The notes under the pieces are model-generated. The model was not told the origin of the DNA. It ran no database searches and worked only from the letters and a program-made list of their open reading frames with translations. A program made the translations under genes and the position numbers. Shown here in pieces: positions 1 through 64,000 of a stretch of 64,000 nt of DNA. The stretch's first letter is position 1. Each line of letters opens with the position of its first letter. The stretch is from Liolophura sinensis. Lineage: Eukaryota; Mollusca; Polyplacophora; Chitonida; Chitonidae. The stretch lies in contig NC_088306.1 of the NCBI RefSeq assembly GCF_032854445.1, positions 21,299,764 through 21,363,763 of the forward strand. Reading direction: 5' to 3'.

Positions 1-736
1 TTCTCCAATATGGCCGGAATTAAAGTGCGTCAAAGGTGGGTAAAGCTTTATAGTCCAGCAGGTACACAAAGCGATTTGGTGACGCACATTCACAAGAAGT
101 TAACACGTGTGATACGCAAAACGAAAAACAATAAGAACAGCTCAGAGAAGAAAAAAAATAATCTTAGCCAAAACAGTAGGTTTGCAGCTTTCCGCTTGAA
201 AGCATAAAAATAAAGCCTTAAACATGGGTACCTGCGCTCTAATATGTGTTCCGTGAACACTATGGTCATGCTGTTGTTGGATCATGTGCATTCATGCGTG
301 AGGAAATGCGTAATGAAAGAATGAATGAAAAACACATGGGCGTTTGTTGTGTAACGGGAGAGATTTATCTGATTACGCGTGAACCAGCGCAATGGAGCGA
401 GAGAGTGAGATAATGAATAAATGAGCTACACTTAGGTTATTAAATGAAATGAAATGAGAAGGTGTTATTACATCTTACAGCTAGCGGTTGTTATTTAATC
501 CTTGTATTACAACAAATTATACCTTGTGCTTTGTTTGTATAAACCATTAAGGGTATAGGCCTGTATAGTATTATCATTTAAACGCTGCATGTCTGAGCTA
601 TGACTTAAGGTTTGTGGAATATAAAGCAAACAACAACTTCTGTCCCTTTCCCCAGTCAATCCAAAGCTGAAAAGCAACAACAGGTCCATTTATTTAACAC
701 CTGAGCGGTTCCATTAAACTATACACTGTGCGTTTT
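1..736. other. No gene recognised
   Basis: Only short open frames without recognisable domains; the 65-codon frame near 10-207 is lysine/asparagine rich and resembles nothing known to me. No splice-site pattern or repeat stands out. Confidence 0.5.
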
Positions 737-905
737 TTATTATTTATTTATTTCACAGGTGCTTTACGCCATACTCAAGATTATTTCACTCATATGACGG
801 CGGTCAGCATTATAGACGAGGAAACTGGGCAGAGCCCGGAGGAAAACCACGACCATTCGGAGGCTGCTGACAAATCTTCCAGTCCGCATGAGCATCGCCG
901 TGGTG
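737..905 (-). mobile_element. SINE family 1 copy, 5' truncated
   Basis: Read on the minus strand it carries the diagnostic body of the most abundant repeat in this window: the GGGCTCTGCCC-like inverted motif, a block ending in ATAAGTGAAATATTCTTGAG, then GTACGGCGTAAAACACC and an AAATAAAT tail. The tRNA-like head is missing. Confidence 0.8.
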
Positions 906-2097
906 AGAGTCCTGGGTTCTGCGGGGTTTTTTCACCCTGCGTATACAATGCATAGGCCTTATAATTTATCTAAGGTGAACTCCTTCAGACGGAAAATTTT
1001 CTTTACGAGTTTTTGACAGAAAACACAAAGCCAAAAGACATCTGGACTTCATTTTGTGACAAACATGATTTTTACAGTGTTACAGATATCCGTTTTGCGG
1101 CAGTTTGATTTGAAAAGAGTTAAGTTCGTAGTTCAATTTCCCATGGAAAAAGGCGCAAAAATTTTCCCGTTGTCGATCTCTTTGCGTCTAAAATTATGTT
1201 GGAGACATTACAAAGCGATCTTATGTACTGAAACGCATTAAAATCGTACCAGAGGGAAAAGGTAAAATTGAAGCAAAACCAAATTATATTTGGTGTCGGA
1301 TGTGTATAACATTCAATAAGATGAGTCAGTTACGCATTGGTAATGACAAAGTGTCATTGAAAAGTGTACAATTGTAATGTAGAGGAAATGGAACACACAA
1401 GATGTCCAAAGACAAAGTCAGTACCATGTATGACCAACCCTGTCCAATATTGCTTCGTGGTCATCGTTCAACATGAAATTGATAAATAATGTACAGTAGG
1501 CCCTGAATTTTCAAGCCGCAGAATTCGGTTTATTAGTGGTCATACAAATCAAGCTGAAAATGGAACATAATTATAAAAAAAGCTCAGGGAAGAAAAGGGC
1601 CTATAACTATTGTGTGGTAATTGCTTTGTTGTTTTTTGTTGTTTTTTTTTTGTTTTTTTGTTTGTTTATTTTAATTCTTTTGTTTTTTCTTTAGCTTTTT
1701 ACTTTTATGAATAACAGTTTATTTTGATTGTTGATAATGGCCAATTTGCATCCTTTAAGATTTCTGTTCATGGGACCAAAATCAAAATAGTCAAAACGCA
1801 TGTTCAGGACATTTCAAAATGATGTTCTACTCATTCACGCGCTCTACTCATCACACCTGACAGGTGATACAATGTGGGTCACCGGAACGTGCGTTTTTGA
1901 GGCTATGTTTTCATTTTAACCCTGTGTACAGACAACTCAAACTATGACCTTGAAAGGGTTTGAACAAAGGATAATGGCGCAATGCAGCATCAAAGTACGG
2001 CCCATTTTTTTTATGCCCACCCGATATATAGCTTTTCACCTTCAGGCAAGTTTCTGGGAACATGTATACCCTTGATCTTGCATTAAGTCTCATTTTA
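906..2097. other. No gene recognised
   Basis: Unique-looking AT-rich DNA with a T-rich stretch at about 1623-1700. No open frame shows a recognisable domain. Confidence 0.5.
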
Positions 2098-3240
2098 CCC
2101 GTCCGTCTGGATTGAGGCTTACTCTACCTGTCCGTCCGGATTGAGGCTTACTCTACCTGTCCGTCCGGATTAAGGCTTACTCTACCTGTCCGTCCGGATT
2201 GAATTTACTCTACCTATTCGTCCGGATTGAGGATTACTCTACCTGTCCGTCCGGATTGAGACTTACTCTACCTGTCCGTCCCGATTGAGGCTTACTCTAC
2301 CTGTCCATCCGGATTGAGGCGTACTCTACCTGTCCATTCGGATTGAGGCTTACTCTACCTGTCCGTCTGGATTAAGGCTTACTCCATTTGTCGATTCGGA
2401 CTGCGACTTACGCTACCTGGATTGAGGCTTATTCCATTTGACCATACGGACTGCGGCTAATTCTGCCCGGCCTTTTGGATTGAAGCTTACTCTACCTGCC
2501 CATTCAGATTCAGGCTTACTCTACCCGTCCATTCGGACTGAGGCTTACTCTACTTGTCCCTTTCGATTGAGGCTTATTCTACCCGTCCATACCTGTCCAT
2601 TAGGAATGTGGTTCACTCTATCTGTCCGTCCGAATTGAGGCTTAGCTCACCAGTCTATTTGAATTGAGGCTTACTCTACCTGTTCGTCAGGACTGAGGCT
2701 TACTCTGTCCGGATAATTCTGCCCGTACATTTGCATTTAGGTTTACTTCACCTGTCCATTCAGATTGAGGATTACTCTAATTGTCCATTCGGACTGGGCC
2801 TTACTCTACCTGTCCGTCCGGATTGAGGCTTTCTCTCTCCGTCAGTTTGGATTGAGGCTTACTCCACCTGTCCATTCAGATTGAGGATTACCCTAACTGT
2901 CCATCCGGATTGAGACTTACTGCACCTGTTCGTCCGGATTGACACTTACTCTGTCTGTCCCTTTGGGTGTGTCAGGTGTGATTTGTGCTCTACCTGTCTG
3001 TCCGCATACAGGTTTACTCTACCTGTCCGCCTGGATTGAGGCTTGCTCTGTTTGCCCGTTTGAAATGAGACTTATCCTACCTGTCCGTCCGGATTAAGAT
3101 TACTCTAGCGCCTCCGTGAATTGAAATCCATTTTACATATCCGTCCGGATTGAGGTTCATTCTGCCTACTCGTACGGAATGGAGGTTACACTACCTCTCC
3201 ATTTGGACTATGTCATTTTACCTGTCCATCCGGATAGATA
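2098..3240. repeat. 29-bp degenerate minisatellite
   Basis: Roughly 39 units built on CTCTACCTGTCCGTCCGGAT followed by TGAGGCTTA. Units vary by substitutions and small indels, so the array is old. Open frames inside it are by-products of the repeat. Confidence 0.9.
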
Positions 3241-3300
3241 TGAGGCGACGTAATTCATAGTTCATAAACTCTAATTTGGCAGATTGATTCAACGTGAAAC

Positions 3301-3500
3301 TTGCCACAGGTCCCTTACAGCGTGGTGTACACGTGAGATGTGACTACAGGATTAGCTGAATGCGCCTTATACAGGCTCAGTACACCTCTACGGATGTTAA
3401 CGTGACGTTGTGTGCCACAGATCCCTGACAGTGTGGTGTATACGTGAAATGTGACTACAGGAATAGCTGAATGTTGCCTTACATAGGCTAAATAGAGCTT
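3301..3500. repeat. Two-copy tandem duplication of about 110 bp
   Basis: The block from TTGCCACAGGTCCCTTACAG to ATTAGCTGAATG recurs from about 3412 with scattered substitutions (TGCCACAGATCCCTGACAG). Confidence 0.75.
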
Positions 3501-4125
3501 GAACACATATACTCCGTGTTGTACGTATTATCCCCGTCAGAGAGAACTAAGGGCGTCACGCTTGAATTAGATTTATGCCAGGGACATCTTGATAAGACAG
3601 ATAACAAGAGTTTTCATCAGACCGCACAGACAGAGTCCTCGAAAAAAATGGGACTCTACCTCTATGATGTGGCTATCATAAATAACTCATAATTATCTCG
3701 ATGATCGAGTTGTTTGTTAGTTTGTTTGTTTGGCTAGCATCTGACAAGTCGTGGAAAAGAATAAAAATTGTTATATGTTACCCCATTTTAAGGCAGGCAC
3801 GTGGATTTTTTTTATAGATTGAGTAAAATCTATAAAAAGAAAAAACACATTAAACACGAAAAAAAACCCACATTAATCTAACGTAAAAAAATGTAACTTA
3901 AATAGGCAGTTGTCAAACAATAGAAGAGTCACCAAAGCATTTAAAGGGGTGATAGATGAAAGTAGATTGTGTCCCATGAAAGACTAGCATATATGAATAT
4001 GTAGCATTGCTTCCCGCACCTGTGCTCTCATGTTCATGTCTCACCCCACGCTCTGTCCCTAACTCGACGCGGTGCTCATTTATGGGACAGGTTTAATTAT
4101 TTCTCGGATTACTCTCCATCGATCA
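3501..4125. other. No gene recognised
   Basis: AT-rich sequence with A-runs near 3838-3870; nothing identifiable. Confidence 0.45.
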
Positions 4126-4262
4126 CTCCTTCTCTTTTTCTACAGAAGGTCGTGGGTTTTCGCTGGGTTCTGCCCGGGTTCCCCCAACCACAATGGTGGC
4201 CGCCATTGTGTAATAAGTGAAATATTTTTCAGTATGGCGTAAAACCCCAGTCAAATAAAGTA
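4126..4262 (+). mobile_element. SINE family 1 copy, 5' truncated
   Basis: Shows the GGTCGTGGGTTT block, the GGTTCTGCCCGG motif and the tail block AGTATGGCGTAAAACCCC. The head is absent and divergence is considerable. Confidence 0.8.
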
Positions 4263-4380
4263 TATACAATAAAGTAAATTTTTCCATACAATACCAATCA
4301 ATGCTCACAGCACTCCAAATTAACGTCTTCCGTTACCATGCGAAAAAAAGAATGCATTTGCAAATGGTAAATAGTCACTC

Positions 4381-4745
4381 ATTACTATACTATACTGCAG
4401 AAAGAGTAAAACCAGAGCAGTGGCAACAGTGTTACTATTTGCGAATGGGCACACACGCAAGCATTGAAATCTTGCCTCTCCTGATTTTGCCCAATGGGGG
4501 TTTTAGTCTAGCTGTTCATGTAAATGTTTAACTAATATCAACTTATACGCCTCCAAAAACTACGCAGTGATGTTAATACCGATTTTTGTCTTGAAGCTCT
4601 TTTCGTGCACTTATCTTTATATAAAGCAGTGTTATTTCACGTGAACCTCACACTGTAACTGTGGGTGTGTTTTTACAACGCTCCACCTGACTTCGTGGAA
4701 AAAATGTCCAATTGGTCTAGATCCACTTTTTCAGATATCAGAATG
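4381..4745 (+). repeat. Dispersed family X, divergent copy
   Basis: Contains CTGTTCATGTAAATG, a following Y-rich stretch and GCAGTGATGTTAAT in the same order and spacing as copies near 26.5, 33.95, 41.3, 51.4 and 62.75 kb. It has no coding potential that I can see; class unknown. Confidence 0.6.
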
Positions 4746-4810
4746 CAGTAACTTGCCTGTAGTGTTGTTTAGTCAAGAAAAGCTTCTCTTTCACACTTGT
4801 ATTTTAATTG

Positions 4811-4957
4811 GGCTACAAGCGTGCTAGCAACCTGCGGATGGTCGTGGGTTTCCTCCGGGCGCTGCCCGGTTTCCTCCCACCATAATGCTGGCCTCCGTAG
4901 TATAAGTGAAATATCCCTGGGTACGGCATAAAACACCAATCAAATAAATAAATTAAT
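4811..4957 (+). mobile_element. SINE family 1 copy, 5' truncated
   Basis: Nearly consensus body from GCAACCTGCGGATGGTCGTG to the AATCAAATAAATAAATT tail. Confidence 0.85.
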
Positions 4958-5089
4958 TTAATTGGGCTACATGTTATCTGATAAATAATAAGAGTGAACA
5001 ATGAGAGTGCATATATATATATACTGACCCAGCAGTATTTATCTTTGCGTCGGCAGAGATAAGAAGGTTCCAGCCCAATTTCCAAAACG

Positions 5090-5310
5090 AGATATAATAC
5101 AAACCACCAAAGAACTAAGAAAGTATATAATGTATGAAATTAGGTCAGAATCACGCAAAAAGAAGCAGTCAACAGTTTACAATGATGTTGGGAAGACGCA
5201 AGGTATGTTATAGATGAATGAGTGAAATCAGTATTGAAATCGTGTAGGCCTAATCGCTGGGGTATCAGTTGTCGATAAACAATATGTATCTTAGTTGCGC
5301 TTTGGCTGCA
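5090..5310. repeat. Dispersed family Y, copy 1
   Basis: Begins ACCACCAAAGAACTAAGAAA and shares AGCAGTCAACAGTTT, TGAAATCAGTA and ATATGTATCT blocks in the same order with 40352-40570. The two are diverged copies of one unclassified repeat of about 220 bp. Confidence 0.65.
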
Positions 5311-5559
5311 ACTCTTCATACGTTCAACGTGGCGATCTATGTCAACACGATGATCAGACAGCCCCTAGGCCCGTGTTCGCATCAAGAATGTACGTTAGAT
5401 ATAAAGAAAAGCTTGTCGTGGGCTTCGAATTCTTCACCTTAGCGATCTGACGAGAATCAAGTTTCTTCAAGTGATCTTCAGAAGTGAAAACTTTTTCAAC
5501 AGGGCGGGGATTACAGGTCAAGGTGGGTCTACAAAGAGCTTTGTTTGTAACGTAAGGTT

Positions 5560-6030
5560 GACAACACACGTGCAATAAGTGTAACAACATAAATTTAATA
5601 ACACATAAGAAATCATATTTGGATCACACGTCAATATACCCATATGTTTAATAACAAAATGTAATAACAAACTGAAATAACATAAATCCGATAATATAAG
5701 TGTAATGAAACCTGTTTGTGTAACACTAGAAGTGTAATAAGAGTTATGGCATTTCAAACTGTTCAGTGATAATCACATAAACTATCTTCCAGCTGTCTAA
5801 TAACATAAGTCTAATGAAACAGGTCTAATACCATACGTTTAATGGCATAAGTCTAATAACACACGTCTAATAACATATATATAAGTTACAATATTGTCGG
5901 GTTAATATAACAAAATGTATCGATCAAATGTCAATGTATACCAAGCTAAGTGTATAACAGGAGTGTAATAATAAATTAAGTGTAATGACTAAAGTGCAAT
6001 AACGAAATTGTAATAACATAAGTGCAATAG
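5560..6030. repeat. Degenerate TAATAACATAAGT repeats
   Basis: Many loosely spaced copies of a 13-20 bp motif (TCTAATAACATAAGT and relatives). It is AT-rich and non-coding. Confidence 0.6.
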
Positions 6031-6253
6031 CAAAGGTAACATTACATGTCAAATTAATTACTTTTTCTTTATTATTTTTCAATATTTTACACATTTATAT
6101 AAGTAATCGAAATGTATATATAGCAAAATAGTTATTTATAGTTAATGCTTCAAATTGGTCACAATATTATATGTGTTATAATATTTCTAATTATTTTAAA
6201 TGCCCAAGTAAATTAACTTTTGAGGGTATACAACATTGCTGAAAATTATTTTA

Positions 6254-6480
6254 GTGTGTACTACTTTGGTATTGTACAGCCTTGGTCACGTACAAGTTTG
6301 GTGGTGTACTACTTTGGTACTGTACAATGTTGATCACGTACAAGTTTCATGGCGTACCACATTGGTATTGTACAACTCTGGTCAAGTACAAGCTTGGTGG
6401 CGTACTACTTTGGTGTTGTGCAACTTTGGTCATGTACAACTTTGGTAATATACAAGACTGTCAGAGTACAGCTGTATAAC
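6254..6480. repeat. 48-bp tandem repeat, about four copies
   Basis: Units alternate TACTACTTTGGTATTGTACA and TTGGTCACGTACAAGTTTGG. The period is divisible by three, which explains why several overlapping frames stay open here. Confidence 0.85.
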
Positions 6481-6561
6481 TTTTGCAGCTTACAACTCCA
6501 GCAGTGCAGAATTTTGGTATTGCACAGTGTACACCTTTAATACTATGTACTCTATAAACAA

Positions 6562-6873
6562 TGCCGTAGTACGGTAGCGTGGGGCGTTCTGACCGTTGCC
6601 CATCACTGCTGTACTGGCAGAAGTGGCCTCTAAATATCTTCACGACATGTTAAGTAGGCTACTTCTGTCAGTACAGCAGTCATGGGCATTGACAAAAAGT
6701 CCCACTCTACCGTATTCCCACACAGCATATAGAGGCTACTTCTGCCAGTACAGTAGTGATTTGCAACTGCCAGAACGTCCCACTCTGCCGTATTACCATA
6801 AGGAATACAGAGGTCTCTTTTGCCATCACAGCAGTGATGTTCAGTTGTCCTTACGTCTCACACTACCGTATTA
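6562..6873. repeat. 78-bp repeat with one inverted unit
   Basis: Three direct units contain CTACTTCTGCCAGTACAG and CCCACTCTACCGTATT. The first unit (about 6572-6632) is the reverse complement of the next (about 6655-6715), so the left end can fold into a hairpin. Confidence 0.75.
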
Positions 6874-6889
6874 TCACATGGCAAAGTTT

Positions 6890-9735
6890 TGTTTCAAATT
6901 CCTTGTTTTATAAAATAACAAGAAAAAAAAACAAGATTTAAAAAGGCTATGTTACGTGAATGCCTACTTAACTCAACACCGAACCTCCTTCTCGCCACAT
7001 TCTCTTAGTCAGAATTTAATAGTTTAATAGCCGATATACTAATGTTACGGACCAAACTGTCTGTATTATAAAGAGATGGCTTGTTCGAAATACACGACAG
7101 TTTAGCCGCACAAAAAAGTAACCAAAAACCAGCAGATTTTATTTTACAACAAGTTATTAGCTTTAACAAGAACAGATAATAAGACTTATACAAATACTAA
7201 AGTACTTAAGTTTAACAAGAAAGGATAGCAGTATCTATACAAATACTAAAGTACTTACATGTACAACGGTGTCAAGTCCAAACGGACGCATATATTCCAC
7301 AATGCGGAAAACCATACAGGCATAAATGCAGAAATAAGAGGGAAAATCCACAGTATAACGTGTATGACGAAATATACACAAAACTCCACAGGCAGGGTCC
7401 GTGTACTAATAAGCACTGTGTACACAAGAGCACGAATCAAATATACAAGCTCGGACTGAACAAGTGCTCGGTGGAGACATAACAAAGCCAGAGGCTATAA
7501 AGACACCAAAATTCAGCACAAAAGGCCTACTAAGGTAATACACAGCGAAAGCATCCAAAACTCTCAATAATTCTCCGTTCTCTGTTCTCTCCGTTTGACC
7601 TGCTTTCATAGGTCTTAAATAGCCTGGTGGAATTGTCTCGAATAAGAAAATTCCTGAACACTTGATGTAAACAAACAGGCACCGAACTGAGCGCATTCTG
7701 GAACACTCTAAGGCAGAGAGGCAGACAGCAGGCGCCGAACTCAGCGTATGTAAACAGTGGAAGCTAAATTTAGAAACTGACGGCAGTCGTGCACATAACA
7801 CTAAATGGACCATTTACTATGCAAAGTACTGAGTTTACAACAATCGTCCATTTATAAAGAGAAAAATATCAAACACAACTTTACATTACCTATGATTATT
7901 AAATAATTATTATACATAATTACTTAATATAATATATAATTAAAATTAATATATTAAGAAAATAGTAATTCAATTTTATCTAGGCATAGGCCTACTAGGT
8001 TATACTGCTAAACTTACACGATTTAGTACCTTAAAGCAATTCAACTGTTATAAGATACATCATGAATTCATACATTAAAAATCCATATCGAAAAAATGTG
8101 TCAAAGATTGATACATTATCAGTCCGAAATCTCAAAATAATACAATATGACTCACCGGGATGAAGCATTTATACAACAGAACAAAGTCGTTATTTAAATA
8201 ATATATATAAATATATTTTGAACAGGAAAGAAATCAGCAAAGAATAAATAGATGAATAAAACAAAGTAAAATTATACCATAGGGAATCTAGTATATATTT
8301 AAAATTTACAGATGACAGTAATACATAATTATAAAATATGATTTTAAAATTTTAGAAGCGGTCGTCATTTTATAGCTGTGTCCACTTCAGTATCAAATAG
8401 GTGAAAATAATTTAACATCACCGCAATGACATTTTTACATCTTAAGATAAATCGACTATTCCTCTGTCCATAAACGCATAGACAACCTTTAAATAAAGTA
8501 CTATCACCTGAAAAACCATTACCTGGAGATTCCAAATAGGGTTTTCTTATTTTATTCTTTGTTTTTGTTCATAAACATTGCTGTTCTACGGTGAGCAGTT
8601 TGTGACATATTGCACAGGACTGTGAACAGCGAAGTCAAATATTCATTTTGCTGTTAAACACACTATTAACTACTATGTTCCCACATTAAATACATATACA
8701 GATACAGTACTACATGTTTAATCACGTTGGACGTTGAGACAAAGCAATCCGGGAATGTTTAGTAGTTAAACAAAACGGTGATGTCAATGAACTTCCAGTT
8801 TGTTCAATATGGTCCAAAACGTCCATGCTAGACACGCAATCTTTATTTGAATTTCATTCACCGTAAAACAAACAAAAACAAAACAAAAATAAATAAATAA
8901 CAACAACAACAGCAAGGCCGTCCTCCCTTAGATCTCGCGAATATAATGACGGGTAAGTCTAATGCCAGGAAGAGTTACTTCCCTTCGAATTTTCTCCATA
9001 CATACGAGACTTCAGTTACCGTCATGGCGGTGTTAAACCGAAATCCTGCTGTCGAATATGATAGCAGCGAAATCTATTGATATTCGAACATTTAAATGTT
9101 TGGGCAATGTTCCTTTAAAATGTTTGGTAACTATAAAGCGTTTTCAATTTGGCCGTTGATCAGTTTTATCACGGGGGGAATAGGCCCCTAAACGTATACC
9201 TCGTATACGGGGTGAAGCTGGCATATAGCTTTGCCATACACACAGTCAGCAATATACATTTTGCCTATATGATACGAATCGGGACCAATATCAATTCACT
9301 GAACATCAATAATAAACCTGTTACGAAAAAGAAATTATCACACCAATACTTATTTTCAGTCAGATTTATGATAAAGAATAAAACATAAAGTTTAACAACG
9401 CCAGTGTTCCTCCAGTCTTACTTGCAGTACTGAGTGACTATGTATTGCTTTGAGGTAATTTAAGAAACTCCCTAAAAATTCTTTAATATGCCAATAAAGA
9501 AAAAAAGGCAGCTCATTTATTCCTGATTATTTCAGAACGTCATGGTTTCACCTAATTTAAACCTAACTCAATCCGATATTGTGAATATCGAATATCTGAA
9601 TTCGAAATGTACAAATTCGATATTTGTACATTTATTGCGGGAACCATGGTAGAAGTGATTGAAGCTAAAGTAGCCATGTGACCATGTGATGATTAAGATC
9701 TCGCCACAAATATCAAATCAATAATATGATCATTG
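6890..9735. other. Gene-free AT-rich stretch
   Basis: Nearly 3 kb of AT-rich DNA including a very A/T-rich part at about 7870-8350 and an A/C-rich simple stretch near 8860-8920. The 135-codon frame at 7406-7813 (minus) has no recognisable domain, and I do not call it a gene. Confidence 0.5.
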
Positions 9736-10640
9736 TCACATAAAACCGGAAACCAAAGCAGCTACATGATGTGATAATGGGAATTTTGTCACACATTAGC
9801 GGAGACCAAAGCAGCTACATGACTGTGATAATGGGCATCTTGTCATACATACGCGGAGACCAAAGCAGCTACATGACTGTGATAACTGATCATTGTCACA
9901 TAAAACCGGAGACCAAAGCAGCTACATGATGTGATAATGGGCATCTTGTCATACATAAGCGGAGACCAAAGCAGCTACATGACTGTGATAACTGATCATT
10001 GTCACATAAAATCGGAGACCAAAGCAGCTACATGATATGATAATGGGCATCGTGTCATACATACGCGGAGACCAAAGCAGCTATATGACTGTGATAACTG
10101 ATCATTGTCACATAAACCGGAAACCAAAGCAGCTACATGATGTGACAATGGGCATCTTGTCATACATAAGCGGAGACCAAAGCAGCTACATGACTGTGAT
10201 AACTGATCATTGTCACATAAAACCGGAGACCAAAGCAGCTACATGATGTGATAATGGGCATCTTGTCATACATAAGCGGAGACCAAAGCAGCTACATGAC
10301 TGTGATAACTGATCATTGTCACATAAAACCGGAGACCAAAGCAGCTACATGATGTGATAATGGGCATCTTGTCATACATACGCGAAGACCAAAGCAGCTA
10401 CATGACTGTGATAACTGATCATTGTCACATAAACCGGAGAGCAAAGCAGCTACATGATGTGACAATGGATATCCTGTCACACATAAGCGGAGACCAAAGC
10501 AGCTACATGATGTGATAATGTATATCCTGTCACACATAAAACCGGAGACCAAAGCAGCTACATGATGTGACAATGTATATCCTGTCACACATAAGCGGAG
10601 ACCAAAGCAGCTATATGACAATATGATAAAGGATGTCTTG
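9736..10640. repeat. 53-bp minisatellite, 17 copies, dimeric order
   Basis: I count 17 occurrences of ACCAAAGCAGCTACATGA-type cores. Two unit types mostly alternate (one with GATAACTGATCATTGTCACA, the other with TAATGGGCATCTTGTCATAC), giving a higher-order period of about 106 bp. It ends about 220 bp beyond the gene B stop codon, so it may lie in that gene's 3' region. Confidence 0.9.
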
Positions 10641-10858
10641 TCACATAAAATCAGAGATCAAAGCCATGGGCCGATTAAATTGTATTAATCGATTTCGGGA
10701 TAAATAAGAATTATCGTAATATTAAGTTTTCTCTAATATTTACTCAATGGCTTTAAACATGTCCGCCCAAAAGACCTGATTTTGGATTGATAAAATAAAT
10801 ATGATAAAGCTAATTCCAGTACGATGTGAATGTCATCACGTTAAAAATTGGAGACCAT

Positions 10859-10938
10859 TCACGCTGAGTCCTCCTCGATGTCTTCTTTTATGAGCTCCAC
10901 AAGCTGTCTTGATATGTCGGAGATTTTCTTTGGAGAAT
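10859..10938 (-). CDS. Gene B exon 7: C-terminal STING helix and stop
   Basis: The acceptor TTGTTTTCCAG precedes 80 nt ending in TGA (10861-10859). It supplies residues 435-459, a charged amphipathic helix with DISRQLVELIKEDIEED. This corresponds to the region around SLSQEVLRHLRQEE of vertebrate STING. There is no room for a vertebrate-like TBK1/IRF3-binding tail. Confidence 0.85.
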
Positions 10939-13900
10939 CTGGAAAACAAATCACAAACAAAGTGAGAAATAAACAGGTATGGACTGAAATACAGGAATGC
11001 GCTGCGGCTCAGTGGTAAAAAGCACGGCTCCCGAGGTACGGGATGCGAGGTACGGGATTCAGCCTTGGGCAGGGGAATTTTTAGATTCCCTCATTTGCAC
11101 TGTTCTTGGGTCCTGAAATGGGGACAAAAAGCCAGCTAGCTTTGGAGCGGTGCATCTGAGCGCAAGGCAGAACGCGTCAAGCGTTCTGTAAACAAAAGTA
11201 CGTGACTGCGATGTATGCATATACTACAATATTGAAGACACATGAAGCCTTTCTAGTTTTTATTGTGTAATTTTTAATGTGACTCGAAACTTCTTTTGAA
11301 CCCAAGTAAAGTATTAGGTGTAACAAATTCACATTATTCACATTAAATCCTCGAAATTTGCCATATTCCCTTAGAATGATAAGGGTTGCAATATTTTAAC
11401 ATGGATAATGACAGGCTTCTTGGGTTTGCTTATCCCACATGGAGGAAATTTCGGTCATGCGCAGACGAAATAGTTATTTCGCTTATAAGCGTTCGACGGA
11501 GTACATGTGCATCTTACGTTCGCTGAATTGACTGACTTTAATCATTGAGTTTTACGCTCCTCCCGAAGAAAATTTCACGTATATGACAGCTACCAGCATT
11601 ATGGTAGGAGGAAACAAGGCAGAGACCGGGGAAAACCCACGACCATGCGAAAGTAACTCGTAGGCCTTCCGATGTACAGTTGGAGAGGAAGCCAGCAGGA
11701 TAATCTGAACTTGAATTCGCAGCTATCGCTCACCACTAGGTCACTGAGGCATCAATAGAGTGGATGACGTAACCTCATAAATATTTATTTATTTATTTAT
11801 TTGGTGTTTTACGCCGTACTCAAGAATATTTCACTTATACGATGGCAGCCAGCATTTTAGTGGGAGGAAACCGGGCAGAGCCCGGAGGATATCCACGACC
11901 ATCCGCAGGTTGCTGAACATCTTCCCACGTACGGCCGGAGAGGAAACCAGTATGAGCGACCGCATTGGTGAGAGGCTTCAGGACCATTACGCTGCGGTAG
12001 CGCGCTAACCAACTGAGCCACGGAGGCCCTCCAGCTTATTAATAGTGGTAACCTATAAATGAACGGCCTTTAATATTGGTAATCTTTAGAATAACTTGTT
12101 TAAAATACACCTAAACAGTTATTGTGACCGTTGATTATAGGTACTGCTTCTGATAAATTTAGCTCTTTTAGTTAAAGAAAAATCAAGATATGGTTCGTAT
12201 GGTCAGCACCTCACAGTAACTTGAAGCAATAAACAAACATAATATTTTTATCTTCCTTCTTTCTTCTCATGATTACTCTGCTTACCCCATGACCTAAAGT
12301 TTTTCAACTTACTATCATGCCGGAAGAGTCGCCATGTTCCGTTGAGTTCGTGCGCATGCTCGTGATTCAGGATTTCTTCCAATCGCCTGTACAGCCAGCT
12401 GACCTGTTTGGCATGCGCATCTGTGCTCAGTCCCGCCTCTTGCCCACTCTCCATGTCCTGAATCACCGCCAGAGGGGTGAGGTACTCCCCAACAAAGTAA
12501 TACGCCTGGTTGCACGAAAAGTACGAGTCACATATTACAGACGGGCGACATTGCATGGGCGCTGGCTGCTTCTGTGCAACTTGGTGAGTGAGTGCATTCT
12601 TAGATTTGAACGTCGAACTTAGCAATTTTTCAGTTATATGACGACGAGTGAGTCTTTAGAGTGCATGCAGGTGGAATGTGCTCCTTAATGCAACACAGAT
12701 TTCCGCCCCTCTTATATCTAGTGCTGGTTCATTAAAACGACTTATTCACTGAAGCACTTATCTGGAACAGGTGTGTACTACTTGTGTACACTTGCACACT
12801 GATGGTGGATAGCTGTTGACAACATGTGTACACTTGCGCACTGACCATACATAGCTTTTGACAACATGTATATACACCTGCGCATTGGTCGTGGATAGGT
12901 GTTGATAGTCAACTACTTTTGTACACTTATCTCATTCGTTGACCACTTTATTGGCTATAGAGCACTGACCATGGATAGCTGTTGACAACTTGTGTACGCT
13001 CAGCCGCTGATCGTGGATAGCTGCTAAAACTCGTGTAGGCTCAGCCGTTAATCATAGATAGCTGTTGACAACTTGTGTATGCTCAGCCACTGATCGTGGA
13101 TAGGTGTTGACAACTTTTGTACGCTTAGCCACTGATCGTGGATAGGTGTTGACAACTTGTGTACGCTCAACAACTGATCGTGGCTATTTCTTGACAGTGT
13201 GCTCAGTCACTGATCGTGTATATCTGCAGACATTTTGTGCACAGTAGAAAGCTAGCCAAGGATGTGTGATGACTACATGTGTACAATATGTCAGTGATCA
13301 TGGGCAGATATTAGCTACTTATGTACAATATGTCAGTGATCATGGGCAGGTATTAGCTACTTGTGTACAATCTTTCAGTGATCATGGGCAGGTATTAGCT
13401 ACATGTGTACAATATGTCAGTGATCATGGGTAGGTATTAGCTACTTGTGCACAGGGCACTTGCCATCAACTATCGCTGAGCAGCCGTGTTGTCTACACGT
13501 GTTTGACTTTACGTGTATTATACCTACGAGTATAACCATACACGTAATATATAACACTAAACAGGCATTATCATTACCATTACGATCAATCCCGTTCTAC
13601 ATGTTACACTTATAACCAATCAACAAGAATGATCAAGCAACTAGCAACCACCATGTTTAATGTTAAAATATAAAAGAATGCAGTATGGCGCATTCCTTTA
13701 TATAGGAGCTGTCTTTGATTTACACGTTGGGAACAAACTACTGACATAAAAACATGCTTTTCTTACAAACAAGCGTACTACTAACATAAGCGCCATTCTT
13801 ACCTGTCCGTTTTCTGTGTCTTGCACCCTGTAAACAGTACTATCATATCTCCTTTTGATGTTTCCGGCTTCATCTTTCTCACAGTCGACAGTTCCGGCCA

Positions 13901-16453
13901 AAATCACACCCGGGATTGCTTCCAATTTTTCCAGCATTCGACCACTGTCCGGCATAAACACAAACATCTTGTGTGAGATCGTTCTGCTGTACTCCGAATA
14001 CCAGTCGCTGTGTTCCATTCGCCTCTTCAGATCTGATTAAAAAAGGGAGGGAGTATAGCATCGCTTATTATTCCCCCTGCAACGAAGTTAAGTGAGAGGG
14101 TATACTGGAATCACTTTATACGTCCTGCATGTCCGAATGCACCACCGACTTTGTTCCGCTCAAAGTCCTGTCGCGTTTTCCATGAAAATTTGCATACATC
14201 TTTTCCATTATGTCAAACCCTATACCTATAATTTTCATGCCTCTCGATTCATAATTTATAAAATTATCCCAATTTAAATAATTAAGAGCTACACAGATGT
14301 GATTTTGCCCGCACAAGCTGTATACATCTTTCCTGTGAACTATACTTACACTACATTAATTTGACAAAGGGCTCGATTTTTACAAAGTTACCCATTCAGG
14401 TACTAAGCATAATGATGCCTTTTCACATAGACACACAAAAGGCAAAAATAGTGGATACTTCCCCACATGCGCATTCTATAATCTATATCTTTTTGCAATC
14501 GCCTATATTCAGCTCTCTTTATGCTGTCTGCGATTCCTTGCAACAAGATAGACCTACAACATATCAATGTGTAGAGCTTGTGGTGTTACGTATCACTAAC
14601 GAAAGGCAATTTTGGTCGGCGGTACGACTGATTTAGGCGACTGGCTAAAAGAAATATACTACAGTTTCTTTCTTGTTTGCATTAAACGTTCACTCTATAA
14701 AGTGCCTGTGTATAAACCAGCTTTTTGCTGTATTTTGTGGCACATATAAGTACTGTAAATACTTAATACCAAACGAAGTAGATCTACAAAAATTACTGTA
14801 GAAATACAAGCACCTGTTGTAGAATTACAATACTGATACATGATTGTCACTCACTGACGAACAATGACTTTAGCTGCCATTTTATACCATGCGGATGATT
14901 ATTTAATTGGTGTTTGCACATGGTTACCTGGGAGCACCTTCTTCAAATAATTGTAAAAGTAGCTCCACACAAATCCTTCCGCGACGTTACCAGCCGGAAG
15001 ACGAGGCACCTTGACTTCAACTGCAAATAAAAAACCAATATCTCTTACTGGACATATGTTTGTCTCTGTCATAAACCAGCAGAAAAATGCTGCACAGGTG
15101 GTCACGCAAGTTCTTACCCTAACTGTCTGTTCTAGATAGTGAATGAAAAGACACAAACAACGCTAAAAATAATGTAAGCAAACACTGGAATGCATTCTCA
15201 CATACATGTGTGTAATAAAGAACATTTCACTTACGGCGGCGATCCGATTTATGTGTGGAGAAAACCGAATATAGATCCCAGCTAATACACAACCCTTCAC
15301 GAAGAGCCTGTGGAAACTCCTGACTGAAATGCGTAGCCAACCTAGAGCTTCCTGTACTAGATTGGATACTGGTCAGCTGCCGCGAGAGCGACACGGCGGG
15401 GTTATGAGCCAGGGACACATACAAAGGTGAAGGTGATCTGATACACACTAAAAATGAATGCTTAGTTTGTGAATGGATAAATAAACACATTTCTGTTACA
15501 CCCAATAAACAAGTACTGTAGTGTTTATTCGTAAACATTTCCTCCCACCACAATGCTGGCCGCCGTCGTATAAGTGAAATATTCTTGAGTACGGCGTAAA
15601 ACACCAATCAAATAATTAAATAAATATTCATAAATGAAGGTGTATCAGCAACCCTGCGGATGGTCGTGGGTTTCCAACGGGCTCTGCCCGGTTTCCTCCC
15701 ACCATAATGCTGGTCGCCGTTGTTTAAGTGAAATATTCTTGAGTTCGGCGTAAAACACCAATCAAAAAAATAAATATTCATTAACGCTATGTTAAGAGCT
15801 CTCACCTGTTAAAGCTTGAAACAACTGTTCTTTGTAGTTCTCTTCTTTGCTTTGGACGTAAGTTAGATTTTTACAAAAATCATGAATATATTTAGCTTTG
15901 GGCGTTCCTCGTAGCACTGGTATTGGCTGGACCGATTGCTCAAGTTCGTCCTTATTCGGCACTCTCAGCATGTGGAAGATCGTTAGAACGTTTTCAGACG
16001 TTTCATCAGACAGGATCAAGATCGTTCTCTTGGATCGCCTCGTCATTTCCCGCATTTCCTCTAACATCTGCTTATTGGCGCTCAGGTCGCGATCTTTTTA
16101 CAGCGCATTTCATGTGTTTTTCTTTCTCAAGAAAATTTGTTAATGCTATCGCAAACTTCCGGTCTTCTTCTCCTCACCGTACATGATAAAAGCATGATAT
16201 TTCCAGTGTTCATTAAAACCCAGACTCCGGCTGGCTTCCGGTTCCCCTGTTTTCGGGTGATGGTCAATTTCCATAGTAACACCGCCATTTTCAGTTTCCA
16301 TACCAACGCCGCCATTGCCAGTTTCCATGGCGGAATTCGTCATTTTGAGAGCTGAAACCACAACAGTAACAACTTATGTGATTATAAAGGGCGAATATAA
16401 TGAGTAAACCATTCAGATTTGTACTCACGGACGAATTTTACCACTTCTGACAT
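10859..16453 (-). CDS. Gene B: TIR-STING fusion protein (divergent TIR)
   Basis: Seven coding exons: 16453-16429, 16351-15806, 15447-15235, 15020-14928, 14032-13803, 12505-12313 and 10938-10859. All junctions are GT-AG with compatible phases; the sum is 1380 nt (459 residues plus stop), ignoring two compensating indels in exon 2. Residues 1-56 are a low-complexity leader with an imperfect MET-x-NGG repeat. About 57-188 is a TIR domain (YHAFIMYGEE box 1, KDRDLSANKQ BB-loop region, TILILSD strand, IPVL strand). About 192-261 is an unrecognised linker exon. About 263-459 is the cyclic-dinucleotide-binding domain of STING (NVAEGFVWSYFYNYL, STVYRVQD, GEYLTPL). No membrane segment precedes the STING domain, so the product should be cytosolic. 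By family knowledge it would sense cyclic dinucleotides and signal through TIR; the TIR lacks WCxxE, so scaffold signalling is more likely than NADase activity. An inactivated copy is possible if the two indels are real. Confidence 0.85.
10995..11215 (+). mobile_element. Possible second tRNA-headed SINE in gene B intron 6
   Basis: GCGGCTCAGTGGTAAAAAGC looks like an RNA polymerase III A box, and ACGGGATTCAGCC further on resembles a weak B box. No second copy was found in this window, so the assignment is tentative. Confidence 0.4.
11545..11762 (-). mobile_element. SINE family 1 copy, rearranged
   Basis: On the minus strand it contains the family body (TACCATAATGCTGGTAGCTG-like block, TCTCTGCCTTG) and part of the head region with GGCTTCCTCTCC. 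It lies in gene B intron 6. Confidence 0.7.
11785..12027 (-). mobile_element. SINE family 1, nearly full length
   Basis: The most complete copy in the window. Read on the minus strand: tRNA-like head GGCCTCCGTGGCTCAGTTGG and TTAGCGCGCTACCGCAGCGT, the internal domain with GGCTCTGCCCGGTTTCCTCC and TAAGTGAAATATTCTTGAGT, then GTACGGCGTAAAACACC and an (AAAT)n tail. The tRNA-like head gives an internal Pol III promoter. It lies in gene B intron 6. Confidence 0.92.
12313..12505 (-). CDS. Gene B exon 6: STING ligand-pocket segment
   Basis: The acceptor AACCAG opens a 193-nt exon ending at donor GTAAGT (phase 1). It encodes residues 370-433 and begins AYYFVGEYLTPLAV. E376, Y377, T379 and P380 align with E260, Y261, T263 and P264 of human STING, which line the cyclic-dinucleotide pocket. 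WLYRRLEEILNHE matches the conserved FCRTLEDILADA helix. The plus-strand open frame here is only its antisense shadow. Confidence 0.9.
12588..12745 (-). mobile_element. SINE family 3 fragment in gene B intron 5
   Basis: Shares GAGTGAGTGCATT, a CATATGACGACGA-like block and CTTATATCTAGTGCTG with copies at 25345, 39605, 50455 and 53140. Only the tail half is present here. Confidence 0.7.
12765..13465. repeat. 42-bp minisatellite inside gene B intron 5
   Basis: About 16 degenerate units based on GCTGTTGACAACTTGTGTAC plus CTCAGCCACTGATCGTGGAT. The right third uses a variant unit with CAGTGATCATGGGCAGGTAT. It ends about 340 bp before exon 5. Confidence 0.85.
13803..14032 (-). CDS. Gene B exon 5: STING core
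   Basis: The acceptor TTTTTTAATCAG is followed by 230 nt ending at CAG|GTAAGA (phase 0). It encodes residues 293-369: FVFMPDSG aligns with YILLPLDCG, and KRRYDSTVYRVQ with KDRVYSNSIYEL of human STING. R353 occupies the R238 position and Y355 the Y240 position. E347 sits where human STING has R232, a non-conservative change in the ligand lid. The same exon is also 230 nt in gene A. Confidence 0.9.
14033..14927. other. Gene B intron 4
   Basis: An 895-bp intron with good GT-AG ends (donor GTAACC at 14927, acceptor at 14033). I see no repeat or embedded gene in it. Confidence 0.7.
14928..15020 (-). CDS. Gene B exon 4: STING alpha-1 helix
   Basis: 93 nt, phase 1 at both ends, encoding NVAEGFVWSYFYNYLKKVLP, the counterpart of [20 protein letters not shown] in human STING. 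S281 and Y282 (S162/Y163 positions) and Y286 (Y167) are kept; G166 is replaced by N285 and H157 by E276. Genes A and C have 99 nt here. Confidence 0.92.
15235..15447 (-). CDS. Gene B exon 3: extra linker exon between TIR and STING
   Basis: A previously unpaired open stretch bounded by acceptor ATTCATTTTTAG and donor GCC|GTAAGTG. It starts in phase 1 and ends in phase 1, is 213 nt (71 codons) and fits exactly between exon 2 (ends phase 1) and exon 4 (starts phase 1). Skipping it also preserves the frame. The encoded 70 residues are serine, leucine and arginine rich, with no domain I recognise. I found no equivalent in genes A or C. Confidence 0.72.
15537..15623 (+). mobile_element. SINE family 1 tail fragment in gene B intron 2
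   Basis: Covers only the last third: CCTCCCACCACAATGCTGGC through the AATCAAATAATTAAATAAAT tail. Confidence 0.8.
15645..15778 (+). mobile_element. SINE family 1, 5' truncated, in gene B intron 2
   Basis: Body from GCGGATGGTCGTGGGTTTCC to the AATCAAAAAAATAAATATTC tail, next to another partial copy in the same orientation. Both are antisense to the gene. Confidence 0.85.
15806..16351 (-). CDS. Gene B exon 2: leader plus TIR domain, with two compensating indels
   Basis: Acceptor GTTGTGGTTTCAG, donor ACAG|GTGAGAG (phase 1). The homologous TIR reading runs in the main frame to YHAFIMYGEE, then continues in another frame as EDRKFAIALTNFLEKEKH, then returns to the main frame from DRDLSANKQM onward. 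The first switch is near 16164-16172 in a TCTTCTTCTCC stretch (one base short). The second is at a T5 run at 16095-16099 (one base long). Read literally, the main frame hits TAG at 16146-16148. Either this allele is broken or the two single-base differences are assembly errors in repetitive or homopolymer sequence. Confidence 0.8.
16429..16453 (-). CDS. Gene B exon 1: start codon exon
   Basis: ATG at 16453 directly follows a possible acceptor CTCGCAG, and an in-frame TAA lies 18 nt upstream. 25 coding nt (MSEVVKFV) end at donor GTC C|GTGAGT, phase 1, matching exon 2. Intron 1 is only 77 bp. The next in-frame ATG (residue 12) is an alternative start. Confidence 0.65.
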
Positions 16454-17204
16454 CTGCGAGTTCAAAGTTTATGCCATATTAGCTGAAAGTAAGCCACCTC
16501 CACAGAAAGTGGTGTAAGACCCGTCTATAAAGCTAGCCACGAGAACAGTGTAGACTGGACAAAACTAGGATTTCCGTATACAATAATGACCCATCGACGA
16601 TGATCTATTTTAAGCTAAACATGTGTTTATTCGATTGCTGCCTAATGTTGCACTGTGAAACGTAGTTTCATGACGGTGGTGGTGGTGGTGGGTTTATGGC
16701 TTCTACGATGCCATCATACAAATGAAGCGAGGATACCGGAGTATCAGTAGAGTTACCTGTAACCACCGCCCATCGCAAGGTATATGATGAACCTCCTGAT
16801 TTGAAGCCACAACCGAAACCAAAACGAAAAGCCAATGGCAATACACGGAATATATCCAATCTTGCTTGCCAAGAAATATGGACATGGAAGTACGATGGTC
16901 ACAAGCCTGCTGAATCTGTCCACGTTTTCGTTGCTATTGCACAGTGCACGATTTATGTTTGAACAGTTGTAATTTCGGTCACACTTTCATGAAAATCCGG
17001 TGGTTGGGAAGTTGGTGTCTAATTAGCGAATGCCTTGTTTCAAGCATAATGAGCCTTTAAACTCTGTCAAAAAGCTTGATAGCCACAAAAAAGTTCACAT
17101 TCACCATTTCACATTTAGGCATTAACATGAAGAGTCAACTAGAACAAAACCCTATAACTCAAGTAAATTGACAAATGCCCAGTTTTCACTGCGGGTACTT
17201 TGTG
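16454..17204. other. Upstream region of gene B
   Basis: Any promoter and 5' untranslated exon of gene B would lie here. A GGTGGT simple repeat sits at about 16675-16690. I cannot identify a TATA box or initiator with confidence. Confidence 0.4.
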
Positions 17205-17305
17205 ACCATTTATCAGCTATCACACTTTCCTGCCACTATAATGCTGGTAGCCGCCGCATAAGTGAAATATTCTTGAGTACGGCGTAAAGCATCTATCATA
17301 TAAAT
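17205..17305 (+). mobile_element. SINE family 1 tail fragment
   Basis: Contains CCACTATAATGCTGGTAGCC, ATATTCTTGAGTACGGCGTA and a short AAATAAA tail. The bases just before it resemble part of family X in inverted orientation (GTGACCATTTATCAGCTATC). Confidence 0.75.
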
Positions 17306-17589
17306 AAACTATCACACCGCTGTCGCAGATCTGCTTTTACTCTTCATCCTGAAGTCGTTATATTGAAATCGTTAGTATATTCTTGACAGAGAAGCTTGTA
17401 AAACAAATGATTTCATACAAACGGGCTGTCTTACAGACTACTCGGCAATATTTCTACATATCCATGGCAACAGACATTTGTAAACCACCCGTCAACCATA
17501 TCAGAACGTACAAGGTCAATCATTTCAAAACCAATTTCGGAGTCAACTTTCCACAATAAAATGCCAAAGGAACAAAAATTATGTTAAGT

Positions 17590-17815
17590 ATTTATTGACT
17601 CATTTGATTGGTGTTTTACGCATACACAAGGATATGTCACTTATAGTCACTCGAGGCCATCCGCAGATTACGGGCAGGTCGTCCCACAAAAAGACCGGAG
17701 ATTCACCCAACACTGGCTGGACTTGAACTCACAGTGACCGCACTGGCGAGAGGATCTGTGTTTGTGCTGTGCAAGCACTCGACACTAGCACTAACCACAC
17801 GATCACGGAGGCCCG
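17590..17815 (-). mobile_element. SINE family 1, full length but diverged
   Basis: On the minus strand it begins with the tRNA-like head (GGGCCTCCGTGATCGTGTGG) and carries GAGTTCAAGTCCAGCC, an internal B-box-like segment, before a deleted body and the AAACACCAATCAAATGAG tail. Confidence 0.8.
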
Positions 17816-18329
17816 AGTATATATAAAGTAAGAAATTAAGATGCAATAAACAAATTAGGATATAAGTGAAATAATACAAACCTATCCTGACAGGTATTTT
17901 GCCTTAGGTAAGATGGTTCACAAGCTGAAATGAGATAGGTGAGACAGTCTTTGTAAAATAAAAAAAAAAATAGTATTTGCAAGTATTAAATAAGCTCGTG
18001 TATACATACAACACCCATTTTCAGCACAGTAAAAATGCTGACCTTTTTCTCTGGCAAAGCCAGTGTCCTGTTTATCGCGCAAGCGCTTATCAAATACTTC
18101 TGCCTTTTGTCAAACCTTTTAAATGCGATCTGACTTATAGTTCAACCAATGTCACATGTAGTAATAAATGGAACACTCTAAAACTAAAAACACAGAAATA
18201 TATTTAGTTTAAATTCCACTCTTAAAATCTTATACGAGTTTCACTTGAAACACAATTTTGCACATTCAGGATTTCTGTTAAGATTTGTTTAAGAAAAGGT
18301 AAAGTTAATTACCCAAGACGTTCATAAGA
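17816..18329. other. No gene recognised
   Basis: AT-rich; the 76-codon frame at 17977-18207 has no recognisable domain. Confidence 0.45.
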
Positions 18330-19560
18330 TACAGAGTGAATAGTAGACAATGCCGTCAGAATTGATGTGAATAGCAGACAATGCCGTTAGATTTGATGTG
18401 AACAGCAGACAACGCCGTCAGATTTTATGTGAACAGCAGGACAACGCCGTCAGAATTGATGTGAACAGCAGACAATGCTGTCAGAATTGATGTAAATAGC
18501 AGACAATGCTGTCAGAATTGATGTGAATAGCAGACAATGATGTCAGAATTGATGTAAATAGCAGACAATGCCGTCAGAATTGATGTAAACAGCAGACAAT
18601 GATGTCAGAATTGATGTGAATATAAGCAGACAATGCCGTCAGAATTGATGTAAATAGCAGACAATGCCGTCAGAATTGATGTGAATAGCAGACTTGATGT
18701 CAGAATTGATGTAAATAGCAGACAATGCCGTCAGAATTGATGTAAATAGCAGACAATGATGTCAGAATTGATGTGAATAGCAGACAATGCCGTCAGAATT
18801 GATGTGAATTAGCAGACAATGCTGTCAGAATTGATGTGAATAGCAGACAATGATGTCAGAATTGATGTAAATAGCAGACAATGCTGTCAGAATTGATGTA
18901 AATAGCAGATAATGATGTTCAGAATTGATGTAAATAGCAGACAATGATGTCAGAATTGATGTGAATAGCAGTCAATGCCGTCAGAATTGATGTAAACAGC
19001 AGACAATGCTGTCAGAATTGATGTGAATAGCAGACAATGCCGTTAGATTTGATGTGAACAGCAGACAACGCCGTCAGATTTTATGTGAACAGCAGACAAC
19101 GCGTCCAGAACTGATGTGAACTGCAGACAATGCTGTCAGATTTGATGTAAATAGCAGACAATGCTGTCAGAATTGATGTAAATAGCAGACAATGCCGTCA
19201 AAAATTGATGTTAAATAGCAGACAATGATGTCAGAATTGATGTGAATAGCAGACAATGCCGTCAGAATTGATGTGAATAGCAGACAATGCCGTCAGGAAT
19301 TGATGTGAACAGCAGACAATGATGTCAGAATTGATGGGAATAGCAGACAATGCCAGAATTGATGTAAATAGCAGACAATGCCGCCAGAATTTGATGTAAA
19401 TAGCAGACAATGCCGCCAGAATTGATGTAAATAGCAGACAATGCCGTCCAGAATTGATGTGAATAGCAGACAATGCTTGTCAGAATTGATGTAAATAGCA
19501 GACAATGCGTCAGAATTGATGTAAATAGCAAGACAACGCCGTCAGAATTAACGTGAACAG
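18330..19560. repeat. 31-bp minisatellite, about 39 copies
   Basis: Units of CAGACAATGCCGTCAGAATT plus GATGTGAATAG with recurrent variants (GCCGTC, GCTGTC, GATGTC). Single-base indels toward the 19.3-19.55 kb end break the register. Minus-strand open frames are repeat artefacts. Confidence 0.93.
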
Positions 19561-19884
19561 AGAGAGTTCAAGTGAAGTATTCCCTCAGATGTCGTGGTGA
19601 AATGAAAACCAAGGCATCACAAAAAGGGGAATAACTCTGACATTTAAATGTCATGTCACCCGTTTTTCAGCAAGATTTTATCAAGACAAGGTTCAACAGA
19701 CGACAGCTTCTGGTTAGCATTTGGTGAAGTTTCGATGTAGGTACTAAGCAATGTTTAACATGTTTGCTGTCACAAAGAGTTAGCTTTTAGAAATTGTTTC
19801 AAATAATCTCATGCTATCTATACCTTTTAACTTTTAAATGCCATTACAACATGCCACACAACATTAAGGCTTTCACCAGTCTAG

Positions 19885-20125
19885 ACCGCTTCGGCGGCCC
19901 AGTGGTTTAGAAAGTCCACCTCGAAGCCGGAAGACCCCGTGATCAAACCCGGTCGGGCCATACCACAGAGTTTAAAAATGGTACTTGTTGCTGCCTCGCT
20001 TGGCGCTTACGTGATCTTTAAAACATATCACAGATAGTGTGTGGATCACGTGATGTTGTAATCTACACCAGCCGATGGAAAGCCTCCAAAGGAATTCTGG
20101 TTCAAATGACGCAGTCTATTCGTTC
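19885..20125 (+). mobile_element. SINE family 2, near full length
   Basis: tRNA-like head CGGCGGCCCAGTGGTTTAGA with B box GTGATCAAACCCGGTC, then TTTAAAAATGGTACTTGTTG and TGCCTCGCTTGGCGCTTA. The same body recurs at 22315, 22660 and (minus) 27785. Confidence 0.82.
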
Positions 20126-21009
20126 TTTCCTGTGAATAGATTCTTTCGTCATGAATTCTAATGTCGTTCATAAATAGAGATCATGACAGATCGATATGTC
20201 TGAGGTCGAGTCTGATGTGACAACCCGACTTCCGATCACGAGATATTGATACAACTTCGCAGAACACGCACAGTCTTGATGATTTTTTATCATATATCTC
20301 GTTATTCAACGAAACGAACGGGAATGAAACGACAAACTCACAAGTTCAACCATGGCAATGAAGTAGCTGATTAAGCCTCTAGTTAACCCGCAAACAAACA
20401 TAGTTCTTAATACATATTAAATCACTCAACAAAATGTGAATGCAAACCTTAAAACTGATTGAAACTTATTCGAAAATAATCCTAGATTTTCTACTCCATG
20501 ATGCCTGACGAATAATAACAAGTTTTAAGCAATATCATCACGTTTTCATTCCGTATCCCTACGCCACACGGGAATTCCAGAAACAGGGCTGACGTCATCG
20601 TGGAGGTTACGTCAAAATGTCACCACTCTGTGATTCACAGCAACAACACAAAACAAATCAAATGTCAAAATGGAACATAACTGAAATAACTTACATACTT
20701 ACTTGAATAAAACACATAATTAGGCCTACTGCAGTTCTCAACAACACTGAAATTTCAGCGTGGAAAGAATTCGCCGGTAACATTATATTGCTCGGATGTT
20801 AGTCGGCACTGCATATCCTAAATATAAATAAATAGTCCAGGGATTTCCAGTAGAGGCACAAGCAGAGGGCACAAGCAAGGTCAGGGAGTTCAAAGTAGCC
20901 CCAGAAAGAGTGCTGACGTCATCATCTGAGACAAGACTTTGTATCACATGGCTGTATCGGATGCCGTAGACAGATAGGTATGTAATCAATTGTGACGCAA
21001 GAAAACATG
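20126..21009. other. Region downstream of gene A
   Basis: No gene recognised. If the donor at the end of gene A exon 6 is used, a small last exon would have to lie here. One candidate is an acceptor TTATTTCAG followed by a six-codon frame and stop near 20.66-20.69 kb (minus), but I cannot confirm it. Confidence 0.35.
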
Positions 21010-21161
21010 TTATAGTCCAAAATACGAAAGTATCGAAAACAACACACATGTTTTATTCTCCGGAAACCTACCATTCAGTTTCTCCGCCTCAATGTCGGCA
21101 CGTATATCCTCCCTGATCAGCTTGAGAAGTTCTTGGGACACTCTGCCATCATCAATGTTAC
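21010..21161 (-). CDS. Gene A exon 6: C-terminal STING helix, 3' end uncertain
   Basis: The acceptor TATATTTAG opens a frame with VSQELLKLIREDIRADIEAE, the counterpart of DISRQLVELIKEDIEED in gene B. A good donor G|GTAGGT at 21071 would end a 90-nt exon in phase 1. Without splicing the frame runs 17 further residues to TAA at 21010-21012. I cannot decide between the two. Confidence 0.75.
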
Positions 21162-24100
21162 CTAAATATAAACAGGATCAAAGTCACATGAATTTTTTCC
21201 CATTTATTCATCTCTTTATTAGATTGTTACTTCATAAGGCATTTATTTATTTATTTATTTATTTATTCCATACCCATGGCCTTTTCAGTTATACCATAAC
21301 TGTCTGGTTTATTGATGGGGGAAAATAGGGGGACAAATCACTGTCATTATACAGAATGGGTACGCTTTACGCTTACCGTCAGTATCATTATGCAGAATGG
21401 GTACGCTTTACACTTACCATCAGTATCATTATACAGAATGGGCACGCTTTACACTTACCATCAGTGTCATTATACAGAATGGGTACGCTTTACACTTACC
21501 ATCAGTATCATTATACAGAATGGGTACGCTTTACACTTACCGTCAGTATCATTATACAGAATGGGTACGCTTTACACTTACCATCAGTATCATTATACAG
21601 AATGGGTACGCTTTACACTTACCATCAGTATCATTATACAGAATGGGCACGCTTTACACTTACCATCAGTGTCATTATACAGAATGGGTACGCTTTACAC
21701 TTACCATCAGTGTCATTATACAGAATGGGTACACTTTACACTTACCATCAGTGTCATTATACAGAATGAGTACGCTTTACACTTACCATCAGTATCATTA
21801 TACAGAATGGGTACGCTTTACATTTACCATCAGTGTCATTATACAGAATGGGTACGCTTTACACTTACCATCAGTATCATTATACAGAATGGGTACGCTT
21901 TACACTTACCATCAGTATCATTATACAGAATGGGCACGCTTTACACTTACCATCAGTGTCATTATACAGAATGGGTACGCTTTACACTTACCATCAGTGT
22001 CATTATACAGAATGGATACGCTTTACACCTACCATCAGTGTCATTATACAGAGTGGGTACGCTTTACACTTACCATCAGTGTCATTAAACAGAATGAGTC
22101 TGTACTTGTTTGAGTGGTAATACCCAAGTATATCTTCCAGGGTACATTTAAAGCGGTACAGCTGACGTTTCTTTTCGTCAGCGCTCATCCGGGCGATTCC
22201 GCCTACCTCCATGTCGTTCATAGGTTGAACCACCGAACAAAACTCGCCAAGAAAGTAAAACGTCTGAAAACAATAAAGGAATTAAATTTCTAACTGACTT
22301 ACGTACAGTATTTGGAGTATCCGCCTCGACGTGGAGAGGCCCCGGGATCAAACCCCGGTCGAGACTTTAAAAATGGTACTTGTTGCTTCCTCGCTTGCGC
22401 TCAGCACTGAGAGGGGAGAGCAAGGAAACAGGACTGATTGGCCCGTCAGTATAATGTGACTGCGCGAGGTGTCATGTCTAGTGTCTTCGGCATGATACTT
22501 CAGTGCAATGCAGAAGCACTTTGGCTGAATGGACTCGCTCTGCCACAAGAAGACACAGAACATGTACACACACCTTATGACTGAAAAATTGTTAATTTAT
22601 AGTTCGAAATCAGACTTTCTTATACCATCTGTTAACCAAAAAGGACGTTCCAGGTCAATAATCGCAAGGCCAAATACCAACGAGTTTAAAAATTGTACTT
22701 GTTGTTGCCATGCTTGGCGCTCAGCACTAAGAGCTTAGAGCAAGGAAACAGGACTGGTTGCCTCGGTGTCTGTATAATGTGACTGAGTGTCTCCTGCACG
22801 ATACTTCAGTGATTTGCTCTACCTAATAACTCCTCGTCGTCACATGACTGAACAATTGTTAAGTACAATGTTAAACCTGAAACGTTCATTTATCATTCTA
22901 CACTATTTGGTCCACAGAAGAAGCCATTCCTCTATAAATTATCGTGTTAGTTGTTCTCACATAAGAAATGAAAACTGGTCATGTTTTTGTGATGTGTTTG
23001 TTGATGGACTAATTCTGGCCTATGCAGTAAGTCACAGTTACCGCCTGAGGTTGAGGTCTTCAAGCTAGATAATCATCCAATCCAGACCGCCTTTTATCAC
23101 AGAGGTCGCGAAGCGACCTACCTGACAAAAGACGGCCAAGACTGGGTGATCATCTAGCTTGGACACCGAAACCAAAGTCGGTAACTGACCTACACAATGG
23201 TTCCATTGTTTTGCAAGAATCATTCGTTTCATGAAATCGCCGTTTTAGTGACTAAATTCGGACGAATTTTTCTAATTATTAAAATTCATCTTAATTACTG
23301 TGACGCACATGTATAGGTTGGAAAATTATATAATTCAGTAATGTATTAGCTATATTGATGTGGTCTTATATGAAGCCCTTAAGATGTTATCCATTACACA
23401 TGGTGCAGTGACAAACTGCATAGGTTTACCATGTACGTTTACTTCGTATTATCGTTTATGTTCGCATTAACCAATTTAGTAATTTTTTTAAGGTATACAA
23501 GAAGCTACCAAACTCACGTTAGCCTGAAAAGAATGCAGCAAATTTCTATGTTTTGATAGCCTTCAAACACTTTTTACCAGCAGAGCTTGACCTGGACTCA
23601 AGGAAAATGATATTTCTCAACACGGCAATTTCTAAAAAAAATCTAAATTCTAAAAATTCTAAAGAAAATCCCCAGCAATGTACTATGTACCACTTTAAAT
23701 AAATAAATAATAATCAATAAATAAATAGTGTTTTAAATAAATAAATTTGTGCAGATACATGGAAGAACTCATTCAGAAGCTTTAATATTTTCTGATTTAT
23801 GCAAATAATAAATTTCCTTGAAAAAAAAAATCCAGTGGCATGTAATAATTAATCGGCTTTTCTGAAATTGGAAACATATTTGTCTTTAGTTGTTTTAAAT
23901 AGTTGGGACACAGGGCGTTATGTTCGACGAGGTTGTGTTGTTGTTGAAAAGTATCAATACCGAGAAAACATAATACGATGATATGATGATGGCCTCACCC
24001 CGGCTTCCACAAAACGGTGTAACGGAACCTGCTTTCCAGTGCTTATACTAGCAATAGCAAACAAGAAATACCTAACAGCTCAGATAGTAGAGAGCTCAAA

Positions 24101-27100
24101 TCCCGATGAGTGAAGCAGCGAAATTAGTAAGCATCCCTTGACCACCTGTGATCCGCGAGCAAACTGGTGGGTACGTAGGACGAATGACCCGCGGCAAACA
24201 ATGGAGGCATCGTGTAATATGGAGTTACCGATACTCGTAGCTGTAATGAGGCTGGTTTTCGGTTATGTTAAATAATAATTTATCGAAGGGGTTCTTTGTA
24301 TCGACTGTTATTTGTAGAATAAAGCTGCATTATTCCTAGCCGCGCCTAGAACATTCTTTGCGTCTTTCCTGAAACCTGTTGATTGCATCTGTTTCCGTAA
24401 TTACGTACCAATCTCTTTACTTGTAGTTTCTTAGTTCTTTAATGGTTTTTTGTTTTGTTTTGAATGAACTTTTGTTTTGGAAACTTGTCCTGGGATTACT
24501 GACCCGGATCGTCTATTATGACGGTGTCACGATACGTATAGGCATACGAATATTTGTTTCAACGCCTAAATCCTCTAATCAAAAACACCGTCGTGCAAGT
24601 GAATAATTCTTGCGAGCGACACCAAACTCAAATCAGATAAACAAACAAATACATTGACAGCGTACATACACGCCGAATTTGACTTTCAATTCATTCCAAA
24701 AAAATAAATTTAACAGAATGTTGTACTCTAGAGTGTATTCTCTTATTGTAGCAGATGATACCGTTAAATATGACACATATATTCTATGAATTCAAAAAGA
24801 TTCTATTACATTAAAAGGATATTATGTCAAATTTGACAAAATATATATAATATGTTATAATAACAGAATACATCACTAAGACAAAATTAACTTAAGAGAT
24901 TAGTTTTGAAGTATTTAAAGACTCGTACCTTGTCATCTTGTATTTTGTAAACAGAGTTCTTATATGTACGTTCCTTGCCAGCTCTCCACCTTATCACGGG
25001 TTCTAGTGGCGTGTCAGCCACGATTCTCTTGTCCCAATCCGTCAGTTTCCCAGGACATATACAGCTTTCCGGTAATAGGAGGTACATCCTTCGTGGTATA
25101 CACCGGCGTTTAGGGTCGGATTGCCAGTGGGGACACTTTTGAATCCGTTCATTAAGAACTTGAAAGAAGCGAACAAAAACTATCATGATGCACATAGAAT
25201 GTTTGATCATGGTTACTATCACGAAGGTCCATGAACAGTCAATGTTGGTGATTCCATACATTTCCTGTCCCAGGTTTGAACCCGCGATTGAGAAACAAGC
25301 ATATTAACCAGCCGGCCATGGCCTGCTCCATATGTTTCTGTTTTAATGCCATTGTACCATTGAGTGAGTGCGTACTTAGGGTCAAACGTCGTAACAAAAT
25401 TTCAGTCATATGACGACGAAAGAGTCCTTAAAATGAAGGTAATGTGCCTCCTAGTTGCAGGACTGATATTCTGCCGCTCTTATATCTAGTGCTGCTTCAC
25501 TGAGACGACTTACCGAAGGCAAGTAAGCCACCCCACCCAAGCCATCATACTCATACGGGTCAGTCAGTCGTTGTACAATCCCTTAGTGCTGAAGTCCAAC
25601 CAAGGAAGCTACAGCTTTCTCTTTTAAGGTCTTAGGTGTGACCCAGGATTGACCTTGGATCTACCCCCCCCCCCTCCTCCTCCCCTCCTCCCTCGAAGCC
25701 CACGCTCTCCGAACTGAGCCATCGGGGCCGGTTTCATTGTATCATTGAGACTCTTATGCTGCCTCAATTAAGCATTACACCGAATACACCCTACTGACAT
25801 TCACCTTACTTTCACAAAACTTTGTAAATAAATTTTGCGTAACTTTTCTCGTAAATGACCTCGCCTTAATATAACCTAGACAACGTCTTTCACGAAAACA
25901 GTTTTCTTAAAGTGACCCTCGTTCCGAAAGAAATATACGCAGGTAAGCTTATACACACGTGGTGTTCTGTAGTGTTCCGAAAGAAATATACGCAGGTAAG
26001 CTTATACACACGTGGTGTTCTGTGGTGTTCCGAAAGAAATATACGCAGGTATGCTTATACACACGTGGTGTTCTGTGGTGTCCTGTGATGTCCACTTACT
26101 TGGTAAAAGGATTTTGAGGAAGCTGTAGTAGTACGACCACGCGAAGCCATGACCCACATTACCCACGGGAAGTAAGGACTCTACAGACACATCCGGACCT
26201 GCACAAACGAATTTACGAGACACTGAAGAAAGACACTTCAAACAAAGTCAAGCGGATGTCAGGAAATTATTGGAGACGAGATACGTTAATTTTAGTAAGA
26301 CATAAGAAATATGTAACCTAACAAAATTTTACATTAATATTAATATCCGACATGATACCGTATTTCTATCAACGAGAGTTAACATTATTAGCAGCTATAC
26401 CTACAAGGATCTACCATTAGGATGTGTTTAGCAGCCCCACCTACGGCTGTAGTGTAGCCAAAAACAGACAAGAGTTAAAAACGACAACGAATATAATTAA
26501 CGTGTACAATATAGAGAGACAAACCACAGCAGCGACGACAGCTGACAGATGGCATGTATGGTCACGCGTAATTGGTGAAATTTGTCCCCTTGCCAATTTA
26601 CCGCAGTTATGGTTTTATTCTAACTGTTCATGTAAATGCATAAATAGTTGAAAATTACACGCTCCTAGCATCATGGTTTTAGCAGAATTATTTAAAAAAG
26701 ATGCAGTGATGTCAATTGCAATTTATTAGACGTCACTGGTGTGGAATTACTTAAAATGCTGAGTTGTCATCATATTTAACATCCAATAACATAAAAACAA
26801 TGAGAAGACCTCTTTTTTTGCATCATTGACAGAATGTACGAGCTTCAGAAAAGGTATGGAGTTATACTGGTGGCGTAATAAATAAACCGCCAAAACCAAC
26901 CAATTATCATGTTCATGACATCGTCCAGGAAGCCGTCCACCTTCCCATCAATGCACTCGAGCTGTCTCAGCACATCGGGAAGCTCCTTTGTCTCCACATC
27001 CAAGAGCACTGGGACAATAGCCAGTCTGTCGTTGTCAATGGAGCGTTCCAGTGTCAAGGAGAGCTCCAGTGTGCACCAGTAGCTCTTCAGGGATTGTCTT

Positions 27101-28148
27101 GAGATCAAGGAAAGGATTTTCTCGGATGTCTCAATGAAAGTGATAATCTGGTCGAAAATCTGAACGCCCCCCATGAAGTCCTGTGAAGCCATCCCGCACT
27201 GAAAGCCTTTAGCCTGAAGTTTCCGATACAGATTCTTGGCAAACTCGTTGTCCGCTTCGCAGTGAGTGATGAAAACATGGCGCTCAAAACCTTCCTTTAG
27301 TTTACGTCCTTCATGGGGCTCGTCCGTTACAAAACTTCCACTAAAAAGAACAAGTCCAACACTGTGAGCTACACAGGCTATAGGTAAAAAGAAATCTTAA
27401 TGGGCAAAAATAAATCCAAGCAGTTAATAATACAATCTGCATAAAATAAAGTATTCAGCTCGGCGGGGCGGGGGTGGGGGGGGGGGGGGGGTGTTGTGAA
27501 ACATGAAACTGGAATAAGATGCATTATTTCTCCGCGAAAAGGCTGTAGTTAATACCGGCAAAATAGCATTAAACTGTATTCACACATGCTGAATTAAACA
27601 ATGATAGAGGATTTGGTTTTGACTCGTGTTTTATGCCGTACTCAAGATTATTTCACTCATACGACGACGGCTAGCATTATGGTGGGAGGAAACCGAGAGA
27701 AACCCAGGATTATCCGCAGGTTACTGACAGACCTTCCCTGTAATGCGCCACTGTTTCTGTACTGCTGTACTCATAAACCAAAGCGGAAGTCTACCATACA
27801 TGCATCACCACAGCGTACGTATGCTTTTAAGCAGAGCTGGAGTCTACATTGTCTTTTTGTGGCAGTTAGAGTCCATGTCGCCAAAGTGCTGCAGCCACTG
27901 AAGTACCATGCCGAAGACACCAGGCATAACACCCCACTTAGACACATTATACTGACACCGGACCAACCAGTCCTGTTTCCTTGCTCTAAGCTCTCAGTGC
28001 TGAGCACCAAGTCTTTTTCATTTTTCATACAGCTTGAAAAAAACGGCTTGTTTCCCTACCTGGTTGCCATGGCGACCTCTTATCCCGCGTGACATGTGAC
28101 ACCCGACGTGCCTTGTTCTCTACCTTTATCTCAACGTTCCTAACGGTT
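21010..28148 (-). CDS. Gene A: TIR-STING fusion protein (WCxxE TIR)
   Basis: Coding exons 28070-28060, 27340-26901, 26198-26100, 25158-24929, 22263-22074 and 21161-21010. Phases agree throughout; reading exon 6 to TAA at 21010-21012 gives 373 residues. Residues 20-150 form a TIR domain: HVFITHCEAD (box 1), ASQDFMGG (BB loop), KILSLIS strand, SYWCTLEL with E96 at the position of the catalytic glutamate of SARM1, plant and bacterial TIR NADases, then IVPVLLDV. Residues 151-340 are STING: NVGHGFAWSYYYSFLKILLP, MYLLLPES, RAGKERTYKNSVYKI, FKCTLEDIL. There are no membrane helices. Expected role: cytosolic sensor whose STING part binds a cyclic dinucleotide and clusters the TIR part, by analogy with bacterial TIR-STING and oyster TIR-STING. 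The exact ligand and whether NAD+ is cleaved are inference. Gene C, divergently placed 30 kb away, is its close paralogue. Confidence 0.9.
21345..22110. repeat. 41-bp array made of copies of the gene A exon 5 splice donor
   Basis: 18 units plus the parental site. On the minus strand each unit is 23 nt of exon 5 end (CATTCTGTATAATGACACTG + ATG) joined to 18 nt of intron start (GTAAGTGTAAAGCGTACC). The authentic exon ends with the same bases at 22074, so the array begins at the gene's own donor and fills most of intron 5. Almost every copy keeps an intact ATG|GTAAGTG donor; two copies have GTAGGTG or GTAAATG. Confidence 0.95.
22074..22263 (-). CDS. Gene A exon 5: STING ligand-pocket segment
   Basis: Acceptor TTGTTTTCAG, 190 nt, donor GATG|GTAAGTG (phase 1). 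Residues 261-323: TFYFLGEFCSVVQPM, where E267 matches human E260 while T263 and P264 are replaced by S270 and V271; then YRFKCTLEDILGYY and YRLILFNDTD. Its last 23 nt and the donor were amplified into the adjacent 41-bp array. Confidence 0.92.
22315..22575 (+). mobile_element. SINE family 2 copy in gene A intron 4
   Basis: Head remnant CCGCCTCGACGTGGAGAGGC with B box GGGATCAAACCCCGGTC, then AAAATGGTACTTGTTGC, GCAAGGAAACAGGACTGATT and TCTTCGGCATGATACTTCAG. It is antisense to the gene. Confidence 0.85.
22660..22830 (+). mobile_element. SINE family 2 partial copy in gene A intron 4
   Basis: Starts inside the body (TTTAAAAATTGTACTTGTTG), keeps AGCAAGGAAACAGGACTGGT and CACGATACTTCAGTG; the head is absent. 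Confidence 0.8.
23035..23187. repeat. Long imperfect hairpin (foldback element) in gene A intron 4
   Basis: The left arm CAGTTACCGCCTGAGGTTGA...CAAGCTAGAT and the right arm ATCTAGCTTGGACACCGAAA...GGTAACTG pair over about 65 nt with mismatches. The arms enclose a perfect inner palindrome AGGTCGCGAAGCGACCT. This is either a small MITE or an intronic hairpin. Confidence 0.8.
23190..24714. other. Gene A intron 4, middle part
   Basis: AT-rich intron sequence; I see no exon or recognised repeat. Confidence 0.55.
24715..24865 (+). repeat. Dispersed AT-rich family Z copy
   Basis: Shares GTGTATTCTCTTATTGTAGC-like, CCGTTAAATATGACACATAT and ATATTATGTCAAATTTGACA blocks, in order, with 34385-34575. A related inverted copy is at 33235-33425. 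Class unknown, possibly a MITE. Confidence 0.55.
24929..25158 (-). CDS. Gene A exon 4: STING core
   Basis: Acceptor CTTCTTTCAAG, donor GACAAG|GTACGAG, 230 nt. Residues 184-260 include RRMYLLLPESC (strand of YILLPLDCG) and RAGKERTYKNSVYKIQDD. R242, R247, Y249 and N251 fall on R232, R238, Y240 and N242 of human STING, so the cyclic-dinucleotide lid arginines are kept. Confidence 0.92.
25262..25735 (-). mobile_element. SINE family 3 plus a tRNA-like fragment in gene A intron 3
   Basis: From about 25345 the element reads (minus strand) from a tRNA-like head GGCCCCGATGGCTCAGTTCG near 25730 to the tail with GACGTTTGACCCTAAG; a C-rich run interrupts it near 25665. A separate tRNA-like piece with B box GGGTTCAAACCTGG lies at 25262-25325. 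Confidence 0.65.
25925..26086. repeat. 53-bp tandem triplication beside gene A exon 3 donor
   Basis: Three nearly identical units of GTTCCGAAAGAAATATACGC plus AGGTAAGCTTATACACACGT plus GGTGTTCTGTGGT. On the gene's strand the array starts about 14 nt after the exon 3 donor (26099). Confidence 0.93.
26100..26198 (-). CDS. Gene A exon 3: STING alpha-1 helix
   Basis: Acceptor TTCGTTTGTGCAG, donor CCAA|GTAAGTG, 99 nt, phase 1 at both ends. Encodes PDVSVESLLPVGNVGHGFAW and continues SYYYSFLKILLP; S172 and Y173 match S162/Y163, while G166 and Y167 become S176 and F177. The exon is the same length and almost the same sequence as gene C exon 3. Confidence 0.93.
26510..26750 (+). repeat. Dispersed family X copy in gene A intron 2
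   Basis: Good copy: GACAGCTGACAGATGGCATG, TTACCGCAGTTATGGTTTTA, CTAACTGTTCATGTAAATGC, GCATCATGGTTTTAGCAGAA and ATGCAGTGATGTCAATTGCA in order. Confidence 0.75.
26901..27340 (-). CDS. Gene A exon 2: TIR domain
   Basis: Acceptor TTGTTCTTTTTAG, 440 nt, donor ATTG|GTTGGT (weak at +3/+4). Residues 4-150 hold the complete TIR domain with HVFITHCEAD, SQDFMGG, SYWCTLEL (E96) and IVPVLLDV. Retention of the following intron would add about 16 residues and stop, giving a TIR-only protein. Confidence 0.93.
27465..27493. repeat. G-rich tract in gene A intron 1
   Basis: GGCGGGGCGGGGGTGGGGGG followed by more G: a long poly-G run that could form a G-quadruplex and is prone to sequencing-length error. Confidence 0.7.
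27620..27745 (-). mobile_element. SINE family 1 fragment in gene A intron 1
   Basis: Minus-strand body from TCTGTCAGTAACCTGCGGAT to the GTACGGCATAAAACACG tail. It is in the sense direction of gene A. Confidence 0.8.
27785..28020 (-). mobile_element. SINE family 2 copy in gene A intron 1
   Basis: Minus-strand AGCACTGAGAGCTTAGAGCA, AGGAAACAGGACTGGTTGGT and GTCTTCGGCATGGTACTTCA. The tail lies toward 27785; the head is missing. Confidence 0.82.
28060..28148 (-). CDS. Gene A exon 1: 5' UTR end and 11-nt start of coding
   Basis: Acceptor TTTTCTCTATCTTCAG, 78 nt of leader, then GTCGCCATGG (strong start context) and ATGGCAACCAG|GTAGGG. Coding part 28070-28060 gives MAT plus two bases of Ser4. The layout is the same as gene C exon 1. 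An acceptor at its upstream end implies at least one further non-coding exon. Confidence 0.78.
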
Positions 28149-29425
28149 CTGAAGATAGAGAAAAGAGGAATCTCACGTACAGAACAAATAGTTCAGGAAT
28201 GGCCAACACTTCATGTTTCGCGTAGCATTTGACAGGATTGACTCAGGTCTTTAAAAGAAATGACATATTTATACAACCTATACCTTAAATAAAACAGCTA
28301 TACTTAAGGTTAAATAAAATATCCCAAGTTTCGACCAGCAGTGCTTGTTAGCTGAGTATTTAATAGTTAAACATAGGAGGCTAACATGTCTCAGGGATTC
28401 ATACATAGGCCCTATTGATTTCATGAACCCATATTCGATTCGTAAAATTGGGTTTAAACTCAATTTTGGCTTCGGAAACTGAATTTTTTGATTAAACACA
28501 AAATTAACTACACTCAGTTTAGTTGATGATAACTCAATGTGAGAAAACTGATTTCGCAGCGCTAACGTACAAAAAAAGGTTTCTCAGGCGATCGGCCGTC
28601 GCAGGATTGTACATGGTCCAATTTCCGCTACCTGGCCACTGCACATCCACAGGTTACTGAGGCTTTTAACAATAGATTCGGTCATTATGTATCGAACAGA
28701 GATGGTGTCTTGGCTTTCAATCATTATAATAGTAGTGTTGTACTTTCTCAGTTAGCAAGAAAGCAGTATATCTAAGTAGGCCTATTATGGAAGTGACATC
28801 GTACATGGCACTATTTGCAGTAGTCCCCAAATTGCGAATGCTTGGTCCGTCAGTGATAATTAAGATCTAGCTGTGTCACGTGTCAAATCAGCATATTGAT
28901 AAGAAATTCCATTCACATTAGAATTCATAAGTTCATTCAGCTGGGGGGAACAGGAAAGAAATCTAGTGAAGCAAATATTTTATTATACATTTTTACTATT
29001 TTGTCTGTCAAATAAACAATAGAACTTTGAAGGAAGAATATAATGTAATGAGACTGCGTTCTAAAATCCGGCAAAAAAAAAAATACAGAACTGAGAAGGT
29101 TAAGCTTAACAAACTGCCATTTTCTCATGGAAAATAAAGCAGAAGAAATATATTTACAACAGAACTGTGGAATTAAATAGCTGTATTTAAAATAGATATC
29201 TATACAGATAATGGTACAATACAACATAAAAATTAGCTCGGTTTGTAAAATATAATTTAACTCAATACGGACTCCAAATTGGTCGGGTTTTTTTTTAGCT
29301 CAATTTGGTAAAAATAAAATCAATTTTGAGTCTCGGTTTGTTTAATTTGGACTAACTCTACTTAAGCCATAATGCAAACGTTTACATTCAAGAACAGATA
29401 GAATAAAAGCATAAGGTTAACTGAC
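28149..29425. other. Upstream region of gene A
   Basis: Should hold the promoter and first non-coding exon of gene A, which I cannot place. No other gene recognised. Confidence 0.4.
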
Positions 29426-29429
29426 AGGA

Positions 29430-29650
29430 AGCCGTATTCCACAGGTACATGGTGTGTAACCATTTGCCAACTATCGGACTGCCGCTGTTGCTGCTGCTGT
29501 GGTTTGACTCTCTACGCCGGAGGTCTTCAATTACATTTACATTAACAGATATAACATAAGCCTGATTCAGGTCAACAGACAAGAGCCTGCATTTCACGGT
29601 TTACGTGTGATCATTTGCGAGATATCACACTGTCGTCGCTGCTCTGCGTA
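29430..29650 (-). repeat. Dispersed family X, two partial inverted copies
   Basis: GTGTGTAACCATTTGCCAAC near 29450 and GTGTGATCATTTGCGAGATA near 29605 are reverse complements of the family X start (TGTGACAGATGGCAATTTGG type), each followed by a GCCGCTGTTGC/GTCGCTGCTC block. Confidence 0.55.
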
Positions 29651-29656
29651 AATACC

Positions 29657-29871
29657 CGTCCAGACTATCCAACATCGTTCAACTGTTGTTGACTTAACAG
29701 CAAGTTAAATGCTGTTGAGGTAAGTTGAGTGTCACGTCCAAACTACAAATCAGATAGGTCAATTTTGTCCAACACTGCTGCCGTGTGTTCAGCTGTGTTG
29801 GGTTGTGTTATTTACAACACTTTTGTTTTGTTGAGTCAACAAAAGTTGAGTGATGTTGGGTGATCTGGACG
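29657..29871. mobile_element. MITE with about 41-bp terminal inverted repeats
   Basis: Begins CGTCCAGACTATCCAACATC and ends GATGTTGGGTGATCTGGACG, which are inverted copies with few mismatches; 215 bp, no coding capacity. Target duplication not evident. Confidence 0.85.
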
Positions 29872-30379
29872 AGGCTTGAACGTGAATCGTTACTGAACAA
29901 CTCCCCCTTGCCGTCCCTGTATGCGTGCGGGTGTTAAGTGATTCACTGGGTATACACTACTCACACTGAACCCGAGTGCGTATCAGTAGGCTATCTCATT
30001 GGCTGTGGTAGTTAAGTGGTGGTGGCGGTACGGAGGGAGGGTAAACATATACCGAAGAATCTGGAATTTAGCCGGCCCACGATTAAGGCGAAAAAGGCGA
30101 GGGACATCAATTATAGTCTGGCCTTAACCGTACATTCACAGTGCAACCCTATATATGTCTGGATGTTTACAACCTATATATGTCAACCCTATGTATGTCA
30201 ACCCTGTGTATGTCTGTATTCACATACATGTGATTCCCTGTAGAATTACACACAGATAGATGACAAAAACACGGCTGGTATATGTATAACATTAAATATG
30301 TTAAATCCAAATTTCTGGCAGTCGTGAAGATAGTACAAGCATTTATAATGTTTGATTACCACTTCCTGAAGTGTTTGAA
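29872..30379. other. No gene recognised
   Basis: Contains short TATGTCAACCCTATGTATGT repeats near 30150-30215; otherwise unremarkable. Confidence 0.45.
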
Positions 30380-31140
30380 TTTCAGCACTTTACAAAATGG
30401 TTAAAAGATGTTGTCTTAACATAATTTTAGGACAAATTAACACTCCTAGATGTTTTGTTAGGTAGTAATCCATAAATGTTAAAATTCTGCAATGTACTAT
30501 ATTACAAAAGTTAACATTTTTAGCTGTTGTGTTAGGCAGTAAATTTTAAAATTCTGTAATACACTATGTTACAAAATGAACACTTTTAGGCGTTGTGTTA
30601 TGTAGTAATCTATTAATGTTAAAATTCTGCTATGTACTATATTACAAAAGTTAACATTTTTAGCTGTTGTGTTAGGCAGTAAATCTTAAAATTCTGTAAT
30701 ACACTATGTTACAAAATGAACACTTTTAGGCGTTGTGTTATGTAGTAATCTATTAATGTTAAAATCCTGCAATGTACTTTGTCACAAAAATTAACACTTC
30801 TAGATGTTTTGTTAGGTAGTAAATGTTAAAATTCTGTAATATACTATGTTACACAAATTAACACTTTTAGATGTTGTGTTAGGCAGCAAATGTTAAAATC
30901 CTGTAATTCACTGTTACACAAATTAACACCTTTAGATGTTGTGTTAGACAGTAAATGTTAAAATCCTGCAATGTACTATGTTACACAAATTAACGCCTTT
31001 AGATGTTGTGTTAGGTAGTAGTCTATAAATGTTAAAATTCTGCAATGTACTATGTCACATAAATTAACACCTTTAGATGTTGTGTTAGGTAGTAGTCTGT
31101 TAACGTTAAAGTCGTGCAATGTACTATGTTACAACTTGTA
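30380..31140. repeat. 64-73-bp degenerate minisatellite, about 11 copies
   Basis: Units contain AACACTTTTAGATGTTGTGT, TAGGTAGTA, an optional ATCTATTAATG segment and AAAATTCTGCAATGTACTAT. Two adjacent pairs of units (30520-30745) are almost identical, showing a local higher-order duplication. Confidence 0.88.
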
Positions 31141-31353
31141 ACCATTACGCGGCGCAACATTTTAAAATGTTGACACTCACATTTTATAACATTTAACATT
31201 TATCATTTTCACACACAGAAAATGTTGATAATCTATTATTTTCGTTTCAGAAGAGCATAGTTTTACCAAATCAGTGAAATAGAGATGTTGTCGTGTTGCT
31301 TAAGTTACTACCTTAAGTTTACATAAGCAATTAGAATAAAACAGTAATTCTGG

Positions 31354-31470
31354 AATACGGCCTCCTGTCAAAATTCTGTTTTTTTCTGAAAAGCTTACAA
31401 GAGGCCGTGTTTCAGAGGTTGCGTGAGACAATTTGCCAGCAATCACAGTATGGCCGATGTTATGGATTTA
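31354..31470 (-). repeat. Dispersed family X partial copy
   Basis: GAGGCCGTGTTTCAGAGGTT and GACAATTTGCCAGCAATCAC match the inverted 5' part of family X. Confidence 0.5.
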
Positions 31471-31497
31471 CTCCATATGATGCAGCTTTTTGTATTA

Positions 31498-31662
31498 CAT
31501 TTATGTTGTACTGCTTTTATTTATTTATTTATTTGATTAGTGTTTTACGCCGTACTCATGAATATTTCACTTCTACAACGGTAGCCAGCATTACACTGGG
31601 AGATGGGGGGAAACCCTGATGAACAAACGACTGCCAGACCTTCCCACGCACGGCCTAAATGG
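31498..31662 (-). mobile_element. SINE family 1, 5' truncated
   Basis: The minus-strand body reaches back to GGCCGTGCGTGGGAAGGTCT and ends in an (AAAT)n tail (TTTATTTATTTATTTGA on plus). Confidence 0.85.
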
Positions 31663-32034
31663 AAGCATTTATGTTCGAGTATCGATTGTAAATGCCCTAG
31701 CAACCAACACATTTGAAACACAAGTAATAACGACGTACGTCGTAACGGTAGTTACTATAAATACAAACTGCAATTTGCAGGTATAAATACTTTCATTTTC
31801 ACTTTTAACGAACCTTCAATCAACATGCCTTGCACCGCCAGACAAATGGTTTCTTTAAATTAAAAGAAATGTTCCTAGTGTACATATTGCTCATTATTTT
31901 CATCTTCACTTAATCAAAGGTAACGATGTCCGACATGGTTACGAAACCTATAGCAAGTATCAACCTTGCTGACAGGAAGATAACTGTTTTGGATATTGAA
32001 TGTTACTGAATGAATGTTTGGAGTTTTGAATGTT

Positions 32035-32168
32035 TGAGGTTTTGTATTTCAGGAATATTGTACTGTATTTCAGCAATATAGAGCTGTATTTCAGTAATAC
32101 TGTGATGTATTTGAGCAAATTGTGCTGTGTTTTAGTAATATTTCGCTGTATTTCATCAATGCTGTGGC
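32035..32168. repeat. Short tandem repeat of GCTGTATTTCAGCAATAT type
   Basis: Five to six diverged units of about 22-29 bp. No stable reading frame with a recognisable product. Confidence 0.7.
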
Positions 32169-33090
<922 letters not shown>

Positions 33091-33234
33091 CGCAAGAGTA
33101 TATACAACGTTGTTTAGCAGTCTTGCGTGGGTAGGAGAGGGTAGAAGGTAAGCCAGACGGTTGCGCTTATTCAAAAAACCTGTAGATAACAAGAACTAGG
33201 TAAACACTGTCAGGTCATTTCACCACACTGTAAA

Positions 33235-33425
33235 AGTTAATCTGTTTATTTTATTGTTATTGTCTGTTGTTATATATTATGTATTATAACACAACATTCT
33301 GTAATATTCAACATAATATCCTGTTCCTCTAATAGAATCTTTATGTTAAATGTGTTATATTTAACAGAACAATCTGCTGCAAATAGCAGATTACATTCTA
33401 ACATCACTCAGATAACAACTAATAG
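33235..33425 (-). repeat. Dispersed AT-rich family Z, inverted copy
   Basis: TAACACAACATTCTGTAATA and ATGTTAAATGTGTTATATTT mirror the GTCAAATTTGACA / TTAAATATGACACA blocks of the copies at 24715 and 34385. Confidence 0.45.
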
Positions 33426-33950
33426 ATTAATTTTTTGAGTATATGTAGAGTGTAGCTAAGAAGTGTAGGCCGCCATTATAACTGAACGGTGTCGCGCAAC
33501 TTCCCAACAAATTACAAAACCCACGCATGCGTTATGCCGTCTGGACACAGAACTCTAGTATCCGCCTCTGATTCAACTCTATGAAAGCCACATGAATCAC
33601 ATAAATATCAAACTCAACCAAAAAAATCTGAATAATATTTCACTAATGTATACCTGAAAAATTATGCTCTTTGGGGGATAGTTATTTATCAATTCCTACA
33701 CAATACACATGAACACTCATCTCTGGTTCTTTATCAGCACGCTTTCATACTTCATCCAACTATTCACCTTTGCTTAAATTTTTTCATACGATGGCGGCTA
33801 GGTTTATTGTTGTCGTTTTTCCAAAAGGTCCTCCTCTATATGGACTTTTGTGTCACGAACGTGAAAGGCTCCAGTGGTTAGCAAGCTTATCGACGAAGGA
33901 GCGTTAGGCCGTCTACAGGAAGCAAAAATATACTTAAGCTGCTAAATACA
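33426..33950. other. No gene recognised
   Basis: Nothing identifiable apart from a short stretch near 33784 that weakly resembles SINE family 1. Confidence 0.4.
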
Positions 33951-34235
33951 AAAGTAAATACAAAGCTAGAGTAAATATGAAAGCGGGTAAAGCCAGCGCA
34001 GCGACGGCAGTGTGACAGATGGCAATTTGGTCATACGAAACCGGTGAAATACAACCCTTTGTCGATTTACCTCAATTTTATTCTAACCTTTCACGCACAT
34101 GATTATATAATAGTATTATATAACCCCCTAGCATCACAGCTTAAGAAGCATTATAGTTAAAGAAATGCAATGATGTTAAATGCAAATCAATAAACGTCAA
34201 CTGGTCCAGACCTACTTAAAATTTTGTACGTATTG
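33951..34235 (+). repeat. Dispersed family X copy
   Basis: Long copy: CAGCGCAGCGACGGCAGTGT, GACAGATGGCAATTTGGTCA, ACCGGTGAAATACAACCC, CTAGCATCACAGCTTAAG, CAATGATGTTAAATGC and CAACTGGTCCAGACCTACTT. Confidence 0.8.
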
Positions 34236-34384
34236 TCATGACAAAAGCATAAAGTTCAGTCAAAGTTCCGAGTCGTGTTGAAACAGACCATCTGTCCGTT
34301 GATTTAGTTTTGCCGTCTCCTTCAACACGATACCGGTTACAAAACAACCATGTCTTGTTGTAGCCGGATACACACTGAAAAAAA

Positions 34385-34575
34385 TTAATCAGTCAGTTTT
34401 AACAGAAAGTATTTTGTCTAAGTGATGCTTGAATGTATTCTACTATTGCAACCGATTATTCTGTTAAATATACCACACATATTTTACTACTTCAAAATAA
34501 AGATTCTGTGATATAGCCTAACAGAATATTATGTTGAATATGACACAGTATTATGTTATATGTTGTGTTGCAGGT
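34385..34575 (+). repeat. Dispersed AT-rich family Z copy
   Basis: TGAATGTATTCTACTATTGC, TTCTGTTAAATATACCACAC and CAGAATATTATGTTGAATAT correspond to blocks at 24715-24865. Confidence 0.55.
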
Positions 34576-34949
34576 CTGAAAACATTCAGCTTATCTCGTC
34601 ATGCGATTTTGTTGTTAGTCGGCAAGTCATTAGGTTCTTTTTTAGCGTGTAGTGTTCCACGGATGATCGGATGAAATAATGGTACGCAGGCCAACAACTG
34701 ACACAAACACTTCACCGATACCAATAAAATGATTATATCATACTGAATTTTATCCCAATTCTGTCTGACACACTCGTAAATACTCCTGCTGGCAGTTTTA
34801 ATGCGTGTAGATGGCTTTTGGTAGCTTATGCTTTTTGTCATTCCCTTTTGGTTTGTCTTGATTTCCACAAATTTCAACTTCATCCCCTTTTTCTTCACAG
34901 TGTATGACTCATCGCCTACGGGGTAATCGGGCAGCCGGCAGCCTTGTGA

Positions 34950-35285
34950 CCTCGTTACCTCACTTCGTTACCTGACTGACTGGCTACATTGCTGCCTTGT
35001 TACCTTGACCCCTTGCTTTGTTCCACAGTGGTATACATAGCGAGGTAGCGAGGTGGGGGAAATGATTCGCCTTGCTACCTCACTTCGCTACCTGGCTGTC
35101 TGGCTACATCGCTTCCTCGTTACCTCGATGGTTAGCTTTCTACAGCGTTCGAGGTAGTGAGGTGGGGAAATGATTCGCCTTGCTACCTCACTTCGTTACC
35201 TGGCTGTCCGGCTACATCTCTACTTCGTTACCCGCGTTGCCGTGCTTTAATATATAGTGGTAGGGGTAGCGATGTAGCGAAAAGT
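34950..35285. repeat. 118-bp tandem repeat, about 2.7 copies
   Basis: Built on TTGCTACCTCACTTCGTTAC / CTGGCTGTCTGGCTACATCG; within the unit GCTACCTC and GAGGTAGC occur in both orientations, giving short palindromes. Confidence 0.85.
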
Positions 35286-37043
35286 CATCTATCGGCTTCC
35301 ATACGTGTCCTCAATTGCGATTTTAGGCCACACACAGACAGAGCACGTGCCGCTCTCTACTTTCGCCTTAGATCACTGTTACCAATCATGAACAACCCCA
35401 AGGTCAATGGGGTGACTGGGGTCATCCTTGTATTTCTATTAACTATTGATACGCCTAAATTCTCTTTCTCTGTAACAAGCACACTATGATTCTAACCAAC
35501 AAATTAACCAGTTTTATTGGTAACTGCTGATTAAATAGTTCCGCGCGAGGACACCAGTGCTAAGCCTCCAACTGCCCTGTAAGGGAGTATGGGCCACCCG
35601 TCCATTCTCCTGCACGTGCATGCATGTACCGCTTTCTAGGCTTGTTACATTACTTATCAAGCAAAACTGTGCCAGTTTATGCTCCAGTTGGGATAGGCTT
35701 TACGTTTTAGCTCAACAGCATTTGTAAAACGACAACCCTTATAGCCGAAACTGGAAAAAAATTCCTAAATTTAGACAGGTAACGTGTCTTAAACCATGTA
35801 CGACATTATATTAGCTGGAATACATTTAAAAGTACTTTGACTTACTTGAAAATAAGGTTTCACAAATTTGTTGGGTTTTTTTTTCCTTCTTCTTTTTTGG
35901 CATAAGGAGGAATTATATCCACATCATTTTAGTGTATAGGCTATATCATAATATGGGTCAGTTTGATCCACTGCTTTAAGCTTTTAATGACAGAGGTAAA
36001 CGAGTCGCCGAGGGATGCTTGTTATTTTCGTAAATTGGACATGAGATTATTAACTCAAAAAGTCTAGTTTAGGTTAACTTCTGTTATATTCGCAAAAGTT
36101 TGCTCTGAGATCTATAGATTTGATATTTTCGAGTTTTAAAAACGTTTGGAAGACAAAAATGTTACAAGCTATCCTTTAACCTGGCTTAGGCCTACCGCAG
36201 AATGCAGCATGTCCGTTGTAAAACTTCTCCAACCTTTCAATTTTAATTTTTTCTGAGCTGTGCTTTCCAGTTGAGGCCATTTCACAAATTCTTGCCAATA
36301 TGTGTTTAAATAATAAGATGAAAAAACATGACTACTGAAATCAATAATTTCAGAACAAGTAGGGCCTCATTACAAACAGTGTCACGAATATCGGAAAGCA
36401 TGGATATACTTACTGGTGGGTTGGAATATGAAGGCCTCTGGATAGTCCGTCGGCATGCAGGGAATCTCTGAAGTTTCAACGTTTCAAGCTCTATTTATAG
36501 GTAGTTATAGACACAAAAACTAGGTCACACTTGAAAGCTGCATCGATATGCGTTACTGACATCTTGGGGGCTTTCACGTAAACCTGCATAACATACATGC
36601 AGCTGTGACTCCACGAGTCTTTGGATTTCTGCTCCATGAATTCTAAGAAATAGACCTAGGATCGATGTATCCATGGATATAAAGTTCTGCAGGTAGACGT
36701 GTGACGGCCAGCTGTGCACGCGCGACAGGTCGTTGTGACCGAGAACTTTGTGAGGGTTCCCATGGGTGTAAAACACATACTGCATGAAACGCAACCTGAC
36801 ATGGCGTTAGCTCGTAACACGAGTGACTTGATGTTCTTTGTATCAAAGAACATCATCCGATTTCATAAAATAATTTCTGATTTTGGTGAAAATTAAAGTG
36901 CTTGTCACAATGCTTAGTTTTTGGCACTAAAATTGACTGACTCATTTATCTTAAAATAGAATTTACGAGAAGGTCAAAATTTTTATTTCTGAATTTTCTA
37001 AAATACGCGCCTAAAGTTAATGTATTTCAAATTTTGTAATTTA
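35286..37043. other. Mostly unassigned; one unexplained open frame at 36525-36794 (minus)
   Basis: The frame encodes 89 residues with evenly distributed composition (HNDLSRVHSWPSHVYLQNF) that look more protein-like than its surroundings, but I recognise no family. A possible exon or old pseudogene. The remainder shows nothing. Confidence 0.25.
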
Positions 37044-38309
37044 CAGTCAATGGACATAAGTATTTCACCACTTCAAACATGACGTCTCGCTGCATGAAAT
37101 TTTTATCGGTAACTTCAGTTTCAGTTTATCGGTAACTTCAGTCTCTGTATTTAGTCAGATTGCCTTTCATGTGTATCACTTCCTGAATTCGACCTGTGAT
37201 ACTTGAAAATGAATTTCTGACGTACTCAAGAGGTATGTTTTGCCACAGCCGGTAGATTTCATCGAACAGCTGGTCTCCATTGACGATGTGTGTACCCACT
37301 GCTTGAAGGTCTCGTTTAGTCTAAGCCAAAAATTTTCGATGATATTTGGATCGAGGATCGCTCATTGTGCTGGCCTTTCAGTAGTTTTCAATTTCATTTT
37401 CTTCCATAAATTCACGGCTACGCGAGCTCTGTGTGCAGGTGCGTTATCATCCATGAAAACGTAATCATTATTAGGAAAATGGCGGGCTATAACAGACCAT
37501 AAATTATTATCAATCATATCAATATATTCCTGACCATTTATGGTACCATCTACCGCCACTGATCTTCCAACACCATTATAACAGACACAGCCCCATACCA
37601 TCAAAGCTATTTTCCTCTGAGATGGAGGGCAGACAAGATGGGACTGTTGACTCCCAGTATAATTTCTCCATACATACACGCGATTATCCGTCCCTATCAC
37701 AACTTGACTCTGATCAGAAAATATCATAATTTTTCCGCTCTCGATCATTCGTCCACTTCCTCTTTTCTTTACTCCATTTACACGCTTTTGCTTGTTCAGC
37801 CCGCGAACCGTCATTTTCTTGTGTACCCGCTTCCTGTAATTTTCTTGACAGTTTTCTGACAAAATTGACGAGCCTTCCCCTCATTTAACTTGTTGGTCAC
37901 GTATGTCAACTTAATCTTCTGCTACATTTCACAAGCCGAATAAAAGATGCGTGATCGCTTACTGTGAACATTTTTCCCTTCCGCTTCGAGGCTTTTTTTT
38001 TTTTCAACGTTACCCTCTGCTCGGAAATTTACATGAAATTGTAGTCCTTGGAAACCCACCACACGCGCCAGCTCTGACTTACATGGAGTATGAGATGAGG
38101 TTTTACGATCATTTCTTTCTCACCCATACTGTGCTGTTTGCCTTTCCGACCCAGCTTGTCAAACAAAGTTACAAACAAACCGTAAGAGCAGACGACGATA
38201 TGACGGCGATATGTCTGTAAATAGAGCTGCGCATAAACACGTCCATTTCGCAAATTAAGCGCAATGCCACAACGTTATGGTAATGACGAATGCTTAGGTC
38301 CACTGACTG
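37044..38309 (-). mobile_element. Tc1/mariner-type DNA transposon, degenerate
   Basis: Left end TACAGTCAATGGACATAAGT (with a TA dinucleotide outside) and right end CTTAGGTCCACTGACTG are imperfect inverted repeats about 1.27 kb apart. Between them, on the minus strand, lies a broken DDE transposase. Confidence 0.8.
37180..37862 (-). pseudogene. Tc1-like transposase, inactivated
   Basis: The minus-strand frame from 37862 has MIFSDQSQVVIG (first Asp), VWGCVCYNGVGR and YVFMDDNAPAHRA (second Asp). An in-frame TGA (37362-37364) replaces the residue after WPAQ-type RPAQ. The same frame then continues with DPNIIENFWLRL, which holds the third acidic residue. The N-terminal DNA-binding part is missing or out of frame. 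It is therefore a non-autonomous remnant. Confidence 0.85.
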
Positions 38310-39086
38310 AAATCAGAAATGGCTACGTGGAATCTTCGTCGGACGTAACACATAATAGGAAAAGTTCTTTTATCAGATATGCCTCAACTGTACGACAGTG
38401 AGCAACCGTCTGCAGAGGAAGTTCTCGTATAACATAAATCAGTAGTGAGAGCAATGTGTCGACGACTTCAGCAACAAATCCCCACGAAACAGTTCATCGC
38501 AAAAAATGTTGTAATAGCTAGGCCTATATAGGCTTAAAATTCTCAAAAATACCTAGGCAATGGTAACTGGGCATGTTTGCCAAAATCTACCCCATATTTG
38601 TAGATGATAGTCACTCTCTGTTTGCATGTTCTGATCGAGGATTGCTGAAACAGCGCGTGCGCACAAAGTAATTTCCTGTAATAAACTGGATTTACAAACC
38701 CAATGACGAAGATTTTAAATGTGGTAAAAGTTTTAGCATGGTATGCATGGCTAGATTGGTATGCATGGTATGGTATTTCCTGAGGAGAAATGCTTTGATC
38801 AGATACGCCTTGATCATTAATGCTGGTATATGAATATAACACATTTCCTTTCAGTAATATTAATTTATTGACGTTTGAGTGTTTACTTTGCAAAATTATT
38901 TCGGACATTCCAGGACCCCAATACAACAATTTATATAACAATTTATGTTAAGGCAACCGAAATCAACATGTCGCGTCATGCACTCGCATACCCCACGCAC
39001 ATATGGTTAAAATGCAAACTAGGGTCGGGTTTCCGTTCTTGGGCTATAGAGATAACTCACGCCCTGACTGATCAGAACTGATAACT
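38310..39086. other. No gene recognised
   Basis: The 132-codon minus frame at 38543-38941 has no recognisable domain. GCATGGTATGCATGG micro-duplications occur at 38737-38771. Confidence 0.4.
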
Positions 39087-39356
39087 GAGGCCTCCATGGC
39101 CGAAGTGGTTAGCGGGCCAGCGCGGTGCAAAGATGCAGGAGCCTCTCGTCAATGCAGCCACTGTGAGTTCAAGTCATGCTTGCTGGCTTCCTCTCCAGCA
39201 GCACATGAGAAGATTTTCCAGCAGCCTGCAGATGGACGTGGTTTTCCAAGTGTTCTGCTCGGTTTCCTCCCATTACAATCCTGACCGCCATCGTATAAGT
39301 TAAATATTCTTGAGTAAGGGTTTGAAACACCATAAAAAAATGAATAAATAAATAAA
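39087..39356 (+). mobile_element. SINE family 1, full length, old
   Basis: Complete from the tRNA-like head (GGCCTCCATGGCCGAAGTGG) through the B-box region GAGTTCAAGTC to the AATAAATAAATAAAA tail, with many substitutions. Confidence 0.88.
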
Positions 39357-39604
39357 ACTATGATATGCCGGCGCTTTCGAATTCTCAATTTTTCCTACAT
39401 TGAAACTGCGATATCTCGGTTAGGCAACGTCACAAAGACAGAAAATTAGGCTTTTTATGCTTTATGTAGAATATTTTAACGAAGAACATATACATTTAGT
39501 CAGAAGTTGCCATTACCTTCAATTGTTTAAGTGCAATGTTGTAATCTCTGATTTCGATTGGTTCGACATGCAGGTACCCCGTTCCACTCAGGCAATAGGA
39601 CATG

Positions 39605-39985
39605 TCACTGAGTGAGTGAGTGAGTGAGTGCTTGGGGGTTAACGTCGTGCTCAACAATTTATCAGTCATATGACGACGAAGGAATCGTTAGGGTGCATGT
39701 ACGTGTAATGTGCCTCCTTGTTGCAGGACGGATTTCCATCGCTCTTTTATTTAGTGCTGCTTCACTGAGACGACCGAAGGCAAGTAAGTCTTGCTCGCCC
39801 CACCCGAGCCATTATACTGATACGGATCAACCAGTCGTTGCACTATCCCCTTCATGCTGAACGCTAAGCGAAGAATTACAACTTCCTCTTTTAAAGTCTT
39901 AGGTGTGACTCGATCAAGGATTGATCCTGGATCTACCGGTCCCGAAGCGGACGCTCTACCAACTGTGCTATCCGGGCCGGTGGCG
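39605..39985 (-). mobile_element. SINE family 3, full length
   Basis: Minus strand: tRNA-like head GGCCCGGATAGCACAGTTGG and TAGAGCGTCCGCTTCGGGAC, AGGATCAATCCTTGATCGAG, then CGACTGGTTGATCCGTATCA, CTTCGGTCGTCTCAGTGAAG, CGTCATATGACTGATAAATT and a (CACT)n end (GAGTGAGTGAGTG on plus). It is the reference copy for the partial ones elsewhere. Confidence 0.85.
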
Positions 39986-40351
39986 ACATGTCAATGTACC
40001 CCTTATTAGGAGGAGAAAAAGTCATGCAGAGTTCGGCCATGGTATCAGTACATTGTATTTATTGGGTAGTGTCCTTGGGTTCTGTTTCCTGGAAAGCGCG
40101 ATTAAGACGAAAACTGAAAGCAGTACACTGTGGGCGTGTGTCCTGAAGCTGTGTGGTATAGCCTTGTGGCTGTGTGCGAAAGGCCGAAAACTGTGGGCGG
40201 AATTCGCGATGTTATGTGATATAGTTTTCAACAGTAGAACTAAGAAAGTTATAAATTTATGCGTCGAAACAGAAAATTCGTCTACCAGCTCTCAATCATT
40301 ATTCAAGTTCCAGGTCGATAATCGCAAGGCCTATTCCCAAAAACGACGTTT

Positions 40352-40570
40352 ATGACAAACCACCAAAGAACTAAGAAAGTATATAAAGTACGAAAATAGG
40401 ACGGGGTCATGCAATCAGAAGCAGTCAACAGTTTCACTGAAGTTGGAAGGCGGTAGTTTCCAGGCAATGATTGAAATCAGTACTTAAATGGTGTACCATG
40501 TTAGTATGTAAGTGGTCAATAATAAAATATGTATCTAACTTGCGCTTTGATTGCAAATGTTCCTACGTGA
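40352..40570. repeat. Dispersed family Y, copy 2
   Basis: Begins ACCACCAAAGAACTAAGAAA like 5090-5310 and stays alignable for about 220 bp. Confidence 0.65.
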
Positions 40571-40962
40571 ATATACAGTTTCTAGCCCAAATGGACATTA
40601 TGTGATCATATCAGGACCGAAATAATCCCCATTTAAACAAACTAACACCTGCTGACAGTTTTCTTTTAGTCTACTTGATACGTAAGTTTTGTGTACCACG
40701 CAACTTTGAAAATTGTTTCCATCACAATCATCTAGGAAAGTTTCAACAGGAAGAGAAATTCACGAATTTATATAATTACTACAAACACGGAAGAACCTTC
40801 TTAACTGTACTACCGAAATGCAAGAATAACAAATGATGTAGGCGTCAGTTATTCCATTATGCGCAAAAGCATATGAGATCTGGTTGTTCGCAGCTATAAC
40901 AAATCCACCTCAACATACCGTATAAAGGCTTTGCGTATAACTTGAGATTATAAAAGGTATAA

Positions 40963-41113
40963 CAGCCACCGGCCGTACATGGGAAGGTCTGACAGCAACC
41001 TGGGTTTCCCACGGGCTCTTCCCGGTTTCCTCCCACCATAAAGCTGGCCAACTTCGTTGAAGTGAAACATTCTTGAGTACAGCGTAAAAACACCAATCAA
41101 ATAAATAAATAAC
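40963..41113 (+). mobile_element. SINE family 1, 5' truncated
   Basis: CGGCCGTACATGGGAAGGTC to the ACCAATCAAATAAATAAATA tail, with a small internal deletion after GCAACCTG. Confidence 0.87.
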
Positions 41114-41304
41114 GACAGGAGTACCATTAAAATATATGTCACGACACCTTGATTTGTGATGCATTCACATTATCAAACCAGCTCTCGAAGATTTCACTCA
41201 GAGTCAACATGAGTCATATCATATTCCGAGAGAAAGCGAAAGCGTTCTGGTTTATAACTGGTTTATAACGCACGGTTAAAAGGCGAAACCATAATACAAA
41301 CATA

Positions 41305-41535
41305 AAAACACTACAGTTTATAGAGTAAGACCAGCGTGATAACTGCCATATGGTTACTAATAACAGCTGAAATACGCCTCTTGACAATTTACTTCAGTCA
41401 AAGTTTTATTCTAACAGTTTATGTAAGTGTTGATGCAGTAGTAACGTATACAAACCCTAGAATTATGGTTACACGATAAGGTAAAAAAACCTTAGGAGGC
41501 ATTTTAATAGCAATGTATTATATACCACTAATCTA
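41305..41535 (+). repeat. Dispersed family X copy
   Basis: ACAGCTGAAATACGCCTCTT, TTATTCTAACAGTTTATGTA and TAGAATTATGGTTACACG in the family order. Confidence 0.65.
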
Positions 41536-41580
41536 GAATAAACTGCTGTGTTCTGGCCACATTTGACAAACAATAACATT

Positions 41581-42557
41581 AAAACAATGCCAAGGGACCA
41601 GGTTGCGGGAGTTCATAGTTGTACCAGTAGAGTACCGTCTGAGCGTTTGTCCATAAGAACATACTTACTATTTGTGTCAGATGTATTCAAAACAATGCCA
41701 AGGGACCAGGTTGCGGGAGTTCATAGTTGTACCAGTAGAGTACCGTCTGAGCGTTTGTCCATAAGAACATACTTACTATTTGTGTCAGATGTATTCAAAA
41801 CAATGCCAAGGGACCAGGTTGCGGGAGTTCCTAGTTGTACCAGTAGAAAACCGTCTGAGCGTTTGTCCATAAGAACATACTTACTATTTGTGTCAGACGT
41901 ATTCAAAACAATGCCAAGGGACCAGGTTGCGGGAGTTCATAGTTGTACCAGTAGAACACCGTCTGAGCGTTTGTCCATAAGAACATACTTACTATTTGTG
42001 TCAGATGTATTCAAAACAATGCCAAGGGACCAGGTTGCGGGAGTTCCTAGTTGTACCAGTAGAAAACCGTCTGGGCGTTTGTCCATAAGAACATACTTAC
42101 TATTTGTGTCAGATGTATTCAAAACAATGCCAAGGGACCAGGTTGCGGGAGTTCCTAGTTGTACCAGTAGAATACCGTCTGAGCGTTCGTCCATAAGAGC
42201 ATACTTACTATTTGTGTCAGATGTATTCAAAACAATGCCAAGGGACCAGGTTGCAGGAGTTCCTGGTTGTACCAGTAGAAAACCGTCTGGGCGTTTGTCC
42301 ATAAGAACATACTTACTATTTGTGTCAGATGTATTCAAAAAAATGCCAAGGGACCAGGTTGCAGGAGTTCCTAGTTGTACCAGTAGAATACCGTATGAGC
42401 GTTTGTCCATAAGAACATACTTAGTATTTGTGTCAGATGTATTCAAAACAATGCCAAGGGACCAGGTTGCAGGAGTTCCTAGTTGTACCAGTAGAGTACC
42501 GTCTGAGCGTTTGCCCATAAGAACATACTTAGTATTTGTGTCAGATGTATTCAAAAC
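41581..42557. repeat. 108-bp satellite, nine copies, open on both strands
   Basis: Nine units of exactly 108 bp (36 codons), so the plus strand (41548-42606, 352 codons) and the minus strand (205 codons) both remain open. The units are over 90 percent alike by eye. The minus strand of most units carries a consensus-like donor (AATA|GTAAGTATG) after an AG-preceded stretch. I do not think either frame is a gene: it lacks a domain and composition outside the array changes at once. Confidence 0.93.
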
Positions 42558-42782
42558 TAGATCCCTTCCTCTCCCATCTTACGTTATGTTCGGTAATCGG
42601 ATGTAATGCTTAAGTGGGCTATTATGTTTATTTCCATTATTACATGTATTTCGATCACATTGCGACGATGGTTTTCCTATGTGACGACCGACCGGATGTG
42701 AGCGATGGCTTTTCCTCTTTTGAGGATACCCAACCGGAATTGACAGCTCACACGTCGGTGTGACATGTATTTCATGCTAGTG

Positions 42783-43510
42783 TGTTTAAACGTACGTCCA
42801 GACTTATATTTCGTACATATATGCAGTTTAAATTTTCCCACAAGAAGCAATTTGAAGACTAGACTTATACCATTTTAGGTACACACTTGTTAAAGGTAGA
42901 CCGCGCAAAAGGAGGAAAATTGGAAAATAAACCTGTATTTTCTACTCATTTACGGGATATGTTCGGTTGACGACGTGGCGTGAAGTGCAGAGGTTTCGCC
43001 CGGGCTTTCTTCCATCCATAAACCGCACTGGTCTCACTAAAATAAAAATAACAGACTGAAAAAATTTATTCCATAAATAAATTTATTTTCGGAAATAATC
43101 ATACAATATTGTGAAAATATACATTTTACCAAAAGTTTTTCTATAGCGTAACTATTTAAAACTAAGTCTTTATTTTGGCTTTGCTCAGGAAACTCGTTTG
43201 TTTCGTACATGACTAGGTATAAAGAAGTTTCCCCCGGGTTTTGCCCTGTCACAAACCTGATCGAAAAATTCTTGAAAAGGGCGTACGATACAAATCAAAA
43301 AATATATCTGATTATATATACATGAAAATACATTATACATGAAAGCTCACTCAATTGCTAGCCTTGTGGAGCGTGTACGTGGATTATAGCAGGTATGGCT
43401 CTCAAGGTATTTGGGTCGGAGTCTCCATACGGGACGAGGAGATTCGCAACAGGTGCGGGACGAAAATCCACTTATTGTCAACCCACCTATGAGACGTCGA
43501 CCCGGATGTA
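42783..43510. repeat. Dispersed segment of about 0.75 kb, copy 1
   Basis: Alignable with 45845-46720 from the GTTTAAACGTACGTCCAGAC region through GACGTGGCGTGAAGTGCAGA, CAATATTGTGAAAATATAC, CAGGAAACTCGTTTGTTTCG and GGTATTTGGGTCGGAGTCTC. Both copies carry the same degenerate SINE family 1 piece (here about 43223-43300). Confidence 0.75.
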
Positions 43511-43925
43511 CTGGTATATATATAGTACGAAGTCACAGAGGTATAATTATACAGCTATATCGAATGGACAAGAAATATCTATATCCGGCCTGTTATATAA
43601 GTACGCCATAATTTAAAATTATGAAAAGAAACACTGAGTGTGGTCAACCGGATAAATGTTTAAACAACTGCGAGACTCACCAAAGTGTTCTCAACAGGGA
43701 GTGAGGTGACAGTACAGACACGGTATATATGAGTATAATAACAATCAATGAGTAAAAATCAAGGGCACAAACTCGTGTAGAGTTCAAGGTGAAACCATGC
43801 AGTTTAAGTTTTCTGACTATTGTTTAGCGTTTTGATATTTTTGCCCCTTGTGTGTGTGTGGGGGGGGGGGGGGGTTAAATCGCAGACCACCATCTCTTTA
43901 GCCTCATAGCCTTCACCAGTATGAC

Positions 43926-44560
43926 TTACTTCAGGCGGCTCTCAAAGGTATGAGCTCTCCTTGAAACATCTATTTTCTTTATATCATGGCCACTCTGACT
44001 GAGGTGTGAGAACACAGCAGAATCATTTCCGTTACTGCCCGGCCTTGTATGTTGGCAAACACGCAAATGTAGCGGCTGTTGTGTTTCACCCAATGTAAAT
44101 TTCTTCATAGTTAACATTTCCATACTTAATTTCATACACAACCTGCGGATGGTCGCGGGTTTCGCGGGATGGTCGAGTTTCCTCCCACTATAATACTGGC
44201 CGCCGTCGTATGAAATGAAATATTCTTGAGTACAGCATAAAACATCAATCAAATAAATAAATAAATAAATAAATAAATTTCATACAAACATTGTTCTGTT
44301 TGGTTTGTGCTAGTTTTTCATTTACATGTGCAACGGCCTGCCGATTTTTACCAAGACTGGTTTTAATAAGGTCTGTGTTTCATATTGTTGAAAGATGCGC
44401 TTCAGTTTTTCTGACTTTTCATAAATGTATTAAGGGTGGAGACTTTGGTTTTATGATCGGTTCGGGGTGTAGTTGGTATGAACGATTTGAACACCTTGTG
44501 AAATGTCCATGGACTGTAACCACAGTTCTGAAAGTTCTCTGTGATGTGTTGCTTCCCTTG
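43926..44560 (-). pseudogene. Penelope-like element, GIY-YIG endonuclease end, interrupted
   Basis: The minus strand reads (from about 44115) YEIKYGNVNYEEIYIG, then after a one-base frame slip GETQQPLHLRVCQH and DSAVFSHLSQSGHDIKK, the pattern of the GIY-YIG endonuclease at the C terminus of Penelope-like retrotransposons. A SINE at 44140-44280 splits it; NRQAVAHVNEKLAQTKQNNV lies on the far side. The element is dead. Confidence 0.72.
44140..44280 (+). mobile_element. SINE family 1 inserted in the Penelope-like relic
   Basis: CAACCTGCGGATGGTCGCGG to a (AAAT)n tail. The short duplication AATTTCATAC(A) appears on both sides (44131-44140 and 44276-44285), consistent with a target-site duplication. 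Confidence 0.88.
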
Positions 44561-44569
44561 CTATAGTAA

Positions 44570-45844
44570 AAAAAGTTTGATATTGTACAACTATTATTTA
44601 CTGGATGTTACGCACCATTTCTAAAGAAAAATTTATAGTCACAGGTGAAATATATTGTTAGAGAATCCACAACGATAAAAATGCATGTCTGAAATGTACA
44701 CTGTCAGGCAGAAAGAAATCAATCGGTTGATTGGTCATCTGTCGTCGGATAAGTGAAATATTAAAGGGTAGAACAGCAATGAAAAAAATAAATCAATTCT
44801 CTTGTCAATCTGTCACTCAAGTGATAAAAAATGCAGCTGTTTTAATACTATTTCACCTACAATTTTTAAATTATCATGATATATATATATATATATATAT
44901 ATGATATCTTCAGTGATGAAGATGATTTCTTTTGATGGCAGCTCAATTATAATGAATGATGTGCGACAAAATTAAATCTTAAAAAAAAGTTTGTCCCAGA
45001 TAGATTAAATACATAATCAGACGATACCGTACTAAAATCCACAAACGTACTGAAAAATAAATTAAAAAATGCATATATTTAAATCCATTGATGTATGTGA
45101 GATATCAAACCTTGAGGTTACGTCATTCTGTGTATTGGAAGTTTGTCGTCTTTTTCTGTACTATACCGTGTCCTGAAACTGTGCCGATGAGTACTAATCG
45201 CCCACCTGTTGGAAATCTCGCTTCCAGTGCGCCGTATTATTTTATAGGCCTTTTTTTGTCATCTGATTATAAATTACCTAGTTCGTTGGTCTTGTCCTTT
45301 AAAGACCCTTGTGTGGTGACGCTTCGGCCTGTGCCTAGGCTATGTTACTAATAGCTCTGTTGAGCTATGATTACATATATTATCACAGCTTTGTCCGTTT
45401 CATATGCTTACCTTGAACACCTGTGTACTTCGCGTGCTGTCTCCACTGAATGAGACCACAAAAAAAAAAATCTGCACGAGCTTAAACCTCTTTTAAAATA
45501 TGACAAATTTCAATCCACCGTGTTTGAAGGTAAACCCCTCACAATGAGGGAACCACGAATACAAGCGATATCAATATCAGTACAGATTTACCAGTGATGA
45601 CACATGGGGATACCTAGCTGAAACTGACATCTGAGACGTCTGTGAGCATGATCATATTTAACGGCTGTAGCACCCTTCCATTAGAGACAGAACGCGTGGA
45701 CCAATATATGTAATCACCGCCTTTAAGCTTTAGCCAAGTAAATGACAAAATTCTGCGGTTTTAGCGCGTTAGTAACTATGTGATGTACTTCACTGGTAGA
45801 TGTTTACAGTTTCTGTCCTTTAAAATGTTTCTCTCTTTAAGTTT
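44570..45844. other. No gene recognised; (AT)n at 44878-44902
   Basis: Contains a very degenerate SINE-like stretch near 44705-44795. The 87-codon frame at 45088-45351 has no recognisable domain. Confidence 0.4.
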
Positions 45845-46720
45845 ATTAAACTTACGTCTAGCCCTTTCGCACATCGCTCACTAGAATGGAGCCGACATTC
45901 AAACAAACCATCGTTATCATCTCATGGAAATCTTCAGTCTGTACACGTTCCTCGCTTGAATACATGTATGGACTTCTATTTTTATGCAGTTTTAATTTAC
46001 CCACAAGACGCAGTTTGAAGACTGCAGACTTTTACCATTTTGGGCACACACTTATTAAAGGCACGCCGTGAATACGATAAAAAATTAAAAATAAACCTGT
46101 AATTTCGGTTAGCTCACGGGATTTGTGAGGTTCAAGACGTGACGTGAAGTGCAGAGGTTTCTCCCCGGTAAACGTCCATCAGTAAACCTCACCCTCTTCA
46201 CTCAATTGAAATATATGACAGAAAACATTTATCAACTGAATAAATTTATGTTCGGCAATAATTATACAATATTGTGAAAATGTACTTTTACCTAAAGTTT
46301 TTCTATACCGCATATATTTGACACTAAACCTTTATTCCGGGTTTCTTCAGGAAACTCGTTTGTTTCGTGCACGACCAGGTATACCGAGGTTTCCCCAGGG
46401 GTTTGCCTATTTTTTTTTTTCATCTATAAAAATCTGACCGCAGACGTTGATGTGAAACATTCTTGAATTACTGAGCCAATCAAATACATGGACAGATAAA
46501 TGTATGTTGCAAATAAACGAATAAAATATTATAAAACTCTGTGTAGAATTTAAATTTTGCCCAAACCCAAACGCTAGCCTTGTGGAGTGTGTTCATGGCC
46601 CATATCATGGTATTTGGGTCGGTGGTTCCATACGGGGCGTTATGTACAGGTACGTTTAAACAGGAGCATAAAATCCACTTAATGTCAGTCCATGTATAAC
46701 AAGACAGAGATACGTCGCAA
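45845..46720. repeat. Dispersed segment, copy 2
   Basis: Partner of 42783-43510 in the same orientation. The shared SINE remnant is at about 46380-46495, and additional AT-rich sequence makes this copy longer. Confidence 0.75.
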
Positions 46721-47260
46721 TCGTCGATTGAAGCACGTCCATGACACACGCCTTCAGAATCTTTCATTCTTTCTTTGTATGGCCCAAGTCGAAATTTCCG
46801 CTAAAATGTTTGAAGACCACACATTTCCAACATACACTATAAGGTATGTAGTTTTCCATCAGCCTGTTTATTATTTCCACGAAATCTGTTAGATAGGCCT
46901 GTATTACATGGTAAACACCGAATGATGCACGTATTCATGTCACTATGGTAGTGTAAGTGTCAATGTACCCGGGTTACGTGTTACTTGATACTCGTTATTA
47001 TTCGCTTCTCTACTTGAACATCCCTTTTATCCGAATGTAGGTTTCAGTTTTCCTTCCCGGTAAGCTACCTCTCGGGAGGTCTGAATACTTTTTTATTTAA
47101 ATTATCCAAGTATCTTTCTATTCTGTCCGCTATCCAAAAGGAATTAATTTTATACTAGATAACTGGAGGTTTTTTTTCACCTTTGAGAATACAGGTTATG
47201 AAACCCTGTCTTGATTTGAAGAGAGTTCACCATTTTTGTAAACATAATTAGCAACTTTTA
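46721..47260. other. No gene recognised
   Basis: Nothing identifiable. Confidence 0.4.
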
Positions 47261-47545
47261 TTAAAAAATATAATTTAAATCTAACCCGAAAAATTGGGGA
47301 AAATCAGCGATGAACCCATCAGATCCTGGACGTTTCCCTCTTTTAGACTTTTTGAGTGCTTTCAGCATTTCCCTTTTACTAGATCTCCTTATTGATTCAG
47401 ATTCCGTTAAGTTTAGTCTAGGAATACTATCAGTGTTTAGTATATCCAAGTCCAGCTCTTGTCTTGGTTTTCCTTGGTACAATATGCCGAATAAAGTATT
47501 TCATTTTGATTTGTTATTATTGTTAGAGGTTTGAACTTCCTCTCC
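47261..47545 (-). pseudogene. L1-like reverse transcriptase fragment
   Basis: The minus-strand frame contains MLKALKKSKRGKRPGSDGF followed by IADFPQFF, the conserved segment (E-x-x-x-A-x-K..GKSPGSDG..EFYK-F-W) just before motif A of L1-clade ORF2. Only about 90 residues remain. Confidence 0.75.
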
Positions 47546-47557
47546 AAAGAAGTCTAG

Positions 47558-47690
47558 TTTGGCTGACGGTCGTGGGTTTCCCCCGGGCTCTGCCCGGTTT
47601 CCTCCCACCATAATGCTGGCCGCCGTCGCATAAGTGAAATATTCTTGAGTACGGCGTAAAACACCAATGAAATAAATAAAATAAATTGAG
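47558..47690 (+). mobile_element. SINE family 1, 5' truncated
   Basis: Very close to consensus: GACGGTCGTGGGTTTCCCCC, CTCTGCCCGGTTTCCTCCCA, ATAAGTGAAATATTCTTGAG and the ATGAAATAAATAAAATAAAT tail. Confidence 0.9.
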
Positions 47691-47899
47691 GTTTGAATAT
47701 GGTGCTGGCTGAGTGGATCAGCATAAATTCCACATGAAATTCTATCATCCAGAACACAACATGCATTAAGCTGACTTGTTTGGGATCTGGGGGGGATCGT
47801 GACTTGTGGAATACCGTGTAATAACTTATCAGTGATGACATATTGATCCCTTGCAGTTTAGTGTTCAACTGACACAAAAATCATACTTTTTCACGATTC

Positions 47900-48440
47900 G
47901 TCAGCGTCAGCTCAACAGATCCTCTCTTTGGTGAGTAGTAGGGAAAAAAATAATAATTTCACACTTCGTTAACTCGACTGCTGCTCTTTGACTGATGGTA
48001 TAGAAATAAATGACAGTTCCACAGTTGGTAAACCCAGCTGGACTTTTTTGGCCGATAGCATAGAATGAAATGACAGTTTCACAATTGGTCAGCCAAACTA
48101 GACTTCTTTGGCCAGAGGCATAGAAATAAATGACAGTTTCACAGTTAGTCAACAATGCTGAACTTCTTTGGCCGGTAGCATAGAATGAAATGACGGTTTC
48201 AGAGTTGGTCAACCAAACTAGACTTCTTTGGCCAGAGGCATAGAAATAAATAACAATTTCACAATAGGCCTGCTCTGAATTATCTCCCTTGTTACATGAC
48301 AGCTACGATGAAGTAAAATGAGATTAGTTTTGAAGTTTTTTAGAAATAAATGACAGTTTCACAGTTAGTCAACCCAGCTGGACTTCTTTGGTCGGTGGCA
48401 TAGAAATAAATGACAGTTTCATAATAGGCCTGATCTGAAT
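47900..48440. repeat. 60-bp repeat (TAGAAATAAATGACAGTTTC type)
   Basis: Five clear units at 47900-48260, then a 90-bp interruption containing ATTATCTCCCTTGTTACATG, then further units to 48440. The interruption itself recurs at 48431-48470. Further units lie at 49960-50100. Confidence 0.85.
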
Positions 48441-48527
48441 TATCTCCCTTGTTACATGACAGCTACTATGACGTAAGGTGAGGTTAGTTTTTCAGGCGTG
48501 AACCTACGAGAAATGGAACCTCGCCGA

Positions 48528-48760
48528 TTATTTATTTATTTATTTATTTATTTACTTATATAATTGGTGTTTTACCCCGTACTCAAGAATATTTCACTTA
48601 TACGACGGCGGCCAACATTATGGTTGGCGGAAACCGGGCACAGCCCGGGGGAAACCCGACCATCCGCAGGTTGCTGACAGACCTTCCCACGTACGGCCAG
48701 AGAGGAAGCCAGCATGAGATGGACTTGAACTCACAGCGACGGCATTGGTGAGATGCTCGA
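48528..48760 (-). mobile_element. SINE family 1, missing only the extreme head
   Basis: Minus strand from CTGTGAGTTCAAGTCCATCT to a (AAAT)n tail at 48528. Confidence 0.9.
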
Positions 48761-49084
48761 CGATAAAAACAAGTAGTATTTAGGCTATGTGACGACCGTG
48801 GCAACAATATGGGAAAAAACATGATATCAGCCTTTGAGAGAAAGTCGACAGACCTTAAACCTTAAGTCGAGGTTTTTCAGTTTAGGTAGAATATATATAT
48901 TTGATGAAGTTTGCCGAAGCTGTCTATTGTATCTAATAAGGACAAGGACTTATCTCGGAATGGGTTTAAAAAATATATCGTTTAACTTGGGCTTTCCAAA
49001 TCACTCTACAAAATTAAAATCTGTCTTTAAAGTAGATCTTCAACTAGCTTATGCTGCTTTCACTTCGAAACTTACCATTTTCTG

Positions 49085-49935
49085 AGGCCCCACCTGGCCT
49101 CAGACCCCAATTAATTTTCCTTCAGCGACAATGTTAACGTTAAGCGCTGTAGCTCAGTCCCAAACATTACGTGGCCAATAAGCTTTCGCCCAGCCATAAA
49201 AAGCTTGACATAGGTTGACCGTCAAAATCTGGATCTTTCTATGCCGGCAGCTGGGAGGTGGCCTAGCAACTCCAAGGAGACGTCAATCGGAGCCTCCTCA
49301 GTACCTGTCTCCTTATGTCATCTCGCCCATACCTGCCCAAAACTTAGACAATTTCCACCATTTTGATACGAAGCATCCACCTGTACACCGTACACCCTAA
49401 AATACACAGAATTACATTTCCTCCTCACCGGAAACGGAAGTGCTAAGGTCCTGATTCCACCTGGCCTCGGACCCCCATTAATTTCCATAAGCGACAATGT
49501 TAACGTCTAGTGCTGTAGCTCAGTCCCAAACATTCCGTGGCCAATAAGCTTTGGTGCATACCTGGCCCAGCCTGTGAGAAATAAGCCATAAAAATCTTGA
49601 CATAGGTTGACCGTCAAAATCTGGACCTTTCCATGCCAGCAGCTGGGAGGCGTGCCTAGCAACGCCAAGGGGACGTCACTCGCAGCCTCATCACTACCTC
49701 ACACCTTGTGTCCTCTCACCCAGAATTTCAAACTTTCATCAATAAAGCTCATAAATCCTCAAAGTTTAGACAGTTTCCTGCATTTTAATACCAAGCATGC
49801 ACCTGTGCACCAAAAATGGACGCCTGGGAGCAAAAAAAGACTTTATACCCTAAATTTCACAGAACTACAATCGTCCCTACGGAAAAACGGAAGTTGTAAT
49901 GGGGGTCTGTGTCCACCTAACCACAGTTTACTCCT
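49085..49935. repeat. Direct duplication of about 370-480 bp
   Basis: Copy 1 (49085-49450) and copy 2 (49451-49935) share CCACCTGGCCTC, GCGACAATGTTAACGT, GCTGTAGCTCAGTCCCAAAC, TGACATAGGTTGACCGTCAA and ACGGAAGT in order. Copy 2 has two small insertions. Confidence 0.85.
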
Positions 49936-49959
49936 AGAAACGCTCCTCTAAAACGAGAG

Positions 49960-50100
49960 ATCAAGGGGGATAATTCGGTGCAGCCCAATTGGTCAGCCCA
50001 ACTGGGTTTCTTTGGCCGGTAACATAGAAATAAATGAGAGTTTCACAATTGGTCAGCCAAACTGGATTTCTTTGGTAGCCATTTTTTATAGAAATCAATA
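49960..50100. repeat. Outlying units of the 60-bp repeat
   Basis: GGTCAGCCCAACTGGGTTTC, ATAGAAATAAATGAGAGTTT and a second unit, separated from the main array by the 49.1-49.9 kb duplication. Confidence 0.75.
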
Positions 50101-50194
50101 ATAATTTAACACTTTGTCCATCAGTCCGACTGATCCGCAGCTTCCTGTAACTGTGAGGAAAATAATATCCAGCTTCATCGGTCTATCTCCTTCT

Positions 50195-50455
50195 GAATGG
50201 CGTATGTATGTATGTATGTATATATGTAAGTATATATGTAAGTATATATGTAAGATGTATGTAAGATGTATGTATATAAGTATATATATAAGATGTATGT
50301 ATGTATGTAAGTATATATGTAAGATGTATGTATGTAAGTATATATATAAGATGTATGTATGTATGTAAGCATATATGTAAGATGTATGTATGTAAGTATA
50401 TATGTAAGTATGTGTGTATATATGTGTATATGGATGTATGTATGTATGTATGTAT
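50195..50455. repeat. TGTA/TATA-rich microsatellite
   Basis: Compound (ATGT)n and TAAGTATATATG units. Tyrosine/histidine or cysteine/methionine repeat frames on either strand are artefacts. Confidence 0.97.
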
Positions 50456-50560
50456 GCTTGGGGTTTCACGTCATACTTAACAATAATTTTTCAGTCATAT
50501 GACGACGAGGAGTTATTAGAGTCATTGTGTACATGGAGGTGTACCTGGCAGCTGAGGTTA
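50455..50560 (-). mobile_element. SINE family 3 tail fragment
   Basis: GCTTGGGGTTTCACGTCATA and TTTTTCAGTCATATGACGAC match the tail half of 39605-39985; the microsatellite abuts its end. Confidence 0.75.
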
Positions 50561-51404
50561 AATGATAGTTTCACGCATTATAAAGTCAACTATATTCAAC
50601 ATCGCGGATTGATATAATTAAATGATAATTTTTGCTCGATCAGTCCATTGGGTAATTCAAAATGTCAATGATATCTTCAGGCTTCAACAGCCCAAGTTGT
50701 TCCCGTATAACTAAAAAATAAATGTTAATTTCAGGATTGATCAACACATATCGGATAGTAAATGATTGTTTGACGCAAAATCGTGTTCAATGTCTTCTTC
50801 CTGAATTTAAGATGCGCTCCACCTAATCACGAGGCCCATCGGATGTGGGCTCAACCCCGGTCTTTAACAAAGAATTTATGGGCTCTCGTTTTTCGCAGGG
50901 GCATTGAGGACTAATACCAGTCGAAGACGCTTACGTGGGACTTTACGTTAGTTGATTAAAAATCTATATTTTCCATCAATACGACCTTCAAGGCCTTACG
51001 TCTCTGGTTCCCATAAAACTGACCGTTACCATACACGATAAACAATCGATCAAACAATAAATATATCAGCCAATTAAAAATGCAGATCTCCAACACAGTT
51101 AAATGGACAAATTTCTGCACTACAGATAGAAGGGACAAAATTCGAGATTTCGGTCCTACATTATATTAGGACAGCGTTAAGAAATCGTTTAAAAAATGCA
51201 TTAACACGGATTCCAATTCGGATCACAACAAAAATGTATTGAATTGGTCCATATAACCTCAGGTAAATCTGAGCACAAAATTTAATCCAACTCCGTGCAT
51301 AACTTATTTCATAAAGCTGCTGATAGAAAGACAAAAAAGCAAACAAATAATCGCTGGCAAAAACATAACCCCCTTGACTGAGGTAATCAATCAATCTATC
51401 AGTA
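50561..51404. other. No gene recognised
   Basis: Open frames at 50956-51138 and 51161-51412 (minus) have no recognisable domain. Confidence 0.4.
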
Positions 51405-51660
51405 TATCCCATTGCACAATCGCACCATGGCTCTATCGTCTCATTGCGTAACCGGTGAAAAACGGCCTCTTGTCAGTTTACGCAGTATGGGTTTTTTTCT
51501 ACTGTCCATGTAAATGCATAAATAGTAGTAATCCACAGGACCCCCCCCCCCCTCCCGGCCCCCCAAGCTCCATGGTTTAAGCAGAATTAGTGAGGAAATG
51601 CAGTGATGTTAATTGCAATTAAATCATAGCTGTTTGTGTCGACGCACAGATCCATCAAAT
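51405..51660 (+). repeat. Dispersed family X copy
   Basis: GTAACCGGTGAAAAACGGCC, TACTGTCCATGTAAATGCAT, AAGCTCCATGGTTTAAGCAG and GCAGTGATGTTAATTGCAAT. A poly-C run (51540-51551) has been inserted or expanded in it. Confidence 0.75.
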
Positions 51661-51834
51661 TCTACATAGACCGTGGGTTCTATTCCGACTAGAGTCATAC
51701 TTAGGACTTTAAAAGGCTTTTCACGTTGCAGCGGGACTGAATGAACTTGGTTGTGCCGAAATAGGGTTTATGTTGTCTCCACTGGAGCATTTCTCGGTCA
51801 TAATGTGACCAGATGATTACCTGAATGGAGGGTG

Positions 51835-52080
51835 ATGGCTTTACGCCACATCAGCAGTATTACAATCACACTAGGGCCAGATCGATATCGGAATGAAAAG
51901 ATCTGCAGATCTGAAGTGCTGCAGTCGTATTTTTTCCCAGATCGGCACCAGGTTTAATGATTATGGCTTTATGCCAGATCGACAGTATTACAGCAAATAT
52001 CGTGCATCTCTAAATCGACACATGATTGGAATAAGTATGGCTTTACGTCACATTGACAGTATTACAGCCAATATTTGAAA
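51835..52080. repeat. Three spaced copies of a 30-bp motif
   Basis: ATGGCTTTACGCCACATC followed by GACAGTATTACAGC occurs at about 51836, 51962 and 52038. Confidence 0.6.
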
Positions 52081-52291
52081 CATGAAACGCCTGTTACCTT
52101 CGCCGGACAGTAATCCAAAGATTTTCTCTGGTCATCGCCCTATTATCAGTATTAGCGTGTAGCTGAATTGGTCACTGAAAGTTCAGTTTTACTTTCAGTT
52201 TAGAATCACCCGATGTAGCGTTTCAGTGACATTGTCTCCTGTTAGGAAATGAGGCTTTAACAACCTTCCGTTGATTCGCCGCTGTTATACA

Positions 52292-52515
52292 CACTAATAT
52301 TTATTTATTCATTTGACTGGAATTTAACGCCACACCAAGAACGTTTCACTTATACGACTGCGGTCAGCATCGTGGTGGGAAGAAACCGGGCAGATCCCGG
52401 CGGAAACCCACGATCATCCGCAGGGTGTTGGCAGAACTTCCCACGTACGGCCTGAAAGAAAGCCAGCATGAGCTGGATATGAATTCACAGCGAAAAAGCA
52501 TAGGTGAAAACCTCC
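52292..52515 (-). mobile_element. SINE family 1, nearly full length
   Basis: Minus strand from a head remnant near 52510 through CTGTGAATTCATATCCAGCT and the body to a (AAAT)n tail. The head after 52500 is scrambled. Confidence 0.85.
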
Positions 52516-53139
52516 TGGATCGATCTCCAAGTGGGCGCCGCGCTGCATGCTAGCAACGTTGGCCCTGACCATTACACACTGATGGTGATAAAATGAAATT
52601 GTTCAGGGTAAATGAAATCAAATGTATGTGGTGTTTGTGTAGGGTTGTGGCAAAATACGAAAGTTGCCGGCAAAATACGAAAGACAACAGTTTTGCAGTG
52701 GTAGGGGCAATACGGTCAATGTATGATTCAAGACAAGACCTTAGGCGCTGCATCTGTCAGTCGATGCCTCTATCGGTATGCGCTTTTTACCCTTGTGAGC
52801 CTCAAGATCTTCTCCGATGTGAACAGCCTAGAATCTGTGTATCACTAGTTGTAGCCACGTAACATTTATCATTTCGGAATGTCCGAAATGTGAATCAAAC
52901 ATCATGCAATCACTGGTAAAGAAGAACAATAGGAATGGTCAAGGCAACCGATTGGAGCCTTGAGGCTACAGTGTACAGACACTAGATGGCTGTAAACTAA
53001 CTGACCCTGGAATGCGCGGATAGCTTCAGTGACCTAGATAATTGTGTGGATTGGGCGAGCCTGTTGGTGTCTGTACTCACGTGGTTTAAGTCACGTACAT
53101 GCAGCAGCTATAAGGTGAGTGCTTCATAACGTTCATACG
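52516..53139. other. No gene recognised
   Basis: A short duplicated GCAAAATACGAAAG motif at 52650-52683; nothing else. Confidence 0.4.
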
Positions 53140-53300
53140 AGTGTATAAATGAATGAGCGCTTGGAGTTTAACGTCGTACTTAACAATTTTTCAGTCATAT
53201 GACGACGAAGGAATCCTTAGAATGCATGTAATGTGCCTCCTTTTTGCAGGACGGATTTCCACCACTCTTATATCTCGTACTGCTTCACTGAGACGCCTTT
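53140..53300 (-). mobile_element. SINE family 3 tail fragment
   Basis: GAGCGCTTGGAGTTTAACGT, CAGTCATATGACGACGAAGG and CTGCTTCACTGAGACG. It directly abuts the 40-bp array. Confidence 0.8.
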
Positions 53301-56130
53301 CCAATTACAGAGTAAATTCAGTCGGAACATCATACATCTGCTAGTTACTGTGTAAATTCAGTCAGCATATTATCCATCTGCTGGTTACTGAGTAAATTCA
53401 GTCAGCATATCGTACATCTCCTGGTTATTGTGTAAGTTCAGTCAGCATACAATACATCAGCTGTTTATTGTGTAAATTCAGTCAGCATATCCTACATCTG
53501 CTAGTTACTGTGTAAATTCAGTCAGCATATCGTACATCTCCTGGTTATTGTGTAAGTTCAGTCAGCATACCATACATCAGCTGGTTATTGTGTAAATTCA
53601 GCCAGCATATCATACATCTGTTCTTTATTGTGTAAGTTCGGTCAGCATATCGCACATTCTGCTAGTTATTGTGTAAATTCAGTCAGCATATTCAACACCT
53701 GCTGGTTATTGTGTAAATTCAGTCAGCATATCGTACATCTGCTAATTACTGTGTAAATTTAGTCATCATATCATACATCTGCTAGTTACAGAGCAAATTC
53801 AGTCAGCACATCATACATCTGCTAATTACTGTGTAAATTTAGTCAGCATATCAAACATTTGCAGGTTATTGTGTAAATTCAGTCAGCATATCGTACATCT
53901 GTTATTTACTGTGTAAATTCAGCCGGCATATCGTACATCTGCTAGTTACTGTGTAAATTCAGCCGGCATATCGTACATCTTCTAGTTACTGTGTAAATTC
54001 CGTCAGCATATCGTACATCTGCTGGTTATTGTGTAAATTTAGTCAGCATATCATACATCTGATAGTTACTGTGTAAATTGAGCCCGCATATCGAACATCT
54101 GCTGGTTACTGTGTAATTTAGTCAGCATATCATACATCTGGTGGTTACTGTGTAAATTCAGTTAGCATATCGTACATCTGGTAGTTACTGTGTAAATTCA
54201 GTCAGTATATCATACATCTGCTGGTTATTGTGTAAATTTAGTCAGCATATCATACATCTGCTAGTTACTGTGTAAATTCAGCCGGTATAGCGTACATCTG
54301 CTAGTTACTGAGTAAATTCAGCCGGCATATGGTACATCTGCTAGTTACTGTGTAAATTCAGTCAGCATATCGTACATCTGCTGGTTATTGTGTAAATTTA
54401 GTCAGCATATCGTACATCTGCTAATTACTGTGTAAATTCAGCCGGCATATCGTACATCTGCTGGTTACTGTGTAAATTCAGCCGGCATATCGTACATCTG
54501 CTGGTTATTGTGTAAATTTAGTCAGCATATTATACATCTGCTAGTTGCTGTGTAAATTCAGCCGGCATATCATACATCTGCTAGTTACTGTGTAAATTCA
54601 GCCGGCATATCGTACATCTGCTGGTTACTGTGTAAATTCAGCCGGCATATCGTACATCTGCTGGTTATTGTGTAAATTTAGTCAGCATATTATACATCTG
54701 CTAGTTGCTGTGTAAATTCAGCCGGCATATCGTACATCTGGTAGTTACTGTGTAAATTCAGTCAGCATATCGTACATCTGCTAGTTACTGTGTAAATTCA
54801 GCCGGCATATCGTACATCTGCCAGTTACTGTGTAAATTCAGCCGGCATATCGTACATCTGCTAGTTATTGTGTAAATGCAGTCAGTATATCATACATCTG
54901 CTGGTTATTGTGTGAGTTCAGTCAGCATATAATACATCTCCTAGTTACTGGGTAAATTTAGTCAGCATATCATATTTTTGCTGGTTATTGTGTAAATTTA
55001 GTCCGCATATCGTGCATCTGGTAGTTACTGAGTAAATTTAGTCAGAATATCATACATCTCCTAATTACTGTGTAAGTTTAGTCAGCATATCATGCATTTG
55101 CAGGTTATTGTGTAAGTTCTGTCAACATATCATACATCTGGTAGTTACTGAGTAAATTTAATCAGCATATCGTACATCTGGTGGTTACTGTGTAAGTTCA
55201 GTTAGCATATCGTACATCTGCTAGTTACTGTGTAAATTCAGTCAGCATATCGTACATCTGCTGGTTATTGTGTAAGTTCAGACAGCATATCGTTCATCTG
55301 CTAGTTACTGTGTAAATTCAGTCAGCATATCGTACATCTGGTAGTTACTGTGTAAATTCAGTCAGTATATCATACATCTGCTGGTTATTGTGTAAGTTCA
55401 GTCATCAGATCGTACATCTGGTAGTTACTGTGTAAATTCAGTCAGTATATCATACATGTGCTGGTTATTGTGTAAATTCAGTCAGCATATCATACATCTG
55501 CTAGTTACTGTGTAAATTCAGTCAGTATATCATACATCTGCTGGTTATTGTGTATGTTCAGTAAGCATATTGTACACCTGCTGATCATTGTGTAAGTTCA
55601 ATCAGCATATTGTACTTCTGCTGGTTACTGTGTAAATTCAATTAGCATATCGTACATCTGGTAGCTACTGTGTAAATTCAGTCAGTATATCATACATCTG
55701 TTGGTTATTGTGTAAGTTCAGTCAGCATATCGTACATCTGATAGTTACTGTGTAAATTCAGTCAGTATATCATACACCTGCTGGTTATTGTGTAAGTTCA
55801 GTCAGCATATCGTACATCTGGTAGATAGTGTGTAAATTCAGTCAGTATATCATACATCTGTTGGTTATTGTGTAAATTCAGTCAGCATATCGTACATCTG
55901 GTAGTTACTGTGTAAATTCAGTCAGCACATCATACATCTTCTGGTTATTGTGTAAATTCAGTCAGCATATGGTACATCTGGTAGTTACTGTGTAAATTCA
56001 GTCAGCATATCGTACATCTGGTAGTTACTGTGTAAATTCAGTCAGCACATCATACATCTTCTGGTTATTGTGTAAATTCAGTCAGCATATCGTACATTTC
56101 CTACGTATTGTTTTAATTCAGTCAGCATGT
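53300..56130. repeat. 40-bp satellite array, about 70 copies
   Basis: Unit CTAGTTACTGTGTAAATTCA plus GCCGGCATATCGTACATCTG with recurring variants (CTGGTTATTG; TTTAGTCAGCATATCATAC). Variants alternate in parts, making 80- and 120-bp higher-order blocks; 54420-54600 and 54600-54740 are almost identical blocks. There are no unique spacers, so it is not a CRISPR-like array. Confidence 0.97.
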
Positions 56131-56215
56131 CTAGTTTGGTTCTGGGTTTCCCTTGGGCTCCTCCACCCATAATGCTGGTCGTTTAAATGAAATATTTGTC
56201 AGTGGCGTATGAAAA
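56130..56215 (+). mobile_element. SINE family 1 internal fragment
   Basis: GGGTTTCCCTTGGGCTCCTC, CATAATGCTGGTCG and a rearranged tail. Confidence 0.65.
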
Positions 56216-56697
56216 GGATGGGATGGAGCTGGGGGAGGGGAGTGGAGCCCCAGGGGGCAATTTCAAGTCGCCCAGCATGTGTTCTGCCTCCTGTATTTGC
56301 CCTGTTTTATGGCATATTTTCAGTCCATAACACTTACAAACGATGCTAATGTTTTATGAAGCCAGGCCAGCATGCTTTCTATCACAAAGAAAGTAAGAAT
56401 ATAAAACCTAGGTTTTTATTACAATGCTGGATAGGAATTCCCTTTTGTGACTTTATGGATGCTTCTGTCTCCCCGATCAGATGATCTCCATCTTAGCACA
56501 CACATTTTCAATATTTTCAAGGCTCCGTACATCTGTTTGTACTTTAATTTATCGAACTGGCATGTAGAAGATATCTCCGGACGCCTGGATTCATGGAGCT
56601 TCCGGGGCCTTGGTGGCCCCTGCATCCTCACCTATAATTGACGGGGATAATCGTTCCGCTTGCCAATGTACGACCCCACCACAGGCCTACAGGCCTG
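56216..56697. other. No gene recognised
   Basis: Overlapping open frames near 56420-56640 on both strands have no recognisable domain. Confidence 0.4.
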
Positions 56698-57154
56698 GGC
56701 CCATATTCATAAAGATTCTTAAGATTCAGCTAAGAATTTATACTTAAGTATGGAAGTTACTCTTAGCTAAGAAAATATTTAAGAATGCATTCATAAAATT
56801 TCTTAACGCGATTCTTAGCGAAGAAAATACTTAAAAGATAAGTTTTTCTCATACGCGTGTCCCGTAGCAACGAGAGAAGTCTCTAATAATAAAGATATTT
56901 TTTGGTACATCATGATGTCACGTGAGCAGATTAGAAGAGCGTTGAGCGGCCGTCAAGTTGTTGTTGTTTAAGAAATACTTAAGAAAAAGCTAAAGGTGGT
57001 CATGGGCACACTTAGAATTTAAGAATTTCTTAACAGTTAATTTTTTTTTAAGAAAGGCACTTAACTATTTTTTAGCAATTTAAGAATTTTTTAGTGGGTT
57101 TAAGAATTTTTTAGCGTTAAGAAATGCTTAAGAATCTTGAATGAATACAGGCCC
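56698..57154. mobile_element. MITE with TTAAGAAT-rich body
   Basis: Terminal inverted repeats GGGCCCATATTCATAAAGAT / ATCTTGAATGAATACAGGCC (about 27 bp with three mismatches) around 457 bp, in which AAGAATTT/TTCTTAA motifs recur in both orientations, so the element folds extensively. No coding capacity. Confidence 0.85.
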
Positions 57155-58583
57155 TGATAACTATGGTCAATGTATAATAAACATTGTTCAGTTTATCCGC
57201 ATGCGCTATTCAAGTAAATATTTCATAACTCACATAGTGCGTATCGGTATTACATCGGAAAGTAAGTACATGTATATACATGTCAAGTATGGAAGCGATC
57301 CGAATACTAAATTTGTGTCAAAATGTGCAGTACAGGCTTTCTTCATCACAGCATTGAGGATGGATATTTTTTTATCTTAAAGCGCGTTCAAACGCGATTG
57401 CGGCTATATAGGAGTCCAAGAACTTCCGGGGCCCTGGACTGATTGATTGGGATAATACTGTACTGTACTGTACTGTATTTGTACCCTTAGTTCTATCCTT
57501 TTCCACAGCCACTTAGTCCTGTTAAGGACTGTCAGTTCTTAAAATGCATTTGATTTCAAGATCTAAAGATCTCGGTCGGAAATGGCCAGCATTCTAAAAT
57601 TTTCCTTTGGGGCAGATTCAAAAGATGTGCAATAAACTGAATTGGAACTGCTTTTATGCTTCTATGTGCGAAAAAGGGAATTAATTTAGTATTGTATTGT
57701 ATACACGCAGTGACCCAACCACACATGTTCCAAACTGGATCTTGGGAACTGTACTTAACGGAGGTTGATATGGTTAATAATATATCACAGCTGTCATCAC
57801 AGAGAGGAGAGTCCACAATAACTGTTCACAATAACGAAATTGCTCTTTCCATAAATCTTCGTCACAATGTGTTCATTGTATGGCGAGTAGAAGTTAACTG
57901 AGTCTGTCTGACCCAGTCACTCGACTATTTTTGGAAATTTATGCTGCTACACGTATGATCCAGAGAACCGGGTCCCGGGGGTTGAAAGAGTAAGGCCTAA
58001 TATTTCTGGGAAAACCTGTCGTGAATAGGGACTATAATTTGGAGTTCTCTCGTGTGGGCCGGGGGGAACAGCAAAGACACTTTAACGTCGTTAGCGAAAA
58101 TGTAAATAAATATTTCAAGTTTATTTTTAAACATATTAAGATATTGTACAAAAAAAACATATCTTTTGTGATTTGCCAGTTATAAATGATTTTTGGCTTT
58201 TTAGCTCATATTCAGAGAGTCTTTTCCTTCTTGTTCAGATTTGGATTATATCATCCTTATAATGAAAGTCTTAACTTCCTACACGCATTCCTCACCCACT
58301 AATGCTAACCCTAGCCCTACCCCTACGCCTACCCCACATTTAATGTCACTGCACATCGATCGTGAGACATATGTTGCAGTCTATCATGTATATCGACACA
58401 TTCTGCCTTCCCTCATGGCCGCCGGCCGTTATATCCATGCTTTACCTTACCGCAGACTTGTTATAACTGGACAGGTTGAAAGTTCTGGGAAAGCATTAAT
58501 GTGTACCGCAAATGTTCATTCATAAACACTGATCCATTCCAAGACCTACATGTGCAAGAAAGTTTTAATTTTCTTTCCCTCAG
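57155..58583. other. Upstream region of gene C
   Basis: The promoter and first non-coding exon of gene C should be near here or further upstream. Frames at 57556-57816 (minus) and 57656-57901 (plus) overlap each other and are unrecognised. CTAGCCCTACCCCTACGCC near 58310 is a short C-rich simple stretch. Confidence 0.4.
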
Positions 58584-58680
58584 GGTTATGATTTCGGCGA
58601 TGGACTTTTACACGTGCCGAGCACAGAACTGGATCACGTGTCTCTTCTGATGTTGGACACGAGATCGTCATGGCAACAGG
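58584..58680 (+). CDS. Gene C exon 1: leader end and 11-nt start of coding
   Basis: Acceptor TTTTCTTTCCCTCAG, 86 nt leader, then ATCGTCATGGCAACAGG|GTAAGG. Coding bases 58670-58680 give MAT plus two bases of Gly4. The ATG has G at -3 and +4. The arrangement is the same as gene A exon 1. Confidence 0.78.
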
Positions 58681-61600
58681 GTAAGGAAAAGAAATAATCA
58701 ATTAGCTTTTCTTAAAAAAGAAAGATTTGAAAAAAGGATGGACCAAGTTCACCTAAACTGGAAATGTTTTCCAATTTAGGTGAATTTAGATAAAGATCAC
58801 TACAACAACTGCCACAACATCAACGTATTTTGTAACAAACCTATACTCTGAAGGAACACAAGACATTCTGTCCTGTCTCAAACAGAGGAGTATATCCGTG
58901 CCTTTCGGTCACAACGATATACCACAACTTTACTGGCTTCCAAAAATGTATAAATCCCCTTATAAGGCTCGCTTTATTGATCAAAAAGCTGCACCACCAG
59001 ATTGTATCCACTCTCTTAACGAAGGCACTAAGAGAAGTAGTCATTTTGGAAAAAAAGTATTGCAATTGCAAAGATTTCGAGCTTCAACTGTATCCGTATT
59101 CTTAAAACCCCCAAAGTCTCACTGAAGAACTAGGCGCTCAAATACACCTACTGTATAAGGACATCTCCACTTGTTATTTCTCTACTTTCTATACTACCGT
59201 ACCTCACGAAGATTTAATTGTTAACACTTCATCACTGATTGTATCGGTGTTTAATAAAACTGATTACTGCTGAATTAACGTCAGCGTTAAGGCAACAAAG
59301 CCTTCTTCAGTTCCACTACATACCAGATAGATACCATTGTTTCACTGTTCATCGAGTTGCTTGAATATGTCATTAGCGATGTCTGACACTGTATGGGTAG
59401 GTATTCGGGTGGGTACAAATTGTTTCAGCCTTTTTGAGGACATATAGATGTTCTCATATGAATGCGACTATATGCTATAATTATTAAAGAGTATTCCTCA
59501 CCATGCACTCTCGAGGGGCCTCCCACCAGTGTCGGCTCATGTTGGCTTCCTTTCCGACCGCACAAATGAAGGTCTAGCAGCAACCTGCGGATGGTCGTGG
59601 GTTTCCCCTGGTCTCTTCCCAGTTTCCTTCCACCATGGTGCTGGCCACTGTCGTATAAGTGAAATATTCTTGAGTACGGCGTAAAACACCAATCAAATAA
59701 AAAAATAATCACTAGGCCCGACGGTTGTCATTCACTATACCTTATATTGATGATCATTTTTTAAAAAAATCCATATATAGCAAAGCCTGTGAAGGATATT
59801 TTTGGTTGACGGCTGGTATATGAATGTTAGTTTCGACGCATAGATTCCATGTATACTTTGCGCATGCGCTAATATGTCGATCTCATGGCTTCCTGACCTT
59901 GGCAGGGTTAACATTGCAATTGAAAATATTTCTGTTTGATCATGTTTTAGATATTGAGCACAAATTTTTCGTAAAATAATGTCCTGTACTAAAAATGCAT
60001 CTTGCTGCCAACATTATCGGTTGAATTTTTATCGGCTGAAGTTCTGTATTCTTTTTAAGGTTTAACATATTTTGCCAAAAAAAGGTCAAATCATTTAAGT
60101 AAACTTTGCACCGTGTTACAGTGAAAATGTAGAGACGGATCAGTCATGGGACGTGCCAGAGCTAGAAGAGGGGTTTATCAACCATGTTTTCATCACCCAC
60201 TGTGAGGCTGACTATGAGTATGCCAAGAATCTGTGGCACAAGCTCTCAGAAAAAGGTTTCAAGTGCAGCATGGCGAAAAAGGATTTCCTCGGCGGCCATT
60301 CCATATATAATCAGATCATCAGAGCCATTGAGACATCAAAAAAAATCCTTCCCGTAATCTCCCCAGAAGCATTGAAGAGCTACTGGTGTACACTGGAACT
60401 CTCCCTGACGCTGGAACGCTCCATGGACAACGACAGTTTAGCCATTGTCCCAGTACTCTTGGACGTTCCGACAGAGAAGCTTCCCGATGTGTTGAGACAG
60501 TTGGAGTGTATAGATGGCAGGGCAGCTGGTTTCCTAGACGATGTTACGAAAATGATTATTGGTTAGCATTGCATTTAGATGGAATCTCAAACTAGCCCAT
60601 TGTTTTATAGTAAAAATAGCCATGTCTCAGTGCGGGGAAGTGAAGTAAGAGCTGAAATTATATCTGCCCATACCGGATAACTTTAGATGACCAGTCTATT
60701 GTGAGAGGATTTGTTGGGGTGGGGTATAAGTTTAACTTCAGTACATAGGGTGGTTTAGGGGCTGAGTAGTTCAGATTGTATATATCTGACATGTTAGATA
60801 TTCACAAGTTTTTCACAAGTTTAGCTCATTTGGTCGGAAAATAAGCATTTAAATTAAAATTTACCTTGTGAGTACAATTGGCTTTGAGTAGTCAGCCAGA
60901 GGTTCGTAACTGGAGGATACTGCATGGCCCGGACTAAACCTTTGGCAAGTAAATGAGGAACACACAACGTTTCATCCTCAGAGGACAGTCAAGTTTAGGC
61001 ATGAGATAGATTAAACACATTCCCAGCATAGCTTCTTCATTAACCGTTACATTCACTTACCTCGATCTCAGCTCTGTCGCATTCGCTGTCCGCCAAGCAT
61101 CAACGCTTTACGCCACAAAAACAAGTGTCCCGTGATCTTAAATAATTCTGAATTCATATCTCCTCATTATGCGGGAATAATAAAAACCATAACGCATAGG
61201 TGATATGAGGATAAAATTAATGCAGAGTTAGAGAGCACGTTTAGTAGCGTAAATGTTTGACATATTGGGGATATCACACTGGAAAAGACAGAGTTCCGGA
61301 TTTGTGAATGGACGATTACTGGACCCGGGGTCACGAAGCGATCTTAGCCTTGAGCCAAAATTTCAGATTAATTTAAAACTTTTATTTCTTTCTTATCAAC
61401 GTCAAAATATTGCCTGAGGACGTAATTCTCTGCAAGTTATGGCAAAACAAATTTCAGCTAAAAAAAAAGATTAATGATCGAAATTTGGACTTACGTTAAA
61501 GATCGCTTGGTGACTGCTGTGTGAGATCTGTATTTCTGAAAGCTTATTGGGAAGTTATGAAACGGATCTCAGATCTAGCTCAAGTTGTATACCATTTTGA

Positions 61601-63783
61601 TGGAAGGCACGTGACTACTAAAACGTTCATGTGAGCACCTAAGCGGATGGCTTAGTCACCAAGACTCCCGTCTAAAATCCACACAAGGACTGAACCAACA
61701 CACAATGTCTTGTGTTCATTCTCGTATGACGTTAAAGAGGCCATACCGGAAAGTTTTGGGGCAAAAATCCATATTTGCTGATCACATCAACTTTTCTCTA
61801 TTTACCAAAAACAGCACAAGTTGTTGCCTTTGGGTAAATATGAAGCTCGTACTATTTATGGCGTAGACAATGATTTTAAGGTGATAATGCGATTCACTTT
61901 GTAAATTTTATGAACTTCATCGCCTATTTTGAAATCTCGGATATAAACTGCATAAAATCTAAAACTTTAAATTAACTTATTTAATATTTTGAAATCAAAT
62001 TTGCCCGCAGTCCTGTCAACATTTTACAAAGACCCTTGTTAAGCAGTATCCATCAATTTCGTTTGCGCAGGTCCGGATGTGTCCGTAGAATCCTTACTTC
62101 CCGTGGGAAATGTGGGGCATGGTTTGGCGTGGTCTTACTACAGTGGCTACCTCAAAATCCTTTTTCCAAGTAAGTGGAGCTTAGTGTACACCAAATGATA
62201 ACGTGAAACCACATCAAACATGAACAATGCAGCGCATCTCGGTGCAATCGGACCACATGATGTTTTTAAGGAATTCTCATGTAATCTTTCTTTGCAGGCG
62301 ACGAGCGGAAAGTTCGATGACGTTAGTATGAAATAATTATGCTTGAGACAGATATTTAGCTTACAAAAACAGTTGAGAGATAAGGTGGGCAAATCTTTTT
62401 TCTCAGTGCTGACATTCTGACAGTGCTGCCTTACTGTAACGCCATGTTGAAGACAGTCACTGGATATGCTGACACCGAATTCCCCTGCTTTTGTATGGTC
62501 TATCCTGCATTTCTATGGCCTGTCGCAAAGCAAAGAAGCGTCAAAATTGCCGACTTTCAGTCTTGACACGATCTCACACGGATTTCTAACTTCTCGGCCT
62601 CTTTAGAACTGTCTTATGACCTTTAGGATGCAGTTAATTTTCCTGCTTTTTTTTGGCACTTGTAAACATGCTTTAACGTGCAGTCCTGTTGAGCTGTTCC
62701 AAATCTTCAAACCCAAAATATATAAGACTACGACATAGAGAGTAAAACAAGAATAACCACGACATTGTGATAATGGGCAAATGGTCGCAGGTAACCGGTG
62801 AAATGCGGCCTCGGGTCAGGTTACATTACTCCAACTGTTCATGCAAATACTACAATATAGTAGCAATCTACACGCCCGCTAGCACCCTGTTAACCTGTTG
62901 TTGACACGCCAGTGGTAATAATCTCGACCTTAGAATTTTTATCTTTATTCTAAACAATACAGCGGTCTGAAAGAGCCAGATTGGCAACGGGTGATGCGAA
63001 AAGTTTACCCGGTTCCTTCGTGTCTGCAGCAACCCAAGTTTCAGCTAATACCAACCAGATCACACCTTACAATAAGCCTGTCCTACAAAATGACTCCCTC
63101 CCAAGGGGAGAAAAACGCCAGGCTAACCAAGAATGTTATAATTACCATGTGTGTTCTTATGAGATATATGACAGCCTCCGTGGCCGAGTATAGTTGCGCT
63201 AGCGCAGCACTATGACCCGTGAGTCTCTCACCAATACGGTCGCTGTGAGTCTAAGACCAGCTCATGATGGCTTCTTCTCCTGTCATACTTGTTAAGTTTA
63301 TCCAGCAACCCAGTGGCGGATTTGCCCTGTTTTTGTCCCACCATTATGCTTGCCGCCGTCGTTAAGGTGAAGTATTCTTCAGTACTGCGTAAAACATAAA
63401 CCACCTGAATCAATAAATAGATTAGATGTAGATTGTGTGTTGCAGTACTAGAAAAGGCAACAAAATTGCTTATTTGAGTTGAATTGACAATTGTATAGAA
63501 TGGAAAAGATTCCTGTACATTTCAGTGTTTCATTGCAGTTTTTCTTCCCTTCTTTTTAGAACTTCGTGATCGGATCCAGAAAAGTCCACAATGGCGCTCA
63601 GATCCCACGCGTATGCCACGAAGAATGTACCTCCTTTTACCGGAGAGCTGCAAATGTCCGGCAAAACTGACTGCTTGGGACGAGAAAATCGTGGCTGACA
63701 AGCCGTTAGAAGGTGTAACAAAGATGAGAGCTGGCAAGGAAAGGAATTATTGTAACTCCGTTTACAAAATACAAGATGACAAG
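58584..63783 (+). CDS. Gene C: TIR-STING fusion protein, 3' end outside the window
   Basis: Coding exons 58670-58680, 60122-60561, 62071-62169 and 63560-63783 give 258 residues, ending in phase 0. By comparison with A and B, two further exons (ligand-pocket strand and C-terminal helix) lie beyond base 64000. Residues 20-150 are the TIR domain with HVFITHCEAD, KKDFLGG, SYWCTLEL (E96 in the NADase-type catalytic position) and IVPVLLDV. From residue 151 it is STING: NVGHGLAWSYYSGYLKILFP, RRMYLLLPESC, RAGKERNYCNSVYKIQDD, with R240, R245 and Y247 on human R232, R238 and Y240. This is the family member closest to human STING in helix 1 (G176 and Y177 kept). No membrane segment. It is divergent to gene A and about 74 percent identical in the TIR domain (94 of 127 by eye). 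Role as for gene A: predicted cytosolic cyclic-dinucleotide sensor with a TIR effector or adaptor. Confidence 0.9.
58588..58650 (+). promoter_or_regulatory. Short upstream open reading frame in the gene C leader
   Basis: ATG at 58588, 20 codons, TGA at 58648-58650, in a different frame and ending 19 nt before the TIR-STING ATG. It could lower translation of the main frame if this exon is indeed part of the leader. Confidence 0.4.
58760..59290 (+). pseudogene. Penelope-like reverse transcriptase fragment in gene C intron 1
   Basis: IPQLYWLPKMYKSPYKARFI is the hallmark segment of Penelope-like RTs (LYWLPKLHK-P-KARFI). About 230 bp later, in another frame, DISTCYFSTFYTTVPHEDLI matches their motif A (DFSTLYTTIPH). 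Frameshifts separate the two, and the GIY-YIG part is absent. Confidence 0.8.
59515..59707 (+). mobile_element. SINE family 1, 5' truncated, in gene C intron 1
   Basis: GGCTCATGTTGGCTTCCTTT, GCAACCTGCGGATGGTCGTG and ATAAGTGAAATATTCTTGAG to an AATAAAAAAATAA tail. Confidence 0.9.
60122..60561 (+). CDS. Gene C exon 2: TIR domain
   Basis: Acceptor CACCGTGTTACAG, 440 nt, donor ATTG|GTTAGC. Begins with one base completing Gly4 and ends in phase 1. Same length as gene A exon 2. Intron retention would stop immediately (GGT TAG), giving a 151-residue TIR-only product. Confidence 0.93.
60562..62070. other. Gene C intron 2
   Basis: 1.5 kb; apart from the MITE at 61327-61517 no exon or repeat is evident. 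Confidence 0.6.
61327..61517. mobile_element. Foldback MITE in gene C intron 2
   Basis: GGGGTCACGAAGCGATCTTA at the left pairs with TAAAGATCGCTTGGTGACTG at the right, and pairing continues for about 45 nt per arm (AGCCAAAATTTCAG against CGAAATTTGGAC). Confidence 0.82.
62071..62169 (+). CDS. Gene C exon 3: STING alpha-1 helix
   Basis: Acceptor TTTGCGCAG, 99 nt, donor CCAA|GTAAGTG. Encodes PDVSVESLLPVGNVGHGLAW then SYYSGYLKILFP. Confidence 0.94.
62745..62960 (+). repeat. Dispersed family X copy in gene C intron 3
   Basis: ATGGGCAAATGGTCGCAGGT, ACCGGTGAAATGCGGCCTCG, CAACTGTTCATGCAAATACT and CACGCCCGCTAGCACC. Confidence 0.72.
63172..63415 (+). mobile_element. SINE family 1, full length, in gene C intron 3
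   Basis: Head AGCCTCCGTGGCCGAGTATA and GCTAGCGCAGCACTATGACC, GAGTCTCTCACCAATACGGT, a body with a deletion, and the AATCAATAAATAGATT tail. It lies 145 bp before exon 4. Confidence 0.88.
63560..63783 (+). CDS. Gene C exon 4: STING core
   Basis: Acceptor CTTCTTTTTAG, 224 nt (two codons shorter than in A and B), donor GACAAG|GTGCAA, phase 0. LRDRIQKSPQW, RRMYLLLPESC and RAGKERNYCNSVYKI are the recognisable parts. Confidence 0.93.
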
Positions 63784-64000
63784 GTGCAAATTTTATGAAT
63801 TAAGGTTAATTGTTGGCTTCTGTTCGGTAATGATGTAAAAGTGTGAAGTGTTAAGACCAAGGCTATCAAAGAAATCTGTAACTTTTAAGTGTGAAGACAT
63901 GTACATGTAGTGTTTAATGTGATAAACTGTACAATAAACTTCATAGACGTTTTGTTTAAAATAAGCATTTTATCTTTACGCCAAATAGAAGTTTATTTTC
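63784..64000. other. Start of gene C intron 4, cut by the window edge
   Basis: No exon seen; the remaining STING exons are expected downstream of the window. Confidence 0.7.

Follow-up and report, generated by a model that had tools for sequence, protein, structure and literature searches.

A mirage-type minisatellite on the exon 5 donor of a TIR-STING gene in the mollusc Liolophura sinensis, probably a tolerated repeat

Does a row of duplicated 5' splice sites in an immune gene regulate that gene, or is it a repeat that the gene tolerates? The question is raised by gene A, a predicted TIR-STING gene found in a 64,000-nucleotide stretch of the Liolophura sinensis genome (contig NC_088306.1, positions 21,299,764 to 21,363,763 of the forward strand; hereafter the window), where a minisatellite lies across the boundary of exon 5 and intron 5. 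The array probably reflects the growth of a repeat that the gene tolerates, and not a switch of immune function.

The exon model of gene A was built from homology to paralogue B, a neighboring TIR-STING copy, from the STING profile, and from the reading frame. All six exons lie on the minus strand. Exon 1, with the start codon (28060-28070), was placed by its frame with exon 2 and by the equivalent layout in paralogue B, and exon 2 (26901-27340) carries the TIR domain (PF13676). By homology, the STING ligand-binding domain starts in exon 3 (26100-26198), continues through exon 4 (24929-25158) and exon 5 (22074-22263, the 3' end of which is inside the array), and ends in exon 6 (21072-21161), next to which a donor-like GTAGGT is found at 21071. 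Joined, the six exons (28070-21072) keep a single frame that predicts a TIR plus STING protein of 353 residues. Residues 26-137 of the joined exons match PF13676 (E=5e-19) and residues 164-341 match PF15009 (E=1e-32), both over the cut-off, and the top PDB match is 6wt6, "Metazoan TIR-STING fusion" (E=2e-51, residues 21-327). A TIR domain followed by a STING ligand-binding domain is thus predicted in a single reading frame, the same N-terminal to C-terminal order as in Metazoan TIR-STING (PDB 6wt6/6wt7), and no unusual feature was seen when the predicted protein was compared with the latter. Gene A, as predicted, is a molluscan TIR-STING gene of the ordinary kind.

The array itself was returned by TRF at 21337-22096 with a 41-bp period (18.5 copies, 95% matches, 0 indels, score 1345). 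The true donor of exon 5, located by homology and by the frame of exons 5 and 6, has its last exon base at 22074 and its first intron base at 22073. A register check was made on the minus strand at 20 positions, taken at 41-bp steps from this donor. GT was present in 18/18 full units, that is, in the true donor and in 17 decoys with first intron bases from 22032 to 21376, the last copy. Position 21335 belongs to a half unit that retains the exonic portion but reads TGTCCC, without GT; position 21294 is outside the array, and the GT found there is due to chance. A sequence-only reading of this DNA had described a 41-bp array on the 5' splice site of a TIR-STING gene, with each head-to-tail unit made of 23 nt of exon 5 and 18 nt of intron. 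Both the array and its unit were confirmed, and the counts were corrected from 18 duplicated donors to 17 decoys and from about 19 equivalent donors to 18 in all. Nearly every copy had been said to keep ATG/GTAAGTG (the slash marks the splice site), and this motif is indeed exact in 14/18 units, the variants being GTAGGTG (copy 1), GTAAATG (copy 6), ACG/GTAAGTG (copy 13), and ACG/GTAAGCG (copy 17). The true donor scored 9.8 with a 9-mer matrix, and the identical 9-mer is found in 13/17 decoys, in agreement with the description of many equivalent donors. Counted by eye, copy 1 has 3 differences from the consensus and copy 17 has 4, the other 16 units have at most 2 each, and the total over the array is 23; with the edge copies excluded, the inner copies are homogenized. 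When a two-unit query was run against the 609-Mb assembly with a search tool that skips very common words, 9 matches were obtained, all of them within the gene A array.

A head-to-tail minisatellite that has an exon-intron boundary in its unit and widely keeps the splice signals is of the mirage type. In PMC3087553, amphioxus mirages are described in Adh3 and in the globins BflGb6 and BflGb9 (with Canestro 2002 NAR as cited there), and Adh3 data together with RT-PCR suggest that regular splicing is undisturbed. The amphioxus arrays resemble the present ones in having tandem units of ~10-160 bp with an exon/intron boundary, many with AG/GT, in being homogenized inside and diverged at the edges, and in occurring in several unrelated genes. 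They differ in host and genes (Adh3 and globins there; immune, chaperonin, and myosin genes of a mollusc here), in the number of units (6 and 3 in two amphioxus BflGb6 haplotypes; 18 in gene A and 10 in paralogue B), and in that they are found at both boundaries, whereas the acceptors sampled here were free of arrays except for a borderline one. In PMC2812944, the internal tandem repeats of human segmental-duplication genes are also minisatellites at exon-intron boundaries, in young paralogues; those repeats can lead to alternative splicing and create new introns, neither of which was shown for the mollusc arrays. PMC6905558 describes an abalone gene that has a minisatellite in an intron. No mollusc mirage was found in a literature search that mostly could not reach subscription papers, which is weak evidence of absence. 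The sequence-only reading was aware of no comparable array in an immune gene; in these sources, however, mirage-type arrays are known from amphioxus and a related class from human paralogues, and they are shown here in a mollusc.

Arrays with a period of at least 10 and at least 2.5 copies cover 16.5% of the window. A 40-bp array of ~70 copies occupies 53305-56128. Another array, of 9 copies of 108 bp (41581-42557), has a 36-codon unit. On the plus strand its reading frame runs open across every copy, and the minus strand is also open over long stretches; no stretch of the array passed in the Pfam comparison, and the matches look like chance. A DDE-type transposase fragment was noted on the minus strand at 37362-37880 (PF13358, E=6e-4, below the cut-off).

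If decoy 1 of gene A were used, the frame would shift into exon 6, as the sequence-only reading had stated, and the predicted product would end after 351 residues. The in-frame stop that it had placed at about 22003 for later decoys was also recovered: decoys 2-17 are all predicted to give a product of 346 residues that ends in ...VGVKRIHSV at a shared stop (22003-22005, minus strand; stop-to-stop frame 22003-22281), which is reached by any decoy past the first. This stop would lie upstream of the exon 5/6 junction by 14 nt with decoy 2, by 55 nt with decoy 3, and by 96-629 nt with decoys 4-17. Under the 50-55 nt rule, a stop located farther upstream of a junction leads to mRNA decay. Since most decoys place the stop more than 55 nt before the junction, mRNA decay would be favored over truncated STING. 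Contrary to the proposal that most decoys yield truncated STING, decay is predicted to be the likelier outcome for copies 4-17.

The four TIR-STING units form an inverted pair: A and C' lie at 28070-10862 on the minus strand of the window, and B and C from 58670 to 64000 on the plus strand, continuing into the adjoining loci L020/L021. Exons 1-4 of paralogue B lie at 58670-63783 on the plus strand, and its exon 5, with 83% amino acid identity to that of gene A, is beyond the window together with its own donor-spanning array (L020, 219-1067). This array is on the same donor as in gene A, but it is made of 10 units of 80 bp, with GT in 9/10. A single ancestral array for A and B was ruled out, as the units are 41 and 80 bp and the exon breakpoints differ. 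In neighbor C it is the exon 4 donor that carries an array, of 4 units of 63 bp with GT in 4/4; no array was found at the exon 4 donor of the counterpart C'. Some further observations were made on these copies. B and C may together encode a double TIR-STING protein, since exon 6 of B continues in frame through a short linking exon (L020, ~2601-2643) into the TIR exon of C and there is no new ATG. The TIR exon of C' (16295-15807, minus strand), 55% identical to that of C by tblastn, has its frame broken and contains stops at places where the exon of C reads through; the STING exons of C' match those of C without stops. Genome-wide, at least 103 TIR-domain matches were counted, which points to a large TIR gene set. 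The mollusc hemocyanin profile had 8 matches in a single stretch of 11 kb, a sign of a molluscan genome; a GFP profile, looked for as a mark of amphioxus, had 0, and its controls gave none either.

The same structure was found in genes of other kinds. The chaperonin family served as the housekeeping control, with 30 of 50 matched loci. A CCT-epsilon exon carries a 109-bp array across its donor with GT in 7/8 units, and a CCT-gamma exon carries a 66/88-bp donor-spanning array with GT in 11/12 units (the anchor used to pick units was outside the donor in both cases); the GT losses of these two arrays are the last edge units. A second CCT-gamma exon, assigned by its position and sequence within the same gene, has a diverged ~60-bp array with GT in 5/7 units; the 60-bp row of TRF ends before the true donor, which is spanned by a 107-bp, 2.0-copy row with 77% matches. 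In a muscle myosin exon the donor is spanned by a 31-bp array, in which 6 donors were identified by eye. CCT-epsilon, CCT-gamma, and muscle myosin were identified by PDB searches. CCT and muscle myosin genes are essential in other animals. With arrays on the donors of essential genes, the copies must be bypassed in normal splicing. In most arrays the intron side of the unit measures 15-23 nt, as judged by eye and post hoc, with breakpoints blurred by matching letters. We also observed a 97-nt CCT-gamma exon between two arrays (contig C8; L043, 605-2426): a 41-bp array of 13 copies ends on its acceptor, and a 27-bp array of 43 copies begins ~12 nt past its donor.

How often arrays fall on splice sites was surveyed in 209,281 bp. 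Of these, 103,937 bp belong to the STING block, 75,758 bp to 17 chaperonin blocks, and 29,586 bp to 9 of the 10 myosin loci. The tenth locus, L065, shares sequence with L064, contributed no splice site, and was left out; with it the sample is 212,569 bp and the result is unchanged. The survey comprised 119 sites (56 donors and 63 acceptors) placed by hand and by eye, and splice sites judged unclear on reading were left out. For the CCT genes, 6 of 59 typed motifs were unmatched (5 donors, 1 acceptor), leaving 22 donors and 31 acceptors; for the myosin genes, 5 of 30 were unmatched and 1 was a duplicate, so that 13 donors and 11 acceptors remained. The 9-mers recorded for 3 of the 21 donors in the STING block are off by one base, without consequence for the test of whether an array spans the site. 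One myosin donor (C1:26644556) had been picked because part of its array was already seen, and it was excluded from all rates. Arrays were defined by a period of at least 10 and at least 1.8 copies, a site was counted as inside when at least 5 nt of array lay on each side, and the expectation came from 10,000 random shifts of the arrays.

Arrays cover 12.3% of the surveyed sequence. Donors were found in arrays at 6/56, one of the six (in the second CCT-gamma exon) being spanned by the 107-bp row alone, against 6.65 expected, whereas acceptors were found in arrays at 0/63 against 7.74 expected (P=0.0001); the sample behind these values is small, its STING block was chosen for its array, and sites within one gene are not independent. 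Outside the STING block the counts were 3/35 for donors (3.68 expected) and 0/42 for acceptors (4.80 expected, P=0.0016), and in the STING block alone 3/21 (2.97 expected) and 0/21 (P=0.057). With arrays of at least 2.5 copies, similar values were obtained for donors (5/56, 6.21 expected) and acceptors (0/63, 7.27 expected, P=0.0001). At a borderline CCT-gamma acceptor (C8:53412452), a 41-bp array of 13 copies stops exactly on the first exon base; if this site is counted, with a zero edge margin, acceptors become 1/63 (P=0.0009), or 1/42 outside the STING block (P=0.015). The direct comparison of donors with acceptors by the Fisher test gave p=0.009 over all sets, or 0.05 with the borderline acceptor, and was weak outside the STING block (p=0.09, or 0.32 with the borderline acceptor). 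This asymmetry between donors and acceptors looks new.

Taken together, we favor, with a probability of about 0.72, the reading that the gene A array is a mirage minisatellite that behaves as passive intron sequence, the 5'-most donor being mostly used and normal TIR-STING being made. In the setting of an array-rich mollusc genome, a segment crossing the boundary would have grown head to tail via tandem duplication and unequal exchange. The spliceosome would mostly choose the 5'-most donor, which is the original one, and the 17 copies would leave with intron 5, with gene A giving a normal TIR-STING. Occasional use of a decoy, which we infer to be rare, would produce early-stop transcripts that are mostly degraded. 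The decoys of gene A match the true donor in strength and are undecayed, and this counts against the passive reading. Purging would be expected if the decoys were used and harmful. In the arrays of A, B, C, and CCT-epsilon, no sign of purging was seen when the donor 9-mer was compared with the rest of the unit. The cells off consensus were 5/162 in the donor versus 18/576 in the rest for gene A, which are similar rates; the donor was cleaner in paralogue B (1/90 versus 62/670) and in C (0/36 versus 10/92), and slightly more variable in CCT-epsilon (5/63 versus 19/329), where the unit-picking pattern fixes part of the donor. The value for CCT-gamma (0/99) was not used, since its unit-picking pattern includes the donor and GT is kept by construction. 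Homogenization is enough to explain the cleaner donors of B and C, although it could also be that these copies are used or kept.

The choice of the 5'-most site may apply at both ends of the intron, where the first donor would be the original and the first acceptor would be a copy. If we infer such a rule, duplicated donors would be harmless and duplicated acceptors would insert repeats into the mRNA, and the acceptors would be spared by arrays because the 5'-most acceptor would be a copy. It is on this basis that minisatellites might settle freely on 5' splice sites and be kept off 3' splice sites through the choice of the 5'-most functional site, a generalization that we put forward tentatively and to which we give clearly less than an even chance. 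In vitro work on duplicated donors has often found the intron-proximal copy to be preferred, the opposite of the proposed rule.

Another way to account for the arrays is that 5' splice sites seed minisatellites preferentially, for example through transcription-linked breaks. Genome-wide, three AGGTGAGT words spaced 30-60 bp apart were counted at 1362 places versus 490 for the reversed pattern, a 2.8x excess that compares with 1.3x for the single word (24,391 versus 18,803) and would agree with seeding. The excess is only 1.3x for AGGTAAGT triples (672 versus 509), however, and triples of the acceptor-like TTTTCAGG are enriched as well (336 versus 141); moreover, the places counted overlap within arrays, so that a few long arrays can dominate, and no simple error can be attached to the ratios. 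What these counts do show is a large number of arrays with donor-like words; they are not evidence that donors seed arrays. Since donors lie in arrays at the chance rate (6/56), we regard preferential seeding as unlikely. Among the first 100 plus-strand AGGTGAGT matches listed in the first 3 Mb of C1, 40 are in three tight tandem clusters by eye, near 830 kb, 1310 kb, and 2132 kb.

The sequence-only reading had presented the array as special to an immune gene and had proposed that its copy number tunes STING: decoys would divert transcripts to early-stop products, and the number of copies would set the dose of intact protein. Consistent with this are the predicted loss of the reading frame with any of the 17 intact decoys, the suggestive presence of a separate array on the same donor in paralogue B, and the stop that comes at once past the first donor of B (GGTGAGTAA, by eye). 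The same structure is nevertheless found on CCT-gamma, CCT-epsilon, and muscle myosin, and its presence on unrelated housekeeping and muscle genes makes STING-specific tuning unlikely; on these loci it was rejected as the main reading. There is also no excess in the STING block (3/21 donors in arrays versus 2.97 expected), and the donors surveyed are inside arrays no oftener than with blind placement. We consider tuning of STING output by the array to be improbable. An array inflated by the assembler is less likely still: in its favor, the work is based on a single assembly and one amphioxus mirage was seemingly mis-assembled in a genome draft (PMC3087553), but the internal variants differ between copies, most of all in the edge copies, the flanks are unique, the array sits in a 31-Mb contig, and arrays of other periods lie on donors of other genes, which leaves an artefact very improbable.

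With the gene A array read as a passive mirage, the donor array matters little for STING itself, and the donor/acceptor asymmetry is the one possibly new general point. For gene predictors and for studies of immune genes the arrays are a warning, as donor arrays in such genomes are not to be read as regulation. If the reading is true, they would be natural tests in which the spliceosome is offered as many as 18 near-identical donors, in housekeeping genes included, a question of splice-donor choice otherwise approached via minigenes. If the 5'-most rule were also true, the genome of this mollusc would be a record of many natural splice-choice experiments among identical sites.
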